From Paludisphaera rhizosphaerae (lineage in GTDB: Bacteria; Planctomycetota; Planctomycetia; Isosphaerales; Isosphaeraceae), in the NCBI RefSeq assembly GCF_011065895.1, contig NZ_JAALCR010000040.1:1-45050 (forward strand): 45,050 nt of DNA, written 5' to 3'. The notes under the pieces are model-generated. The model ran no database searches. It saw only the letters and a list, made by a program, of their open reading frames with translations, and was not told the origin of the DNA. Below, in pieces: positions 1 through 45,050 of this stretch. Numbering within the stretch: position 1 is the stretch's first letter; every line of letters starts with the position of its first letter. Position numbers and translations under genes: made by a program.

Positions 1-152
1 CTCGCGGGGGAAGGTGGCCCGAAGGGCCGGATGAGGGGGCGACCGGCGCTGGGTTCAGAGTAAACAATCGGACGTGCATCCGACGCCGGTCATCCCCCTC
101 ATCTGACCGCTTCGCGGTCTGTCTTCCCCCGCGAGGGGGGAAGATCGTCGAA
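1..152. repeat. REP-like hairpin repeat, two units in opposite orientation
   Basis: The left edge cuts into a repeat unit (1-52) with a C/G-rich hairpin remnant, then a small hairpin GGCCC-GAA-GGGCC, then GGATGAGGGGG. An inverted unit follows at about 86-152, with stem GACCGC/GCGGTC and a palindromic CTTCCCCC...GGGGGAAG arm. The same design recurs at 677-910, 26080-26445, 41544-41891, 43084-43107 and 44924-45050. No gene is visible here. Confidence 0.85.
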
Positions 153-181
153 CCGCAACCCCTCCAGCTCAGGAGTTTCCC

Positions 182-598
182 ATGGCCCAGGCATCGGCCT
201 CGATCGAATTGGCGGCGTCCCCGGACCATGTCTGGCGGCTGGTCGGCGGCTTCGGCTCGCTCCCCGAGTGGCTCCCCTACATCCCCAAGAGCGAGCTGAT
301 CGAAGGGGGCCGCGTCCGTCGGATCACCACGGAGGACGGCGGGCTCATCGTCGAGCGGCTCGAATCGTTCGACGAGGCCGATCGCAGTTACAGCTACTCC
401 TTCGTCGAGTCGCCGTTCCCCGTCTCCAGGTATCGCGCCACGCTCCACGTCCGCCCTGCCGACGAAGGCGACGGCTCGCGCGTCGACTGGTACGGCGAGT
501 TCACCCCCGTCGGCGTCTCCGACGAGGAAGCCTCCCGCATCTTCCTGGCCATCTACGAAGGCGGCCTCAAGGCCCTGGCGGATCAACTCGGAGGGTAG
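182..598 (+). CDS. SRPBCC (START-like / polyketide cyclase-type) family protein
   Basis: This 138-residue protein begins ASIELAASPDHVWRLVGGFG and continues with LPEWLPYI, the usual opening of the helix-grip SRPBCC fold (an N-terminal strand, then V-W-x-L-V-x-x-F-x-x-LPEW). The length fits a single-domain member. These proteins form a hydrophobic pocket that binds small lipophilic ligands, but the sequence does not reveal the ligand. It has no signal peptide or membrane segment, so it is probably cytosolic. An AGGAG ribosome-binding site sits eight bases before the ATG. It stands alone between two repeat blocks, so context gives no functional clue. The fold assignment is fairly secure; the role is unknown. 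Confidence 0.85.
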   Translation: MAQASASIELAASPDHVWRLVGGFGSLPEWLPYIPKSELIEGGRVRRITTEDGGLIVERLESFDEADRSYSYSFVESPFPVSRYRATLHVRPADEGDGSRVDWYGEFTPVGVSDEEASRIFLAIYEGGLKALADQLGG

Positions 599-676
599 AC
601 TTTCGACCCGGCCGATCCTCCCGTCTCCTCTGATGGGCATAGGCAACCCTAACGACATTCCGGACCGCCCCGGTTG

Positions 677-910
677 TCCCCTCTCCCCCCGGGAGAGGGC
701 GGCCGCGCAGCGGCGGGTGAGGGTCGTCGGATTTCGGATTGGGCGTCGTGGATGGGCTAACGGTCTTCCCCCCTCGCGGGGGAAGACAGACGCCGCAGGC
801 GTCAGATGAGGGGGACGACCGCCGTCGGATTCGCGTCCGAAGCATGACTCTCGGAGCAACGCCGATCCCCCCTCATCCGGCCCTGCGGGCCACCTCCAGG
901 GGGGAAGGCC
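677..910. repeat. REP-like hairpin repeat cluster (three units)
   Basis: Unit 1 (677-730) has a CCCTCTCCC/GGGAGAGGG palindrome, then stem GCCGC-GCA-GCGGC, then GGGTGAGGGTCGTCGG. Unit 2 (about 766-826) has CTTCCCCC/GGGGGAAG followed by stem GACGCC-GCA-GGCGTC and AGATGAGGGGGACGACC. Unit 3 (861-910) is inverted with stem GGCCC/GGGCC. The second stem differs between units but keeps its pairing. The cluster fills most of the gap between the SRPBCC gene and the blaI-type gene. Confidence 0.85.
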
Positions 911-940
911 ATTACGGTCCTCTCCCCAAGCTAATCGAGA

Positions 941-983
941 ATTCTACGAAACGATTCGTTGATTTCTACGAAGCGTTTCGTAT
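941..983 (+). promoter_or_regulatory. Putative BlaI/MecI-type operator, two dyads 22 bp apart
   Basis: Two dyad-symmetric boxes lie just upstream of the BlaI-like repressor gene. TACGAA-ACGA-TTCGTT is at 945-960 and the perfect TACGAA-GCGT-TTCGTA is at 967-982. Each follows a similar TTC tract, so the arrangement is a 22-bp direct repeat of an inverted repeat with centres two helical turns apart. BlaI/MecI repressors bind TACA-type dyads as dimers and autoregulate their own operon. The site and position fit that role, although the half-site (TACGAA) differs from the staphylococcal one. Binding is inferred, not shown. Confidence 0.7.
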
Positions 984-1021
984 GATGCTCGTCGGGCTCA
1001 ATCAACCAGGAGGGCCGAGCG

Positions 1022-1414
1022 ATGGAAGAGCGGGAAGGGGCGTCACGGCCGACGGACGGCGAGCTGGCGATCCTGCGCGTCATGTGGGCCCGCGGGCCGA
1101 GCACGGTGCGCGAGGTTCATGAGGCGCTCGCGGGTCGTCGCGAGACGGGGTACACGACGACGCTCAAGCTGATGCAGATCATGGCGGAGAAGGGGATCCT
1201 GCTGCGCGATTCGTCGCAGCGGACCCACGTCTACTTCCCTCGCGAATCGGCCGAGGTCGTCGAACGCGGTTTGGTCCGCGATCTGATCGACCGCGCCTTC
1301 GACGGCGCGGCGGGGCGGCTGGTGCTGCGGGCGTTGGGCTCGAAGAAGGTGACGAAGGAGGAGGCGGCGCGGATCCGCGAGTTGCTCGACGAGATCGAGG
1401 GGGGCAAGTCATGA
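1022..1414 (+). CDS. BlaI/MecI/CopY-family transcriptional repressor
   Basis: The protein has 130 residues, typical for the family. PTDGELAILRVMWARGPSTVREVHEAL (about 9-35) followed by TGYTTTLKLMQIMAEKGIL (about 41-60) is the BlaI winged helix, with the T-T-x-x-T/K-L-x-M recognition helix and the wing after it. The C-terminal helices (GLVRDLIDRAFDGAAGRLVLRAL, then EEAARIRELLDEIE) match the dimerisation and cleavage region. Start: AGGAGGG lies nine bases before the ATG. The stop overlaps the start of the M56 protease gene by four bases (ATGA), so the two are translationally coupled. In this system the membrane protease relays a signal that inactivates the repressor. Twin dyads at 945-982 are the likely operator. 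Confidence 0.95.
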   Translation: MEEREGASRPTDGELAILRVMWARGPSTVREVHEALAGRRETGYTTTLKLMQIMAEKGILLRDSSQRTHVYFPRESAEVVERGLVRDLIDRAFDGAAGRLVLRALGSKKVTKEEAARIRELLDEIEGGKS

Positions 1415-4014
1415 ACGCATTCGCAACGATCATCGGCGGCCCGATCGCCTTCCGGCTGGCGTGGGGCCTGGTCCATTCCCTCTGGCAGGGCGCCCTGATC
1501 GCCGCCGCCCTGGCGGCCGTGCTGCCGTTCCTGCGCGGTCGACCGGGCGCCCGATACGCCGCCGGCTGGCTGGCGCTCGTCGCCCTCGCCGCGACCGTCC
1601 CGCTGTCGGCGGCCTTCGCGCCGGATGACGCCGAGCCCGTCGCGACCGCGATCGAGCGGCCGGTCGTCGTGGTCGTTCCGAAACCTCCCCTCGTCGCTCC
1701 CCAGCCGTCGGCCGCCGTCGCCTCGCCCGTCGCGAGTCCGACGCCCGCCGAGCCTGCGCCGACGCCCCCCGTCGCGGCCTTGGCTCCGATAACGAAGCCG
1801 CCGGCGCCGATCCCCGCCGACCCCTGGCGAATGCTGCGGCCGTTCGCGCCCTGGATCGCGGGGGGATGGCTATTGGGGGCCCTGCTGCTGGCCTTCTGGC
1901 GCCTGGGCGGCTGGTTCCGGCTGCGGGGGTTGAGACGAAGTGCAACGCCCGCATCGGACGACCTGCAAGCGGTGCTGGATCGCGTCGCCCGGCGCTTGAA
2001 GGTCGGGCGGGCGGTGAAGCTGCTGGAGTCGGCCCGGGTGCGGGCGCCGGCGGTGGTGGGCTGGCTGCGGCCGGCGGTGCTGGCGCCGCTGGGGATGCTC
2101 GCCGGGATGCCCATCGAGCAGGTGGAGTTGATCCTCGCCCACGAGCTGGCCCACGTCCGCCGGGGCGACTTCCTGGCGAACCTCTTGCAGACGGCCTTTG
2201 AGACCCTGCTGTTCTACCACCCGGCCGCCTGGTGGATCTCCCGGACGATCCGGGCCGAGCGCGAGGCCTGCTGCGACGACGCCGTGGTCGCGGCCACCGG
2301 CGAGCGGCTCACGTACGGCCGGGCCCTCGCCCACCTGGCGGAACTCTGCGCCGAGCCGCTTTCCGTCCCGGCCTCCGGCGGCGACCTGCTGACCCGCGTC
2401 CGCCGGATCGTCCGCCCCGAGCCGATCCGACCGCTGCCGCAGGCCGTCGGCGGCGTGCTCGCCCTGGCCGCGACCCTCGCCGTCACCGCCCTCGTCGCCG
2501 CGCCGCAGGCCGTGAAAGAGGCGGTCGCCGCCGATCCCCCCGCCGGCGACCGTCCCAGAATCGTCTCCGTCTCCCCCGCCGACGGCGCGACCGACGTCCC
2601 CGTCGAGACCGAGATCCGCATCCGCTTCGATCGCCCCATGAGCCCGACAAAGACGATTTTGGAATGGGCGATCGGCGGTCCCGCCTGGTTCTGGCCGCAG
2701 GGATCGTGGAGGTACGACGAGGAGGCTCGTGAATTCACCCTGCCGGTCCGACTCACGCCCGGCGTGAAGCATCGATTGAACCTCAACGTGAAGCAACCCG
2801 CCGGCCGCGGCGATGACTACGAAGGTTTCCGCGCCGCGGACGGCCGGGCCGCGGAGGTCTTCCAATGGTCGTTCGCCACGGTCGCGCCCAGGCCGGTCCC
2901 CGAAGGGGCGCCCAATCCCATGATGGGCGATGTTCGGCCGAGGAACAGCCGGGGCGAGGTCGGCCTGCTGACGCTCGTGACGATCCCCTTCGATCGGCCG
3001 ATGGATCCCAACTCATACGAATTCTCCCGGGAGGAGGGTTACATCGGCGGCGACGCGGGGCCTCGGATCCTCGAAGCCTCTTACGACGCGGCGAAGTTCT
3101 CGTTCTCCTTCCTCATGTCGATGCCGTCGAACTGGTACGGCGAGCTGCTGCCGCAAAAATTCCGCTCGGTCGAGGGAGCCCCGGCCAGTCGGTATCCTCT
3201 GGTCTATCGCACGCTCCACAAGCCCTTCGACGACGCGCTGAGCGAGCGTGTCGCGGAGGCGGCCCGATCTCCCAAACTGCGCGAGGTCGTCGAGCGAACC
3301 CGCGAGGCTTCGCGCAAGATCGAGTCCGCGACGATCCACGCGACCGTCACGCAAGGGATGTCTCTGGCTCCCACGAAACAATGGCTCGACCGGATTTGGA
3401 CGTATGGGGCGACGTTCCGCACGGCGCCTGGCGGCAAGTTCACGGCCGAGGTCGACGAACTCATGGGCCTCCGCTATCGCGTCGGTTCCGACGGGACGAC
3501 CTGCTGGGCCGACAACCCCAGGGAGCCCGCCTCGGCTCCCGCGTCGGCGATCGAAGACAAGAAGATGTCGCTGATCGATCCCTTTGACGCCCACGGCCAG
3601 GCGACCGTCGCCGACTTGATCCGCGACCGCAAACTGGAGTACGTCGGCCAGAGCGATGTCAACGGCCGCCGCTGCCATGAGATCCGGTCGTGGAATCTCG
3701 ATCCGCGCTTCCCCGATATGCTGCCGCACTGGTTCATCGATGCCGAAACGTTCCTGCCGGCGCGGGTGGTCAGCTCCTGGTCGATCGCGTTCGACTTCAC
3801 CTATGAGGATATCAACGCAAATGTCCCCGACGACGTCTTCCGCGTCCCCCCCGGCGTGCCGCCCCCGGCGCCGCTTCCCGAGGGTTTCACCAGCCGGTAC
3901 CTATTCGCGCGGGATGGGACCGACGGTTATCTAGGGGTTGGCTGGGGCATGTTGGGGAACGCCAAGAGGGCCGGCGGCGGGATCAGCTTCGGCGCGCCGG
4001 CAGACCGGCGGTAG
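1411..4014 (+). CDS. M56-family (BlaR1-like) membrane metallopeptidase with Ig-like and LolA-like C-terminal regions
   Basis: The protein has 867 residues. Membrane segments are at about 14-40, 52-70 and 148-166, and a fourth at about 346-366 follows the protease. A Pro/Ala-rich linker spans about 80-137. The zinc site is HELAH (H244, E245, H248), with E285-x-x-C-D-D about 40 residues on, as in BlaR1/MecR1. Beyond the membrane, two Big_5-like modules can be read: IVSVSPADGATDVPVETEI with FDRPM at about 384-412, and VTIPFDRPMDPNS at about 524. The last 230 residues look LolA/RseB-like by eye. BlaR1 itself has a penicillin-binding sensor domain there, which is absent, so the signal is probably not a beta-lactam. 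It is coupled to the BlaI-type gene and probably inactivates that repressor on stimulation. Confidence 0.88.
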   Translation: MNAFATIIGGPIAFRLAWGLVHSLWQGALIAAALAAVLPFLRGRPGARYAAGWLALVALAATVPLSAAFAPDDAEPVATAIERPVVVVVPKPPLVAPQPSAAVASPVASPTPAEPAPTPPVAALAPITKPPAPIPADPWRMLRPFAPWIAGGWLLGALLLAFWRLGGWFRLRGLRRSATPASDDLQAVLDRVARRLKVGRAVKLLESARVRAPAVVGWLRPAVLAPLGMLAGMPIEQVELILAHELAHVRRGDFLANLLQTAFETLLFYHPAAWWISRTIRAEREACCDDAVVAATGERLTYGRALAHLAELCAEPLSVPASGGDLLTRVRRIVRPEPIRPLPQAVGGVLALAATLAVTALVAAPQAVKEAVAADPPAGDRPRIVSVSPADGATDVPVETEIRIRFDRPMSPTKTILEWAIGGPAWFWPQGSWRYDEEAREFTLPVRLTPGVKHRLNLNVKQPAGRGDDYEGFRAADGRAAEVFQWSFATVAPRPVPEGAPNPMMGDVRPRNSRGEVGLLTLVTIPFDRPMDPNSYEFSREEGYIGGDAGPRILEASYDAAKFSFSFLMSMPSNWYGELLPQKFRSVEGAPASRYPLVYRTLHKPFDDALSERVAEAARSPKLREVVERTREASRKIESATIHATVTQGMSLAPTKQWLDRIWTYGATFRTAPGGKFTAEVDELMGLRYRVGSDGTTCWADNPREPASAPASAIEDKKMSLIDPFDAHGQATVADLIRDRKLEYVGQSDVNGRRCHEIRSWNLDPRFPDMLPHWFIDAETFLPARVVSSWSIAFDFTYEDINANVPDDVFRVPPGVPPPAPLPEGFTSRYLFARDGTDGYLGVGWGMLGNAKRAGGGISFGAPADRR

Positions 4015-4102
4015 AATGATCCGGGGGATCACGACGGGATGTAGGGGATGACCGGCGCCGGACGCGCAAGTCGTCTCGCATCGATCGAAGCCGGGGCGAA
4101 TC

Positions 4103-4342
4103 GGCCTTCCCCCCCCCCGCGGCATGGGTCTCTCCAGTTTTCAAGGACCTTAAGTCTTTTTCTGAATCCATGTTATGTGTGGGTGCCATGGCCACGCTTG
4201 CGTGGCCATGCGATCGGCGACGGTCGTCCAACCGTCCCACGCCAGTTCATGGCCACGCAAGCGTGGCCATGGCACCCCGCAAATCCTTTCATGGATTGGT
4301 TTTCAAAACTGGAAAGACCCATGCCGCAGGGGGGGCAGGCCG
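4103..4342. repeat. MITE-like nested inverted-repeat element in the serine dehydratase leader
   Basis: Outer arms pair across the element. GGCATGGGTCTCTCCAGTTTT at 4121-4141 is complementary to 4305-4325 at 20 of 21 positions. Flanking C-runs and G-runs (from 4103 and to about 4342) extend the arms to roughly 38 bases each. Inside lies the 97-bp palindrome at 4181-4277. There is no coding content: the open frame through it gives the spurious HGHASVAM peptide on either strand. It ends about 40 bases before the ATG at 4380, so it is probably part of that gene's leader. A small non-autonomous mobile element or a large RNA hairpin are both possible. Confidence 0.7.
4181..4277. repeat. 97-bp interspersed palindrome, copy A
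   Basis: It begins GGGTGCCATGGCCACGC and ends GCGTGGCCATGGCACCC, which are exact reverse complements. Each arm also forms a hairpin on itself (GGCCACGC...GCGTGGCC). The spacer contains CGATCGGCGACGGTCG. Two related copies lie at 13815-13913 and 32878-32974. Confidence 0.9.
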
Positions 4343-4379
4343 TCGGGCGCTCGTTCCGAACACACTCGCAGGCGGCCTT

Positions 4380-5804
4380 ATGGACTTCATCAGCACGTTC
4401 GACATGTTCAAGATCGGCCTGGGGCCGTCCAGCTCGCACACGATGGGGCCGTGGGCGGCGGCGCGGCGGTTCTTGAAGGCGCTCCGGCGTGAGGGGCTGT
4501 TCGACGGCGTCGTGCGCGTGCGGGTCGACCTGTTCGGCTCGTTGGCGAAGACGGGGAAGGGGCACGGGACGGACCTTGCGGTGATCCTGGGGCTCTGCGA
4601 CTGGGACCCCACCGCCTGCGATCCCTCGCAGGTCCACCCGGCCGTGGCGCGGGTCCGGGCCGAGAAGACGCTGCCCCTGGCCGGCGTGCGGTCGATCCCC
4701 TTCGAGCGCGGGGACGTCGCCTTCCACATGGACGAGACCCTGCCGTTCCATCCCAACGCCCTGACATTCACGGCGACCCTCGACGACGGAACGACCCGGT
4801 CGGAGACGTACTACTCGATCGGCGGCGGCTTCGTCGTTCAGGAGGGGGAGGACGCGGCGCGGCCGGCGGGCGTCGACGTGCCATATCCCTTCGAAACGGC
4901 CGACGACCTGCACCAGGCTTGCAAACGCTCCGGCTTGACCATCCCCAAGGTCGTCCTGCGCGATGAACTGGCGACCCGCGACGAGGCCGCGATCCGCGAC
5001 GGCCTGGACCGGATCTGGACGGCCATGCGGGGCTCCGCTTTTCGCGGGGCCTTCACCGAGGGGATCCTCCCCGGCGGCCTGGAGGTCGTCCGCCGCGCCC
5101 CGCACCTGAACCGCTCGCTGCTGGGCGATCGGTTCGAGGCCGCTTCGAAGGACGCCGAGAGCTGGGTCGAGGCCGTGCGGGCCTCGGCGGGGGGCTTTGA
5201 CGCGACGCTCAAGTGGGTGGCCTGCTTCGCGCTGGCGGTCAACGAGGAGAACGCGGCGTTCGGCCGGGTGGTCACCGCCCCCACCAACGGCGCGGCGGGG
5301 GTGATCCCGGCGACGCTCCTCTACCGCGTCTGCTTCCACGACGGCGGCGCCGAGGCCGTCGCCCCGTTCCTGCTGACGGCCGGGGCGATCGGCGCTGTCT
5401 TCAAGAAGCGGGCGACGATCTCCGCCGCGCTGGGGGGCTGCCAGGCGGAGATCGGCGTCTCCAGCGCCATGGCCGCGGCCGGTTTGACCCAGACCCTGGG
5501 CGGGACGACCGAGCAGGCCCTGATGGCGGCGGAGATCGCCATGGAGCACCACCTGGGCCTGACCTGCGACCCCGTCGGCGGCCTGGTGCAGGTCCCCTGC
5601 ATTGAGCGGAACACCATGGGCGCCGTCAAGGCGATCACCGCCGCCCAACTCGCCCTCGAAGGCGACCCCGCCCGCGCCAAGGTCAGCCTGGACGCCGTCA
5701 TCCGCTCCATGTGGGAGACCGCCCAGAACATGAGCTCCAAATACAAGGAAACGTCCGAAGGCGGCCTCGCCGTCCAGATCCCCGTCAACGTGATCGAGTG
5801 CTGA
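4380..5804 (+). CDS. sdaA: L-serine ammonia-lyase (single-chain, iron-sulfur type)
   Basis: The enzyme deaminates L-serine to pyruvate and ammonia with a labile [4Fe-4S] cluster in the cytosol. The start [25 protein letters not shown] is the classic SdaA N-terminus, so I place it at 4380 (474 residues, close to the usual length of about 455). The longer open frame upstream runs only through the inverted-repeat leader. The beta domain comes first (about 1-150) and carries the SSHT motif. The alpha domain (about 190-474) has [30 protein letters not shown] and [18 protein letters not shown], which hold the conserved cluster cysteines. The gene is monocistronic, between the M56 protease and the sigma factor. 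The leader repeat could affect expression. Confidence 0.95.
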
Positions 5805-5936
5805 AGCGATAGAACGGCTACGGGAGAAGGATCCGGTATCCGGACGTCCCCGACGAAGTCTTCCGGGATTCCTGTCGCATTTCGGCGGCGGCGCGCCTCT
5901 CTCTAGTCGGTGACGACGTCGAGGAGGGGGGAGCCC

Positions 5937-6467
5937 ATGCAGCCAGACGCCGAGATCGTGCGGGCCGTGCTCGACGGCGACCGGGAGGCCTTCGCCGCTT
6001 TGGTCGCGCGGCACGAGCGCGCGGCCTGGGCGACGGCCTGGCGCGTCCTTCGCGACGACCACGCCGCGGCCGACGCGGCGCAAGAGGCGTTCCTCCAGGC
6101 GTTCCATAGGCTGGCCGACCTCCGCAGGCCGGAGCGGTTCGGGGTCTGGCTGCTCCGCATCACGAAACGCGAGTCCGTCCGGCTGGGCCGGAGGCTCGCG
6201 AGCGGCTCGGGCCGGCCGCTCGATGGGGACGGCGGGGAAGCCCGTGCGAGCCCCGCGAGCGACGTCCCGGCCGACGCCGAGGAACTGCTGGCGGCCGTGG
6301 CCAGGCTCCCGGAGCACGAGCGGCTCGTCGTCGCGCTCCATTACCTTGAGGGCCGCCCGGTCGCCGAGGTCGCGGCCGTGCTCGGGCGGCCCGTCGGCAC
6401 CGTCACCAAGCAGCTTTCGCGAGCGATCGAACGGTTGCGCGTCAGGACGAAAGGGGTGCTGGGATGA
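5937..6467 (+). CDS. ECF RNA polymerase sigma factor (sigma-70 family)
   Basis: The protein has 176 residues. Region 2 is at about 5-80 (IVRAVLDGDREAFAALVARHER, then DAAQEAFLQAFHRLADLRRPERFGVWLLRI), which binds core and the -10 element. Region 4 is at about 105-170 (LAAVARLPEHERLVVALHYLEGRPVAEVAAVLGRPVGTVTKQLSRAIERLR), a helix-turn-helix for the -35 element. Regions 1 and 3 are absent, as in ECF factors. The start at 5937 is chosen for its strong GAGGAGGGGGGAG ribosome-binding site; an in-frame ATG nine codons upstream lacks one. The stop overlaps the next gene by four bases (ATGA), the usual layout of a sigma/anti-sigma pair. Confidence 0.95.
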   Translation: MQPDAEIVRAVLDGDREAFAALVARHERAAWATAWRVLRDDHAAADAAQEAFLQAFHRLADLRRPERFGVWLLRITKRESVRLGRRLASGSGRPLDGDGGEARASPASDVPADAEELLAAVARLPEHERLVVALHYLEGRPVAEVAAVLGRPVGTVTKQLSRAIERLRVRTKGVLG

Positions 6468-8047
6468 GGACGCCGGAAGACGTGGAAGCCCGACTGGCCC
6501 GACTCCGCGAGGCGTGGCCCGTGGGCTCGATGGTAGGCGACGTGATGGCCCGGATCGGGCCGGACGTTCCCCGGCGCACGCGGCGTCGGCGGCTGCTCGT
6601 GGGGGCCTCGCTCTCGGGGATGGCCGCCGTCGCCGTGCTGGCGTGGGTCGTCCTGATGAACATGCCGAGGGACCTCCTGGCCGCCGTCCAGCAAGGGCTG
6701 GAGCGGGCGAACTCGGCGCACGTGACGACCACCTTCTGGGACGATCGCGACGCGCCGCATCAGTCCCACATCTGGTATCGTCGCGGCGAGGGGCTCCGCG
6801 TCGAGGCGCCCGGCCAGGTGATCTTCGAGGATGGCAAGACCCAGTGGTCCTGGTCGACCGAGCCGGGCACGCGCGACCCGATCGTGCTCCGCCAGCGCAG
6901 CCAGGGCTTCTTCACGACGGGCCTGATGTCGAAGCTCGCCCTGCCGGACGTCCGCGACGACTGGGGGCGGTTCCGGGACCCCGACCTGGACCGCCGGGTC
7001 GACGGCCGGGCGTGCCTCGGCTACACCTTCGCGCTGGCGGACCTGGAGCGGATCCCGCCGGGGGCCCGGCCCGCCGACGGCCAGGAACATCGCGCCCGAA
7101 TCCTGGCCGAGCCCGACGGCCGGATCGCCCTGGTCACCCTGGAACGCCGCCCCGCGGACGGCGACTGGCGTCGCGAACGCGAGATCCGCATCGAGTACGA
7201 CGCGCACGTCGCCCCCGAGCAGGTCGCGGCGACGCTCCCGACCGGGGCGCGCGTGGTCGACTGCGACCAGGCCTTCGACAGCCTCTACCCGCTCGACAGG
7301 GCCGTCCACCGCGTCGAGTTGGGCGGCCTGATCCTGGCCGTGCACGACCTGCAACCGCTCCAGGACCGCGAGGGGTTCTACGTCGTCTCTTCGGTCCGCG
7401 GCGCGCCCGAGTTCCTGAAGCAATACCCGCCGCGCCGGCGTCCGCTCAACCCGGAGATCACCTACCTGGACGTCGCGACCCAGCCCATGACGAACCGGAA
7501 CTGGGGCGGGAAGTACGACGTCGTCGGCCTGGGCGAGGCGAACCGCGAAGGGGTGGAGTACCGCTGGTGGGCGATCGTCCCTCGGCGCTTCTTCGAGGTG
7601 AAGGACGGCCGGCGCGTCTACCTTCCCGAGAACGACGCGTCGGCCCGGCCCGGCGAGCCCGGTCGGCTCGACGACCTGCCGGGCCGGGCCCGCGTCCCCC
7701 TGGCCGCGACATACATGGACGATCACCACCGCGACGCCCGCGGCGTGTCGGAGGAGGTGTCGAAGTGGGTCGAGATCCCGCTACCGCCGAATCGCCCCCC
7801 CACGACCTGGGAAGAGGTCGCCGCCCGGGCGCGCCGCGACCTGCAAGTGATGGGCGCCGGCCACGTCGGCTGGCTGCTCGGAGTCGCCGGCGGGAACACC
7901 CCAGGAGGTCCGAGCGGCCGCCCCCTATCCCGCTTCGCCCCCGACGCGATCTCCGACGCCGATTTCGCCGCATCCGTCCGCCGCGGCCTGGACGACGTGC
8001 GCGAGTGGGACGAGGTGCACGCCATCCGATCCATGGACGGCCGGTGA
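6464..8047 (+). CDS. Single-pass membrane protein, putative anti-sigma partner with LolA-like ectodomain
   Basis: The protein has 527 residues. Residues 1-44 form a short cytoplasmic segment (EDVEARLARLREAWP) ending in an Arg-rich stretch. One membrane helix follows at about 45-66 (LLVGASLSGMAAVAVLAWVVLM). The rest is extracytoplasmic. Residues about 70-270 (QQGLERANSAHVTTTFWDD, FEDGKTQWSW, the long alternating strands) resemble the LolA/RseB half-barrel by eye. The C-terminal 200 residues are unrecognised. The four-base overlap with the ECF gene makes it the likely anti-sigma or sensor, but it lacks the zinc-binding HxxxCxxC of ZAS-type anti-sigma factors. Function rests on context plus topology. 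Confidence 0.7.
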   Translation: MRTPEDVEARLARLREAWPVGSMVGDVMARIGPDVPRRTRRRRLLVGASLSGMAAVAVLAWVVLMNMPRDLLAAVQQGLERANSAHVTTTFWDDRDAPHQSHIWYRRGEGLRVEAPGQVIFEDGKTQWSWSTEPGTRDPIVLRQRSQGFFTTGLMSKLALPDVRDDWGRFRDPDLDRRVDGRACLGYTFALADLERIPPGARPADGQEHRARILAEPDGRIALVTLERRPADGDWRREREIRIEYDAHVAPEQVAATLPTGARVVDCDQAFDSLYPLDRAVHRVELGGLILAVHDLQPLQDREGFYVVSSVRGAPEFLKQYPPRRRPLNPEITYLDVATQPMTNRNWGGKYDVVGLGEANREGVEYRWWAIVPRRFFEVKDGRRVYLPENDASARPGEPGRLDDLPGRARVPLAATYMDDHHRDARGVSEEVSKWVEIPLPPNRPPTTWEEVAARARRDLQVMGAGHVGWLLGVAGGNTPGGPSGRPLSRFAPDAISDADFAASVRRGLDDVREWDEVHAIRSMDGR

Positions 8048-8233
8048 GGTCGTCGAGTTCGTCGCGGTCGGGCGGACGCCCCAGCCGCGACGGATCCCGC
8101 CGCGCAGGCCGGGGCCGGGCCCATCCCTCGCGGGCCTCGGCCTGTCGGTCGTTCTTGAAATCCGGGGAATTCACCCAATCGCAGGGACTCTCCGAAGCCC
8201 GGCGCGACATTATCTTGGTGAGAACCGAGAGTG

Positions 8234-11149
8234 ATGCGAGGGTTCGGAATGGGCAAGGGACGTGACGGCGGGCTCAGCCACGTACGGGTGTTGTTCAACG
8301 AGGGCGCGGTTGCGGGGCTGACGGACGCGCAGTTGCTGGAACGGTTCACGACGCGAGAGGGCGAATCCGCCCAGGCGGCCTTCGCGACGATCGTCGACCG
8401 TCACGGGCCGATGGTCCTGCGCGTCTGCGGGTCGGTCCTGCGCGATCGCCACGAGGCGGAGGACGCGTTTCAGGCGACGTTCCTGGTGCTGGCGCGACGG
8501 GCCGGTTCCCTCTGGGTCCGGGGGTCGCTCGGCCCCTGGCTGCATCAGACGGCGTATCGGGCGTCCCTGAACGCCCGGGCGGCCGCGGCGCGCCGTCGCC
8601 GTCATGAGCAACGCGCGGCCGAGTTGGCGCCGTCCGCCGTCCACGAAGACGAACGCGACGATCAGGGCGAGGTGATTCACGAGGAGGTCGATCGGCTCCC
8701 CGAAGGATGCCGGTCGGCCGTGGTGCTCTGCTACTTCGAGGGGCTTTCCCCCGAGCAGGCGGCTCGGGTGCTCGAATGCCCGGTGGGGACGGTTCAAAGT
8801 CGTCTGGCGCGGGGCCGAGAACGCCTCCGATCGCGGTTGTCGCGACGGGGCCTCGGCGAGGCGGTCGGCGCCCTGATGGGGGCGTCGCCCCTACCGGCGC
8901 CGTCGGCCTTGCTGGCGGACGCGACGGTCAAGGCGGCGTCGTCGCTCTCGGGAGCGGCGGCCTCGGCGGTCGCGGTCCGCATCGCCGAAGGAGTTCTGAG
9001 AACCATGTTCCTGACCAAGATCCGAACCGCGGCCCTCGCCCTGGTCGCGACCGCCGCGCTGGCCGTCGCCGGCGCGCAGACGCTCCGCCAGGGCGCCGCC
9101 GCTCCGGCGCCTCCCGTCGACCTGAACGCCGTTCGGGCGGCGCTCGGAGCCACGCCCGACGCCCTCAACGCCGCGGCTGAATCCTCATCACCCCCCGTGG
9201 ATCTCGTCTGGAAAGACCTCCCTCCGGCCGAGGCCCTGGGCGTGATCGAGAGCCTCTCGGCCCTCACGCGAGCGAACTACGAGAAGATCAAGACATGGAA
9301 GGGATCCTACTCCAGCGTCGTGCGGCAGTATCTGAGCGTCGGGTTCGTCACCGACGCCGCGGGATCGAACGGTCCCTTCAACCAACAGTTCGATTCCGTC
9401 CTCAAGTTTGCGGTCGACGTCAACAGGGACGCCCTCTACCGAGATGTCGAGACGAGCCGAATGCGGTTTCTCAAGATCGGCTCAAACGAGGAGGTGAAGG
9501 TACCCAACGTGGCGGCCGACGATCACCGGTCGGTGACGACGCCGGAGTCCTATCTCGTCTTCAGTCCCAAGACACGGGCGACATGGGGCGTGATGCAGAA
9601 CGTCCCCGAGGCGAAGAACGCGCGAAAGGTCGATCGATTCCCCACGAATGCGACCGAGTCCCGGCATGACGGCCCGGGGACCGACCCTCGCGAATTCTTC
9701 AAGACCGACCCCATGAATTGGTTCTGGTCGGGCCTTGACCGCTACGCCAGGGCGATGAAGGGGGAATCGGGGGCCCGGGCGAAGAAGGTCGTCGAGGAGC
9801 AACTGAAGGTCAGCAAGGCCGACGGACCGGGCGGCGTCTGGTATCAGGAGCGGATGTGGTACGACGACGGCCGAGGCGGACCCAGGCTCAAAGCGACGAC
9901 CATCTGGAGCCCCCAGGCGGGCTACAATCCGGTCGCCCGAATCATGGCGTTCGACGCGCCTGACGGAAAAGAGCAAGGCCGGAAGGAATGGCGCTGGAGG
10001 TCGATCGACGGCGTGCTCATCCCTTCGTGGGTCAAAGACACGAATCGGCGCGAACCGGGCGGCGAGGTCTCGCTGGAGCACGAATCGAAGCTGCTGGAGT
10101 GCGTGTTGAACCAACCGCTGGATGCTCACCAGTTCGACGAGTTCGGCCTGGGCGTCGCCGATGGCGACATCATCCTGAACCACAAGGAGCGTGTGGGCTA
10201 CATCGTCCGGGACGGCGCGATCGTGAAGCTCGCGGGCTTCGGGGAGAGATCGATCCTGAAGCCGAACGTTCCGAGGCCCGCGCCGGCGGCCTCGAAGGCG
10301 GGGCGGATCTACACGACGGCGATCCTCCGCACGGACGACGCCGGTCGGCCGGTCTCGTCGGTCGTGGCCGTCGACCCGGACGCCGAGGCAGTGTCGGGCG
10401 TCTTCGAGAGGGCGCCCAACCGGTTCAGGCTCTCTCCCGACGGCCGGTTCATCGCCTACGTCTTGCTTGAACCGATCGACTCCAATTCCGGGCCGAACGC
10501 CTCGTCGCTCTGGATTCGCGAAGGAGGCGGCGAGCCCAGGCGGGTCGTCCGTCTCGACGGAGCTTCGAGCGGCGAGGTTCCGGTCTGGTCCCCGGACGGC
10601 AAGCGACTGATCGTGAGCAAGGGGACGCTCGACGAGGCCCGCAAAGCCTGGATCCATGAAACGATCCTGCTCCACGCCGACGGCTCGGGTCAGGAGACGC
10701 TGAAGATTCCCCGTGAGGACACCGTGCAGGACTGGTCGCCCGACGGCTCGCGGATCCTCACGGCCTCGTCGCGCAACGCGAAGATCGGCTGGCAGCTTTA
10801 CGTCATGAATCTCGACGGATCGAACCCGAGACAGATCACCGAAGGCGGCAACCCCTTCTCGGCCCGGTTCTCGCCCGACGGCCGCCGCATTCTCTACACC
10901 GACGGGCCGAAGGCGGATCGCAGGGGGATCTGGGTGGTCGACCTCGACGGCTCGAACCGTCGCCGCGTCTTCGACGAGGACGGCTCGGCCTGCTGGTCGC
11001 CCGACGGCAAGCGGATCGCCGTGGCGGTTCGGGGGCGGAAGCCCGAGGAACACGCCCGGCTGGAAGTCGTCGACCTGGAGACGGGAAGCCGCCGCACCGT
11101 CTTGACGATGCCCGGCCAGGAGATCGCCGACATGCCCGACTGGCGCTGA
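8234..11149 (+). CDS. ECF sigma factor fused to a transmembrane segment, LolA-like region and WD40-like propeller
   Basis: The protein has 971 residues. Region 2 is at about 30-110 (FATIVDRHGPMVLRVCGSVLRDRHEAEDAFQATFLVLARRAG) and region 4 at about 150-205 (LPEGCRSAVVLCYFEGLSPEQAARVLECPVGTVQSRLARGRERL). One membrane helix follows at about 265-280 (RTAALALVATAALAVAG). Residues about 330-680 look LolA-like, and about 690-965 hold PD40 propeller repeats (RFRLSPDGRFIAYVL, PVWSPDGKRLIVS, DWSPDGSRILTAS, RFSPDGRRILYTDG, CWSPDGKRIAVAV). Such fused sigma factors are known in planctomycetes. An internal ATG at 9005 with an upstream GGAG could yield a separate sensor half. The start is uncertain: GTG 8231, ATG 8234 or ATG 8249. 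Confidence 0.88.
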   Translation: MRGFGMGKGRDGGLSHVRVLFNEGAVAGLTDAQLLERFTTREGESAQAAFATIVDRHGPMVLRVCGSVLRDRHEAEDAFQATFLVLARRAGSLWVRGSLGPWLHQTAYRASLNARAAAARRRRHEQRAAELAPSAVHEDERDDQGEVIHEEVDRLPEGCRSAVVLCYFEGLSPEQAARVLECPVGTVQSRLARGRERLRSRLSRRGLGEAVGALMGASPLPAPSALLADATVKAASSLSGAAASAVAVRIAEGVLRTMFLTKIRTAALALVATAALAVAGAQTLRQGAAAPAPPVDLNAVRAALGATPDALNAAAESSSPPVDLVWKDLPPAEALGVIESLSALTRANYEKIKTWKGSYSSVVRQYLSVGFVTDAAGSNGPFNQQFDSVLKFAVDVNRDALYRDVETSRMRFLKIGSNEEVKVPNVAADDHRSVTTPESYLVFSPKTRATWGVMQNVPEAKNARKVDRFPTNATESRHDGPGTDPREFFKTDPMNWFWSGLDRYARAMKGESGARAKKVVEEQLKVSKADGPGGVWYQERMWYDDGRGGPRLKATTIWSPQAGYNPVARIMAFDAPDGKEQGRKEWRWRSIDGVLIPSWVKDTNRREPGGEVSLEHESKLLECVLNQPLDAHQFDEFGLGVADGDIILNHKERVGYIVRDGAIVKLAGFGERSILKPNVPRPAPAASKAGRIYTTAILRTDDAGRPVSSVVAVDPDAEAVSGVFERAPNRFRLSPDGRFIAYVLLEPIDSNSGPNASSLWIREGGGEPRRVVRLDGASSGEVPVWSPDGKRLIVSKGTLDEARKAWIHETILLHADGSGQETLKIPREDTVQDWSPDGSRILTASSRNAKIGWQLYVMNLDGSNPRQITEGGNPFSARFSPDGRRILYTDGPKADRRGIWVVDLDGSNRRRVFDEDGSACWSPDGKRIAVAVRGRKPEEHARLEVVDLETGSRRTVLTMPGQEIADMPDWR

Positions 11150-11191
11150 GCCGTGTCGGGCCGGCTCACGTCTCGGGCCGCGAAGGATCGC

Positions 11192-12004
11192 TCAGGGGAT
11201 CGAGCGGACGCTCCATCCTCGCCGGATCCAGCGGGCCATCAACTCCGCGCGGCTGCGTACGCGGAAGTGTCGGAAGACGACCTTCATGTACTGGTTGACG
11301 GTGTATCGGCTCAGCTTCATCCGGGCGGCGATCTGCTTGTCGCCGTCGCCTTCCAGCAGGCATTGCAGAACGCGGCGGGCCTGCGGGGGGAGGGCCGCCG
11401 GGGAAGGGTCGCAGACCTGGGCCAGCGGGCCGCCGACGAGCGGCGCCAGCGCGGCCTGGGTCTCGTACACGACGGCCCGCTCCCGCGCGTTGAAGTCGCG
11501 CGGACGGCCGGCGCGCATCAGGTGGATCCCCAGCGAGAAGTCGCCCGCCGCGCCGGGGATTGAGCGGTTGCACCAGAGGGCGTTTCGCGCGCCGAGCGGT
11601 CGAAAGATGTCCTGAAACTCCTTCGTGGCCTCCCAGCGTCGGTCGTCGAAAAGCTGCGTGCGGGACAGGGAGATCCCGTCTTCGACAAGGAACCAGCGGC
11701 GGCAGACCCTCTCGGTCTCGTAGGACTCGGGATTCCTCACGTAATCGGCGAACCCGGCGAAGTAGCCGGCGCGATCGGACTCGCAGCTCCACCCCCATTC
11801 GGCCTGGCTCAGGTGCTTCGGCCGCTTGCTCCTGAAGCCCTCCATCTCACCGACGAAGCCGATCGAGCCGCCCGTCAGCCCGGCCAGCACCTCGATCAAG
11901 TGCTGCTGCCAGCATGTCACGTCGTCCCCTAACTCCCGGCATTCGCCGACGAGCCGATGGATCGCGCGGTAATCGGCCAGAGTAAGACGTGACGATTTTT
12001 CCAT
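11192..12004 (-). CDS. LuxR-type helix-turn-helix transcriptional regulator
   Basis: This protein of about 270 residues has a C-terminal GerE/LuxR domain: LPPQARRVLQCLLEGDGDKQIAARMKLSRYTVNQYMKVVFRHFRVRSRAELMARWIRRG. The four helices are present, with the recognition helix around SRYTVNQYMKVVF. No receiver-type phosphoacceptor is evident. The N-terminal 190 residues have a GAF-like feel (GSIGFVGEMEGF, a late hydrophobic LGIHLMR strand) but I cannot assign them. The start at 12004 (MEKSSRLTLADYRAIH) is chosen because conserved-looking sequence begins there. In-frame ATGs at 12049 and 12103 are possible, and none has a good ribosome-binding site. The gene is divergent from the surface-protein genes that start at 12260 and may regulate them. 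Confidence 0.88.
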   Translation of the reverse strand: MEKSSRLTLADYRAIHRLVGECRELGDDVTCWQQHLIEVLAGLTGGSIGFVGEMEGFRSKRPKHLSQAEWGWSCESDRAGYFAGFADYVRNPESYETERVCRRWFLVEDGISLSRTQLFDDRRWEATKEFQDIFRPLGARNALWCNRSIPGAAGDFSLGIHLMRAGRPRDFNARERAVVYETQAALAPLVGGPLAQVCDPSPAALPPQARRVLQCLLEGDGDKQIAARMKLSRYTVNQYMKVVFRHFRVRSRAELMARWIRRGWSVRSIP

Positions 12005-12259
12005 GAAGAGAATTTGGGTTGAACTGCGATGAGGTGAAGACTCCCTCATTTTAGGGATGACGCCGATCGTAAACCATTGCGTACTCTTTGCACAAGAAGT
12101 CACTTCAGTTCAGGATAAACAATTATTTTCTCGGTCTCTGAGCCGTTCCCGACCGGTTTCTCGCATGGTCTTCCGTTCGAGCCTCCGCGACGACGCCCGC
12201 CGCGGCCGAGGCGAAATGGACGGACCGAATCACCACCTCGATCGACCAGGAGCCCTGCC

Positions 12260-13735
12260 ATGTGGACGCGCAACCCGTCGAAGCGATCCCGGAGCCCTCG
12301 GAGGGCCTCGCGGCCCCGGTTGGAGTTTCTCGAAGCGCGGACGGTTCTATCCGCGGCGTTTGATTCGGTGCTGACCGTGGGGAACGACTCCGCCAGCGTC
12401 GGCATCCGCGACCAGACCGAGGACGCGTCCGGAAATTCTTATGTGACGGGCGTCATCGTGGGGACGATGGACTTCGACCCGGCCGTCGTCCACGCCGACG
12501 GCTCCGACGTCCTCACCCCTCGGGGCACGAACGACGCCTACGTGGCCAAGTACAACGCCGACGGATCCTTCGCCTGGGCTCGATCCCTGGGGAGCGACTA
12601 CGTCCAGAAGTCGACCCTGGACCTCCCCGAGAGCGGTTACGCCGTCCGCGCCGACGCCGCCGGGAACGTCTACGTCTCGGGAGTCTTTTTCGGCAAAGCG
12701 ACCTTCGGGACGATTCAGTTGACCTCCGCCGGCGACGCCGACGCATTCGTCGCCAAGCTCAGCCCGAGCGGGAGCGTCCTCTGGGCGAAGAGCTGGGGAG
12801 GCTCGGGGCAGGACGTCGGCAACGATCTGGCCGTCGACTCCTCCGGCAACGTGATCGCGGTCGGCACGACGGCCTACTCCGACCCTGTCTCCGGTTGGAT
12901 CGCCAACACGTCTCAGATTCGCAAGTACAGCTCCACCGGCGCGTCGACGTGGACGGTGAGCATCGCCGGCCCGACCCACGGCGCCAACAGCGTGGCGACC
13001 GATTCCGCCGGCAATATCTACGTGGGGGGCAAGTTCAGCGGCACGGTCGACTTCAACCCCGCCCTCCTGAAGGCGAACTACGCCAGCGGCAACTACGGGT
13101 CGGGCTACATCCTGAAGCTCACCTCGGCCGGCGCTTACTCCTGGGTCTCGACCTTCCAGACCAGGACGACGTCGCAGACGTACGGATCCGCCATGACGAT
13201 CTACGATATCGACGTGGACGCCGCCGGGGACGTCGCCGTCGTGGGCAACGCCCAGGGTCAGATCGACTACGACCCGAGCGCGTCCGTCGATTACGAACTG
13301 CCCGATCAGAGGCGGGTCAACGGGTTCGTCGTCAAGCTGGCGCCGAGCGGCTCCCTGGCGTGGGCCCGGAACGCGGGCGCCGACTCCGCCACGCAGGTCG
13401 CCTTCGACGCGGCCGGCGCCATGTACGTCGCGGGCAATTACTTCACGGCGGCCGGCTTCACGCCCGGCTCCGGCCTGCCCGACGTACCGAGCTCGACCAC
13501 CGGCTCGACCTACCTGACCAAGTACAGCGCCGCCGGCGCCCCCGTCTGGGCCGTGACGTTCTCCGGGACCGGGGCGATTTACCCTTACGGGCTCACCGTC
13601 GACGCCTCCGGCGAGATCACCCTGGCTGGCGCCTTCCTGGGCACGGCCGACTTCGACCCCGACCCCACCTCCACCCACGAAGCGACCAACACGGCGTTCG
13701 CCGACTTCTTCATCCTCAAGCTGAAACAGGTGTGA
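12260..13735 (+). CDS. Exported SBBP-repeat beta-propeller protein with LEPR-XLL-type N-terminus
   Basis: The protein has 491 residues. A basic N-terminus (about 1-22) is followed by RLEFLEARTVLSA, a variant of the planctomycete LEPR-XLL motif found at the start of many exported proteins without an ordinary signal peptide. The body is a run of SBBP-type blades, recognisable by YVAKYNADGSFAWARSLG, AFVAKLSPSGSVLWAKSWGG, VDSSGNVIAVGTT, TDSAGNIYVGGKFSGTVDFN and FDAAGAMYVAGNY, each roughly 45-70 residues. I see no enzyme motif or C-terminal anchor. AGGAG lies nine bases before the ATG. It is the first of three consecutive large exported proteins. A structural or ligand-binding surface role is likely but not demonstrable. 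Confidence 0.85.
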   Translation: MWTRNPSKRSRSPRRASRPRLEFLEARTVLSAAFDSVLTVGNDSASVGIRDQTEDASGNSYVTGVIVGTMDFDPAVVHADGSDVLTPRGTNDAYVAKYNADGSFAWARSLGSDYVQKSTLDLPESGYAVRADAAGNVYVSGVFFGKATFGTIQLTSAGDADAFVAKLSPSGSVLWAKSWGGSGQDVGNDLAVDSSGNVIAVGTTAYSDPVSGWIANTSQIRKYSSTGASTWTVSIAGPTHGANSVATDSAGNIYVGGKFSGTVDFNPALLKANYASGNYGSGYILKLTSAGAYSWVSTFQTRTTSQTYGSAMTIYDIDVDAAGDVAVVGNAQGQIDYDPSASVDYELPDQRRVNGFVVKLAPSGSLAWARNAGADSATQVAFDAAGAMYVAGNYFTAAGFTPGSGLPDVPSSTTGSTYLTKYSAAGAPVWAVTFSGTGAIYPYGLTVDASGEITLAGAFLGTADFDPDPTSTHEATNTAFADFFILKLKQV

Positions 13736-13814
13736 GGGGGGTGGGGCCGACGCCTGCACAATTTCCAACTGAAGCCGCTTGTCTACGAGGACAGTCGCCT
13801 GCCGTCTCGTCGCC

Positions 13815-13913
13815 GGGTGCCATGCCCACGCTTGTGGTGGGCATGTGATCGACGATGGACGAGCGATCATCCGCAACCGGTCCATGGCCACGACAAGCCT
13901 GGCCGTACCACCC
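13815..13913. repeat. Interspersed palindrome, copy B (degenerate)
   Basis: GGGTGCCATGCCCACGC at the left pairs imperfectly with the right end (GGTCCATGGCCACG...ACCACCC). It has the same layout and spacing as the copies at 4181 and 32878 but more mismatches, with GATCGACGATGGACGAGCGATC in place of the usual spacer. It fills the gap between two surface-protein genes. Confidence 0.8.
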
Positions 13914-13952
13914 GATTACGAAACCTCCGCGACTTAACACCGAGGTGACATT

Positions 13953-16900
13953 ATGAGAACAAAGAAGCGCAAGGAGAAATCGAATTTCCGCAAGCGTGAT
14001 CGACGGCTTCGGCTTTCGCCCCGGATCGGCGTGCTCGAAGAAAGGGTGATGCTCGACGGTTCGCTGGATTCCACGTTCGGAGCCGGCGGCCTCGTGACGA
14101 CGGCCTTGGGAGCAACTCTTTCAAGGGCCCCGCTCGTGATCGGTGGATTCTCCACCCATCTTTCGCATGGCGAGGTCGTGGTCGCCGACGCAGCCTCCTC
14201 GCCTCTGCGTGTTAGCCGCTACGACGAGAGTGGTCGACTCGACACGACCTTCGGCAATAACGGCGTCGTGACCACGCCGGTTCTCGACGATAGCTATGCC
14301 CGCTCCGTTACGGTCTCGGGGAGCTCGGTCATCGCCGCCGGAATCGCCCGGTCCGAAAGCTCCCAATCCGAGTCCGAGTACTCGCCGGTGCTCGTGGAAT
14401 ACGACGTGAACGGCGCGCTTGACGGCGGATTCGGTACTCGCGGCGTGCTGGTGATCGATCCGAAGGTCTTGTTCGCGACGTCCTCGACCATGTCCGTGTC
14501 CGTCACGGCGGTCGCCACGCAGTCGGACGGCAAGATTCTGCTGGCGGGCTACGGATCTGTCCCGGGGGGAAATGGTCCCGCAACCTCCTTCGTGACGCGA
14601 TACACCGCCGCCGGCGTGCTTGATACGACGTTCGGCGACGCCGGCGTTTTGAAGGGCCAAATCGGCGGCCAGTCGTCGACTTTGACCGCGATGAGCATCT
14701 CGCCGCTCGATGACAAGGTGTCGCTGGCGATTGACGCCGGCCTCGGCTATACGGTGGTCCGCCTCACGCGAGACGGCAAACTCGATGACTCGTTCGGCTC
14801 CGGCGGTGTGGCGACCGTGGAATTGAAATACCCCGGCGGGTCGGGTATCGCTCAGTCGCTCGCGTTCGACTTGCAGGGCGAACTCTACGCCGCGGGAACG
14901 ATTACCACGGGTGCGGTCGGAATCATCAAGCTAACGTCCGCCGGGACTCTCGACGCCAAGTTTGGAAGCGGCGGCATCCTCGTCGGCGACTTCAAGCAGG
15001 GGGGGGTGTTTGAGAACGCTTATCCCGACATCGCCGTTCAGGCCGACGGGAGGCTGCTGATCGCCAGCTATGGCATGTACGCGGGACGGGCCGATTTCGT
15101 GCTGGCCCGTTATAACCCGACCGGGTCGCTCGACGCCGCCTTCGGCTCGGGCGGCCTGGTCCACACCGATTTCTCGACGCCGGGGTCGGCTGATTATACA
15201 CGGGACGACGTGGCCACCGCCGTCGTCTTGTCGCCCGACGGCAAGGAGGCCGTCGTCGCTGGACTCGAAGGGTTCTATTCCTCCACTCCGGGGCCGCGTC
15301 TCGCCCTCGCCCGCTATGTGCTCGACGACCCGACGATCGCCGTTCCACCGCCTTCGGGGACGCTGCGACTCGATTCCTCCGCCGACTCGGGAAGCTCGTC
15401 CAACGACGGCATTACGAACAAAAAAATCCTCACATTCTCCGGCGTCCACAAGACCATCCCCTCGGCCTATCTCGAACTCGTCCGCGACGACTCGACCGTC
15501 GTCGACTACGAGTCGACCAGCGAGACGTTGACGGATCCCGGACCGATTCCCGAGGGGTCCCACCGGTATTCAGTGCGTCAGTTGAGCGCCTTCTTTCGAA
15601 CGAGCGCCTCGACCTCGCCCGTGAACGTCGTGGTCGACAGGACCCCGCCGGCCGTCCCGCCGGCCCCGGTTCTCGACCCGTCGAGCGACACCGGAACGCC
15701 GGGCGACGATACAACGACGAGCACCAAACCGAAGCTAACCGGCACGGCCGATCCGAATACGACGGTCACGCTCTTCGACGACGCTGGGAAGTCTCTTGCT
15801 TCAGCTCAGGTCGGCGGTTCCGGACATTATTCTTTGCAAATCTCCTCCGCCCTGAGTTTAGGGTCTCACGTCGTCCACATTCGAGCGATGGACGTCGCCG
15901 GGAACTCGAGCACCGCCAGCAAGGCGCTGTCGTTGACGATCGTCAAGGACACGGCTCCAACTCCCATCACTCCAAAGATCACGCCGACCCTGATCGTCTC
16001 GGTCCACGGCCAGGAACAGGACCTCAAGGCGTTGGGCGCTCTTGTGATGCAGGGCGCGCTGGGCGTGTTCGGCGGAATCATCCCCGGCGCGGCCCTCACC
16101 TACGATGCCGTCAATGGCATTTCGGCCACCGGAAGCGGTCGCCAACTGGACCCCTGGCAAGATGACATCGGGACGCTTGCGCAAGTCATCTTCCAGGCGA
16201 ACGACGCCAATCCGTCGTTTATCGAGTCGCTCGAGGTCGACTGGGACACCTACGGGAGCGAGCACGACCCCGCGCAGGAAGTGGCCAGGCAGATCAACGC
16301 CATCGTCGCCGACACGCAATATGACGGCTCGCCCTGGGATATCCTGTTCGTCGGCTACAGCCGGGGCGGTCCGTTCGTCCATGAGATCCTCAAGGGGCTC
16401 GACCTCGTATCAAACCCCAGGATCGACTACACCGAGGCGATCCTCCTCGACCCGACCGCGTCCAAGGTCTCGGGAGACGTGTTTCCCGCTTCCATGCCTC
16501 CCGGCCTCGATCGCGAGATCGTGTACGACGACGGCTACGCCTTCCCTCTCACCCAGTTGTCCTTTCATCTCCTGGGCAAGGAATACGACGTCGTCGAACT
16601 GACGAACGACGGGAACTCGGGGAATCGCGTCGCCGGGGCGGAGTACCGTTACGAACGGGATCAGATCCAGAAATACATCCAAGAAGACCACCCTGACGTC
16701 TGGGCTCTGATCAAAAAGTACTATATAGAGTCGCATGTTGGAAGCAATGCCCTTGATTCTTATAGATCCCACCTCGGCTTCCCTTACTGGTACATGGGTC
16801 GTGATCCATACGATGATCCACCGCTGGCGACTCAGTTCAAAGCCGATCTCATCGAATTCCTCAAGGCCAAGGACCAGGGCGCGGCCTTGAACGGCGGAAC

Positions 16901-17630
16901 GGTGACGCTGCTTGACCACACGAAGAGTAGCCCCGCCTCGACCGCGCCGAACTTCAAGAATGCCAGCCAGGAGGCCGTCCAGGAGCTCACCAAGTTCGCG
17001 AACTCGCTCATCGACGACGCCAAGCGATTCGCCGCGCAGATCGCCAAGGAAGCCGAGAAGCTCGGCAAGGACATCGCGGCCGCCGCCAAGAAGGCCGGGG
17101 ACGCGCTCGTCGCCGACGCGAAAAAGCTGGGGGGCGAGGCTCTGGCGGAGGCCAAGAAGCAGGCCGCGGCTCTGGCGAGAACGGCCCAGGCGGAAATCAA
17201 CAAACTGGAGGCCGACGCCAAGAAGACCGCCGACGCCCTCTACAAGGAGGGCAAGCTTTTTGACAAGTCGGCGGCCAAGGAAGTCGACAAGGCATCCAAG
17301 CAACTCGCGAGTGTACAAAAGCAATCCGCGAAGGTGGTCGCCAAGGCGCAGAAGGACGCCGACAAGGCCGTGGCGGCCGTCAAGAAGGCCGTCGGCGACA
17401 AGCTGAAGAAGGCCCAGGAAGCGGCTAAAGCCGCGGCCGCCAAGGTTGCGGCCGCGACCGCGAAAGCCGAAGCCGACGCTCGCGCAGCCGCCGCGAAACT
17501 CGCGGTCGCCGCGAACAACGCCCGGATCGCGGCCGAGCAGGAAGCGGCGAAGATCGCCGCGGCCGCGTCGAGTGCGAGAGACAGGGTGTCAAGCGGCATC
17601 AGCAACGTCCGCAAGAAGTTCCACTTCTAA
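13953..17630 (+). CDS. Giant exported protein: delta-60 repeats, Ig-like domain, lipase-like hydrolase and Lys/Ala-rich helical tail
   Basis: The protein has 1225 residues. The N-terminus is very basic, followed by IGVLEERVMLDGSLD, a LEPR-XLL variant. Seven delta-60 repeats follow (SLDSTFGAGG, RLDTTFGNNG, ALDGGFGTRG, VLDTTFGDAG, KLDDSFGSGG, TLDAKFGSGG, SLDAAFGSGG), occupying about 30-490. A bacterial Ig-like unit lies at about 585-670 (KLTGTADPNTTVTLFDDAG). An alpha/beta hydrolase-like region (about 675-970) has VSVHGQ near 684 and a GYSRGG nucleophile elbow (S803). The last 220 residues are a Lys/Ala/Asp/Glu-rich, probably fully helical segment resembling LEA or histone H1-like tails. GAGGTGA precedes the ATG. 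Hydrolase activity is inferred from the elbow; the acid and histidine partners are not assigned. Confidence 0.8.
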   Translation: MRTKKRKEKSNFRKRDRRLRLSPRIGVLEERVMLDGSLDSTFGAGGLVTTALGATLSRAPLVIGGFSTHLSHGEVVVADAASSPLRVSRYDESGRLDTTFGNNGVVTTPVLDDSYARSVTVSGSSVIAAGIARSESSQSESEYSPVLVEYDVNGALDGGFGTRGVLVIDPKVLFATSSTMSVSVTAVATQSDGKILLAGYGSVPGGNGPATSFVTRYTAAGVLDTTFGDAGVLKGQIGGQSSTLTAMSISPLDDKVSLAIDAGLGYTVVRLTRDGKLDDSFGSGGVATVELKYPGGSGIAQSLAFDLQGELYAAGTITTGAVGIIKLTSAGTLDAKFGSGGILVGDFKQGGVFENAYPDIAVQADGRLLIASYGMYAGRADFVLARYNPTGSLDAAFGSGGLVHTDFSTPGSADYTRDDVATAVVLSPDGKEAVVAGLEGFYSSTPGPRLALARYVLDDPTIAVPPPSGTLRLDSSADSGSSSNDGITNKKILTFSGVHKTIPSAYLELVRDDSTVVDYESTSETLTDPGPIPEGSHRYSVRQLSAFFRTSASTSPVNVVVDRTPPAVPPAPVLDPSSDTGTPGDDTTTSTKPKLTGTADPNTTVTLFDDAGKSLASAQVGGSGHYSLQISSALSLGSHVVHIRAMDVAGNSSTASKALSLTIVKDTAPTPITPKITPTLIVSVHGQEQDLKALGALVMQGALGVFGGIIPGAALTYDAVNGISATGSGRQLDPWQDDIGTLAQVIFQANDANPSFIESLEVDWDTYGSEHDPAQEVARQINAIVADTQYDGSPWDILFVGYSRGGPFVHEILKGLDLVSNPRIDYTEAILLDPTASKVSGDVFPASMPPGLDREIVYDDGYAFPLTQLSFHLLGKEYDVVELTNDGNSGNRVAGAEYRYERDQIQKYIQEDHPDVWALIKKYYIESHVGSNALDSYRSHLGFPYWYMGRDPYDDPPLATQFKADLIEFLKAKDQGAALNGGTVTLLDHTKSSPASTAPNFKNASQEAVQELTKFANSLIDDAKRFAAQIAKEAEKLGKDIAAAAKKAGDALVADAKKLGGEALAEAKKQAAALARTAQAEINKLEADAKKTADALYKEGKLFDKSAAKEVDKASKQLASVQKQSAKVVAKAQKDADKAVAAVKKAVGDKLKKAQEAAKAAAAKVAAATAKAEADARAAAAKLAVAANNARIAAEQEAAKIAAAASSARDRVSSGISNVRKKFHF

Positions 17631-17678
17631 TACGGGTTCCAGGATTCCCGGTCCGCCGGACGTCTTTCCGTCGACGAC

Positions 17679-17711
17679 GATTCTGGTCGGCCCCCGGGGC
17701 CGACCAGAATC
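17679..17711. terminator. Near-perfect palindrome, probable terminator or cruciform
   Basis: GATTCTGGTCGGCCCC (17679-17694) and its exact reverse complement (17696-17711) are separated by a single C. It lies 50 bases after the stop at 17630 and before the next gene at 17796. There is no T-run on either side, so intrinsic termination is uncertain. With a one-base spacer the top of an RNA hairpin would have to open. Confidence 0.6.
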
Positions 17712-17795
17712 GCCACGGGGCGATTATCGCCCAGCCGCGCGCCGCAACGGAGGCGGGTCCTCCGCCGACAGTCGGTCCACCCACGGAGATTCACC

Positions 17796-19976
17796 ATGTC
17801 GCTGAGCATTCGCGGTCGTCGATTCAGCGGTAGGAACTCGCTTGCCTCGGTCGGGCGCAAGGCCCCGCGGTTCCGGCCCGTCGTCCAGGATCTGGAGGAT
17901 CGCCGGCTGATGACCGTGACGATCAAGATCGACTATTCCTACGACACGTCGAACTTCTTCAATACCACGGTGAAGCGCAACATCATGCAACTCGCCGCCG
18001 ACATCCTGGGGAACCGGCTCGACGACCACCTTTCGGCCATCACGCCTTCGGGGAGCAATAGCTGGACGGCTCAATTCGAGAATCCGGCGACGGGCAACAC
18101 GCAGAAGATCAAAAACCTGTCCGTGCCGGCGGACACGCTCATCGTTTACGTAGGCGCGCGGGACCTCGGCACGGGAAGCACTGCCGAAGGCGGCCATGGC
18201 GCTCCGGGAGGTCTGGGAGTTACAGGAATCCCCGCATGGGTCAACCTCATCGTATCCCGTGGCCAGCCAGGGGCCCTCGCCGCCAAGCCCACTGATATAG
18301 GCTCGTGGGGTGGGGCCATCGCCTTCAACAGCGCGACCAATTGGTATTTCGACGTGAGTAGTTCGAAGCTTGGTCCCAAACAAATCGATTTCCTCTCGGC
18401 GGCGATCCACGAGCTCGGCCATGTGCTGGGGATCGGCGACGTCCCGCCGGACGGCCACCCCACATCATGGACGCGGCTCGTCTCCGGCCACTCCTTCCTC
18501 GGGGCATACTCGGCCTCCGAGTACGGATCTTCGTCCGTTCCGCTGAATCCCGGCAACGACCATTGGGCCGAGGGGACCAGGAACGGCGGTTTTGAGACGG
18601 CGATGGATCCCACGCTACACGACAGCACCCGGAGGTTGTTCACCGACCTGGATTACGCCGCGCTGAAGGACATCGGCTGGCAGGTTCACGACCAGGGGTT
18701 CCTCCTGACCGTGGCCGGCACGGGCGGGACCGGCACGAACATGCTCTCCCTGGAGGACACCGGCAACACTCTCGCCAAGCTGCCCAACACATCCACCCTG
18801 CTGAGCACCGAGCACTACACATCCGGCGTCTTCGCCGTCTACAAGGCCGGCGACTTCACGTTCCGCGCGTTGGATGACGGGACCCTGGTGAAGTTCAACG
18901 CCGCGGGCGCCTTTGTGGGCACCCAGAAATTCACCGGCAGGGTGACCGGCCTCCTCTACAGCGCCAGCGAGAACGTCATGATCCTGGGGACGAGCGACGG
19001 CTGGATGCTCAAGGTCAGCGGCACGGGGGGCACCGGCGCGAACATGTTCAACGTCACGGAGACCTCCTACGGCTTCCAACGGACCTCCACCTCCACGAAC
19101 TACCTCGTCGGCAGTGAGCAGTTCCTCCACTGGGGGGTGAGCGGGATCTATGCCAATCCCAGCGGGATCTACATCGCACTCGGGTTCGGGTCGGGGGGCC
19201 TGCTCAAGATCAACGGCACGGGCGGGACCGGCACGAACATGCTGGCCCTCGCCCAGGATCAATCCGGGGGGATCGTCGGCCTTTCGGGCTACCACTATTG
19301 GGTCGGCACCCAGAGGTTCATTGGCCGGATCACCGGTTTGATCTACACCGGGGGCCAGACTGTCATCGGCCTGACCGACGGCCGGATGGTCAAGATCAAC
19401 GGGACGGGCGGCACCGGCACCAACATGTTCAACATCGTCGAGTACGCCGGTGGATTCCAGCGGGCCTTCGCCACGACCGACAACTACCTCGTCGGCAGCC
19501 AGTATTTCAGCACGTCGGTCATCGGCCTGTATCAGGCCGCCGCGGTCACCTTTATCGCGCTGGCGGACGGGTCGCTGCTCCAGATCAAGGGGACGGGGGG
19601 GACTGGCACGAACATGCTGGCCCTCCAAAGCAAGAGCGGTACGATCACGGGCCTTCCCGGCTACAACTACTGGATCCGCACCCAGAAATTCAGCGGCCGG
19701 GTGACCACCCTCCTCTACATGGGGGGGGCCACGATCATCGGCCTGAGCGACGGCCGGATGCTCAAGGTCAGCGGCACGGGCGGGACCGGCACCAACATGT
19801 TCAACATCGTCGAGATCGACGGCGGCTTCCAACGGGCCTTCACCACGACCGCCAACTACCTCCTCGGTAGCCAGCGGTTCCGCGCCGGCGTCTCCGGCCT
19901 GTTTCAGGTCGGCAACAACATGCTCGTGGCCCTTGACGAGCACCTCGATCCGACACACCCGATGCCCGGATTCTGA
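17796..19976 (+). CDS. Exported metzincin-like metalloprotease with GTGGTGTNM propeller
   Basis: The protein has 726 residues. The N-terminus is basic, then VVQDLEDRRLMTVTI (LEPR-XLL type, about 30-42). A catalytic region follows at about 43-305. The helix AAIHELGHVLGIGD gives zinc ligands H205 and H209 with E206 as base, and the pattern HExxHxxGxxD places D215 where most metzincins have a third His, as in snapalysin. The matrixin-like Met-turn may be FETAMDPTLH (near 270). Residues about 305-720 contain six GTGGTG[TA]NM motifs (starting 308, 409, 474, 536, 599, 660), alternating with [GR][TS]Q-x-F-x-G-R-[VI]-T blocks, and probably form a beta-propeller. GGAG lies 9 bases before the ATG. Peptidase activity is inferred. 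Confidence 0.82.
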   Translation: MSLSIRGRRFSGRNSLASVGRKAPRFRPVVQDLEDRRLMTVTIKIDYSYDTSNFFNTTVKRNIMQLAADILGNRLDDHLSAITPSGSNSWTAQFENPATGNTQKIKNLSVPADTLIVYVGARDLGTGSTAEGGHGAPGGLGVTGIPAWVNLIVSRGQPGALAAKPTDIGSWGGAIAFNSATNWYFDVSSSKLGPKQIDFLSAAIHELGHVLGIGDVPPDGHPTSWTRLVSGHSFLGAYSASEYGSSSVPLNPGNDHWAEGTRNGGFETAMDPTLHDSTRRLFTDLDYAALKDIGWQVHDQGFLLTVAGTGGTGTNMLSLEDTGNTLAKLPNTSTLLSTEHYTSGVFAVYKAGDFTFRALDDGTLVKFNAAGAFVGTQKFTGRVTGLLYSASENVMILGTSDGWMLKVSGTGGTGANMFNVTETSYGFQRTSTSTNYLVGSEQFLHWGVSGIYANPSGIYIALGFGSGGLLKINGTGGTGTNMLALAQDQSGGIVGLSGYHYWVGTQRFIGRITGLIYTGGQTVIGLTDGRMVKINGTGGTGTNMFNIVEYAGGFQRAFATTDNYLVGSQYFSTSVIGLYQAAAVTFIALADGSLLQIKGTGGTGTNMLALQSKSGTITGLPGYNYWIRTQKFSGRVTTLLYMGGATIIGLSDGRMLKVSGTGGTGTNMFNIVEIDGGFQRAFTTTANYLLGSQRFRAGVSGLFQVGNNMLVALDEHLDPTHPMPGF
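18717..19799 (+). repeat. In-frame tandem repeat encoding about 62-residue GTGGTGTNM units
   Basis: Six copies of GGCACGGGCGGGACCGGCAC-like sequence begin at 18717, 19020, 19215, 19401, 19590 and 19773. After the first gap (303 bases) the spacing is 183-195 bases. The residues after NM alternate between L-[SA]-L and F-N-[VI], so the real period may be a pair of units (about 125 residues). Confidence 0.85.
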
Positions 19977-20012
19977 GCGCTGTGCCCGGGTCGAGTCGCC
20001 CGGTCGAGGGCG

Positions 20013-21803
20013 TCAGGCGTCGCCGGCCGGGGTCGTCCCCGCCGCTCTCGGGGCTTGCTGACTGATCACGCGGCATTCGACGCTCTGGCATCGTTCGGCG
20101 GGACGCCGCCTGGGTTGGGCGGCGGCGGCTTCGTTGGCTTCGTAGAAGGTGGGGGGCTCGTAGGTCCAGCCCTGGGAGAGGCGGTCGGCCTCGCGGTGGG
20201 AGGTCCAGTGGAGGTATCGGCCGCCGAGGGTCGCGGCGAGGCGGGCCTTCCAGCCGAACGTGCGGACGAGTTCGGCGAGCAGGCGGGTGGTCTTCTCGCG
20301 CAGGGCGGGGCGGTCGCGGAAATAAAGGCGGGCGGCGGCGACCATCGCCGTGTACTGGGTCGGCAGGCCCTGAGACTCCCAGGCGACCCGGTCGCGGACG
20401 CGGGGGTCGGGGTGGGCGTGGTGGCGCCGCCAGCCGGCGAGGAGCGTCTCGGCGATCCGGATCACGCTCGGGCCGTTCTCCTCGAAGTCGCGCGTGAAGG
20501 CGCGGATCATCCAGTCGCCCTCGGTCCCCGGCGGCAGCGACGGATGGCGGTAGTTGAACACGGACTGGCCGTGGACGTCCGCTGGGTTGCACTCGTCGTC
20601 GGGGAGGATCCGGCCGGCGGCGGCCAGCTCCGCGTACAGCGGCGTGCCGGGGATCGGCGTGTAGAGCATGAACTGGTGGAAGTCCGTCCGATACCGCACG
20701 GCGTGCGCGATCACGTCGTCCATGACCTCCGGCGCGTGGTTCTCCAGGCCGATGATGCTGGAGCCCAGGATCCGGATCCCGTGGCTTTGAAGCTCGCGGA
20801 CCAGCGCCAGGGGGTCGATGTGGGAGAGCTTCTTATATGAGCTTTCCTCTCCTTCGAGCCCCATCCAGAGCCATGAGACGCCGATCCGCACCAGTTCGTC
20901 CATCGTGTATTTCTTCAGCGCGTTGGCCGAGCTGAAGACGTAGAGCGACCACGGCTTGCGATGCTTCTCCATCAGCTCCAGCACGCGGAGGGCGCGGGGG
21001 CGGTGGAGCAGGAAATTCTCGTCCATGATGAAGAACGAGCGGATCTTCATGGCGTCGGAAAGCTGGTGCATCACATCGAACAGCTCGTCGCCCGTCTTGT
21101 AGAAGTCGACATATTTTCCCTTGCCGCCGAACATGGCCGACGTCGAGCAGAAATTGCAGCCGAGCGGGCATCCCACGGAGGGGATCAAGGTGGCCGCCAC
21201 GTCGCCCGGCTTCCCTTCGGCGGTCACCCCCATGCAGCGGGTGCCGATGCCCGAGTTGATCAGGGGATGCCGCAGCGGCTCGTCGACCTGGTCGTCCAGG
21301 AACCGTCGGAACCACGACACGCCGTCGCCGCGGACGATGTGGTCGGCGTCGATCCGATCCGCCAGGTCGGGGACGTTGGCGATGTGCCCGCCGACGACGA
21401 TCGTCGCGTTGGGGCGATGACGGCGGATCATCTCGCACATGACCCGCACCTTGCGCTGGTTGAGGATGATGCTGCTGATCCCGATCACGTCGTAATCGTT
21501 CTCGCGGATCTCCTCCTCGAACCGTTCCCAGGTGGGGAAATCGAGCACGGTGCAGGGGGCTGAGAGGTTGGCCTGGATCAGCATCAGGCCCCAACTGCGG
21601 TGGAACATCCGGAGCGAGAACGGCCCCTGCACGCGCGTGACCTGGTTGTGGTAAAGCTCCATCGGATTGAGCGCGCGGCTGCCGTACTCGTCGTCCTGGG
21701 CGTAGGGTCCGCAGACGCTGGTCAGCAGGACTCGGGCGTTGTTCCCCAGCGGATGACGGGGAGTGGTCGTGGAGGGGCGGTCGATCACGGCGGTCGTGCT
21801 CAT
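20013..21803 (-). CDS. B12-binding-domain-type radical SAM protein
   Basis: The protein has 596 residues. Residues about 60-180 form a Rossmann-like cobalamin-binding-type domain (YDVIGISSIILNQRKV, then ATIVVGGHIANVPDLADRIDADHIVRGDG), but the DxHxxG cobalt-ligand motif is missing. The radical SAM cluster motif is C212-PLG-C216-NF-C219 (CxxxCxxC). The barrel follows, with FFIMDENFLLHRPRALRVLELM, WLWMGLEGEESSYKKL and ILGSSIIGLENHAPEVMDDVI. The C-terminal 150 residues resemble the tail seen in B12-type radical SAM enzymes of lipid or secondary metabolism. The start at 21803 has AAAGGAG 7 bases upstream. The longer open frame to 22175 looks non-coding. The substrate is unknown and no pathway genes are adjacent. 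Confidence 0.88.
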   Translation of the reverse strand: MSTTAVIDRPSTTTPRHPLGNNARVLLTSVCGPYAQDDEYGSRALNPMELYHNQVTRVQGPFSLRMFHRSWGLMLIQANLSAPCTVLDFPTWERFEEEIRENDYDVIGISSIILNQRKVRVMCEMIRRHRPNATIVVGGHIANVPDLADRIDADHIVRGDGVSWFRRFLDDQVDEPLRHPLINSGIGTRCMGVTAEGKPGDVAATLIPSVGCPLGCNFCSTSAMFGGKGKYVDFYKTGDELFDVMHQLSDAMKIRSFFIMDENFLLHRPRALRVLELMEKHRKPWSLYVFSSANALKKYTMDELVRIGVSWLWMGLEGEESSYKKLSHIDPLALVRELQSHGIRILGSSIIGLENHAPEVMDDVIAHAVRYRTDFHQFMLYTPIPGTPLYAELAAAGRILPDDECNPADVHGQSVFNYRHPSLPPGTEGDWMIRAFTRDFEENGPSVIRIAETLLAGWRRHHAHPDPRVRDRVAWESQGLPTQYTAMVAAARLYFRDRPALREKTTRLLAELVRTFGWKARLAATLGGRYLHWTSHREADRLSQGWTYEPPTFYEANEAAAAQPRRRPAERCQSVECRVISQQAPRAAGTTPAGDA

Positions 21804-22077
21804 CGGCGAGCTCCTTTGCGATCGTCCCCCACGGCGCAGCCGTGCGCCGCGCGCAGCGGGACGATCTGTTGAGACTCCACCGTCGAGAATCCGGGGCGCA
21901 ACCCAACCCCAAACCAACCGGCCGCAAAGCCGGCGACACGTCACCCCGTGGAAAGACGGTGGTCGGGTCGTGAATGGCTCTCGGCGATTCAGCGGAGAAT
22001 CGACGGAGCGGGAAGGCGACCCGTTTTGATACGGGACAAGGACCGGGAAGGATCTCGCCGGCTTTCGATTCTGTCGC

Positions 22078-24843
22078 TCAGTCGGCGGTGACGCGGCAGG
22101 CGCAGGCCTCGGCCGCGTCGCGGCGAAGCCGGGCCAGAAACAGGCATTCGTTATCCTTATGGGAAGCAGGGCCAAGGGATTCCAATCGGGCGCGGGCGGC
22201 TTCGAGGCGGCCCAGCCGGGCCTCGGCCGTGGCGGCCAGGAGTTGGAGGGCGAACGACTCGCGATCTTCCGGCGGGGCCTCGGTCGTCGCCAGGGCGAGG
22301 GCCTCGTCGTGCCGCCCCTGCGCCTCCCGTGCGCGGACCAGGAGGATCCGCGCGTCGATCGAGAGGGGGCCGGCCGGGATCGTCGCGATCATCCGCTCGG
22401 CCTCGGAGGGTTCGATGGGCCCCGAACGAGCCTTAAGGCGGAGGCGGTCGACGACCACGCCGGCGTCGGTCCGATCGCCGGCCGCTTCCTCGAAGCGGGT
22501 TTGTGCCGCGGCGAAGTCGGCCAGGGCCTCGGGGATGCGCCCCAGCGCCAGTCGCGCCTCAGCCCGGAGGAGGAGGAGGGCGACCATGGCTTGGAGATAA
22601 TCGCCGTTGCGAGGCCGCAGGCCGAGCGCCAGTTCCTGCATCGCCGCGGCTTCGTCCAGCCGCGTCTCAGCTTCCGCGACGGCCTCCCGCTCCGCCCGGA
22701 TGAGGGCTAGCTGTTGGAGCCACATGGCCTGCTCGTGCTGGTACTGGGGCTCGTCGGGCAGGTCGCGGACCACCGCGGCGCCCGCCTCGACCGCACGGAG
22801 GGCGACGGACTCGTCGAGCGTCCCGGCGTCGTGCCGCCATCGGGCCAGTTGTCCCCAAGCTCGGGCGGCGGTCCGGCGGTAGCTCGGCTTCGCGCCGGGC
22901 CGTCGGCAGAGATCCTCGGCGATCTCCGCGGCGCGCCGGAGGCGGCCTTCGCCCTCCGGGTTCTGTCGCCTCATCTCAACGCGTCCCAGGTTGACGCCCT
23001 GGGAGGCGACGGCCTCCTCGTAATCCAGGTTCGCCGGCTGGTCGCGCGACAGCGCGGCGATCACATCGAGCGACTCGCGGTGCAGGGCGACGGATCGGGC
23101 GGCGTCCTCGACGTAGACGACGTCGGCGAGGCAGAAGAGGGTGCGGAAGAGGTCGTAGCGGATGTCGCTCCGTTTCGGGTGGTCGTGGACCAGACTGCGG
23201 AGGAGGTCGGCCGACGATTCGTAGCAGGCGACGGCCTGCGCCCACTGGTGCTGGTTCTGGTGAAAGCGGGCGAGATGGAACTGCGCCAGCGCCGCGCGGT
23301 ACTGCACGTCGACGAGCGAAGCCTCGTCGCCTCCCGACTGTCGGATCTCCTCGATCGCCTGGGCGAAGCGGGCGAAATCGTCGTAGAACTTCGGGTCGGT
23401 GAGGCCGCCGATGCGGGCCAGCCGCTCCACGGTGTCGGCGTAGACGGCCGCCAGCCGGATCAGGCCGTCGTTCTTACGGCTCAGGTCGCGGTTCCAGCGC
23501 GAGAGGCCGACGAACCCGCCGATCACCACGGCCAGGCCGGCGATCCCCGCCGCGACGACGAGCCGGCGATGCTTCAGCATCCGCCGGCCGACGCGCTCCA
23601 GCCGCGAGACCGGTCGGGCCGTGATCGGCTCGCCGGCGAGGAAGCGGCGCAGGTCCTCGCCCATGGCGAGGGCCGAGGCGTACCGTCGCGAGGGATCGCG
23701 GGCCATCGCCGTCTCGACGATCGTCGCCAGGTCGCGCGGGACGCCGGAACGGATCCGCGCGATCGGCTCCGGATCTTGCTCCAGGGCGAGCTTGCACGTC
23801 TCGAACGGGGAGGCGGCGCGGTACGGCGGTCGGCCGGTCAGCAGGAAGTAGAGGACGGCCCCCAGGCCGTAGACGTCGATCGCCGGATTCCGCCGGGCCG
23901 CGTTCCCCAGGATCTGCTCCGGCGCCATGTAGCCGGGCGTCCCCGCCATACCCCCGGCGTTGGTCAGCGAGACCGCCGCCTCCTCGTCGACCAGTTGCGC
24001 CAGGCCGAAGTCGGTGACCATCGGGACCGGGACGCGGTCGCGCGTCATCAGGATGTTCGAGGGCTTCAGGTCGCGATGCACCACGCCGGATTCGTGAGCG
24101 TACGCCACCGCGGCGACGATCGGCGCCATCAGCGCAGCGCACTCACGGGGCGACGGCTGGGTTTCCTGGGCGTATCGGGCCAGCGAGACCCCCTCGATGA
24201 AATCCATCACCAGGAACGGCCGCCCGCCGTCGACCTCGCCGCCGTCGAGCAGCCGGACGATGTTGGGGTGCTTCATCAGGGCGAGGATCTGCCGCTCTAG
24301 TTGGAACCGGCGGATGGCCGTCGGCGTCAGGCTCCGGCCCATGAGCTTGACGGCCGTGAGCTGCCGGTAGTCGTCGACCCGATGCGCTCGATAGACGACC
24401 CCCATCCCGCCCCGATTCACGACGCTTTCCACCACGTAGCGTCCGACCCGGGCGCCGGGGGAGAGGTCGTCGTGCTCCTCATCCGTCTCGGTCGGCGGCG
24501 GTGGGGGCCACCAGAGATCGCTCGCGTCCTTCTCAGCCTCGGTCGAGAGGAGATCGGGAACCGACGCCGCCCCGGCGAGGAGTGCGACCTCCTCCACCTG
24601 ATCGTGATGACGCAGGAGCGACGAGACCTCGTCCGCCAACGCCGCATTGCGTCGACGCAACCTCTCAAGCGCTTCGCGCCGCCGCATTTCGTCGCGGCCC
24701 ACGAACCGCCGAAACAACCTCAGAGCGACCCGCCCTCGCGCCGCGTCCAAGTCCACCCCCGACGTTTTCGGGAATTTTTCTGGAGTCCCTTCCGAATTCG
24801 TCCACTTTCTCCGCGGATGATCCTGAAGACTCGGAATCCTCAA
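22078..24843 (-). CDS. Membrane Ser/Thr protein kinase with TPR-like C-terminal half
   Basis: The protein has about 921 residues. The kinase domain spans about 134-405: glycine loop NRGGMGVVY, invariant K166 (TAVKLM), H256-RDLKPSN catalytic loop (D258), D278-FG, and GTPGYMAPE activation segment. All catalytic residues are present, so it should be active. One membrane helix lies at about 427-448 (LVVAAGIAGLAVVIGGFVGL). The C-terminal 470 residues are helical and TPR-like (AALAQFHLARFHQNQHQWAQAVACYES), on the far side of the membrane. The N-terminal 130 residues are a helical region common before planctomycete kinases. The start is uncertain: TTG at 24843, GTG at 24756 or ATG at 24687. Neighbours suggest no specific target. 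Confidence 0.92.
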   Translation of the reverse strand: MRIPSLQDHPRRKWTNSEGTPEKFPKTSGVDLDAARGRVALRLFRRFVGRDEMRRREALERLRRRNAALADEVSSLLRHHDQVEEVALLAGAASVPDLLSTEAEKDASDLWWPPPPPTETDEEHDDLSPGARVGRYVVESVVNRGGMGVVYRAHRVDDYRQLTAVKLMGRSLTPTAIRRFQLERQILALMKHPNIVRLLDGGEVDGGRPFLVMDFIEGVSLARYAQETQPSPRECAALMAPIVAAVAYAHESGVVHRDLKPSNILMTRDRVPVPMVTDFGLAQLVDEEAAVSLTNAGGMAGTPGYMAPEQILGNAARRNPAIDVYGLGAVLYFLLTGRPPYRAASPFETCKLALEQDPEPIARIRSGVPRDLATIVETAMARDPSRRYASALAMGEDLRRFLAGEPITARPVSRLERVGRRMLKHRRLVVAAGIAGLAVVIGGFVGLSRWNRDLSRKNDGLIRLAAVYADTVERLARIGGLTDPKFYDDFARFAQAIEEIRQSGGDEASLVDVQYRAALAQFHLARFHQNQHQWAQAVACYESSADLLRSLVHDHPKRSDIRYDLFRTLFCLADVVYVEDAARSVALHRESLDVIAALSRDQPANLDYEEAVASQGVNLGRVEMRRQNPEGEGRLRRAAEIAEDLCRRPGAKPSYRRTAARAWGQLARWRHDAGTLDESVALRAVEAGAAVVRDLPDEPQYQHEQAMWLQQLALIRAEREAVAEAETRLDEAAAMQELALGLRPRNGDYLQAMVALLLLRAEARLALGRIPEALADFAAAQTRFEEAAGDRTDAGVVVDRLRLKARSGPIEPSEAERMIATIPAGPLSIDARILLVRAREAQGRHDEALALATTEAPPEDRESFALQLLAATAEARLGRLEAARARLESLGPASHKDNECLFLARLRRDAAEACACRVTAD

Positions 24844-25120
24844 CGTTCCCGAGTCTGCAGGCAGTGTAGCACGGTGTGGAACGAGATTCGACTCTTACGG
24901 TTTCACCAAACACACATCACCGAATTCGATGGGATTCGGGAACGGCGGCGAGGTGACGCGACGCGATTTCAGGCGGCTTGCGCCTGCATTCTCCGTGTAT
25001 TCGGAAATCTCAATCCCTGGGTCGCCGGAGAAATCTCGAAAATCGGAATTGTCTCGCGCCTCGTGGGGATCGTCCCTCTCAGGTGACATTCCCGCCGAAA
25101 CGATCGAGGAGACCCCCGCC

Positions 25121-26068
25121 ATGCCCGCCACCGAGGCTCAAATCCGCGCCAATCGTGAGAACGCTCAGAAGTCCACCGGGCCCAAAACCGAGGCCGGCAA
25201 GGCCAAGGCGCGGATGAACGCGTTGAAGCATGGGATGCGGTCGAAATCGCCCTTCGCGCTGCCCCAGGAGGATCCGGCGGAGTTGGAGGCTCGACTCCGG
25301 GAGTGGATTGAGGAGTGGCAGCCGGCGAACGTGATCGAGCAGACGCTCGTGGAGAGGGCGGCGAAGGCTTCGTGGGCGCTGGAGAGGGTGGAGCGGTTTG
25401 AGGCGGCCTTGATTGCGCGGCAGGTGCGCAAGGCCATGTTGCGGTCGCGGGCTCGGGTGCAGGCGAGGGTCGGCCTGCTGGGGCGGAGGCTGTTCGCGAC
25501 GGGGAATCGTGGGCCGCTGGAGGGGGTGAACGACGACCCGGCGGCCTTCGTGGCGGCGCTGGAGGATTCGCCGGAGGGCGTGCGGTGGTTGCTCGAACGC
25601 TGGGGGGAGATGCGCGATCTCATCGACGGCGATCACGCCTGGACGTATACCGATCAATTCATGTTCGTCCGGCTGCTGGGTAAGCATCCGTTCGACGCGG
25701 TGGTCGACCGCGAGTTGAACGCGATCTTCCTGGCGTGGGAGGCGTTGGAAGAAGGCCGGGGCGTGGAGTTCTGGGGGCACTTGCATCTCGGGTCGTCGAG
25801 GGACGACCCGGCGCTCAGCAGGTGCCGGCGCTGGCGGGAACTGGTGGATCGGCCGGCCGACGAGGCCGAGGCGCGGGGGCTGCTGCGGGCGGTTGTGGAC
25901 GCCCAGGTCGAGCGGTTGCAAGACCGGCTGGCCGAGGTGGAGGAGGTCGAGGGAGACGACGCCTTCGAGATGGCCGAGCGAGCCTCATTCCTGGCCGTCG
26001 GCGCGGGCTCGCGAGTTGTTTCGGGCGGTGCAGATTCTGACGAAGATGCGGAAAGATTCGACGCGTGA
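25121..26068 (+). CDS. Uncharacterised protein with N-terminal NAQKSTGPKT...KHG motif
   Basis: The protein has 315 residues. The first 40 contain IRANRENAQKSTGPKTEAGK and then ARMNALKHGM, a motif I recognise from many uncharacterised bacterial proteins, often multicopy in planctomycetes. The rest is mostly helical and charged (ELEARLREWIEEWQPANVIEQTLVERAAKASWALERVERFEAALIARQVRKAMLRSRARVQ), ending in an acidic tail. It has no signal peptide or membrane segment. The basic, glycine-containing N-terminus might bind nucleic acid, but that is a guess. The start at 25121 is supported by GAGGAG; the frame stays open to 24929 without an obvious ribosome-binding site. It is divergent from the kinase gene and followed by a repeat cluster. 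Confidence 0.75.
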   Translation: MPATEAQIRANRENAQKSTGPKTEAGKAKARMNALKHGMRSKSPFALPQEDPAELEARLREWIEEWQPANVIEQTLVERAAKASWALERVERFEAALIARQVRKAMLRSRARVQARVGLLGRRLFATGNRGPLEGVNDDPAAFVAALEDSPEGVRWLLERWGEMRDLIDGDHAWTYTDQFMFVRLLGKHPFDAVVDRELNAIFLAWEALEEGRGVEFWGHLHLGSSRDDPALSRCRRWRELVDRPADEAEARGLLRAVVDAQVERLQDRLAEVEEVEGDDAFEMAERASFLAVGAGSRVVSGGADSDEDAERFDA

Positions 26069-26079
26069 ACATAAAACGT

Positions 26080-26445
26080 CTTCCCCCCTGGAGGGGGAAG
26101 ACAGACTGCGCAGCGGTCAGATGAGGGGGATGACCGGCGTCGGAAAGACATCGGATCCGACGGCTCCCTCGAACGCGGGGCCGGTCGTCCCCCTCATCCG
26201 GCCCTGCGGGCCACCTTCCCCCTCCAGGGGGGAAGGCCGTTGTGGCTCAGACAATGAGAGTCGGAGGCTCGCGGCTTCGTCCCCTCTCCCCCCGGGAGAG
26301 GGCAGCCGCGAAGCGGCGGGTGAGGGTCGTGGGATTTCGGAGGGCGTGACGGTTCCGCAAACAATCAACCCAGGCTGTGCCTACAGGTCCGACGACCCTC
26401 ACCCGGCCCTTCGGGCCACCCTCTCCCGGCGGGGGAGGGGACGAA
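26080..26445. repeat. REP-like hairpin repeat cluster (four units)
   Basis: Unit 1 (26080-26143) has CTTCCCCC/GGGGGAAG, then near-palindrome GACTGC-GCA-GCGGTC, then AGATGAGGGGGATGACCGG. Unit 2 (about 26177-26240) is inverted with GGCCC/GGGCC. Unit 3 (about 26280-26340) has CCCTCTCCC/GGGAGAGGG with stem GCCGC-GAA-GCGGC. Unit 4 (about 26390-26445) is inverted with GGCCC/GGGCC. From 26446 to the next gene at 26704 I see no gene or clear structure, only the promoter side of the deacetylase gene. Confidence 0.85.
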
Positions 26446-26703
26446 AGGGCGCCGCCGCTTCGCAAAAGGCGACGAACGAACCCACCGTCGCCAGGATCAA
26501 AGCGTCGACTGAACATGAAGTTAAGTCGGAAATGATCAACGCGTCGTCATGCAAACGAAGCCGCTCCCGTGCGGCGGGCTGAGGTTGGGGGACGGCTCTT
26601 TGACAATTCGGCGGAATCGAGGCACTCCCTTGCGGCAGGAAGTCGGTCCGCTCATGCTTGGACCGGGTTGGATGCTCGGTCCCAGGCCGGCGGAGATTTC
26701 AAG

Positions 26704-27636
26704 ATGCGAAGCGCTCGGATGATGCTCGTCCTGCTGTCGGCGTTGACGGTGGGAACGGCTTCGGCGGAGGAAGCCAAGCGGTACCTGATCATCCACGGCG
26801 ACGACGCCGGGATGTGCCATTCGGCGAATCGGGGGACGTTCCAGGCGATGGAGGACGGGATCGTCTCGTCCTGCAGCGCGATGGTTCCCTGCCCCTGGAT
26901 CAAGGAGTTCGCCGAGTACGCCAAGAAGCACCCGGAGAAGGATTACGGCGTCCACCTGACGCTCAACTCCGAGTGGGAAGTCTATCGCTGGGGACCGGTC
27001 GCCGGACGCGAACGGGTGCCGAGCCTCGTCGACGCCGACGGCTACCTCCACCGGGGCGCCGACACGGTGGCCAAGGTCGCCAAGGCCGAGGAGGTCGAGG
27101 TCGAGCTGACCGCGCAGGTGGAGCGGGCCAAGGCGCTGGGGATCCCGCTCACCCATCTGGATACGCACATGGGTTCCGTCGTCACCCGGCCGGACCTGCT
27201 GGAGGTCTACGTCCGGCTCGGCCTGAAGTACGACCTCCCCGTGCTGTTCCTGCGCGACGTCGAGGGGGCGATCGGCGAGGAATACCCCGCCTTCCGCGAG
27301 CGCGGCAAGAAGCTGCTCGCCCAACTGGACGCCAAGGGGCTGCCGGTGCTGGACAACCTCCTGCAGTTCTACGGCGGCGACAGCCACGAGGCGCGCCTGG
27401 CGACCTACATGAAGGCCCTTCGCACGCTGCCGCCGGGCGTCAGCCAGCTCATCATCCACTGCGGCGTCGAGGACGATGAACTCCGGGCCGTCACCAGCAG
27501 CGCCTCGCGACGCGACGGCGACCGCCGGATCTTCACCGACCCGGCCGTCGCCGCCGAAATCAAGAAGCTGGGCATCGAGGTCATCACCTGGAAGCAGTTC
27601 CGGGAGATCACCGCCGCCAAGCCGGCCGGACAGTGA
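26704..27636 (+). CDS. Secreted ChbG/HpnK (YdjC-like) family carbohydrate deacetylase
   Basis: The protein has 310 residues. A signal peptide ([21 protein letters not shown], cleavage near 21) indicates export. The family metal site can be read: [12 protein letters not shown] (second Asp as ligand) at about 30, [10 protein letters not shown] at about 81, and [10 protein letters not shown] at about 150 with metal histidines. The C-terminal IIHCG segment is also typical. Family members remove acetyl groups from N-acetylated sugars such as diacetylchitobiose, or act on hopanoid precursors. The signal peptide favours an extracytoplasmic glycan substrate. The start at 26704 is supported by GGAG nine bases upstream and by the signal peptide; an upstream extension to 26569 does not look coding. 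It converges with the HdeD-like gene. Confidence 0.9.
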
Positions 27637-27651
27637 CTTTCCGACGCCTTC

Positions 27652-28302
27652 TCAGGAGGCCGCCGGAGGAGGCTCGGCCGGAGCGGTGGGCGTTGGGTGG
27701 TGGGCCTTGTGGCGGGCGTCGAGATCCTTCAGGCGCAGGCCCAGCATGATCCAGGTCCAGCCGCTCCAGAGCATGTCGATGCCGACGAACAGACCGATGA
27801 TGAACAGGGAGCTGGTCGGCCATTCCATCCAGATCATCAGGCCCAGGGCCAGCTCCAGCAGGCCGCCGACGAACACCCAACCCCACTGGGGGAACTGATA
27901 CCAGGCCGAGGCGATCGTCCGGAAGGCTCCCCCCACCAGCAGGCCGCAGGCGAGCAGCAGCGTCATCGCGGCCATGGCGTCGAGCGGCCGGTTGAGGAAC
28001 AGCACCCCCATCACCGCGTACAGCACGCCCATCAGCAGGACCAGAAAGAACCCAGACCAGTCGCGAGTCCAGAAGGCCCCCACCAACTGCGCCGCGCCTC
28101 CCATGATGAGCAGCACGCCGATGGTCAGGGCGGTTGTGAGCGAGGCGATCATCGGGATCGAGATGGCCAGAGTTCCAGCGACCACCAGGACGATTCCCAG
28201 GCCGATGAGCCAGGGCCAGCGGCCTCGGATGACTTCCAGCTCGTGGCGCAACTCCCTCCGGAACCGCTTCCTCTCCTCCATGACGTCCACGTCGGTGCTC
28301 AT
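27652..28302 (-). CDS. HdeD-like (DUF308) six-helix membrane protein
   Basis: The protein has 216 residues. A charged N-terminus (about 1-28) is followed by six predicted helices in pairs: WPWLIGLGIVLVVAGTLAISI, SLTTALTIGVLLIMGGAAQLV, FFLVLLMGVLYAVMGVLFLN, AMAAMTLLLACGLLVGGAFRTI, WGWVFVGGLLELALGLMIWM and SSLFIIGLFVGIDMLWSGWTWIMLGL. That is the DUF308 repeat layout. In E. coli HdeD is linked to acid resistance at high density; elsewhere the role is unclear. The start at 28302 has GAGG upstream and the helix pattern begins soon after, whereas the frame to 28425 runs through an intergenic inverted repeat. The C-terminus is Pro/Ala-rich. Confidence 0.9.
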   Translation of the reverse strand: MSTDVDVMEERKRFRRELRHELEVIRGRWPWLIGLGIVLVVAGTLAISIPMIASLTTALTIGVLLIMGGAAQLVGAFWTRDWSGFFLVLLMGVLYAVMGVLFLNRPLDAMAAMTLLLACGLLVGGAFRTIASAWYQFPQWGWVFVGGLLELALGLMIWMEWPTSSLFIIGLFVGIDMLWSGWTWIMLGLRLKDLDARHKAHHPTPTAPAEPPPAAS

Positions 28303-28339
28303 GACTGAACCTCGTCTCTGGGGTGTCTCATGGCGCGCG

Positions 28340-28379
28340 GCTGAACCGCGCTTCGCCCGGAGGGAGGCGCGGTTCAAGC
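28340..28379. terminator. Intergenic inverted repeat, possible terminator
   Basis: GCTGAACCGCGC (28340-28351) pairs with GCGCGGTTCAAGC (28367-28379) with one bulged base. A second perfect 8-bp stem, CCGGCGCG/CGCGCCGG at 28400-28420, abuts the stop of the upstream minus-strand gene (28422). Both lie between two minus-strand genes. No T-run follows. Confidence 0.5.
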
Positions 28380-28421
28380 TCTGGACCGTCGAATTGCAAC
28401 CGGCGCGCCCGACGCGCCGGG

Positions 28422-28988
28422 TCAACCCAGTTTACGCCGCCATCGCGGACGCCGCGAGAAGGTGACGGCCCCGACGCCCAGGACCAGCAAGGCCGAGGCC
28501 GGGGGCTCGTCGACGCTCGTCACGTCGAGGACCACCTTGGTGGAGGAGTTGAAGCCGAGCCCAGCCCATGAAACGGCGATCGCGCCGGTGTTGAAGGTCA
28601 GATTCGACAGGGTGAACCCGGTCATGTTCGTCGCCGAGTTGATCTTCACCGCCGTGATCGGGGGCGCGGCGAACGAGAGCAGGTTGCCGCTGGTGATGAA
28701 CAGCCCGCCGGAGTTCAACGAGGTCGGCGACGACGACCAGGAGCCCGACGAGTTGAACTGGTAGATGATCTGATCGTTCGTGACCGTGACCGTGAACTGA
28801 GGCGAGTAAACGCTGTGCGCCGCACCTTCGGCCGTGAACATCGTGGACGACCCGTAAGTCCCCCCGAACGTGTAGTACTGCGAGACCACCGTCGACCCGA
28901 TCAACCCGGCGCGGGCGGGAGCCGCCGCCGTCATGAATCCGAGAGACGAGACCGCGAGCACCTGAATGACGAACCGGGACGGCTTCAT
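28422..28988 (-). CDS. Small exported PEP-CTERM-type protein
   Basis: The protein has 188 residues. A signal peptide (MKPSRFVIQVLAVSSLGFMTAAAPARA, cleavage near 27) starts it. The mature part is Ser/Thr/Asn-rich with alternating hydrophobic strands and no enzyme motif. The C-terminus reads DEPPASALLVLGVGAVTFSRRPRWRRK: a proline-containing motif, a short hydrophobic helix and an Arg cluster, which is the PEP-CTERM sorting signal processed by exosortase. Such proteins are usually released or anchored to exopolysaccharide. AAGGAG lies six bases before the ATG. No exosortase gene is in the window. The sorting-signal call is good; the function of the body is unknown. Confidence 0.82.
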   Translation of the reverse strand: MKPSRFVIQVLAVSSLGFMTAAAPARAGLIGSTVVSQYYTFGGTYGSSTMFTAEGAAHSVYSPQFTVTVTNDQIIYQFNSSGSWSSSPTSLNSGGLFITSGNLLSFAAPPITAVKINSATNMTGFTLSNLTFNTGAIAVSWAGLGFNSSTKVVLDVTSVDEPPASALLVLGVGAVTFSRRPRWRRKLG

Positions 28989-29266
28989 GATCGCTCCTTG
29001 AACAGGCGGGGTTAAGCAGGGTGGGCGTTGGCTCGATGCATGCCTCCAGCTAAACCCTAGGTCGCGATCACGGTAATGCGGATTGTGTGGACGGAATTTT
29101 TAAGAAAATCCTCCCTAAGGCTTCCTAATTCGGCCCCCGAGGTCCTATGAGACGGTGGATAGGCTTACTTGAGGCCGAGCCACGGATTGGCCCCGACGCT
29201 CCGTCTCCCCCGGGAGTTTGGATGCGACCAGGCCTTCGATGTGATGAGGGAGCCCGGCCGGGGCTC

Positions 29267-32200
29267 TCAGGGCGCGCGATAGGGCTTGCCGGCGCGGTAC
29301 AGGTCGAGCCGCGAGCGGTAGTCGGCGAGGGTCGCCTCGTCGGGCTTGTCCAGGAGTTCGACGGCCTTCTCCTGCCACTTGACGGCGGCGGCGAAGTCGC
29401 CGGTTTCGGCGTGGGCGGCGGCGAGGGTGTCCAGGAAGACCGGCCACTTCCAGTCGTTCAGCTCGCAGGCTCGCAAGGCGGATTCCAGGGCTCGTTTGCC
29501 GTCGCGGACCTTGTCGTCGGGGGTCGTCGCCAGGAGCCGGGCGCGGTCGTCGTGGGCGTCGGGAGCCTGCGGGTCGAGGCGGATCGCCTCGTCGTAGTCG
29601 GCCAGGGCGCCGGCGAGGTCGCCCGCGGTCTTTCGGGCCAGGCCGCGGTTCCTGTGGGCGAGGACGTCGCTCGGGTCGATGCGGATCGCCTCGTCGTAGT
29701 CGGCCAGCGCCTGGTCGTTCTGCCGCTTGCACCATCGGGCGAAGGCCCGGCCGTGGAAGGCTGGGGCGTACCTTGGGTCGATGCGGATCGCCTCGTCGAG
29801 GTCGGCGATCGCCTTATCGTATTCGCCTTTCAGGTTCCAGATTTCGGCGCGGTTGACAAGGGTGACGGCGTCCTGGGGGGCGATTCGGATCGCCTCATCA
29901 TAGTCGGCCAGAGCCTTGTCATACTCGCCCTTGACCTTCCAGACGATGCCCCTGTTGCCGAGCGCGGCGGCGTCGAGAGGGTTGAGGCGGAGGGCCTCGT
30001 CGTAGTCGGCGAGCGCCTTGTCGTGCTCGGCCTTGTTGTGCCAGGCGACGCCGCGGTCGCGGATGGCGGAGGCGTTCTTGGGGTCGCGTCGGACGGCCTC
30101 GTCGAGGTCGGCGAGGGCCCGGTCGAGGTCCCCCTTCCGGCCCCAGGCGCGGCCCCGGGCCGCATAGCTCGAGGCGTCGTTGGGGTCGAGTCGGATGGCC
30201 TCGGTGTACTCGGCGACGGCCCGGTCGTGGTCCTTCTTCTGGTCGAAGGCTTCGCCGCGGAGCTGGTGGTTGAAGGGATCCTGGGGGTCGATTCGGACGG
30301 CCTCGTCGAGGTCGGCCAGCGACTTGTCGTAGTCCTGCTTCCTGCCCCAGCAGACGGCGCGGTTCTGGTAGGCAACGGCGTCGTCTTCCTCCAGCTTGAT
30401 CAGCGCGGTGTAGTCGGCGATCGCCTTATCGTATTCCCCCTTGTTCTGCCAGGCGATCCCGCGGTCGCAGAGGGCGCCGAGGTTTTGCGGATGGAGGCGG
30501 ATGACCTCGGTGAAATCGGCGACGGCCCGGTCGTAGTCCTTCTTCTCGTTCCAGGCGGAGGCGCGGTTCTCGTAGGCCGTGATGTACTTGGGGTCGAGAC
30601 GGATCGCCTCGTCGAAGGCGGCGATCGCCTTATCGTACTCGTGCTTGTTCGCCCAGGCCTTCCCGATCATGAGGTGGGCTTGGGCGTCGTTCGGCTGAAG
30701 GCGGACGACCTGGGTGTAATCGGCGATAGCCTTATCGTATTCCTTGCGTTCCACATGAATCCAGCCGCGGTTCTCGTGGGCGTCGGCGTTGTCGGGGTCG
30801 AGTCGAATGGCCTCGGAGTAGTCGGCGATCGCCTCGTCGTCTTCGTTCCTGCGACTCCGGATGTTGCCTCGATCGTAGTAGGCCCCGGCGTCGTTCGGGT
30901 CGAGTCGGATGGCCTCGTCGTAGTCGGCGACGGCCCCGTCGAGGTCGTCCTTCTGCTCCCGGGCGAGGCCGCGATTGTGGTAGCTGGCGGCGTCGTTCGG
31001 GTCGAGTCGGACGGCCTCGTCGAGGTCGGCGATCGCCGCGTCGTATTCGCCTTTCTCGCCCCGGACGGCGCCGCGAGCCTGGTAAGCCAGGCTGTATCGG
31101 GGGTCGAGTCGGATGGCTTCGGTGAAGTCGGCGAGGGCCTTGTCGTATTGCTTCTTGAGGCGCCAGGCGTGGCCGCGGTTGAGGATGACCCGGGCGTTGT
31201 TGGGGGCGATGCGGAGAGCCTTGTCGAAGTCGTCGAGGGCCCTGTCGTATTCCTTGTTCGTGAGCCGGCAACTGCCGCGCGCGATGAGGACCTGGACGTC
31301 GTTGGGGTCGATGCGGAGGGCCTCGGAATAGTCGGCGATCGCGGCGGCGGAGTCCCCCCTCTTGCTGCGGATCATGCCCCGGATTCGGTAGGCCTGGACG
31401 TCGTTGGGGTCGATGCGGATGGCCTCGCCAAGGTCGGCCGTCGCCTTATCGTGCTCTTGTTTGTTCGCCCAGGCCATGCCGCGCGCGGCGTAGGCGTCGA
31501 CATTCCCGGGGTCGAGCCGGATGACTTCGTTGAAATCGGCGATCGCCGCGTCGTTCTCGCCTCGTTCGACCCGGATGTGACCGCGTGCCTGATGGGCGTC
31601 GAGAAAACCCGGGTCGATCCGGATCGCCTCGTCGTAGTCGGCGACGGCTTCCTCGTACTTCCGTTGAGACGCCCTGTTGACGCCTCGGCTGTAGAAGGCC
31701 CGGGCGTTCCGTGGGTCGATCCGGATCGCGGAGTTGAAGTCGGCGAGGGCCTTGTCGTACTCGTGCATTTTGCTCAGGTCAGCGCCGCGATAGATGTAAA
31801 CGTCGACGTCGTTCGGGTCGAGGCGGATCGATTCGGAGTAGTCGGCGATGGCCTTGTCGTATTTCCCCTGATCGCTCTCGACCGTGCCGCGGGCCCGATA
31901 GGCCAGGGCGTACTGCGGATTGAGGTGGACGGCCGCGTCGAAGTCGGCGAAGGCCTTGTCGTCCTCGCCCTTCCGCTGCCAGGAGACTCCCCGATTGTAG
32001 AGAGCGACGGCGTTCTTGGGGGCGATCCGGACGGCCTCGTCGTAGTCGACGATCGCCCTGTCCTCGTCCTGCGATTCGCTCCTGGCGATCCCGCGGTTGA
32101 TGTAGGCGCCGGCGTTCTTCGGGTCGATGCGGATCACCTCGGAGTAGTCGGCGATGGCCTTCTCGTATTCTTGTCGCGAATCCCAGATGCGGCCGCGATT

Positions 32201-32755
32201 ACCAAGGGCGTCGGCGTCGTTCGGGTTGAGGCGGATGACCTCAGAGTAGTCGGCGACGGCCTTGTCGTACTCGCCCTTCTCACCCCAGGCGACGGCGCGG
32301 TTGAAGTAGGCGTCGGCGTCCTTCGTGCCCAGCCGGATGGCCTCGGTGAGGTCGGCGATCGCCTCGTCGTACTGCTTGAGGTCCAGGCGGAGGCTGGCTC
32401 GTTTGAGGTAGTTCTCGGGGCGGGCGGGGTCGGCCTGGATGAGGGCGGAGGCGTCCTCGACGGCCTGCTCCAGGGTCTTGATGTCCTTGAGGTCGATCCA
32501 GCCCTCGGCCGCGGCTCTCTCGGCGACGACCCGGGCGCGCGGGCCTTCGACTTTCTCGACCTTGTAGATCCGGCGGTCCTTGGGGTCGAGCTGCTCGTCG
32601 GGCTTGCCGTCGACGTGGAGCGTCGCGCCTTCCAGGGCGATCACGCGGCGGCCGATCAGAGCGGCGGCCGGGCCGGGCCCCGGCTGCTGGGCGAGGGTCG
32701 GACGAAGGCCGGCGATGAGCAGCGAAAGCGCCAGAAAGAGGCGGCGGTCGAGCAT
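29267..32755 (-). CDS. Exported tetratricopeptide-repeat protein, 29 TPR units
   Basis: The protein has 1162 residues. A signal peptide covers about 1-22 (LFLALSLLIAGLRPTLAQ). Residues about 30-92 form a small domain ending in GWIDLKDIKTLEQA. From residue 95 to 1080 there are 29 TPR units of exactly 34 residues with no insertion or deletion, typified by YDKAIADYDEAIRLDPNDA-x-AYxNRG. The remaining 82 residues are degenerate TPR. TPR superhelices bind peptides or scaffold complexes; the export signal places this one in the periplasm or outside. GAGG precedes the ATG. A very long open frame on the opposite strand (29147-34990) is an artefact of the repeat codon pattern. The partner is unknown. 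Confidence 0.92.
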   Translation of the reverse strand: MLDRRLFLALSLLIAGLRPTLAQQPGPGPAAALIGRRVIALEGATLHVDGKPDEQLDPKDRRIYKVEKVEGPRARVVAERAAAEGWIDLKDIKTLEQAVEDASALIQADPARPENYLKRASLRLDLKQYDEAIADLTEAIRLGTKDADAYFNRAVAWGEKGEYDKAVADYSEVIRLNPNDADALGNRGRIWDSRQEYEKAIADYSEVIRIDPKNAGAYINRGIARSESQDEDRAIVDYDEAVRIAPKNAVALYNRGVSWQRKGEDDKAFADFDAAVHLNPQYALAYRARGTVESDQGKYDKAIADYSESIRLDPNDVDVYIYRGADLSKMHEYDKALADFNSAIRIDPRNARAFYSRGVNRASQRKYEEAVADYDEAIRIDPGFLDAHQARGHIRVERGENDAAIADFNEVIRLDPGNVDAYAARGMAWANKQEHDKATADLGEAIRIDPNDVQAYRIRGMIRSKRGDSAAAIADYSEALRIDPNDVQVLIARGSCRLTNKEYDRALDDFDKALRIAPNNARVILNRGHAWRLKKQYDKALADFTEAIRLDPRYSLAYQARGAVRGEKGEYDAAIADLDEAVRLDPNDAASYHNRGLAREQKDDLDGAVADYDEAIRLDPNDAGAYYDRGNIRSRRNEDDEAIADYSEAIRLDPDNADAHENRGWIHVERKEYDKAIADYTQVVRLQPNDAQAHLMIGKAWANKHEYDKAIAAFDEAIRLDPKYITAYENRASAWNEKKDYDRAVADFTEVIRLHPQNLGALCDRGIAWQNKGEYDKAIADYTALIKLEEDDAVAYQNRAVCWGRKQDYDKSLADLDEAVRIDPQDPFNHQLRGEAFDQKKDHDRAVAEYTEAIRLDPNDASSYAARGRAWGRKGDLDRALADLDEAVRRDPKNASAIRDRGVAWHNKAEHDKALADYDEALRLNPLDAAALGNRGIVWKVKGEYDKALADYDEAIRIAPQDAVTLVNRAEIWNLKGEYDKAIADLDEAIRIDPRYAPAFHGRAFARWCKRQNDQALADYDEAIRIDPSDVLAHRNRGLARKTAGDLAGALADYDEAIRLDPQAPDAHDDRARLLATTPDDKVRDGKRALESALRACELNDWKWPVFLDTLAAAHAETGDFAAAVKWQEKAVELLDKPDEATLADYRSRLDLYRAGKPYRAP
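29516..32473 (-). repeat. 102-bp tandem coding repeat (29 TPR units)
   Basis: Each unit is 102 bases and encodes one 34-residue TPR. Units are diverged at the third codon position and in several residues, so the array is old rather than a recent slippage expansion. The DNA periodicity is obvious in recurring GGATCGCCTCGTCGTAGTC-like segments as read on the plus strand. Confidence 0.9.
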
Positions 32756-32877
32756 GGTCGGCGTCCTCGAAGCGGGGGTGGGGAGCCCGGGGGGCGCGGT
32801 CGAGCGGCGTCGATCCTAGCATGGAGTTGTGCGAGGGTCGATGATAAAGCCGTCAGGATGAGAGATGTGAATGCGCT

Positions 32878-32974
32878 GGGTGCCATGGCCACGCTGGCGT
32901 GGCCATGTGATCGGCGACGGTCGCGCTGCCGTCCCACGCCGGTCCATGGCCACGCCAGCGTGGCCATGGCACCC
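32878..32974. repeat. 97-bp interspersed palindrome, copy C
   Basis: It starts GGGTGCCATGGCCACGC and ends GCGTGGCCATGGCACCC, the same arms as copy A (4181-4277), with spacer TGATCGGCGACGGTCGCGCTGCCG. It sits upstream of the TPR gene's start (32755) and downstream of the dockerin gene's stop (33185), so it is non-coding. The large outer arms seen at 4103-4342 are not clearly conserved here. Confidence 0.9.
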
Positions 32975-33033
32975 AGGGCCCGCTTCATTCCGGTGGTGTT
33001 GAGCGAGGAATGTCGAGATGGGGATGTGCAAAG

Positions 33034-33146
33034 GCCCCTCGCGGGCGGGGGCGGCCGGGGCGGTCGGGCGAGGTGTGGTTTGCGCGACGGCTTCCGGCCT
33101 CGCGCTCCTCGTCGACGTTCCTGGACGCCCCCTCCCGCGGAGGGGC
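33034..33146. repeat. Imperfect inverted repeat downstream of the dockerin gene
   Basis: GCCCCTCGCGGGCGGGGGCG (33034-33053) pairs imperfectly with 33126-33146. The right arm also holds its own perfect 7-bp stem, CCCCTCC-CGC-GGAGGGG. Read on the minus strand it follows the stop at 33185 by about 40 bases, so it may act as a terminator for that gene. Confidence 0.5.
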
Positions 33147-33184
33147 TTGTGTGGCGGTCGGCCCGATTCGGGGCTGGGCTTGGG

Positions 33185-34738
33185 TCAGGCCAGGGCGACG
33201 GGTGTCAGCGTGACGGCGATGCTCTGGAAGTAGATCGCGGTCAGCCCTTCGTAGCCGGAATCGGTCCCGACGATCAGCCAGAGGTTGCCCTGGGCGTCGG
33301 CCTGGACGGTGGCCGTGTGGGTGTGCTCGCGGGTCAGGGAGACGTAGGGGACGCTCGTCTGGTCGCCTTCCAGCTCCTGACCGTTGGCGATGTTCCCGAC
33401 CACCGAGGCGTCCCTCCCGCCGGTGGAGTTGTTCCCCTTGTCGATGTTCATGCGAAGCATGTCGCCGTCGACGACCGCTTCGGGCTCGATCGTCGACGCG
33501 CCGGCTTTCAGGACGACCGACTCGCCGGGCGCCCCGCCGATGCCGGCGGCGTTGCTGGGGGCGTTGGAGGCGAACTTGATGGTGAACTCCACGGAGTACG
33601 TCGCGCCCGCCACCACGCCGTCCGCCGCCGTCAGCTTGCGGGTCAGGAACATGAAGGCGTCGTCGGAGCGGTTGTGGGACTGGAGCAGGTAGCCCGTGCC
33701 GTCCGTATTCAGGTCGGCCGGCAGGTCGCGGATGCCGGAGTCCAGCTCGTAGGTGTCGTTGGGATTCGTGGGGATGTCGGCGAAGCCGGCGTCCCAGCCC
33801 TGGGCGCCCTGGGAGAAGTCGTACGATTCGGTCACGACCGAGGCCGTCGAGCCCCGGACGACCGAGACGCTCTTCATGACGACCTGGCCGTCCGGCGACG
33901 TGGCGCGGAGGTCGAAGGTGTTGACCCCCAGGGCCAGGTCGACGTCGAAGTGGAACGAGCCGTCCGCGCCGGCGGTGGTGGTCACGGCCGAAGTGCCCGC
34001 GCCCAGCTTGACGATCGACCCCGGCGCGGCCTTGCCGACCAGGCTGGTCTTGGAGACGTCCGCGTCGACCGTGTTGTCGCCGTTGGGGTCGTCCGCGGGG
34101 GCGACGCCGGCGGTCAGCTCGCGAGGGCGGTAGGAGGTCGAGGCCCCCAGGTTGCGGAAGGCCAGCCGCCAGTCGCGGAGCGTCGTCACGCCGTCGCCGT
34201 CGACGTCGGTCCCGGCGAGGACCGTGTCGGCCGGACCGTTCACGCCGATCGCCGATCGGATCGCCGCCAGGTCGGTGCGGTCGACCTTGAAGTCGCCGTT
34301 GACGTCGCCGGCCAGCGAGACGTTGACGTCGTAGCCGCCGGTCGTCCCGTTCTGGGCCGTCGGCTGGATCGTCAACGCGCCAGGTCCGACCGAGACGATG
34401 GTCGACGATCCCGTCCCCCCCGAGACGTCGTCGTGACTGGAGATCGTCTGCACGCCCCGAGGATTCGAGGAAGCCGTCTCGGCGGCCGCGGGGTCGAACG
34501 AGGCGTCGGTCGACTGCGTGTCGACCTTCAGCAGCACGCGATTCCCCGCGCCGGGGCGGAAGCCGAAACGGTCGACGACCAGCGTGTAAGAGTCGGCCGG
34601 CGCGAGCACCAGCCTCCCTTGATAGACGGCGAACTTCGACCCCCCCACGGTGGAGAGCAGGGTGCGATCTTCCAGCAGATCCAGGCAGGGGTTGCGGCCG
34701 ATCCGACGTCGCGGATCAACATGGGAGGAGAGTCTCAT
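33185..34738 (-). CDS. Exported protein with LEPR-XLL N-terminus, dockerin-like module and Ig-like domain
   Basis: The protein has 517 residues. The N-terminus is RRRIGRNPCLDLLEDRTLLSTVGG (motif at about 19-27). A type-I dockerin-like module lies at about 165-220, with two calcium loops (DVNGDFKVDRTD and DVDGDGVTTLRD) 40 residues apart. A Big/Ig-like domain follows at about 240-315 (SLVGKAAPGSIVKLGAG, GVNTFDLRATSPDGQ). The C-terminal 190 residues are beta-rich and jelly-roll-like (SYDFSQGAQGWDAGF, YSVEFTIKFAS) and resemble a carbohydrate-binding fold. The start at 34738 has GGAG upstream; an open frame to 34879 lacks one. Dockerins bind cohesins, but planctomycete ones usually occur without a cellulosome, and no cohesin gene is visible here. 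A surface or adhesion role is inferred. Confidence 0.82.
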   Translation of the reverse strand: MRLSSHVDPRRRIGRNPCLDLLEDRTLLSTVGGSKFAVYQGRLVLAPADSYTLVVDRFGFRPGAGNRVLLKVDTQSTDASFDPAAAETASSNPRGVQTISSHDDVSGGTGSSTIVSVGPGALTIQPTAQNGTTGGYDVNVSLAGDVNGDFKVDRTDLAAIRSAIGVNGPADTVLAGTDVDGDGVTTLRDWRLAFRNLGASTSYRPRELTAGVAPADDPNGDNTVDADVSKTSLVGKAAPGSIVKLGAGTSAVTTTAGADGSFHFDVDLALGVNTFDLRATSPDGQVVMKSVSVVRGSTASVVTESYDFSQGAQGWDAGFADIPTNPNDTYELDSGIRDLPADLNTDGTGYLLQSHNRSDDAFMFLTRKLTAADGVVAGATYSVEFTIKFASNAPSNAAGIGGAPGESVVLKAGASTIEPEAVVDGDMLRMNIDKGNNSTGGRDASVVGNIANGQELEGDQTSVPYVSLTREHTHTATVQADAQGNLWLIVGTDSGYEGLTAIYFQSIAVTLTPVALA

Positions 34739-35064
34739 GTTGTCGCTCCAATGGTGTGTCGCCGACGCCCCGAACCGCACGAGCCGGCTCGGCCGACGGC
34801 GGAAACGAAAGCGGCCGACGAAGATGATCGCGAAACCCGTTCCAACACCAGGATCGCAGTCAGCCCTCGTCGGCCACACGGGAGTCGAGATCCCATGCGA
34901 GCAGGCGACATGAATAAAGGTTCATGTTTCAGGCGGGAGCCGCCGCCGGTCTGGGCCGGTCGGTTGACGGGGGGAGAGGGCCGCCGGTAGGATCGGCGAG
35001 GGGGGGAGCCCCCGGGCGGCCGACGTCGGGTCGATTACAACTGGAAGAGATCGAAGTTCCTACC

Positions 35065-35826
35065 ATGCATATTCTTCTGACGAATGACGACGGCGTGTTC
35101 GCGCCGGGGCTGCGGGCGCTTCGCAAGGAGCTGCTGAAGCTCGGCGAGGTGACGGTGGCGGCGCCCGCCCTGGAGCAGAGCGGGGTCGCGCACACGATCA
35201 CCCTGCTCAATCCCCTGGTGGTCAAGCAGGTCGACGACGACGATGGCAAGACGCTGGGGTGGTCGATCGAGGGCTCGCCGGCCGACAGCGTCAAGCTGGC
35301 CATCTGCGAGCTCATGCGACGGCCGCCGGACCTGATCGTCTCGGGGATCAACAGCGGGGCCAACGCGGGGATCAACGTCCTCTATTCGGGGACGGTCGCC
35401 GCGGCCATCGAGGGGGCTTTCTTCAAGATCACGAGCATCGCCGTCTCGCTGGAGCTGTCCGAGCACTTCGATTTCCCCACCGCCGCCAAGCAGGCGCGCA
35501 AGGTCATCGAGAAGATCCTGGCGAACAAGCCGGCCAACGGCTCCCTGTTCAACGTGAACCTCCCCGCGCACGCTCGGGGAGAGGCCAAGGGCGTGCGGGT
35601 GGTTCCCATGGATCTGGGCCGCCACGGCGAAGGCTTTGAGCGCAGGCAGGATCCTCGCGGCCGGACCTACTACTGGATGACCTACACCCCGCCTCGCGAG
35701 ATCCCCGGTCCCGAGACCGACCTCACGGCCCTGGGCGACGGCTACATCACCGTCACCCCGCTCCACTTCGACATGACCCGCCACGAACGGCTTGAGGAAG
35801 TCGGCGGCTGGGACTGGAAGGACTGA
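35065..35826 (+). CDS. surE: 5'/3'-nucleotidase SurE
   Basis: The protein has 253 residues, the usual SurE length. MHILLTNDDGVFAPGLRALRKEL carries the metal-binding Asp pair and gives an unambiguous start. APALEQSGVAHTITL, WSIEGSPADSVKLAI and PDLIVSGINSGANAGINVLYSGTVAAAIEGAF are the remaining family motifs, including the conserved Asn. SurE dephosphorylates nucleoside 5'- and 3'-monophosphates with a divalent metal, in the cytosol or periplasm. It is often linked to stationary-phase survival and protein repair with pcm, which is not adjacent here. It converges with the first dioxygenase-like gene, whose duplication may have carried away part of the surE 3' end (see the repeat entry at 35829-37874). 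Confidence 0.97.
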   Translation: MHILLTNDDGVFAPGLRALRKELLKLGEVTVAAPALEQSGVAHTITLLNPLVVKQVDDDDGKTLGWSIEGSPADSVKLAICELMRRPPDLIVSGINSGANAGINVLYSGTVAAAIEGAFFKITSIAVSLELSEHFDFPTAAKQARKVIEKILANKPANGSLFNVNLPAHARGEAKGVRVVPMDLGRHGEGFERRQDPRGRTYYWMTYTPPREIPGPETDLTALGDGYITVTPLHFDMTRHERLEEVGGWDWKD

Positions 35827-35860
35827 TCGAGGACGACGCCCGAACCTCCCGCCACCCTGC

Positions 35861-36664
35861 TCAACGGCTGAATCGCCCCTGGAACGCCACGCGGAGCCGG
35901 TGCAGCCAGGGCGGGAGATTCGGGGCGCCCACCCCCAGGACCCAGGCCTTGCGGCAGAGGTCCGAGAGGTTGGGGCCGGCCCCGTACACCAGGCAGGGGT
36001 GGTGGAAGGTCGCGTCGCCGGCGCGGAGCGATGAGGTGTAGACGGTCGCCGGGTCGATGGCGGCGGAGGTCTCCATGCCGGAGTTCTCGTCGCCGCGGCG
36101 CCAGTGGTGGGGGAGCTTTGGCCCCAGATGCGAGCCGGGGACGAACCGGATGGCGCCGCCGGAGGCGTCGACGTCTTCGAGCGCCATCCAGAAGTAGCCG
36201 TAGGACTTGGGCTCGCGTTTGCCGGTCAGTCCGTAGACGGCGGCGTCCTGATGCCAGGGGGACTCGACTTCGGGAAGCCCCACCGGCATGTAGACGGCGA
36301 CGTCCCAGAGGATGGGCGCCGTCTTGCCGAGGAAGGACCGTGCAGCCCCCAGCGTGGCGGGTTCCAGAATGTGGCGCAACTCGGGGTCGAGCCGGAGGAT
36401 GTTGCGGATCGCCGGGATCCCCGGCCGCCCGGCGCGAGCGGATTCGGGGGCCAGGTCGTCGACGTGCCCCGGCGGCAGATCCTGAATCCGTTCATAGAGC
36501 CCGTCGATCGTCTGTCGGATCAACGTCGCGGTGGTCGTATCGACAAACCCCGCCACGAAGGCGAAGCCCTCGCGCTGGTACAGAGACTTCAAATCCCGTC
36601 CGACGGGTTCGGCAATCGGCCTCGTCCCCGCTTCGCCGGCCGGGCCGGTTTTCAATCCTGCCAT
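35861..36664 (-). CDS. Phytanoyl-CoA dioxygenase (PhyH)-like protein, copy 1, distal iron ligand lost
   Basis: The protein has 267 residues. The 2-oxoglutarate/Fe(II) oxygenase fold of the PhyH family is recognisable: YQREGFAFVAGFVD opening, SPWHQDAAVY (H138-x-D140), FVPGSHLGPKLPHHW, and LRAGDATFHHPCLVYGAGPNLSDLCRKAW. In PhyH enzymes the distal His sits 11 residues before the 2-oxoglutarate Arg. Here that position is Tyr (Y227) while R238 is kept. Copy 2 has H227. The two copies are 232/267 identical. Loss of one facial-triad ligand suggests an inactive or altered protein, although the frame is intact. It converges with surE. The substrate is unknown. Confidence 0.9.
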   Translation of the reverse strand: MAGLKTGPAGEAGTRPIAEPVGRDLKSLYQREGFAFVAGFVDTTTATLIRQTIDGLYERIQDLPPGHVDDLAPESARAGRPGIPAIRNILRLDPELRHILEPATLGAARSFLGKTAPILWDVAVYMPVGLPEVESPWHQDAAVYGLTGKREPKSYGYFWMALEDVDASGGAIRFVPGSHLGPKLPHHWRRGDENSGMETSAAIDPATVYTSSLRAGDATFHHPCLVYGAGPNLSDLCRKAWVLGVGAPNLPPWLHRLRVAFQGRFSR

Positions 36665-36897
36665 GTTCGCTCCTCGTCATGACGACGGGGTTCGCCCGTA
36701 TCCAAGGGCGCCTCCTATCCTGAGCCTAGTTCAGGAATGTGAGGCGGGCGTTCTCGGGCGAGGATTCGAGGCCGATCGGGTCGCGAGGCCCCGAGTTGGA
36801 TATTGAACGGCCCGGGTCGCCATCCGTGACGACGGCGGGCGACGGCGACATCACCGTCGCCCCGACGAGGACGACGCCCGGGCCTTCCCGGCGCTCG

Positions 36898-37701
36898 TCA
36901 TCGGCCGAACCGTTGCTTGAACGCCACGCGGAGCCGGTGCAGCCAGGGCGGGAGATTCGGGGCGCCCACGCCCAGGACCCAGGCCTTGCGGCAGCGGTCG
37001 GAGAGGTTGGGGCCGGCCCCGTGGAGCAGCCAGGGGTGGTGGAAGGTCGCGTCGCCGGCGCGGAGGGAGGCGGTGTAGACGGTCGCCGGATCGATGGCGG
37101 CGGAGGTCTCCATGCCGGAGTTCTCGTCGCCGCGGCGCCAGTGGTGGGGGAGCTTCGGCCCCAGGTGCGAGCCGGGGACGAACCGGATGGCGCCGCCGGA
37201 GGCGTCGACGTCTTCGAGCGCCATCCAGAAGTAGCCGTAGGACTTGGGCTCGCGTTTTCCGGTCAGTCCGTAGACGGCGGCGTCCTGGTGCCAGGGGGAC
37301 TCGACCTCGGGGTGCCCGGCCGGCATGTAGACGGCGGCGTCCCAGAGGATGGGCGCCGTCTTGCCGAGGAAGGACCGTGCAGCCCCCAGCGCGGCGGGTT
37401 CCAGAATGCGACGCAACTCGGGGTCGAGCCGGAGAATGTTGCGGATCGCCGGGATTCCCGGCCGTCCGGCGCGGACGGACTCAGGGTCCAGGTTGTAGAC
37501 GTGACCTGGCGGCAAGTCATGGATCTGCTCGTAAAACCCGTCGATCGTCTGCCGGATCCTCGTCGCGGTGGTCGTATCGACGAGCCCCGCCACAACGGCG
37601 AAGCCCTCGCGCTGATACAGGGCTCCCAGATCTCGCCTGGCGGGATCCGTGTTTAGTTTCGTCCGTGCTTCACCGGCCGAGCCGGTTCTCAATCCTGCCA
37701 T
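36898..37701 (-). CDS. Phytanoyl-CoA dioxygenase (PhyH)-like protein, copy 2, intact iron site
   Basis: The protein has 267 residues and aligns without gaps to copy 1 (35861-36664). The iron triad is complete: H138-x-D140 in SPWHQD and H227 in WLLHGAGPN, with R238 (in SDRCRKAW) at +11 as the 2-oxoglutarate anchor. It should be a working non-haem Fe(II) hydroxylase, probably on a lipid or small-molecule substrate that cannot be named from sequence. Residues 131-210 are identical to copy 1, while the ends differ at 35 positions, a pattern suggesting gene conversion or strong local constraint. GGAGCGAACATGG-type sequence before the ATG is shared with copy 1, so both are probably expressed the same way. 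Confidence 0.92.
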   Translation of the reverse strand: MAGLRTGSAGEARTKLNTDPARRDLGALYQREGFAVVAGLVDTTTATRIRQTIDGFYEQIHDLPPGHVYNLDPESVRAGRPGIPAIRNILRLDPELRRILEPAALGAARSFLGKTAPILWDAAVYMPAGHPEVESPWHQDAAVYGLTGKREPKSYGYFWMALEDVDASGGAIRFVPGSHLGPKLPHHWRRGDENSGMETSAAIDPATVYTASLRAGDATFHHPWLLHGAGPNLSDRCRKAWVLGVGAPNLPPWLHRLRVAFKQRFGR

Positions 37702-38157
37702 GTTCGCTCCTCATCATGACGACCGGGGTCGCCTCTTCCCGTGGGCGCCTCCTTTCTTGAGCCTAGTTCAGGAACGCGAGACTGGTGATCCCGGGCGAGG
37801 ATTCGAGGCCGATCGGGTCGCGAGTCCCCAGGGCGGACGGACAAGACGGGCACCGTCGCCATCCGTGACGGCGACGATCGAAGGTTGCTCGTGTGAAGAT
37901 TCAAGGCTGAGTCGCGTCGCCGCGAAGCGCCGTCGTGAAGCGATCGAGAGACGTCGCCGTCGTGTTGCGCCAACACTCATGGAGGCGGCCTTGTACGCCG
38001 CCGGGGTCGGCGGAATGATGCGTGGGTCGGGAGGGACCTCGGAGGCGATCGACGAAGATCGGGTGGGGCGAGGCAGGTGAAGAGGCCTCTTCTCAGCCAC
38101 GACAGGCCGAGCCGAGAACTTGTGTTTTTTCAAAACTCAATGAAGATGGAGGCTCTG

Positions 38158-38976
38158 ATGAAGAAGCTCGTTTACCTGGCGGCTCTGTTTGGGATGGGCT
38201 TGGCGACGACCGCGGTTCAGGCCGATCCGATCCTCTGGATCTGCGACAACAACGGCGACATCGGCCGGGTGGACGTCGCCACCGGCAACGTGCTGAACGT
38301 CTACAGCGCGGGCGTGACGCTGACCGACATCGCGTTCGATTCCGCGGGCAACCTGTACGGGATCAGCTTCACCAACTTCTACTCGATCAATACGTCGGGC
38401 CCGAACATCGGCCATGCCAACCTGGTCGGCTCGCTCAACCCTCCCGGCCCCGGCGACGGCGGCAACGGCGGGATGAACTCCCTGGTCTTCTCCAGCACGG
38501 GCGTGGCCTACGCGATGAGCAACGCCACTAACGACCTCTACACGATCAACACGAGCACGGGCGCCGCCACGGCGCTGTCCGGGGGCGTCGGCGCCTACCG
38601 TTCGTCGGGCGACCTGGCGTTCCACAACGGCAGCCTCTACCTGACGACCACGTCGAACGACCTGATCCGGGTGAACATGGGGCCGGTCTCGGCGACGCTC
38701 GTCGGCGCCCTCGGGGTGTCGAACGCCTTCGGCCTTGCCAACGGCGACAACAACGTCCTGTACGGCGTGGCCGGCACGAACATCTACACGGTCAACACCT
38801 TGACCGGGGCGGCGACGTTCCTGAGGAGCTATGCCAACGCCCAGGGCCTTGGCTCGGCCAACGGTGCGGCCTTCTATCTGGAGGCGACGCCCGTCCCCGA
38901 GCCCAGCAGCGTGGTGATGATGCTCGCCGGCGGCCTCGGCCTGGCGGCCGTCGCCCGGCGGCGCCGCGCGGTCTGA
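38158..38976 (+). CDS. Exported PEP-CTERM propeller-like protein
   Basis: The protein has 272 residues. A signal peptide (MKKLVYLAALFGMGLATTAVQA, cleavage near 22) is followed by a body of short repeated strands: ILWICDNNGDIGRVDVATGNVLNVY, TDIAFDSAGNLYGISFTNFYSIN, LYTINTSTGAATALSG and IYTVNTLTGAATFL, which suggests a propeller. The C-terminus PVPEPSSVVMMLAGGLGLAAVARRRRAV is a textbook PEP-CTERM sorting signal (VPEP, hydrophobic helix, Arg tail) for exosortase processing. The start at 38158 has GGAGG seven bases upstream; the open frame extends upstream to 38077 without support. A strong hairpin terminator follows at 39009-39047. The binding target is unknown. Confidence 0.88.
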   Translation: MKKLVYLAALFGMGLATTAVQADPILWICDNNGDIGRVDVATGNVLNVYSAGVTLTDIAFDSAGNLYGISFTNFYSINTSGPNIGHANLVGSLNPPGPGDGGNGGMNSLVFSSTGVAYAMSNATNDLYTINTSTGAATALSGGVGAYRSSGDLAFHNGSLYLTTTSNDLIRVNMGPVSATLVGALGVSNAFGLANGDNNVLYGVAGTNIYTVNTLTGAATFLRSYANAQGLGSANGAAFYLEATPVPEPSSVVMMLAGGLGLAAVARRRRAV

Positions 38977-39008
38977 TCGATCAGACGCGTGAGACGAACC
39001 AAAACCAA

Positions 39009-39047
39009 GAGGAGGGGCCCCGCGCTGCTGGCGCGGGGCCCCTCCTC
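39009..39047. terminator. Bidirectional intrinsic-type terminator
   Basis: A perfect 17-bp stem (39009-39025 with 39031-39047: GAGGAGGGGCCCCGCGC and its complement) encloses the loop TGCTG. It is followed by GTTT on the plus strand and preceded by AAAACCAA, which gives TTGGTTTT on the minus strand. It lies between the convergent PEP-CTERM gene and lipoprotein gene, so it probably terminates both. Confidence 0.85.
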
Positions 39048-39075
39048 GTTTGACACCCGCCGCCGCGAATCGCGA

Positions 39076-39570
39076 TCAGGGGTTCTTCAGATCAGGGTAT
39101 TCCAGGATGACGAGCTTGTGCTGCTGTTCGTCGTAGCCGTACTTCTGGTAGTGCGGGAGCAGGGGCAGGGAGATGTTGTTGGGCTTGATGATGCCTTCCA
39201 TGAACTCGTTGTAGTCCTTGGGGAGGCGGTCGTTCTCGGCCTGATAGAGGTTCATCGCGTGCTGGATCTTGAGGATGGACGTCTGGCCGATCATGGTGAC
39301 GTAGGCGTTGCCCTGGAGGGTGATCGGGTCCTTGGCGGTGATCTTGGGCTTCTCGATCACGTTGGCCCCCTGCGCGACCTCGGGCTCGATCTTTTTGATC
39401 TCGCTGGTGCGCTCGCCGACGATGAACTTGGGCTCCGGCTTCTCGGCAGGGGCGTGGGCGACGGCGTTCTTCTTGCCGCCGGCCTTGGTGACGTGCCGGG
39501 GTTCTTCGCAGCCGGCGAGGATCGTCAAGAAGGCCGCGGCCAGGCCGAGACTCAGGATGCGCGGGGACAT
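39076..39570 (-). CDS. Small lipoprotein of unknown function
   Basis: The protein has 164 residues. MSPRILSLGLAAAFLTILAGCEEP is a lipoprotein signal with lipobox LAGC (lipidated Cys at 20). A Lys/Pro/Glu-rich linker (about 21-75) leads to a small domain at about 85-160: ITLQGNAYVTMIGQTSILKIQHAMNLYQAENDRLPKDYNEFMEGIIKPNNISLPLLPHYQKYGYDEQQHKLVILEYPD. The IQHAMNLYQAENDRLPKDYNEFM segment resembles the conserved helix after the N-terminal methylation site in pseudopilin-like proteins (A-x-x-x-Y-x-x-x-x-G-x-x-P), but no pilin-type leader is present. It is the last gene after the retropepsin-like pair on this strand, 46 bases downstream of it. Confidence 0.82.
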   Translation of the reverse strand: MSPRILSLGLAAAFLTILAGCEEPRHVTKAGGKKNAVAHAPAEKPEPKFIVGERTSEIKKIEPEVAQGANVIEKPKITAKDPITLQGNAYVTMIGQTSILKIQHAMNLYQAENDRLPKDYNEFMEGIIKPNNISLPLLPHYQKYGYDEQQHKLVILEYPDLKNP

Positions 39571-39616
39571 GGGCGGGTTCTCCGGGGTTCGTGCGGATCG
39601 GTTCGCGGGCTTCGCT

Positions 39617-40489
39617 TCAGGCCCCGTCGGCGGGGCGGACGGTGAACGTGAGGGACTGGCCGTCGCGCTCGACGACGACCGCCGCGGGTCGGCCGGGTTC
39701 GACGGTCGCGGCGGCGGCGTAGACGTCGTCGGGGCTGGTCGTCCAGCGCTCGTCCAGGGAGGCGAGGACGTCGCCGGCGATCAGGCCCGCCTGCGCCGCG
39801 GGGGAGTCGGGGACGACCGATTCGACGCGGACGCCCTTGCCGCCGGGCTCGGCCTTCCCCAGCCGGAGGCCCCACAGGCCGGCCGGCGCCAGGACGCGGC
39901 GCTTCGCCACCTTCGGCCCGGCGATCTTGTCGGGGAGGTCCTTCATGAGGTCGCGGACCTCGAACTCCACCGGGGCGAAGGTCATCTCATCCTTCTGGTA
40001 GTCGATCGTCGTCCGATAGCGGGCGAAGAACGTGAAGCCGATGATGCCGTCGATCGGCTCGCCCAGGACGTCGCTGAGCACCCCGAGCGCGGGGTGGTCG
40101 AAGACGACGACCGGGAGCTTCTCCGCCGTCAGCGAGCCGACCTGAAGCTTGTCGACGACGGCCTCGCCGCGCATCGAGAACAAAAACGACTTCGGCGCCT
40201 TGGCGTCGACCGCGCCGGAGCCCTCGGCGGCCTTGTTGCTCAGGAGCGTGATCGGCGCGCCAAGGTCGAAGATCAGCCGATAGGGCCCCTTGCCGTTGAG
40301 CATGGCCCGGAGGACCATGTGGTTCGACGGCAGCATCGTAAACCGCGCCCGGGCCGGCTCGACGTCCTTCGGCGCCTGGGCGGTCGCCGGCCCCAGCCAG
40401 AACGCCGCCCCCGCCAACCCAGCGACGGCCAGGACGAGCAGCGGGCGCAACCGAGAACTGAGAACCGAGAACTGAGAACTGTTGAACAT
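39617..40489 (-). CDS. Exported retropepsin-like aspartyl protease / PDZ protein with altered active-site motif
   Basis: The protein has 290 residues. It has an N-terminal hydrophobic export signal (LRPLLVLAVAGLAGAAFWLGPATAQA). A retropepsin-like domain lies at about 50-180: NHMVLRAMLNGKGPYRLIFDLGAPITLLS has D75-L76-G77 where the family has D-[TS]-G, so catalysis may be lost. IDGIIGFTFFARYRTTIDYQKDEMTF is typical of the family. A PDZ domain follows at about 200-285 (VRVESVVPDSPAAQAGLIAGDVLASLDERW). The start codon is one base after the stop of the upstream paralogue (TAA-T-ATG), so translation is coupled. Codons 4-13 overlap a short intergenic-type repeat (40451-40481), which is odd for a signal peptide. 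Confidence 0.85.
   Translation of the reverse strand: MFNSSQFSVLSSRLRPLLVLAVAGLAGAAFWLGPATAQAPKDVEPARARFTMLPSNHMVLRAMLNGKGPYRLIFDLGAPITLLSNKAAEGSGAVDAKAPKSFLFSMRGEAVVDKLQVGSLTAEKLPVVVFDHPALGVLSDVLGEPIDGIIGFTFFARYRTTIDYQKDEMTFAPVEFEVRDLMKDLPDKIAGPKVAKRRVLAPAGLWGLRLGKAEPGGKGVRVESVVPDSPAAQAGLIAGDVLASLDERWTTSPDDVYAAAATVEPGRPAAVVVERDGQSLTFTVRPADGA
40451..40481. repeat. Short GAGAACTGAGAACC-type repeat inside a coding start, second copy at 41716-41745
   Basis: The plus strand reads GAGAACTGAGAACCGAGAAC and on, with two near-identical 14-base halves. A near copy (GAGAACTGAGAACCGGAAAC and on) lies in the gap at 41716-41745. The first copy encodes residues of the signal region of the retropepsin-like gene on the minus strand. 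Confidence 0.75.
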
Positions 40490-40490
40490 A

Positions 40491-41390
40491 TTACAGCCCC
40501 TCCCCGGCCTTGAGCTTGAACGATTTCTCGTCGCCGCCGCGTTTGACGGTCAGCTCGACGTCTCGGTTGCGGCGGAGGCTCGCCAGGGCTTCGCGCGCTC
40601 CCTTGACGCCATCGACGGGCTTGCCGTCGATCCTCAGCACGACGTCGCCGGCGAGGATCCCGGCGGCGCCGGCCGGTGAGTCGGGCAGGACGCGTCGGAT
40701 CGCGACGGCCTTGGAGGCGTCTTCGGACCACTCCACGCCGAGGAACCCGCGCGGCTCCAGCTTCTCCTCGGGCTGCTTGCCGATGAACAGGGCCAGGCCC
40801 TTGGCCAGGGGCCCGAGCGCGCCCATGACCTGCATTTCCAGCGGCGGGTTCTTGCGGGCGTCGTCGTCGGGGACGGGCGGGTCGGCGGGAACGAAGTCCA
40901 GGCGGGTCCAGGTCATGCGGTCCTGGGTCAGGTCGATCTCCAGCTTGAACCGGGCGAGGATCGTGAACCCGAGGATCCCGTCGATCGAAGCCCCCGGCAG
41001 CCCCAGCGCGTTCATGCCGACGAGCTGGAACGGGTCTTCCACGCGGCCCTTGACGTGCTCCAGCTTCGCGCCCCCTTCGATCTCCAGGCTCTCGATGGGC
41101 GTCCAGAAGCCTTTCTCGGGGGCCTTCAGGCCGATCTTCGCGGCCGTCTCGGTCGCGACGTAGAGCGCGGGGGCGCCGCTGTCGACGAGGAAGTTGAACG
41201 GCCCCTTGCCGTTGATCCGGACGCGGACGAGAAAGTGGTTCGTATCGGTGAGTCGATAGGGAACGCGGAACGCCCGGCCGATCTGCGGGTCCTTCCCCGC
41301 GCCGACCTTCTCCTGAGCCTGCGTCGCGATCCCGGCCGCGATCGCGACCAGGCCGAACGCCGCGGCGACGCCGACGAGCTTGTGGATCAT
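40491..41390 (-). CDS. Exported retropepsin-like aspartyl protease with PDZ domain
   Basis: The protein has 299 residues. The signal region is LVGVAAAFGLVAIAAGIATQAQ. The retropepsin-like domain at about 45-180 carries FLVRVRINGKGPFNFLVDSGAPALYV, with the catalytic motif D70-S-G-A intact, and IDGILGFTILARFKLEIDLTQDRMTW. A PDZ domain follows at about 210-295 (IRRVLPDSPAAGAAGILAGDVVLRIDGKPVDGVKGAREALASL). Retropepsin-like enzymes work as dimers using one Asp per chain. With the downstream paralogue one base away, a heterodimer of an intact (DSG) and an altered (DLG) subunit is conceivable. Cleavage targets are unknown. It is probably periplasmic and first in an operon of two or three genes. Confidence 0.9.
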   Translation of the reverse strand: MIHKLVGVAAAFGLVAIAAGIATQAQEKVGAGKDPQIGRAFRVPYRLTDTNHFLVRVRINGKGPFNFLVDSGAPALYVATETAAKIGLKAPEKGFWTPIESLEIEGGAKLEHVKGRVEDPFQLVGMNALGLPGASIDGILGFTILARFKLEIDLTQDRMTWTRLDFVPADPPVPDDDARKNPPLEMQVMGALGPLAKGLALFIGKQPEEKLEPRGFLGVEWSEDASKAVAIRRVLPDSPAGAAGILAGDVVLRIDGKPVDGVKGAREALASLRRNRDVELTVKRGGDEKSFKLKAGEGL

Positions 41391-41543
41391 TGAGTCGTCC
41401 GTTCCCGAGCGAGATGCGATACATGCCGACGACCGAGAGGATTCCCAGACACTTTCAGCTTAGACGTCCACCCTCGCCGTGGGAAGGGGAAGCATGCAGG
41501 CTCGGACGCCGGTAAACTCGAGCGGCCTCTCCGCGTCCGAAGT

Positions 41544-41891
41544 CCCCTCTCCCCCCGGGAGAGGGTGGCCCGAAGGGCCGGGTGAGGGTCGTCGGAGCGC
41601 AGAGGGCACATTGGATCGATCCGGAACCTAACGGCTTTCCTCCCTCGCGGGGGAAGGTGGCCGCTCAGGAGTTGTCAGTTGCCGGTTTCTAGAGAGGATC
41701 GTGAGTCTTTACGCCTGAGAACTGAGAACCGGAAACTGAGAACTCCTTGGCGGTCGTCCCCCTCATCGGATCGCTTCGCGATCTGTCTTCCCCCGCGAGG
41801 GGGGAAGACCGTGCTTCGCCATCGCTCTGCCCGAAGCGCGACGACCCTCATCCGCCGCTGCGCGGCACCTTCTCCCGGGGGGAGAAGGGAC
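41544..41891. repeat. REP-like hairpin repeat cluster (three full units and a fragment)
   Basis: Unit 1 (41544-41595) has CCCTCTCCC/GGGAGAGGG and stem GGCCC-GAA-GGGCC. A fragment lies at about 41635-41663. Unit 2 (about 41750-41813) is inverted with stem GATCGC/GCGATC. Unit 3 (about 41842-41891) is inverted with stem GCCGC/GCGGC. The cluster fills the gap of about 560 bases between the divergent retropepsin-like and hydrolase genes, together with the short repeat at 41716-41745. No gene is visible in it. Confidence 0.85.
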
Positions 41892-41947
41892 TTTGAACGC
41901 GGCCGAGGACCGTGTCGACCAAGTCTCCTTCGTACCCAGGTCATCCC

Positions 41948-43045
41948 ATGCCCACCCCTCGAATCCTGGCGTCCTCGTTCGCGCTCCTCGTCGTGCTCGC
42001 CGCCGCCGCGCCGAGGCTCCCGCGCGAGAACCTCCTCGTCTACCGCGCGGCCGATGGTTCGCCCGCGCCTGTCCGCTCGGTGGACGACTGGCTGAAACGG
42101 CGCGGGGAGATCGTCCGGGGCGTCGAGTCGATCATGGGGAGGCTGCCGGGGCCGGAGAAGCGCTCGGCGCTGGACGTCACAGTGCTGGAGGAGGTCGACT
42201 GCGGGAGCTACGTCCGGCGCAAGATCACCTACACGTCGGAGCCCGGCTCGCAGGTCCCGGCCTATCTGCTGGTTCCGAAGAAGCTGCTCGGAGGGCAGGG
42301 GGGGAAGGCGCCGGCGATCCTCTGCCTGCACGGGACGGACAACGTCACCGGCGCGGGGACCGTGGTGGGGGTCGGCGGCAAGCCTAACCGCCAGTACGCC
42401 AGCGAGCTGGCCGAGCGCGGCTATGTGACGCTCGCCCCCAACTACCCGCTGCTGGCCGAATATCAGCCCGACGTGGCGAAGCTCGGCTGGCAGAGCGGCA
42501 CGTTGAAGGCCGTGTGGGACAACATCCGCGGAATCGACCTGCTGACCTCGCTGCCGTACGTCCGGGCCGAGGCCATCGGCGCGATCGGCCATTCCCTCGG
42601 CGGCCACAACGCGGTCTACACGGCGTTCTTCGACGATCGGGTCAAGGCGATCGTCACCAGTTGCGGGCTCGACTCATTCCTCGACTACAAGGGGGCCGAC
42701 CCCGCGAACTGGTACCCTGAGAAGGGCTGGTGCCAGACCCGCTACATGCGGAAGCTCGCCGACTACCGCGGCCGGCTGGAGGAGATCCCCTTCGACTTCT
42801 ACGAACTGGTGGCCGCCCTCGCGCCGAGGACGACCCTGATCGTCGCCCCACTGCACGACGCCAACTTCCAGCACGACAGCGTCGACCGCATCGTCGCCGC
42901 CTCCCGCCCGGTCTTCGCCCTCTACAACGCCGCCGACCGCCTGAAGGTCGAACACCCCGACTGTCCCCACGACTTCCCCGAAGCCATGCGACAGGAAGCC
43001 TACGCCCTCTTCGACCACGAGTTCGGCCGTCCGGCCACGCCGTGA
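41948..43045 (+). CDS. Secreted alpha/beta hydrolase (dienelactone hydrolase / acetyl-xylan-esterase-like)
   Basis: The protein has 365 residues. The signal peptide is MPTPRILASSFALLVVLAAAAP. The fold is recognisable from VPAYLLVPKKLLGGQGGKAPAILCLHGTDN (oxyanion HG), IGAIGHSLGGHNAVYTAFFDDRVKAIVTSCG (nucleophile Ser in GHSLGGH, about residue 218) and EHPDCPHDFPEAMRQEAYALFDHEF with the probable catalytic His. The acid is probably in the ALYNAADRLK stretch. Relatives cleave acetyl or other esters from polysaccharides or small molecules; here the export signal favours an extracellular ester. The start at 41948 is set by the signal peptide, with no strong ribosome-binding site. It is monocistronic, followed by repeat debris. 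Confidence 0.88.
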   Translation: MPTPRILASSFALLVVLAAAAPRLPRENLLVYRAADGSPAPVRSVDDWLKRRGEIVRGVESIMGRLPGPEKRSALDVTVLEEVDCGSYVRRKITYTSEPGSQVPAYLLVPKKLLGGQGGKAPAILCLHGTDNVTGAGTVVGVGGKPNRQYASELAERGYVTLAPNYPLLAEYQPDVAKLGWQSGTLKAVWDNIRGIDLLTSLPYVRAEAIGAIGHSLGGHNAVYTAFFDDRVKAIVTSCGLDSFLDYKGADPANWYPEKGWCQTRYMRKLADYRGRLEEIPFDFYELVAALAPRTTLIVAPLHDANFQHDSVDRIVAASRPVFALYNAADRLKVEHPDCPHDFPEAMRQEAYALFDHEFGRPATP

Positions 43046-43083
43046 AAGTGGGACGACCGCACGTCGAGCGCGTCCGAAAACGG

Positions 43084-43107
43084 TCTTCCCCCGCGAGGGG
43101 GGAAGGC
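43084..43107. repeat. REP-like repeat fragment
   Basis: Only the CTTCCCCC-GCGA-GGGGGGAAGG palindrome of the larger element remains, directly after the hydrolase gene, where it may serve as a terminator hairpin. From 43108 to 43375 I see a locally AT-richer stretch (AATTAACAAATATCG near 43190) that is probably the promoter region of the next gene. No other gene is visible. Confidence 0.7.
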
Positions 43108-43375
43108 CGTGAGCGTCCGGATCCAGGGTGTTGCGCGTTCGGTACGATCTCCGAACCCCCACGATCTCGGGCGGTCGCATTGGATCAAATTAACAAATAT
43201 CGTCGCGTGTTCCGTCTGAACTTCAGTCGATTTCGACAATCCGATTTTTCCGGTTTTTCGCGTCGCCCGGATTGCTCTGTCGACGATGGATAAACGGAAA
43301 TCCGTTCCGCGCCAGGCGACGACGTGGCAGGAGCCCGTGTCGTCCACCCAGGACTTCGACGAAAGGATTCACGAG

Positions 43376-44764
43376 ATGTCCCACATGCACGACCAGTCCG
43401 CGACCTCCCGCGCGGATCGCCCGGCGCGACGGCTCCGTCGGTCGACCTCTCCCGTTCTGACGACCCTGGAAGACCGTCGGCTGATGACGGCCGGGGTCGC
43501 GACGACGACCGCGGCAACGACGGCGGCGGCGATCGACCCGACCGCGACGACGTCCGCCGCGCCGTTGGTCGCCCCGGCGCGGATGTCGACGATGATCGCC
43601 CCCGCCGGCGACTCGTCCTCGTTCTACGACCCGACGCAGACCGACGACTGGATCTACTCCGGCTCCGACGCCCAGTTCGGCCCGACCGGAAACATCGTCC
43701 TGTACGGCGGCGGCAGCGCCTGGCCGACGACCTGGTCCGGCCCGTCCGCGACCGACGTCTCGCCCGAACAGGCGAAGCTCGACGCGGCGTTCGCCAAGCA
43801 GTCGGCCGACATGCAGGCGATCCAGGACAAGTCCCAGGTCACGCCCGCGCTGCTGGCCTCGCTCCGCGCGGCCCGCTCGACCGTCGCCGACCAGGCCGGC
43901 GCTCCGGACGCGACCCTGCTGAAGACGTTCCAGGCCGACGCCCAGACGGTGCAGACCTCCGGGACGTTCACCGACGCCCAGAAGCAGCAGCTTCAGAGCG
44001 AGTACACCGCCGTCCTGAAGAGCGCAGGCGTTTCCGACGCCGCGATCACCGCCCTGTTCGCCGCCCAGGACGCCGTGAAGACGGCCGGCGGCGTCACGGC
44101 GGCGGACGTCGCGACCCTCGCCGCCGACCAGCAGGCCGTCCAGACGCTCATGGACGCCATGCCAAAGGACGCCGTTACCTACTCCGCCGCATCCGACGCC
44201 TTCCGGTCCAACGCCGCCGGCTCGCCGATGACGACGATGATGATGACGCCCCCCGGCGCGGCGGCCATGAGCACGACCGCAACCGCAGCCACAACCGCCC
44301 CGGGCGGGACCGGCGCCGTGGCCACGACCGCCGTTCCTTCGACCGCGGTCACCACGGACGTCTCCCTCGCCTCGACGACCACGGTTGCCCCCACAACCAC
44401 GGCCACGACCACCTCGGCCAATATCGATCCCGCCCAGCTCGCCGCCGCCAGGGCCGCGGCCGTCGGCGCGATCCCGGTGGGCGTGCGCGTGCAGAGGGCG
44501 GGGAACAGCTACCTCTCGACGACGACCACGGTCGGTCTGCCGAACTACCACTCGACGTCGTCCGTCACCCCGCTCGCCGGCGCCGTCAAGCGGCTCTCGG
44601 CCCGGGCGCTGAACAACGCCCAGAGCACGACGACCTCCTCCGGCGCCCGCCGCGGGATCGGCGTCCGCACTCTCAACTCGGGCACGGCCACGGCCACAGC
44701 CGTCCCGGCCATCCGCCAGCGCCTCGCCTTCGCCGGTTCCATGCGGCAGGCGCGGACCTCCTAA
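43376..44764 (+). CDS. Exported low-complexity Thr/Ala-rich protein with LEPR-XLL-type N-terminus
   Basis: The protein has 462 residues. It starts MSHMHDQSATSRADRPARRLRRSTSPVLTTLEDRRLMTAGVA: an Arg-rich leader followed by LEDRRLM, nearly the same motif as in the metalloprotease gene at 17796. Residues about 45-95 are Thr/Ala/Pro-rich. A helical Gln/Ala-rich region spans about 125-270 (QAKLDAAFAKQSADMQAIQDKSQVTPALLASLRAARSTVADQAG). Then comes a Thr-rich tract (about 285-350), likely unstructured and perhaps glycosylated, and a basic tail. I see no enzyme motif. AAAGGA upstream of 43376 decides this start over the ATG at 43286. A parallel open frame on the same strand is a shadow. Function is unknown; surface location is inferred. 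Confidence 0.78.
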   Translation: MSHMHDQSATSRADRPARRLRRSTSPVLTTLEDRRLMTAGVATTTAATTAAAIDPTATTSAAPLVAPARMSTMIAPAGDSSSFYDPTQTDDWIYSGSDAQFGPTGNIVLYGGGSAWPTTWSGPSATDVSPEQAKLDAAFAKQSADMQAIQDKSQVTPALLASLRAARSTVADQAGAPDATLLKTFQADAQTVQTSGTFTDAQKQQLQSEYTAVLKSAGVSDAAITALFAAQDAVKTAGGVTAADVATLAADQQAVQTLMDAMPKDAVTYSAASDAFRSNAAGSPMTTMMMTPPGAAAMSTTATAATTAPGGTGAVATTAVPSTAVTTDVSLASTTTVAPTTTATTTSANIDPAQLAAARAAAVGAIPVGVRVQRAGNSYLSTTTTVGLPNYHSTSSVTPLAGAVKRLSARALNNAQSTTTSSGARRGIGVRTLNSGTATATAVPAIRQRLAFAGSMRQARTS

Positions 44765-44799
44765 TTCAGCGCACGCGGCTCACGTGAACCGCCCAACTC

Positions 44800-44841
44800 G
44801 CACGATCCGAAGCCGGCGAACCGCCCGGCCTCGGATCGTGC
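44800..44841. terminator. Probable terminator hairpin after the low-complexity gene
   Basis: GCACGATCCGAAGCCGG (44800-44816) pairs with CCGGCCTCGGATCGTGC (44825-44841) with a single mismatch around an 8-base loop, 36 bases after the stop codon. It is followed by CATTTCG, with no strong T-run. Confidence 0.65.
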
Positions 44842-44923
44842 CATTTCGAAGACCGACCGCACAGCGGTCAATCTCGGGCAGACGACGGATTTCAGATCGA
44901 GTGTTGCGAAGGGGCGCAAACGG

Positions 44924-45050
44924 TCTTCCCCCCTGGAGGGGGAAGACAGACCGCGCAGCGGTCAGATGAGGGGGACGACCGGCATCGGACAATAGATCCG
45001 ATGACCGCTCCAGCTCCAGCGCCGATCCCCCCTCATCCGGCCCTGCGGGC
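44924..45050. repeat. REP-like hairpin repeat, truncated by the window edge
   Basis: CTTCCCCC/GGGGGAAG, then stem GACCGC-GCA-GCGGTC, then AGATGAGGGGGACGACCGGC. A second, inverted unit begins near 45026 and runs off the end at CGGCCCTGCGGGC. No gene is seen after 44764. Confidence 0.85.

Follow-up and report, generated by a model that had tools for sequence, protein, structure and literature searches.

A tandem pair of PhyH-family genes in Paludisphaera rhizosphaerae with tyrosine in place of the distal iron-ligand histidine in one copy

A Tandem PhyH Gene Pair Next to surE

The window analyzed here, the whole stretch of 45,050 bases, is one entire contig of the 8.05-Mb draft genome (110 contigs) of Paludisphaera rhizosphaerae. 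Two neighboring genes on its minus strand each encode a protein of 267 amino acids belonging to the PhyH family (PF05721), and they lie beside a gene at 35065..35826 which we take to be surE. The genome contains four PF05721 matches at E ≤0.001, namely the pair and two on contig C4. The features of the locus are:

35065..35826, plus strand: surE-like gene, convergent with copy 1 and 89–93% identical in five congeners
35861..36664, minus strand: copy 1, PhyH-family protein of 267 amino acids with Tyr replacing the distal iron ligand H227, and also with C224, L236, and L130 (alignment, profile match, domain survey)
35984..35995, minus strand: codons 224–227 of copy 1 (C-L-V-Y; W-L-L-H in copy 2), with four base differences (pair alignment)
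35984–35986, minus strand: the Tyr codon of copy 1, codon 227 (pair alignment)
36665..36845, minus strand: region 5′ to copy 1, sharing 79% identity with the corresponding region of copy 2 and including an identical 33-nt block (36755–36787) and an AGGAGCG stretch (flank alignment)
36837..36864, plus strand: remnant (28 nt) from the 3′ end of surE, located between the copies and 93% identical to 35733–35760 (sequence comparison)
36898..37701, minus strand: copy 2, PhyH-family protein of 267 amino acids with the complete H138/D140/H227 triad and R238 (alignment, profile match, domain survey)
37702..37884, minus strand: region 5′ to copy 2, homologous to its counterpart upstream of copy 1, with the identical block at 37792–37824 (flank alignment)

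The alignment of the two copies contains no gaps and shows differences at 84 out of 804 nucleotides and 35 out of 267 residues (87% identity). The open reading frames and the alignment agree with the original prediction of tandem 267-residue PhyH-like duplicates, and its statement that the reading frame and upstream region of copy 1 are intact was confirmed for the start, the frame, and the upstream blocks. An assembly or sequencing error at the Tyr codon or at the junction between the copies is conceivable in a draft of 110 contigs in which the window is an entire contig. However, the 84 differences are spread along the gene, the 5′ flanks and the junction are distinct, and the site itself carries four separate base differences, which makes such an error very improbable indeed.

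The homologous unit spans from just past the surE stop codon, through the gene, to ∼180 bp upstream of the start codon. One base past the 28-nt surE fragment between the copies, the sequence resembles that found beyond the surE stop codon, and the 67 intervening bases are missing from the fragment. We read this remnant as marking the duplication junction, and the pair as the product of a tandem duplication that started inside surE. In one congener the surE 3′ end is repeated (94 bp, 85% identity) ∼470 bp past the surE stop codon, beyond a different insert. Duplications of the surE 3′ end are thus found next to inserted sequence in two species, and the surE 3′ end may be a recombination hot spot.

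Both copies carry the AGGAGCG stretch directly before the start codon. The 33-base block, which is identical in the two flanks although these otherwise share 79% identity, is possibly a regulatory site. A genome-wide repeat was considered for this block and rejected: with up to three mismatches it occurs only at the two places beside the pair.

Upstream of surE in the window, a minus-strand gene (33185–34879) encodes a 564-amino-acid protein that matches dockerin type I, and this gene is found beside surE in three out of five congeners (57–66% identity). A second minus-strand gene (29267–32755) encodes a 1162-amino-acid protein with many TPR repeats (19 TPR_1 stretches), and the plus-strand open reading frame of 1947 amino acids that runs across it (29147–34990) is probably only its opposite strand. 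On the other side, divergent from the PhyH pair, a plus-strand gene (38077–38976) encodes a PEP-CTERM protein with a DUF4394 match; none of the 10.5-kb stretches surrounding surE in the congeners matches this gene.

Family Membership and Predicted Fold

Both copies match the full PF05721 model (79.6 bits for copy 1 and 91.8 bits for copy 2, cut-off 22), with the score of copy 1 ∼12 bits below that of copy 2. At E ≤0.001, PhyH was the only Pfam family found in either copy, and no JmjC domain was detected. Ectoine hydroxylase (TIGR02408) was tried as a more specific assignment and rejected (14.4 bits for copy 2 against a cut-off of 336.5, no match for copy 1). AlphaFold models based on 73-sequence alignments reached pLDDT values of 84.3 and 85.5 and have a common order of strands and helices, with a strand predicted at residues 227–229 in both copies. 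The fold and strand register of copy 1 are therefore predicted to match those of copy 2.

The closest solved fold to the copy 1 model is EvdO2 (VIA-align Z 25.6 over 217 residues, 2.7 Å), followed by AviO1, GriE, a proline hydroxylase, and SnoK, among further structures, so that the best PDB matches of copy 1 are PhyH-like oxygenases; human PHYH aligns with Z 21.4 over 220 residues at 3.3 Å. The sequence of copy 2 matches EvdO2 with E 5e-18. EvdO2, AviO1, SnoN, SnoK, and human PHYH (PDB 4xac/4xab, 4xaa, 5ep9, 5epa, and 2a1x) resemble copy 1 in fold and copy 2 in sequence, and they share with the pair the positions of the HxD motif and of the 2-oxoglutarate (2OG) arginine. Unlike these proteins, copy 1 is without the distal histidine. 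A scan of nine neighboring proteins in the window found no biosynthetic enzyme family.

The sequence match, the double-stranded beta-helix fold (predicted by the models), the HxD ligands, and R238 are common to both copies. The distal histidine iron ligand of the PhyH family is present in copy 2 (H227) and absent from copy 1 (Y227). Judged from these features, copy 1 is a PhyH protein by descent and not by the distal-histidine feature of the active site.

Loss of the Distal Iron Ligand in Copy 1

Copy 2 contains the full 2OG oxygenase site (H138, D140, H227, and R238), and copy 1 retains H138, D140, and R238 with Y227 in place of H227, accompanied by C224 and L236. The residues named in the original prediction were all correct by alignment. 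R238 stands 11 residues after the distal ligand, a position which we take to be that of the 2OG-binding arginine. The H227Y replacement corresponds to a single base change (CAC to TAC, a transition), and W224C, L226V, and H227Y are grouped at one strand of copy 1. A special event behind the cluster of four base differences within 8 nt at codons 224–227 was considered and rejected, as over the 3′ half of the gene such clustering does not reach significance (P 0.16) and falls to P 0.046 only on leaving out the last seven codons, a post hoc choice.

Another histidine in the ligand position would have offered copy 1 a replacement for H227. The only histidine present in copy 1 and absent from copy 2 is H98, located in a predicted helix; H221 and H222, just before the site, are common to both copies, and the predicted strand 227–229 is unchanged. 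A substitute histidine, the outcome that the original prediction had named as refuting it, was accordingly rejected at the sequence level.

To place the tyrosine among other PhyH proteins, domains from 289 loci were aligned, giving 275 unique domains. The loci came from a search of 392 genomes of the phylum with copy 2 (30 loci plus 13 additional stretches), from the best-scoring PF05721 matches listed in 246 genomes of the phylum (30 loci plus 45 additional stretches), from all PF05721 places listed in 45 genomes of the same bacterial family, from searches with copy 1 (27 loci), and from 80 relatives in named genomes of several phyla. Outside the bacterial family the lists were ordered best-first, so that divergent, low-scoring PhyH members are under-sampled there. 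The distal position could be aligned in 267 out of 275 domains (eight rows unaligned) and holds His in 266 and Tyr only in copy 1; a smaller, earlier survey gave 166 out of 167. At the 2OG-arginine position, Arg is found in 265 and Lys in two out of 267 domains, and all 245 domains with aligned HxD positions (30 of the 275 rows unaligned) carry the proximal His and Asp. Tyr at the distal position of copy 1 is the single case among the surveyed domains, and because His occupies this position in 266 out of 267, the ligand loss is not a matter of chance. A literature search covering titles and abstract openings found no PhyH protein with a lost distal histidine.

Distribution of the Pair among Related Genomes

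The surE gene is present in all five congeners (one genome per species, 89–93% identity), and no match to either PhyH gene was found in any of the five. The 10.5-kb stretches around surE in these congeners contain no match to the pair, and the similarity of the congeners to the window stops within ∼20 bases of the surE stop codon. No close relative above 43% identity was found in the genomes searched. Among 45 genomes of the bacterial family, a search with copy 1 identified remote matches in eight other genomes (29–34% identity). The best matches in 392 genomes of the phylum reached 34% over 215 residues and 43% over 114 residues, and those in 397 genomes of the class, a set that overlaps the phylum set, reached 26–37%. 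In contigs of named genomes the identity was at most 35% among the best 80 of 383 relatives, and a scan of these contigs with copy 1 alone gave no confirmed match. Some members of the phylum have large numbers of candidate PhyH genes, with 237 first-look candidates in one genome as compared with the four PF05721 matches of P. rhizosphaerae.

Composition gives no clear signal of foreign origin (GC3 of 0.87 in both copies and 0.90–0.95 in five neighboring genes). A mobile or plasmid origin was considered and rejected: in a tblastn search with copy 2, 31 out of 72,556 plasmid records matched, all at <60% identity (25–36% among the 20 matches listed), and a single scan of viral contigs gave no confirmed match.

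Divergence and Selection

The method of Nei and Gojobori type (NG86) was adopted for the pair and gives dN 0.067 and dS 0.26, that is, a dN/dS of 0.26 (bootstrap 0.17–0.38); YN00 gives 0.056/0.58. If the two copies have equal synonymous branches and copy 1 had evolved neutrally throughout, a pair ratio of at least 0.5 would be expected. As the observed ratio is 0.26, copy 1 was probably under constraint earlier, and probably so for much of its history as a duplicate. Taken alone, the unbroken frame of copy 1 is weak evidence, because no stop codon had arisen in 32% of the neutral branches simulated with 42 substitutions. The earlier description of copy 1 as not an obvious pseudogene is therefore moderately supported by the pair ratio and only weakly by the frame.

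Divergence is uneven along the gene. The dS of the pair as a whole is lower than that of surE between P. rhizosphaerae and the five congeners (0.43–0.63), and it is 0.39 in the first 130 codons and 0.57 in the first 60 codons. These segment values are near or within the surE range, so that the duplication may be either younger or older than the species split. Synonymous differences affect 19 out of 103 codons in the first part (codons 1–130) and 11 out of 129 in the second (codons 131–267; p 0.03, for a split chosen after looking at the data), and residues 131–205 show no amino acid difference alongside six base differences. The lower number of synonymous differences in the 3′ half hints at homogenization with copy 2 and at recent changes in this half.

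The 35 differing sites were polarized by scoring them against 154 distant homologs (≤32% identical) with a threshold of ≥1.5 bits. Within the Pfam domain (residues 29–240), copy 1 is the less family-like copy at 12 sites and copy 2 at four (binomial p 0.077). The numbers are eight and zero in residues 104–240 (p 0.008, for a region chosen after looking) and 18 and nine in the whole protein. On this modest evidence, the core of copy 1 seems to be the derived one. For copy 1 the pair ratio does not fit neutrality throughout, yet replacements at conserved positions of the domain fall mostly on it.

A plain pseudogene in the making would account for the pattern if the low dN/dS is left over from the time before H227Y or from homogenization. 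A single transition is enough to produce H227Y, the changes in the 3′ half can be recent given its fewer synonymous differences, and stop-free neutral branches make up 32% of those in the simulation. However, copy 1 has no indel or stop codon, and its start and upstream blocks are intact, so that we regard this reading as quite unlikely. It overlaps with the explanation preferred below, from which it differs only in the extent of relaxation.

Comparison with Known Iron-Site Variants

The distal ligand corresponds to His-264 in the protein described in PMC2871039. SyrB2-type Fe/2OG halogenases, which PMC2767507 and PMC2871039 place structurally near EctD and PhyH, resemble copy 1 in that one iron ligand is missing. 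In these halogenases, however, the carboxylate is absent and a halide takes its place, whereas copy 1 keeps D140 and has changed the distal histidine. A halogenase-like site in copy 1 was rejected on this ground, and the comparison with halogenases made in the original prediction falls with it, the carboxylate being kept and a histidine lost instead.

Tyrosine is able to ligate iron. Copy 1 might then be an active enzyme with altered chemistry, its iron or other metal bound by H138, D140, and Y227, possibly together with C224, and supporting a different oxidation. The triad departs from the usual one only at the distal ligand, and W224C, L226V, and H227Y come together at the distal-ligand strand. 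Against this, the only histidine gained is the helical H98, the retained carboxylate leaves no open place for a halide, other conserved positions of the domain have changed as well, and prolyl 4-hydroxylase lost its activity when the triad was rearranged (PMC2767507). This reading is considered improbable. With one His and one Asp retained and Tyr at the third position, iron affinity and O2 activation in copy 1 should be sharply lower.

JmjC proteins belong to the same 2OG oxygenase superfamily as PhyH. Two of them, PHF2 and Schizosaccharomyces pombe Epe1, carry the same Tyr-for-His replacement in the iron triad as copy 1 (PMC11790891). PHF2 was reported to be inactive in vitro until phosphorylated by PKA (PMC4687429). 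For Epe1, no demethylase activity has been detected in vitro (PMC11790891, PMC7192584), function in vivo is lost when the tyrosine is changed to alanine (Y370A), and a non-enzymatic role is argued for (PMC7192584). Both differ from copy 1 in being JmjC proteins of eukaryotic chromatin, and the tyrosine of Epe1 is one that has been tested functionally. By analogy, PHF2 and Epe1 make it possible to conceive of copy 1 as a pseudoenzyme that has been kept.

Copy 1 could be a retained pseudoenzyme that binds 2OG, substrate, or copy 2 and thereby tunes or scaffolds the active copy, much as Epe1, and possibly PHF2, have a role in which no catalysis is detected. The pair dN/dS well under 0.5, the intact frame and upstream region, and the conservation of R238, H138, and D140 are consistent with retention, as are the shared change in PHF2 and Epe1 (PMC11790891) and the effect of Y370A (PMC7192584), which suggests that a tyrosine at this position can matter. 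On the other hand, no further species carrying the pair turned up in the genomes searched, so that maintenance of Y227 is hypothetical, the domain replacements lean toward copy 1, an interaction between the copies is equally hypothetical, and the precedents are eukaryotic chromatin proteins. We regard retention as a serious but clearly less probable alternative. The narrower proposal that copy 1 is a bacterial counterpart of PHF2 and Epe1, kept by selection to sense 2OG or substrate and to regulate or partner its active twin, is doubtful; if true, copy 1 would stand alone in this respect among the 267 surveyed PhyH domains. Where the original prediction spoke of a catalytically dead regulator or partner subunit, dead is the best reading, and a role as regulator or partner would be speculative.

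Evolution of the Gene Pair

The explanation we prefer, with a probability that we put at about even, is that copy 1 is a folded but catalytically crippled duplicate that was constrained earlier and is now under relaxed selection. In this scenario, a gene for a PhyH-family Fe(II)/2OG oxygenase would originally have adjoined surE in P. rhizosphaerae, and one tandem duplication, which began within the surE 3′ end and took in the oxygenase gene with ∼180 bp of its upstream sequence, would have produced two copies with their own upstream regions. Copy 2 would have remained a canonical 2OG oxygenase. Copy 1 would have stayed under purifying selection for much of the period that followed, with its 3′ half perhaps partly homogenized with copy 2, and would later have gained replacements in the double-stranded beta-helix core, including H227Y. 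The protein would still fold and might bind 2OG and substrate weakly through the retained R238, while binding iron poorly and performing no turnover. The loss of catalysis, the order of events, and the weak cofactor binding are inferred. Copy 1 does not appear to be simply decaying, because its frame, start, and upstream blocks are intact and residues 131–205 are free of residue changes.

The pair represents a natural before-and-after case for a 2OG oxygenase in which the distal histidine has become tyrosine, and it raises the same question as PHF2 and Epe1. If copy 1 is merely decaying, the locus would be an instance of ordinary gene birth and death; if copy 1 is kept, it would be an unusual bacterial pseudo-oxygenase.
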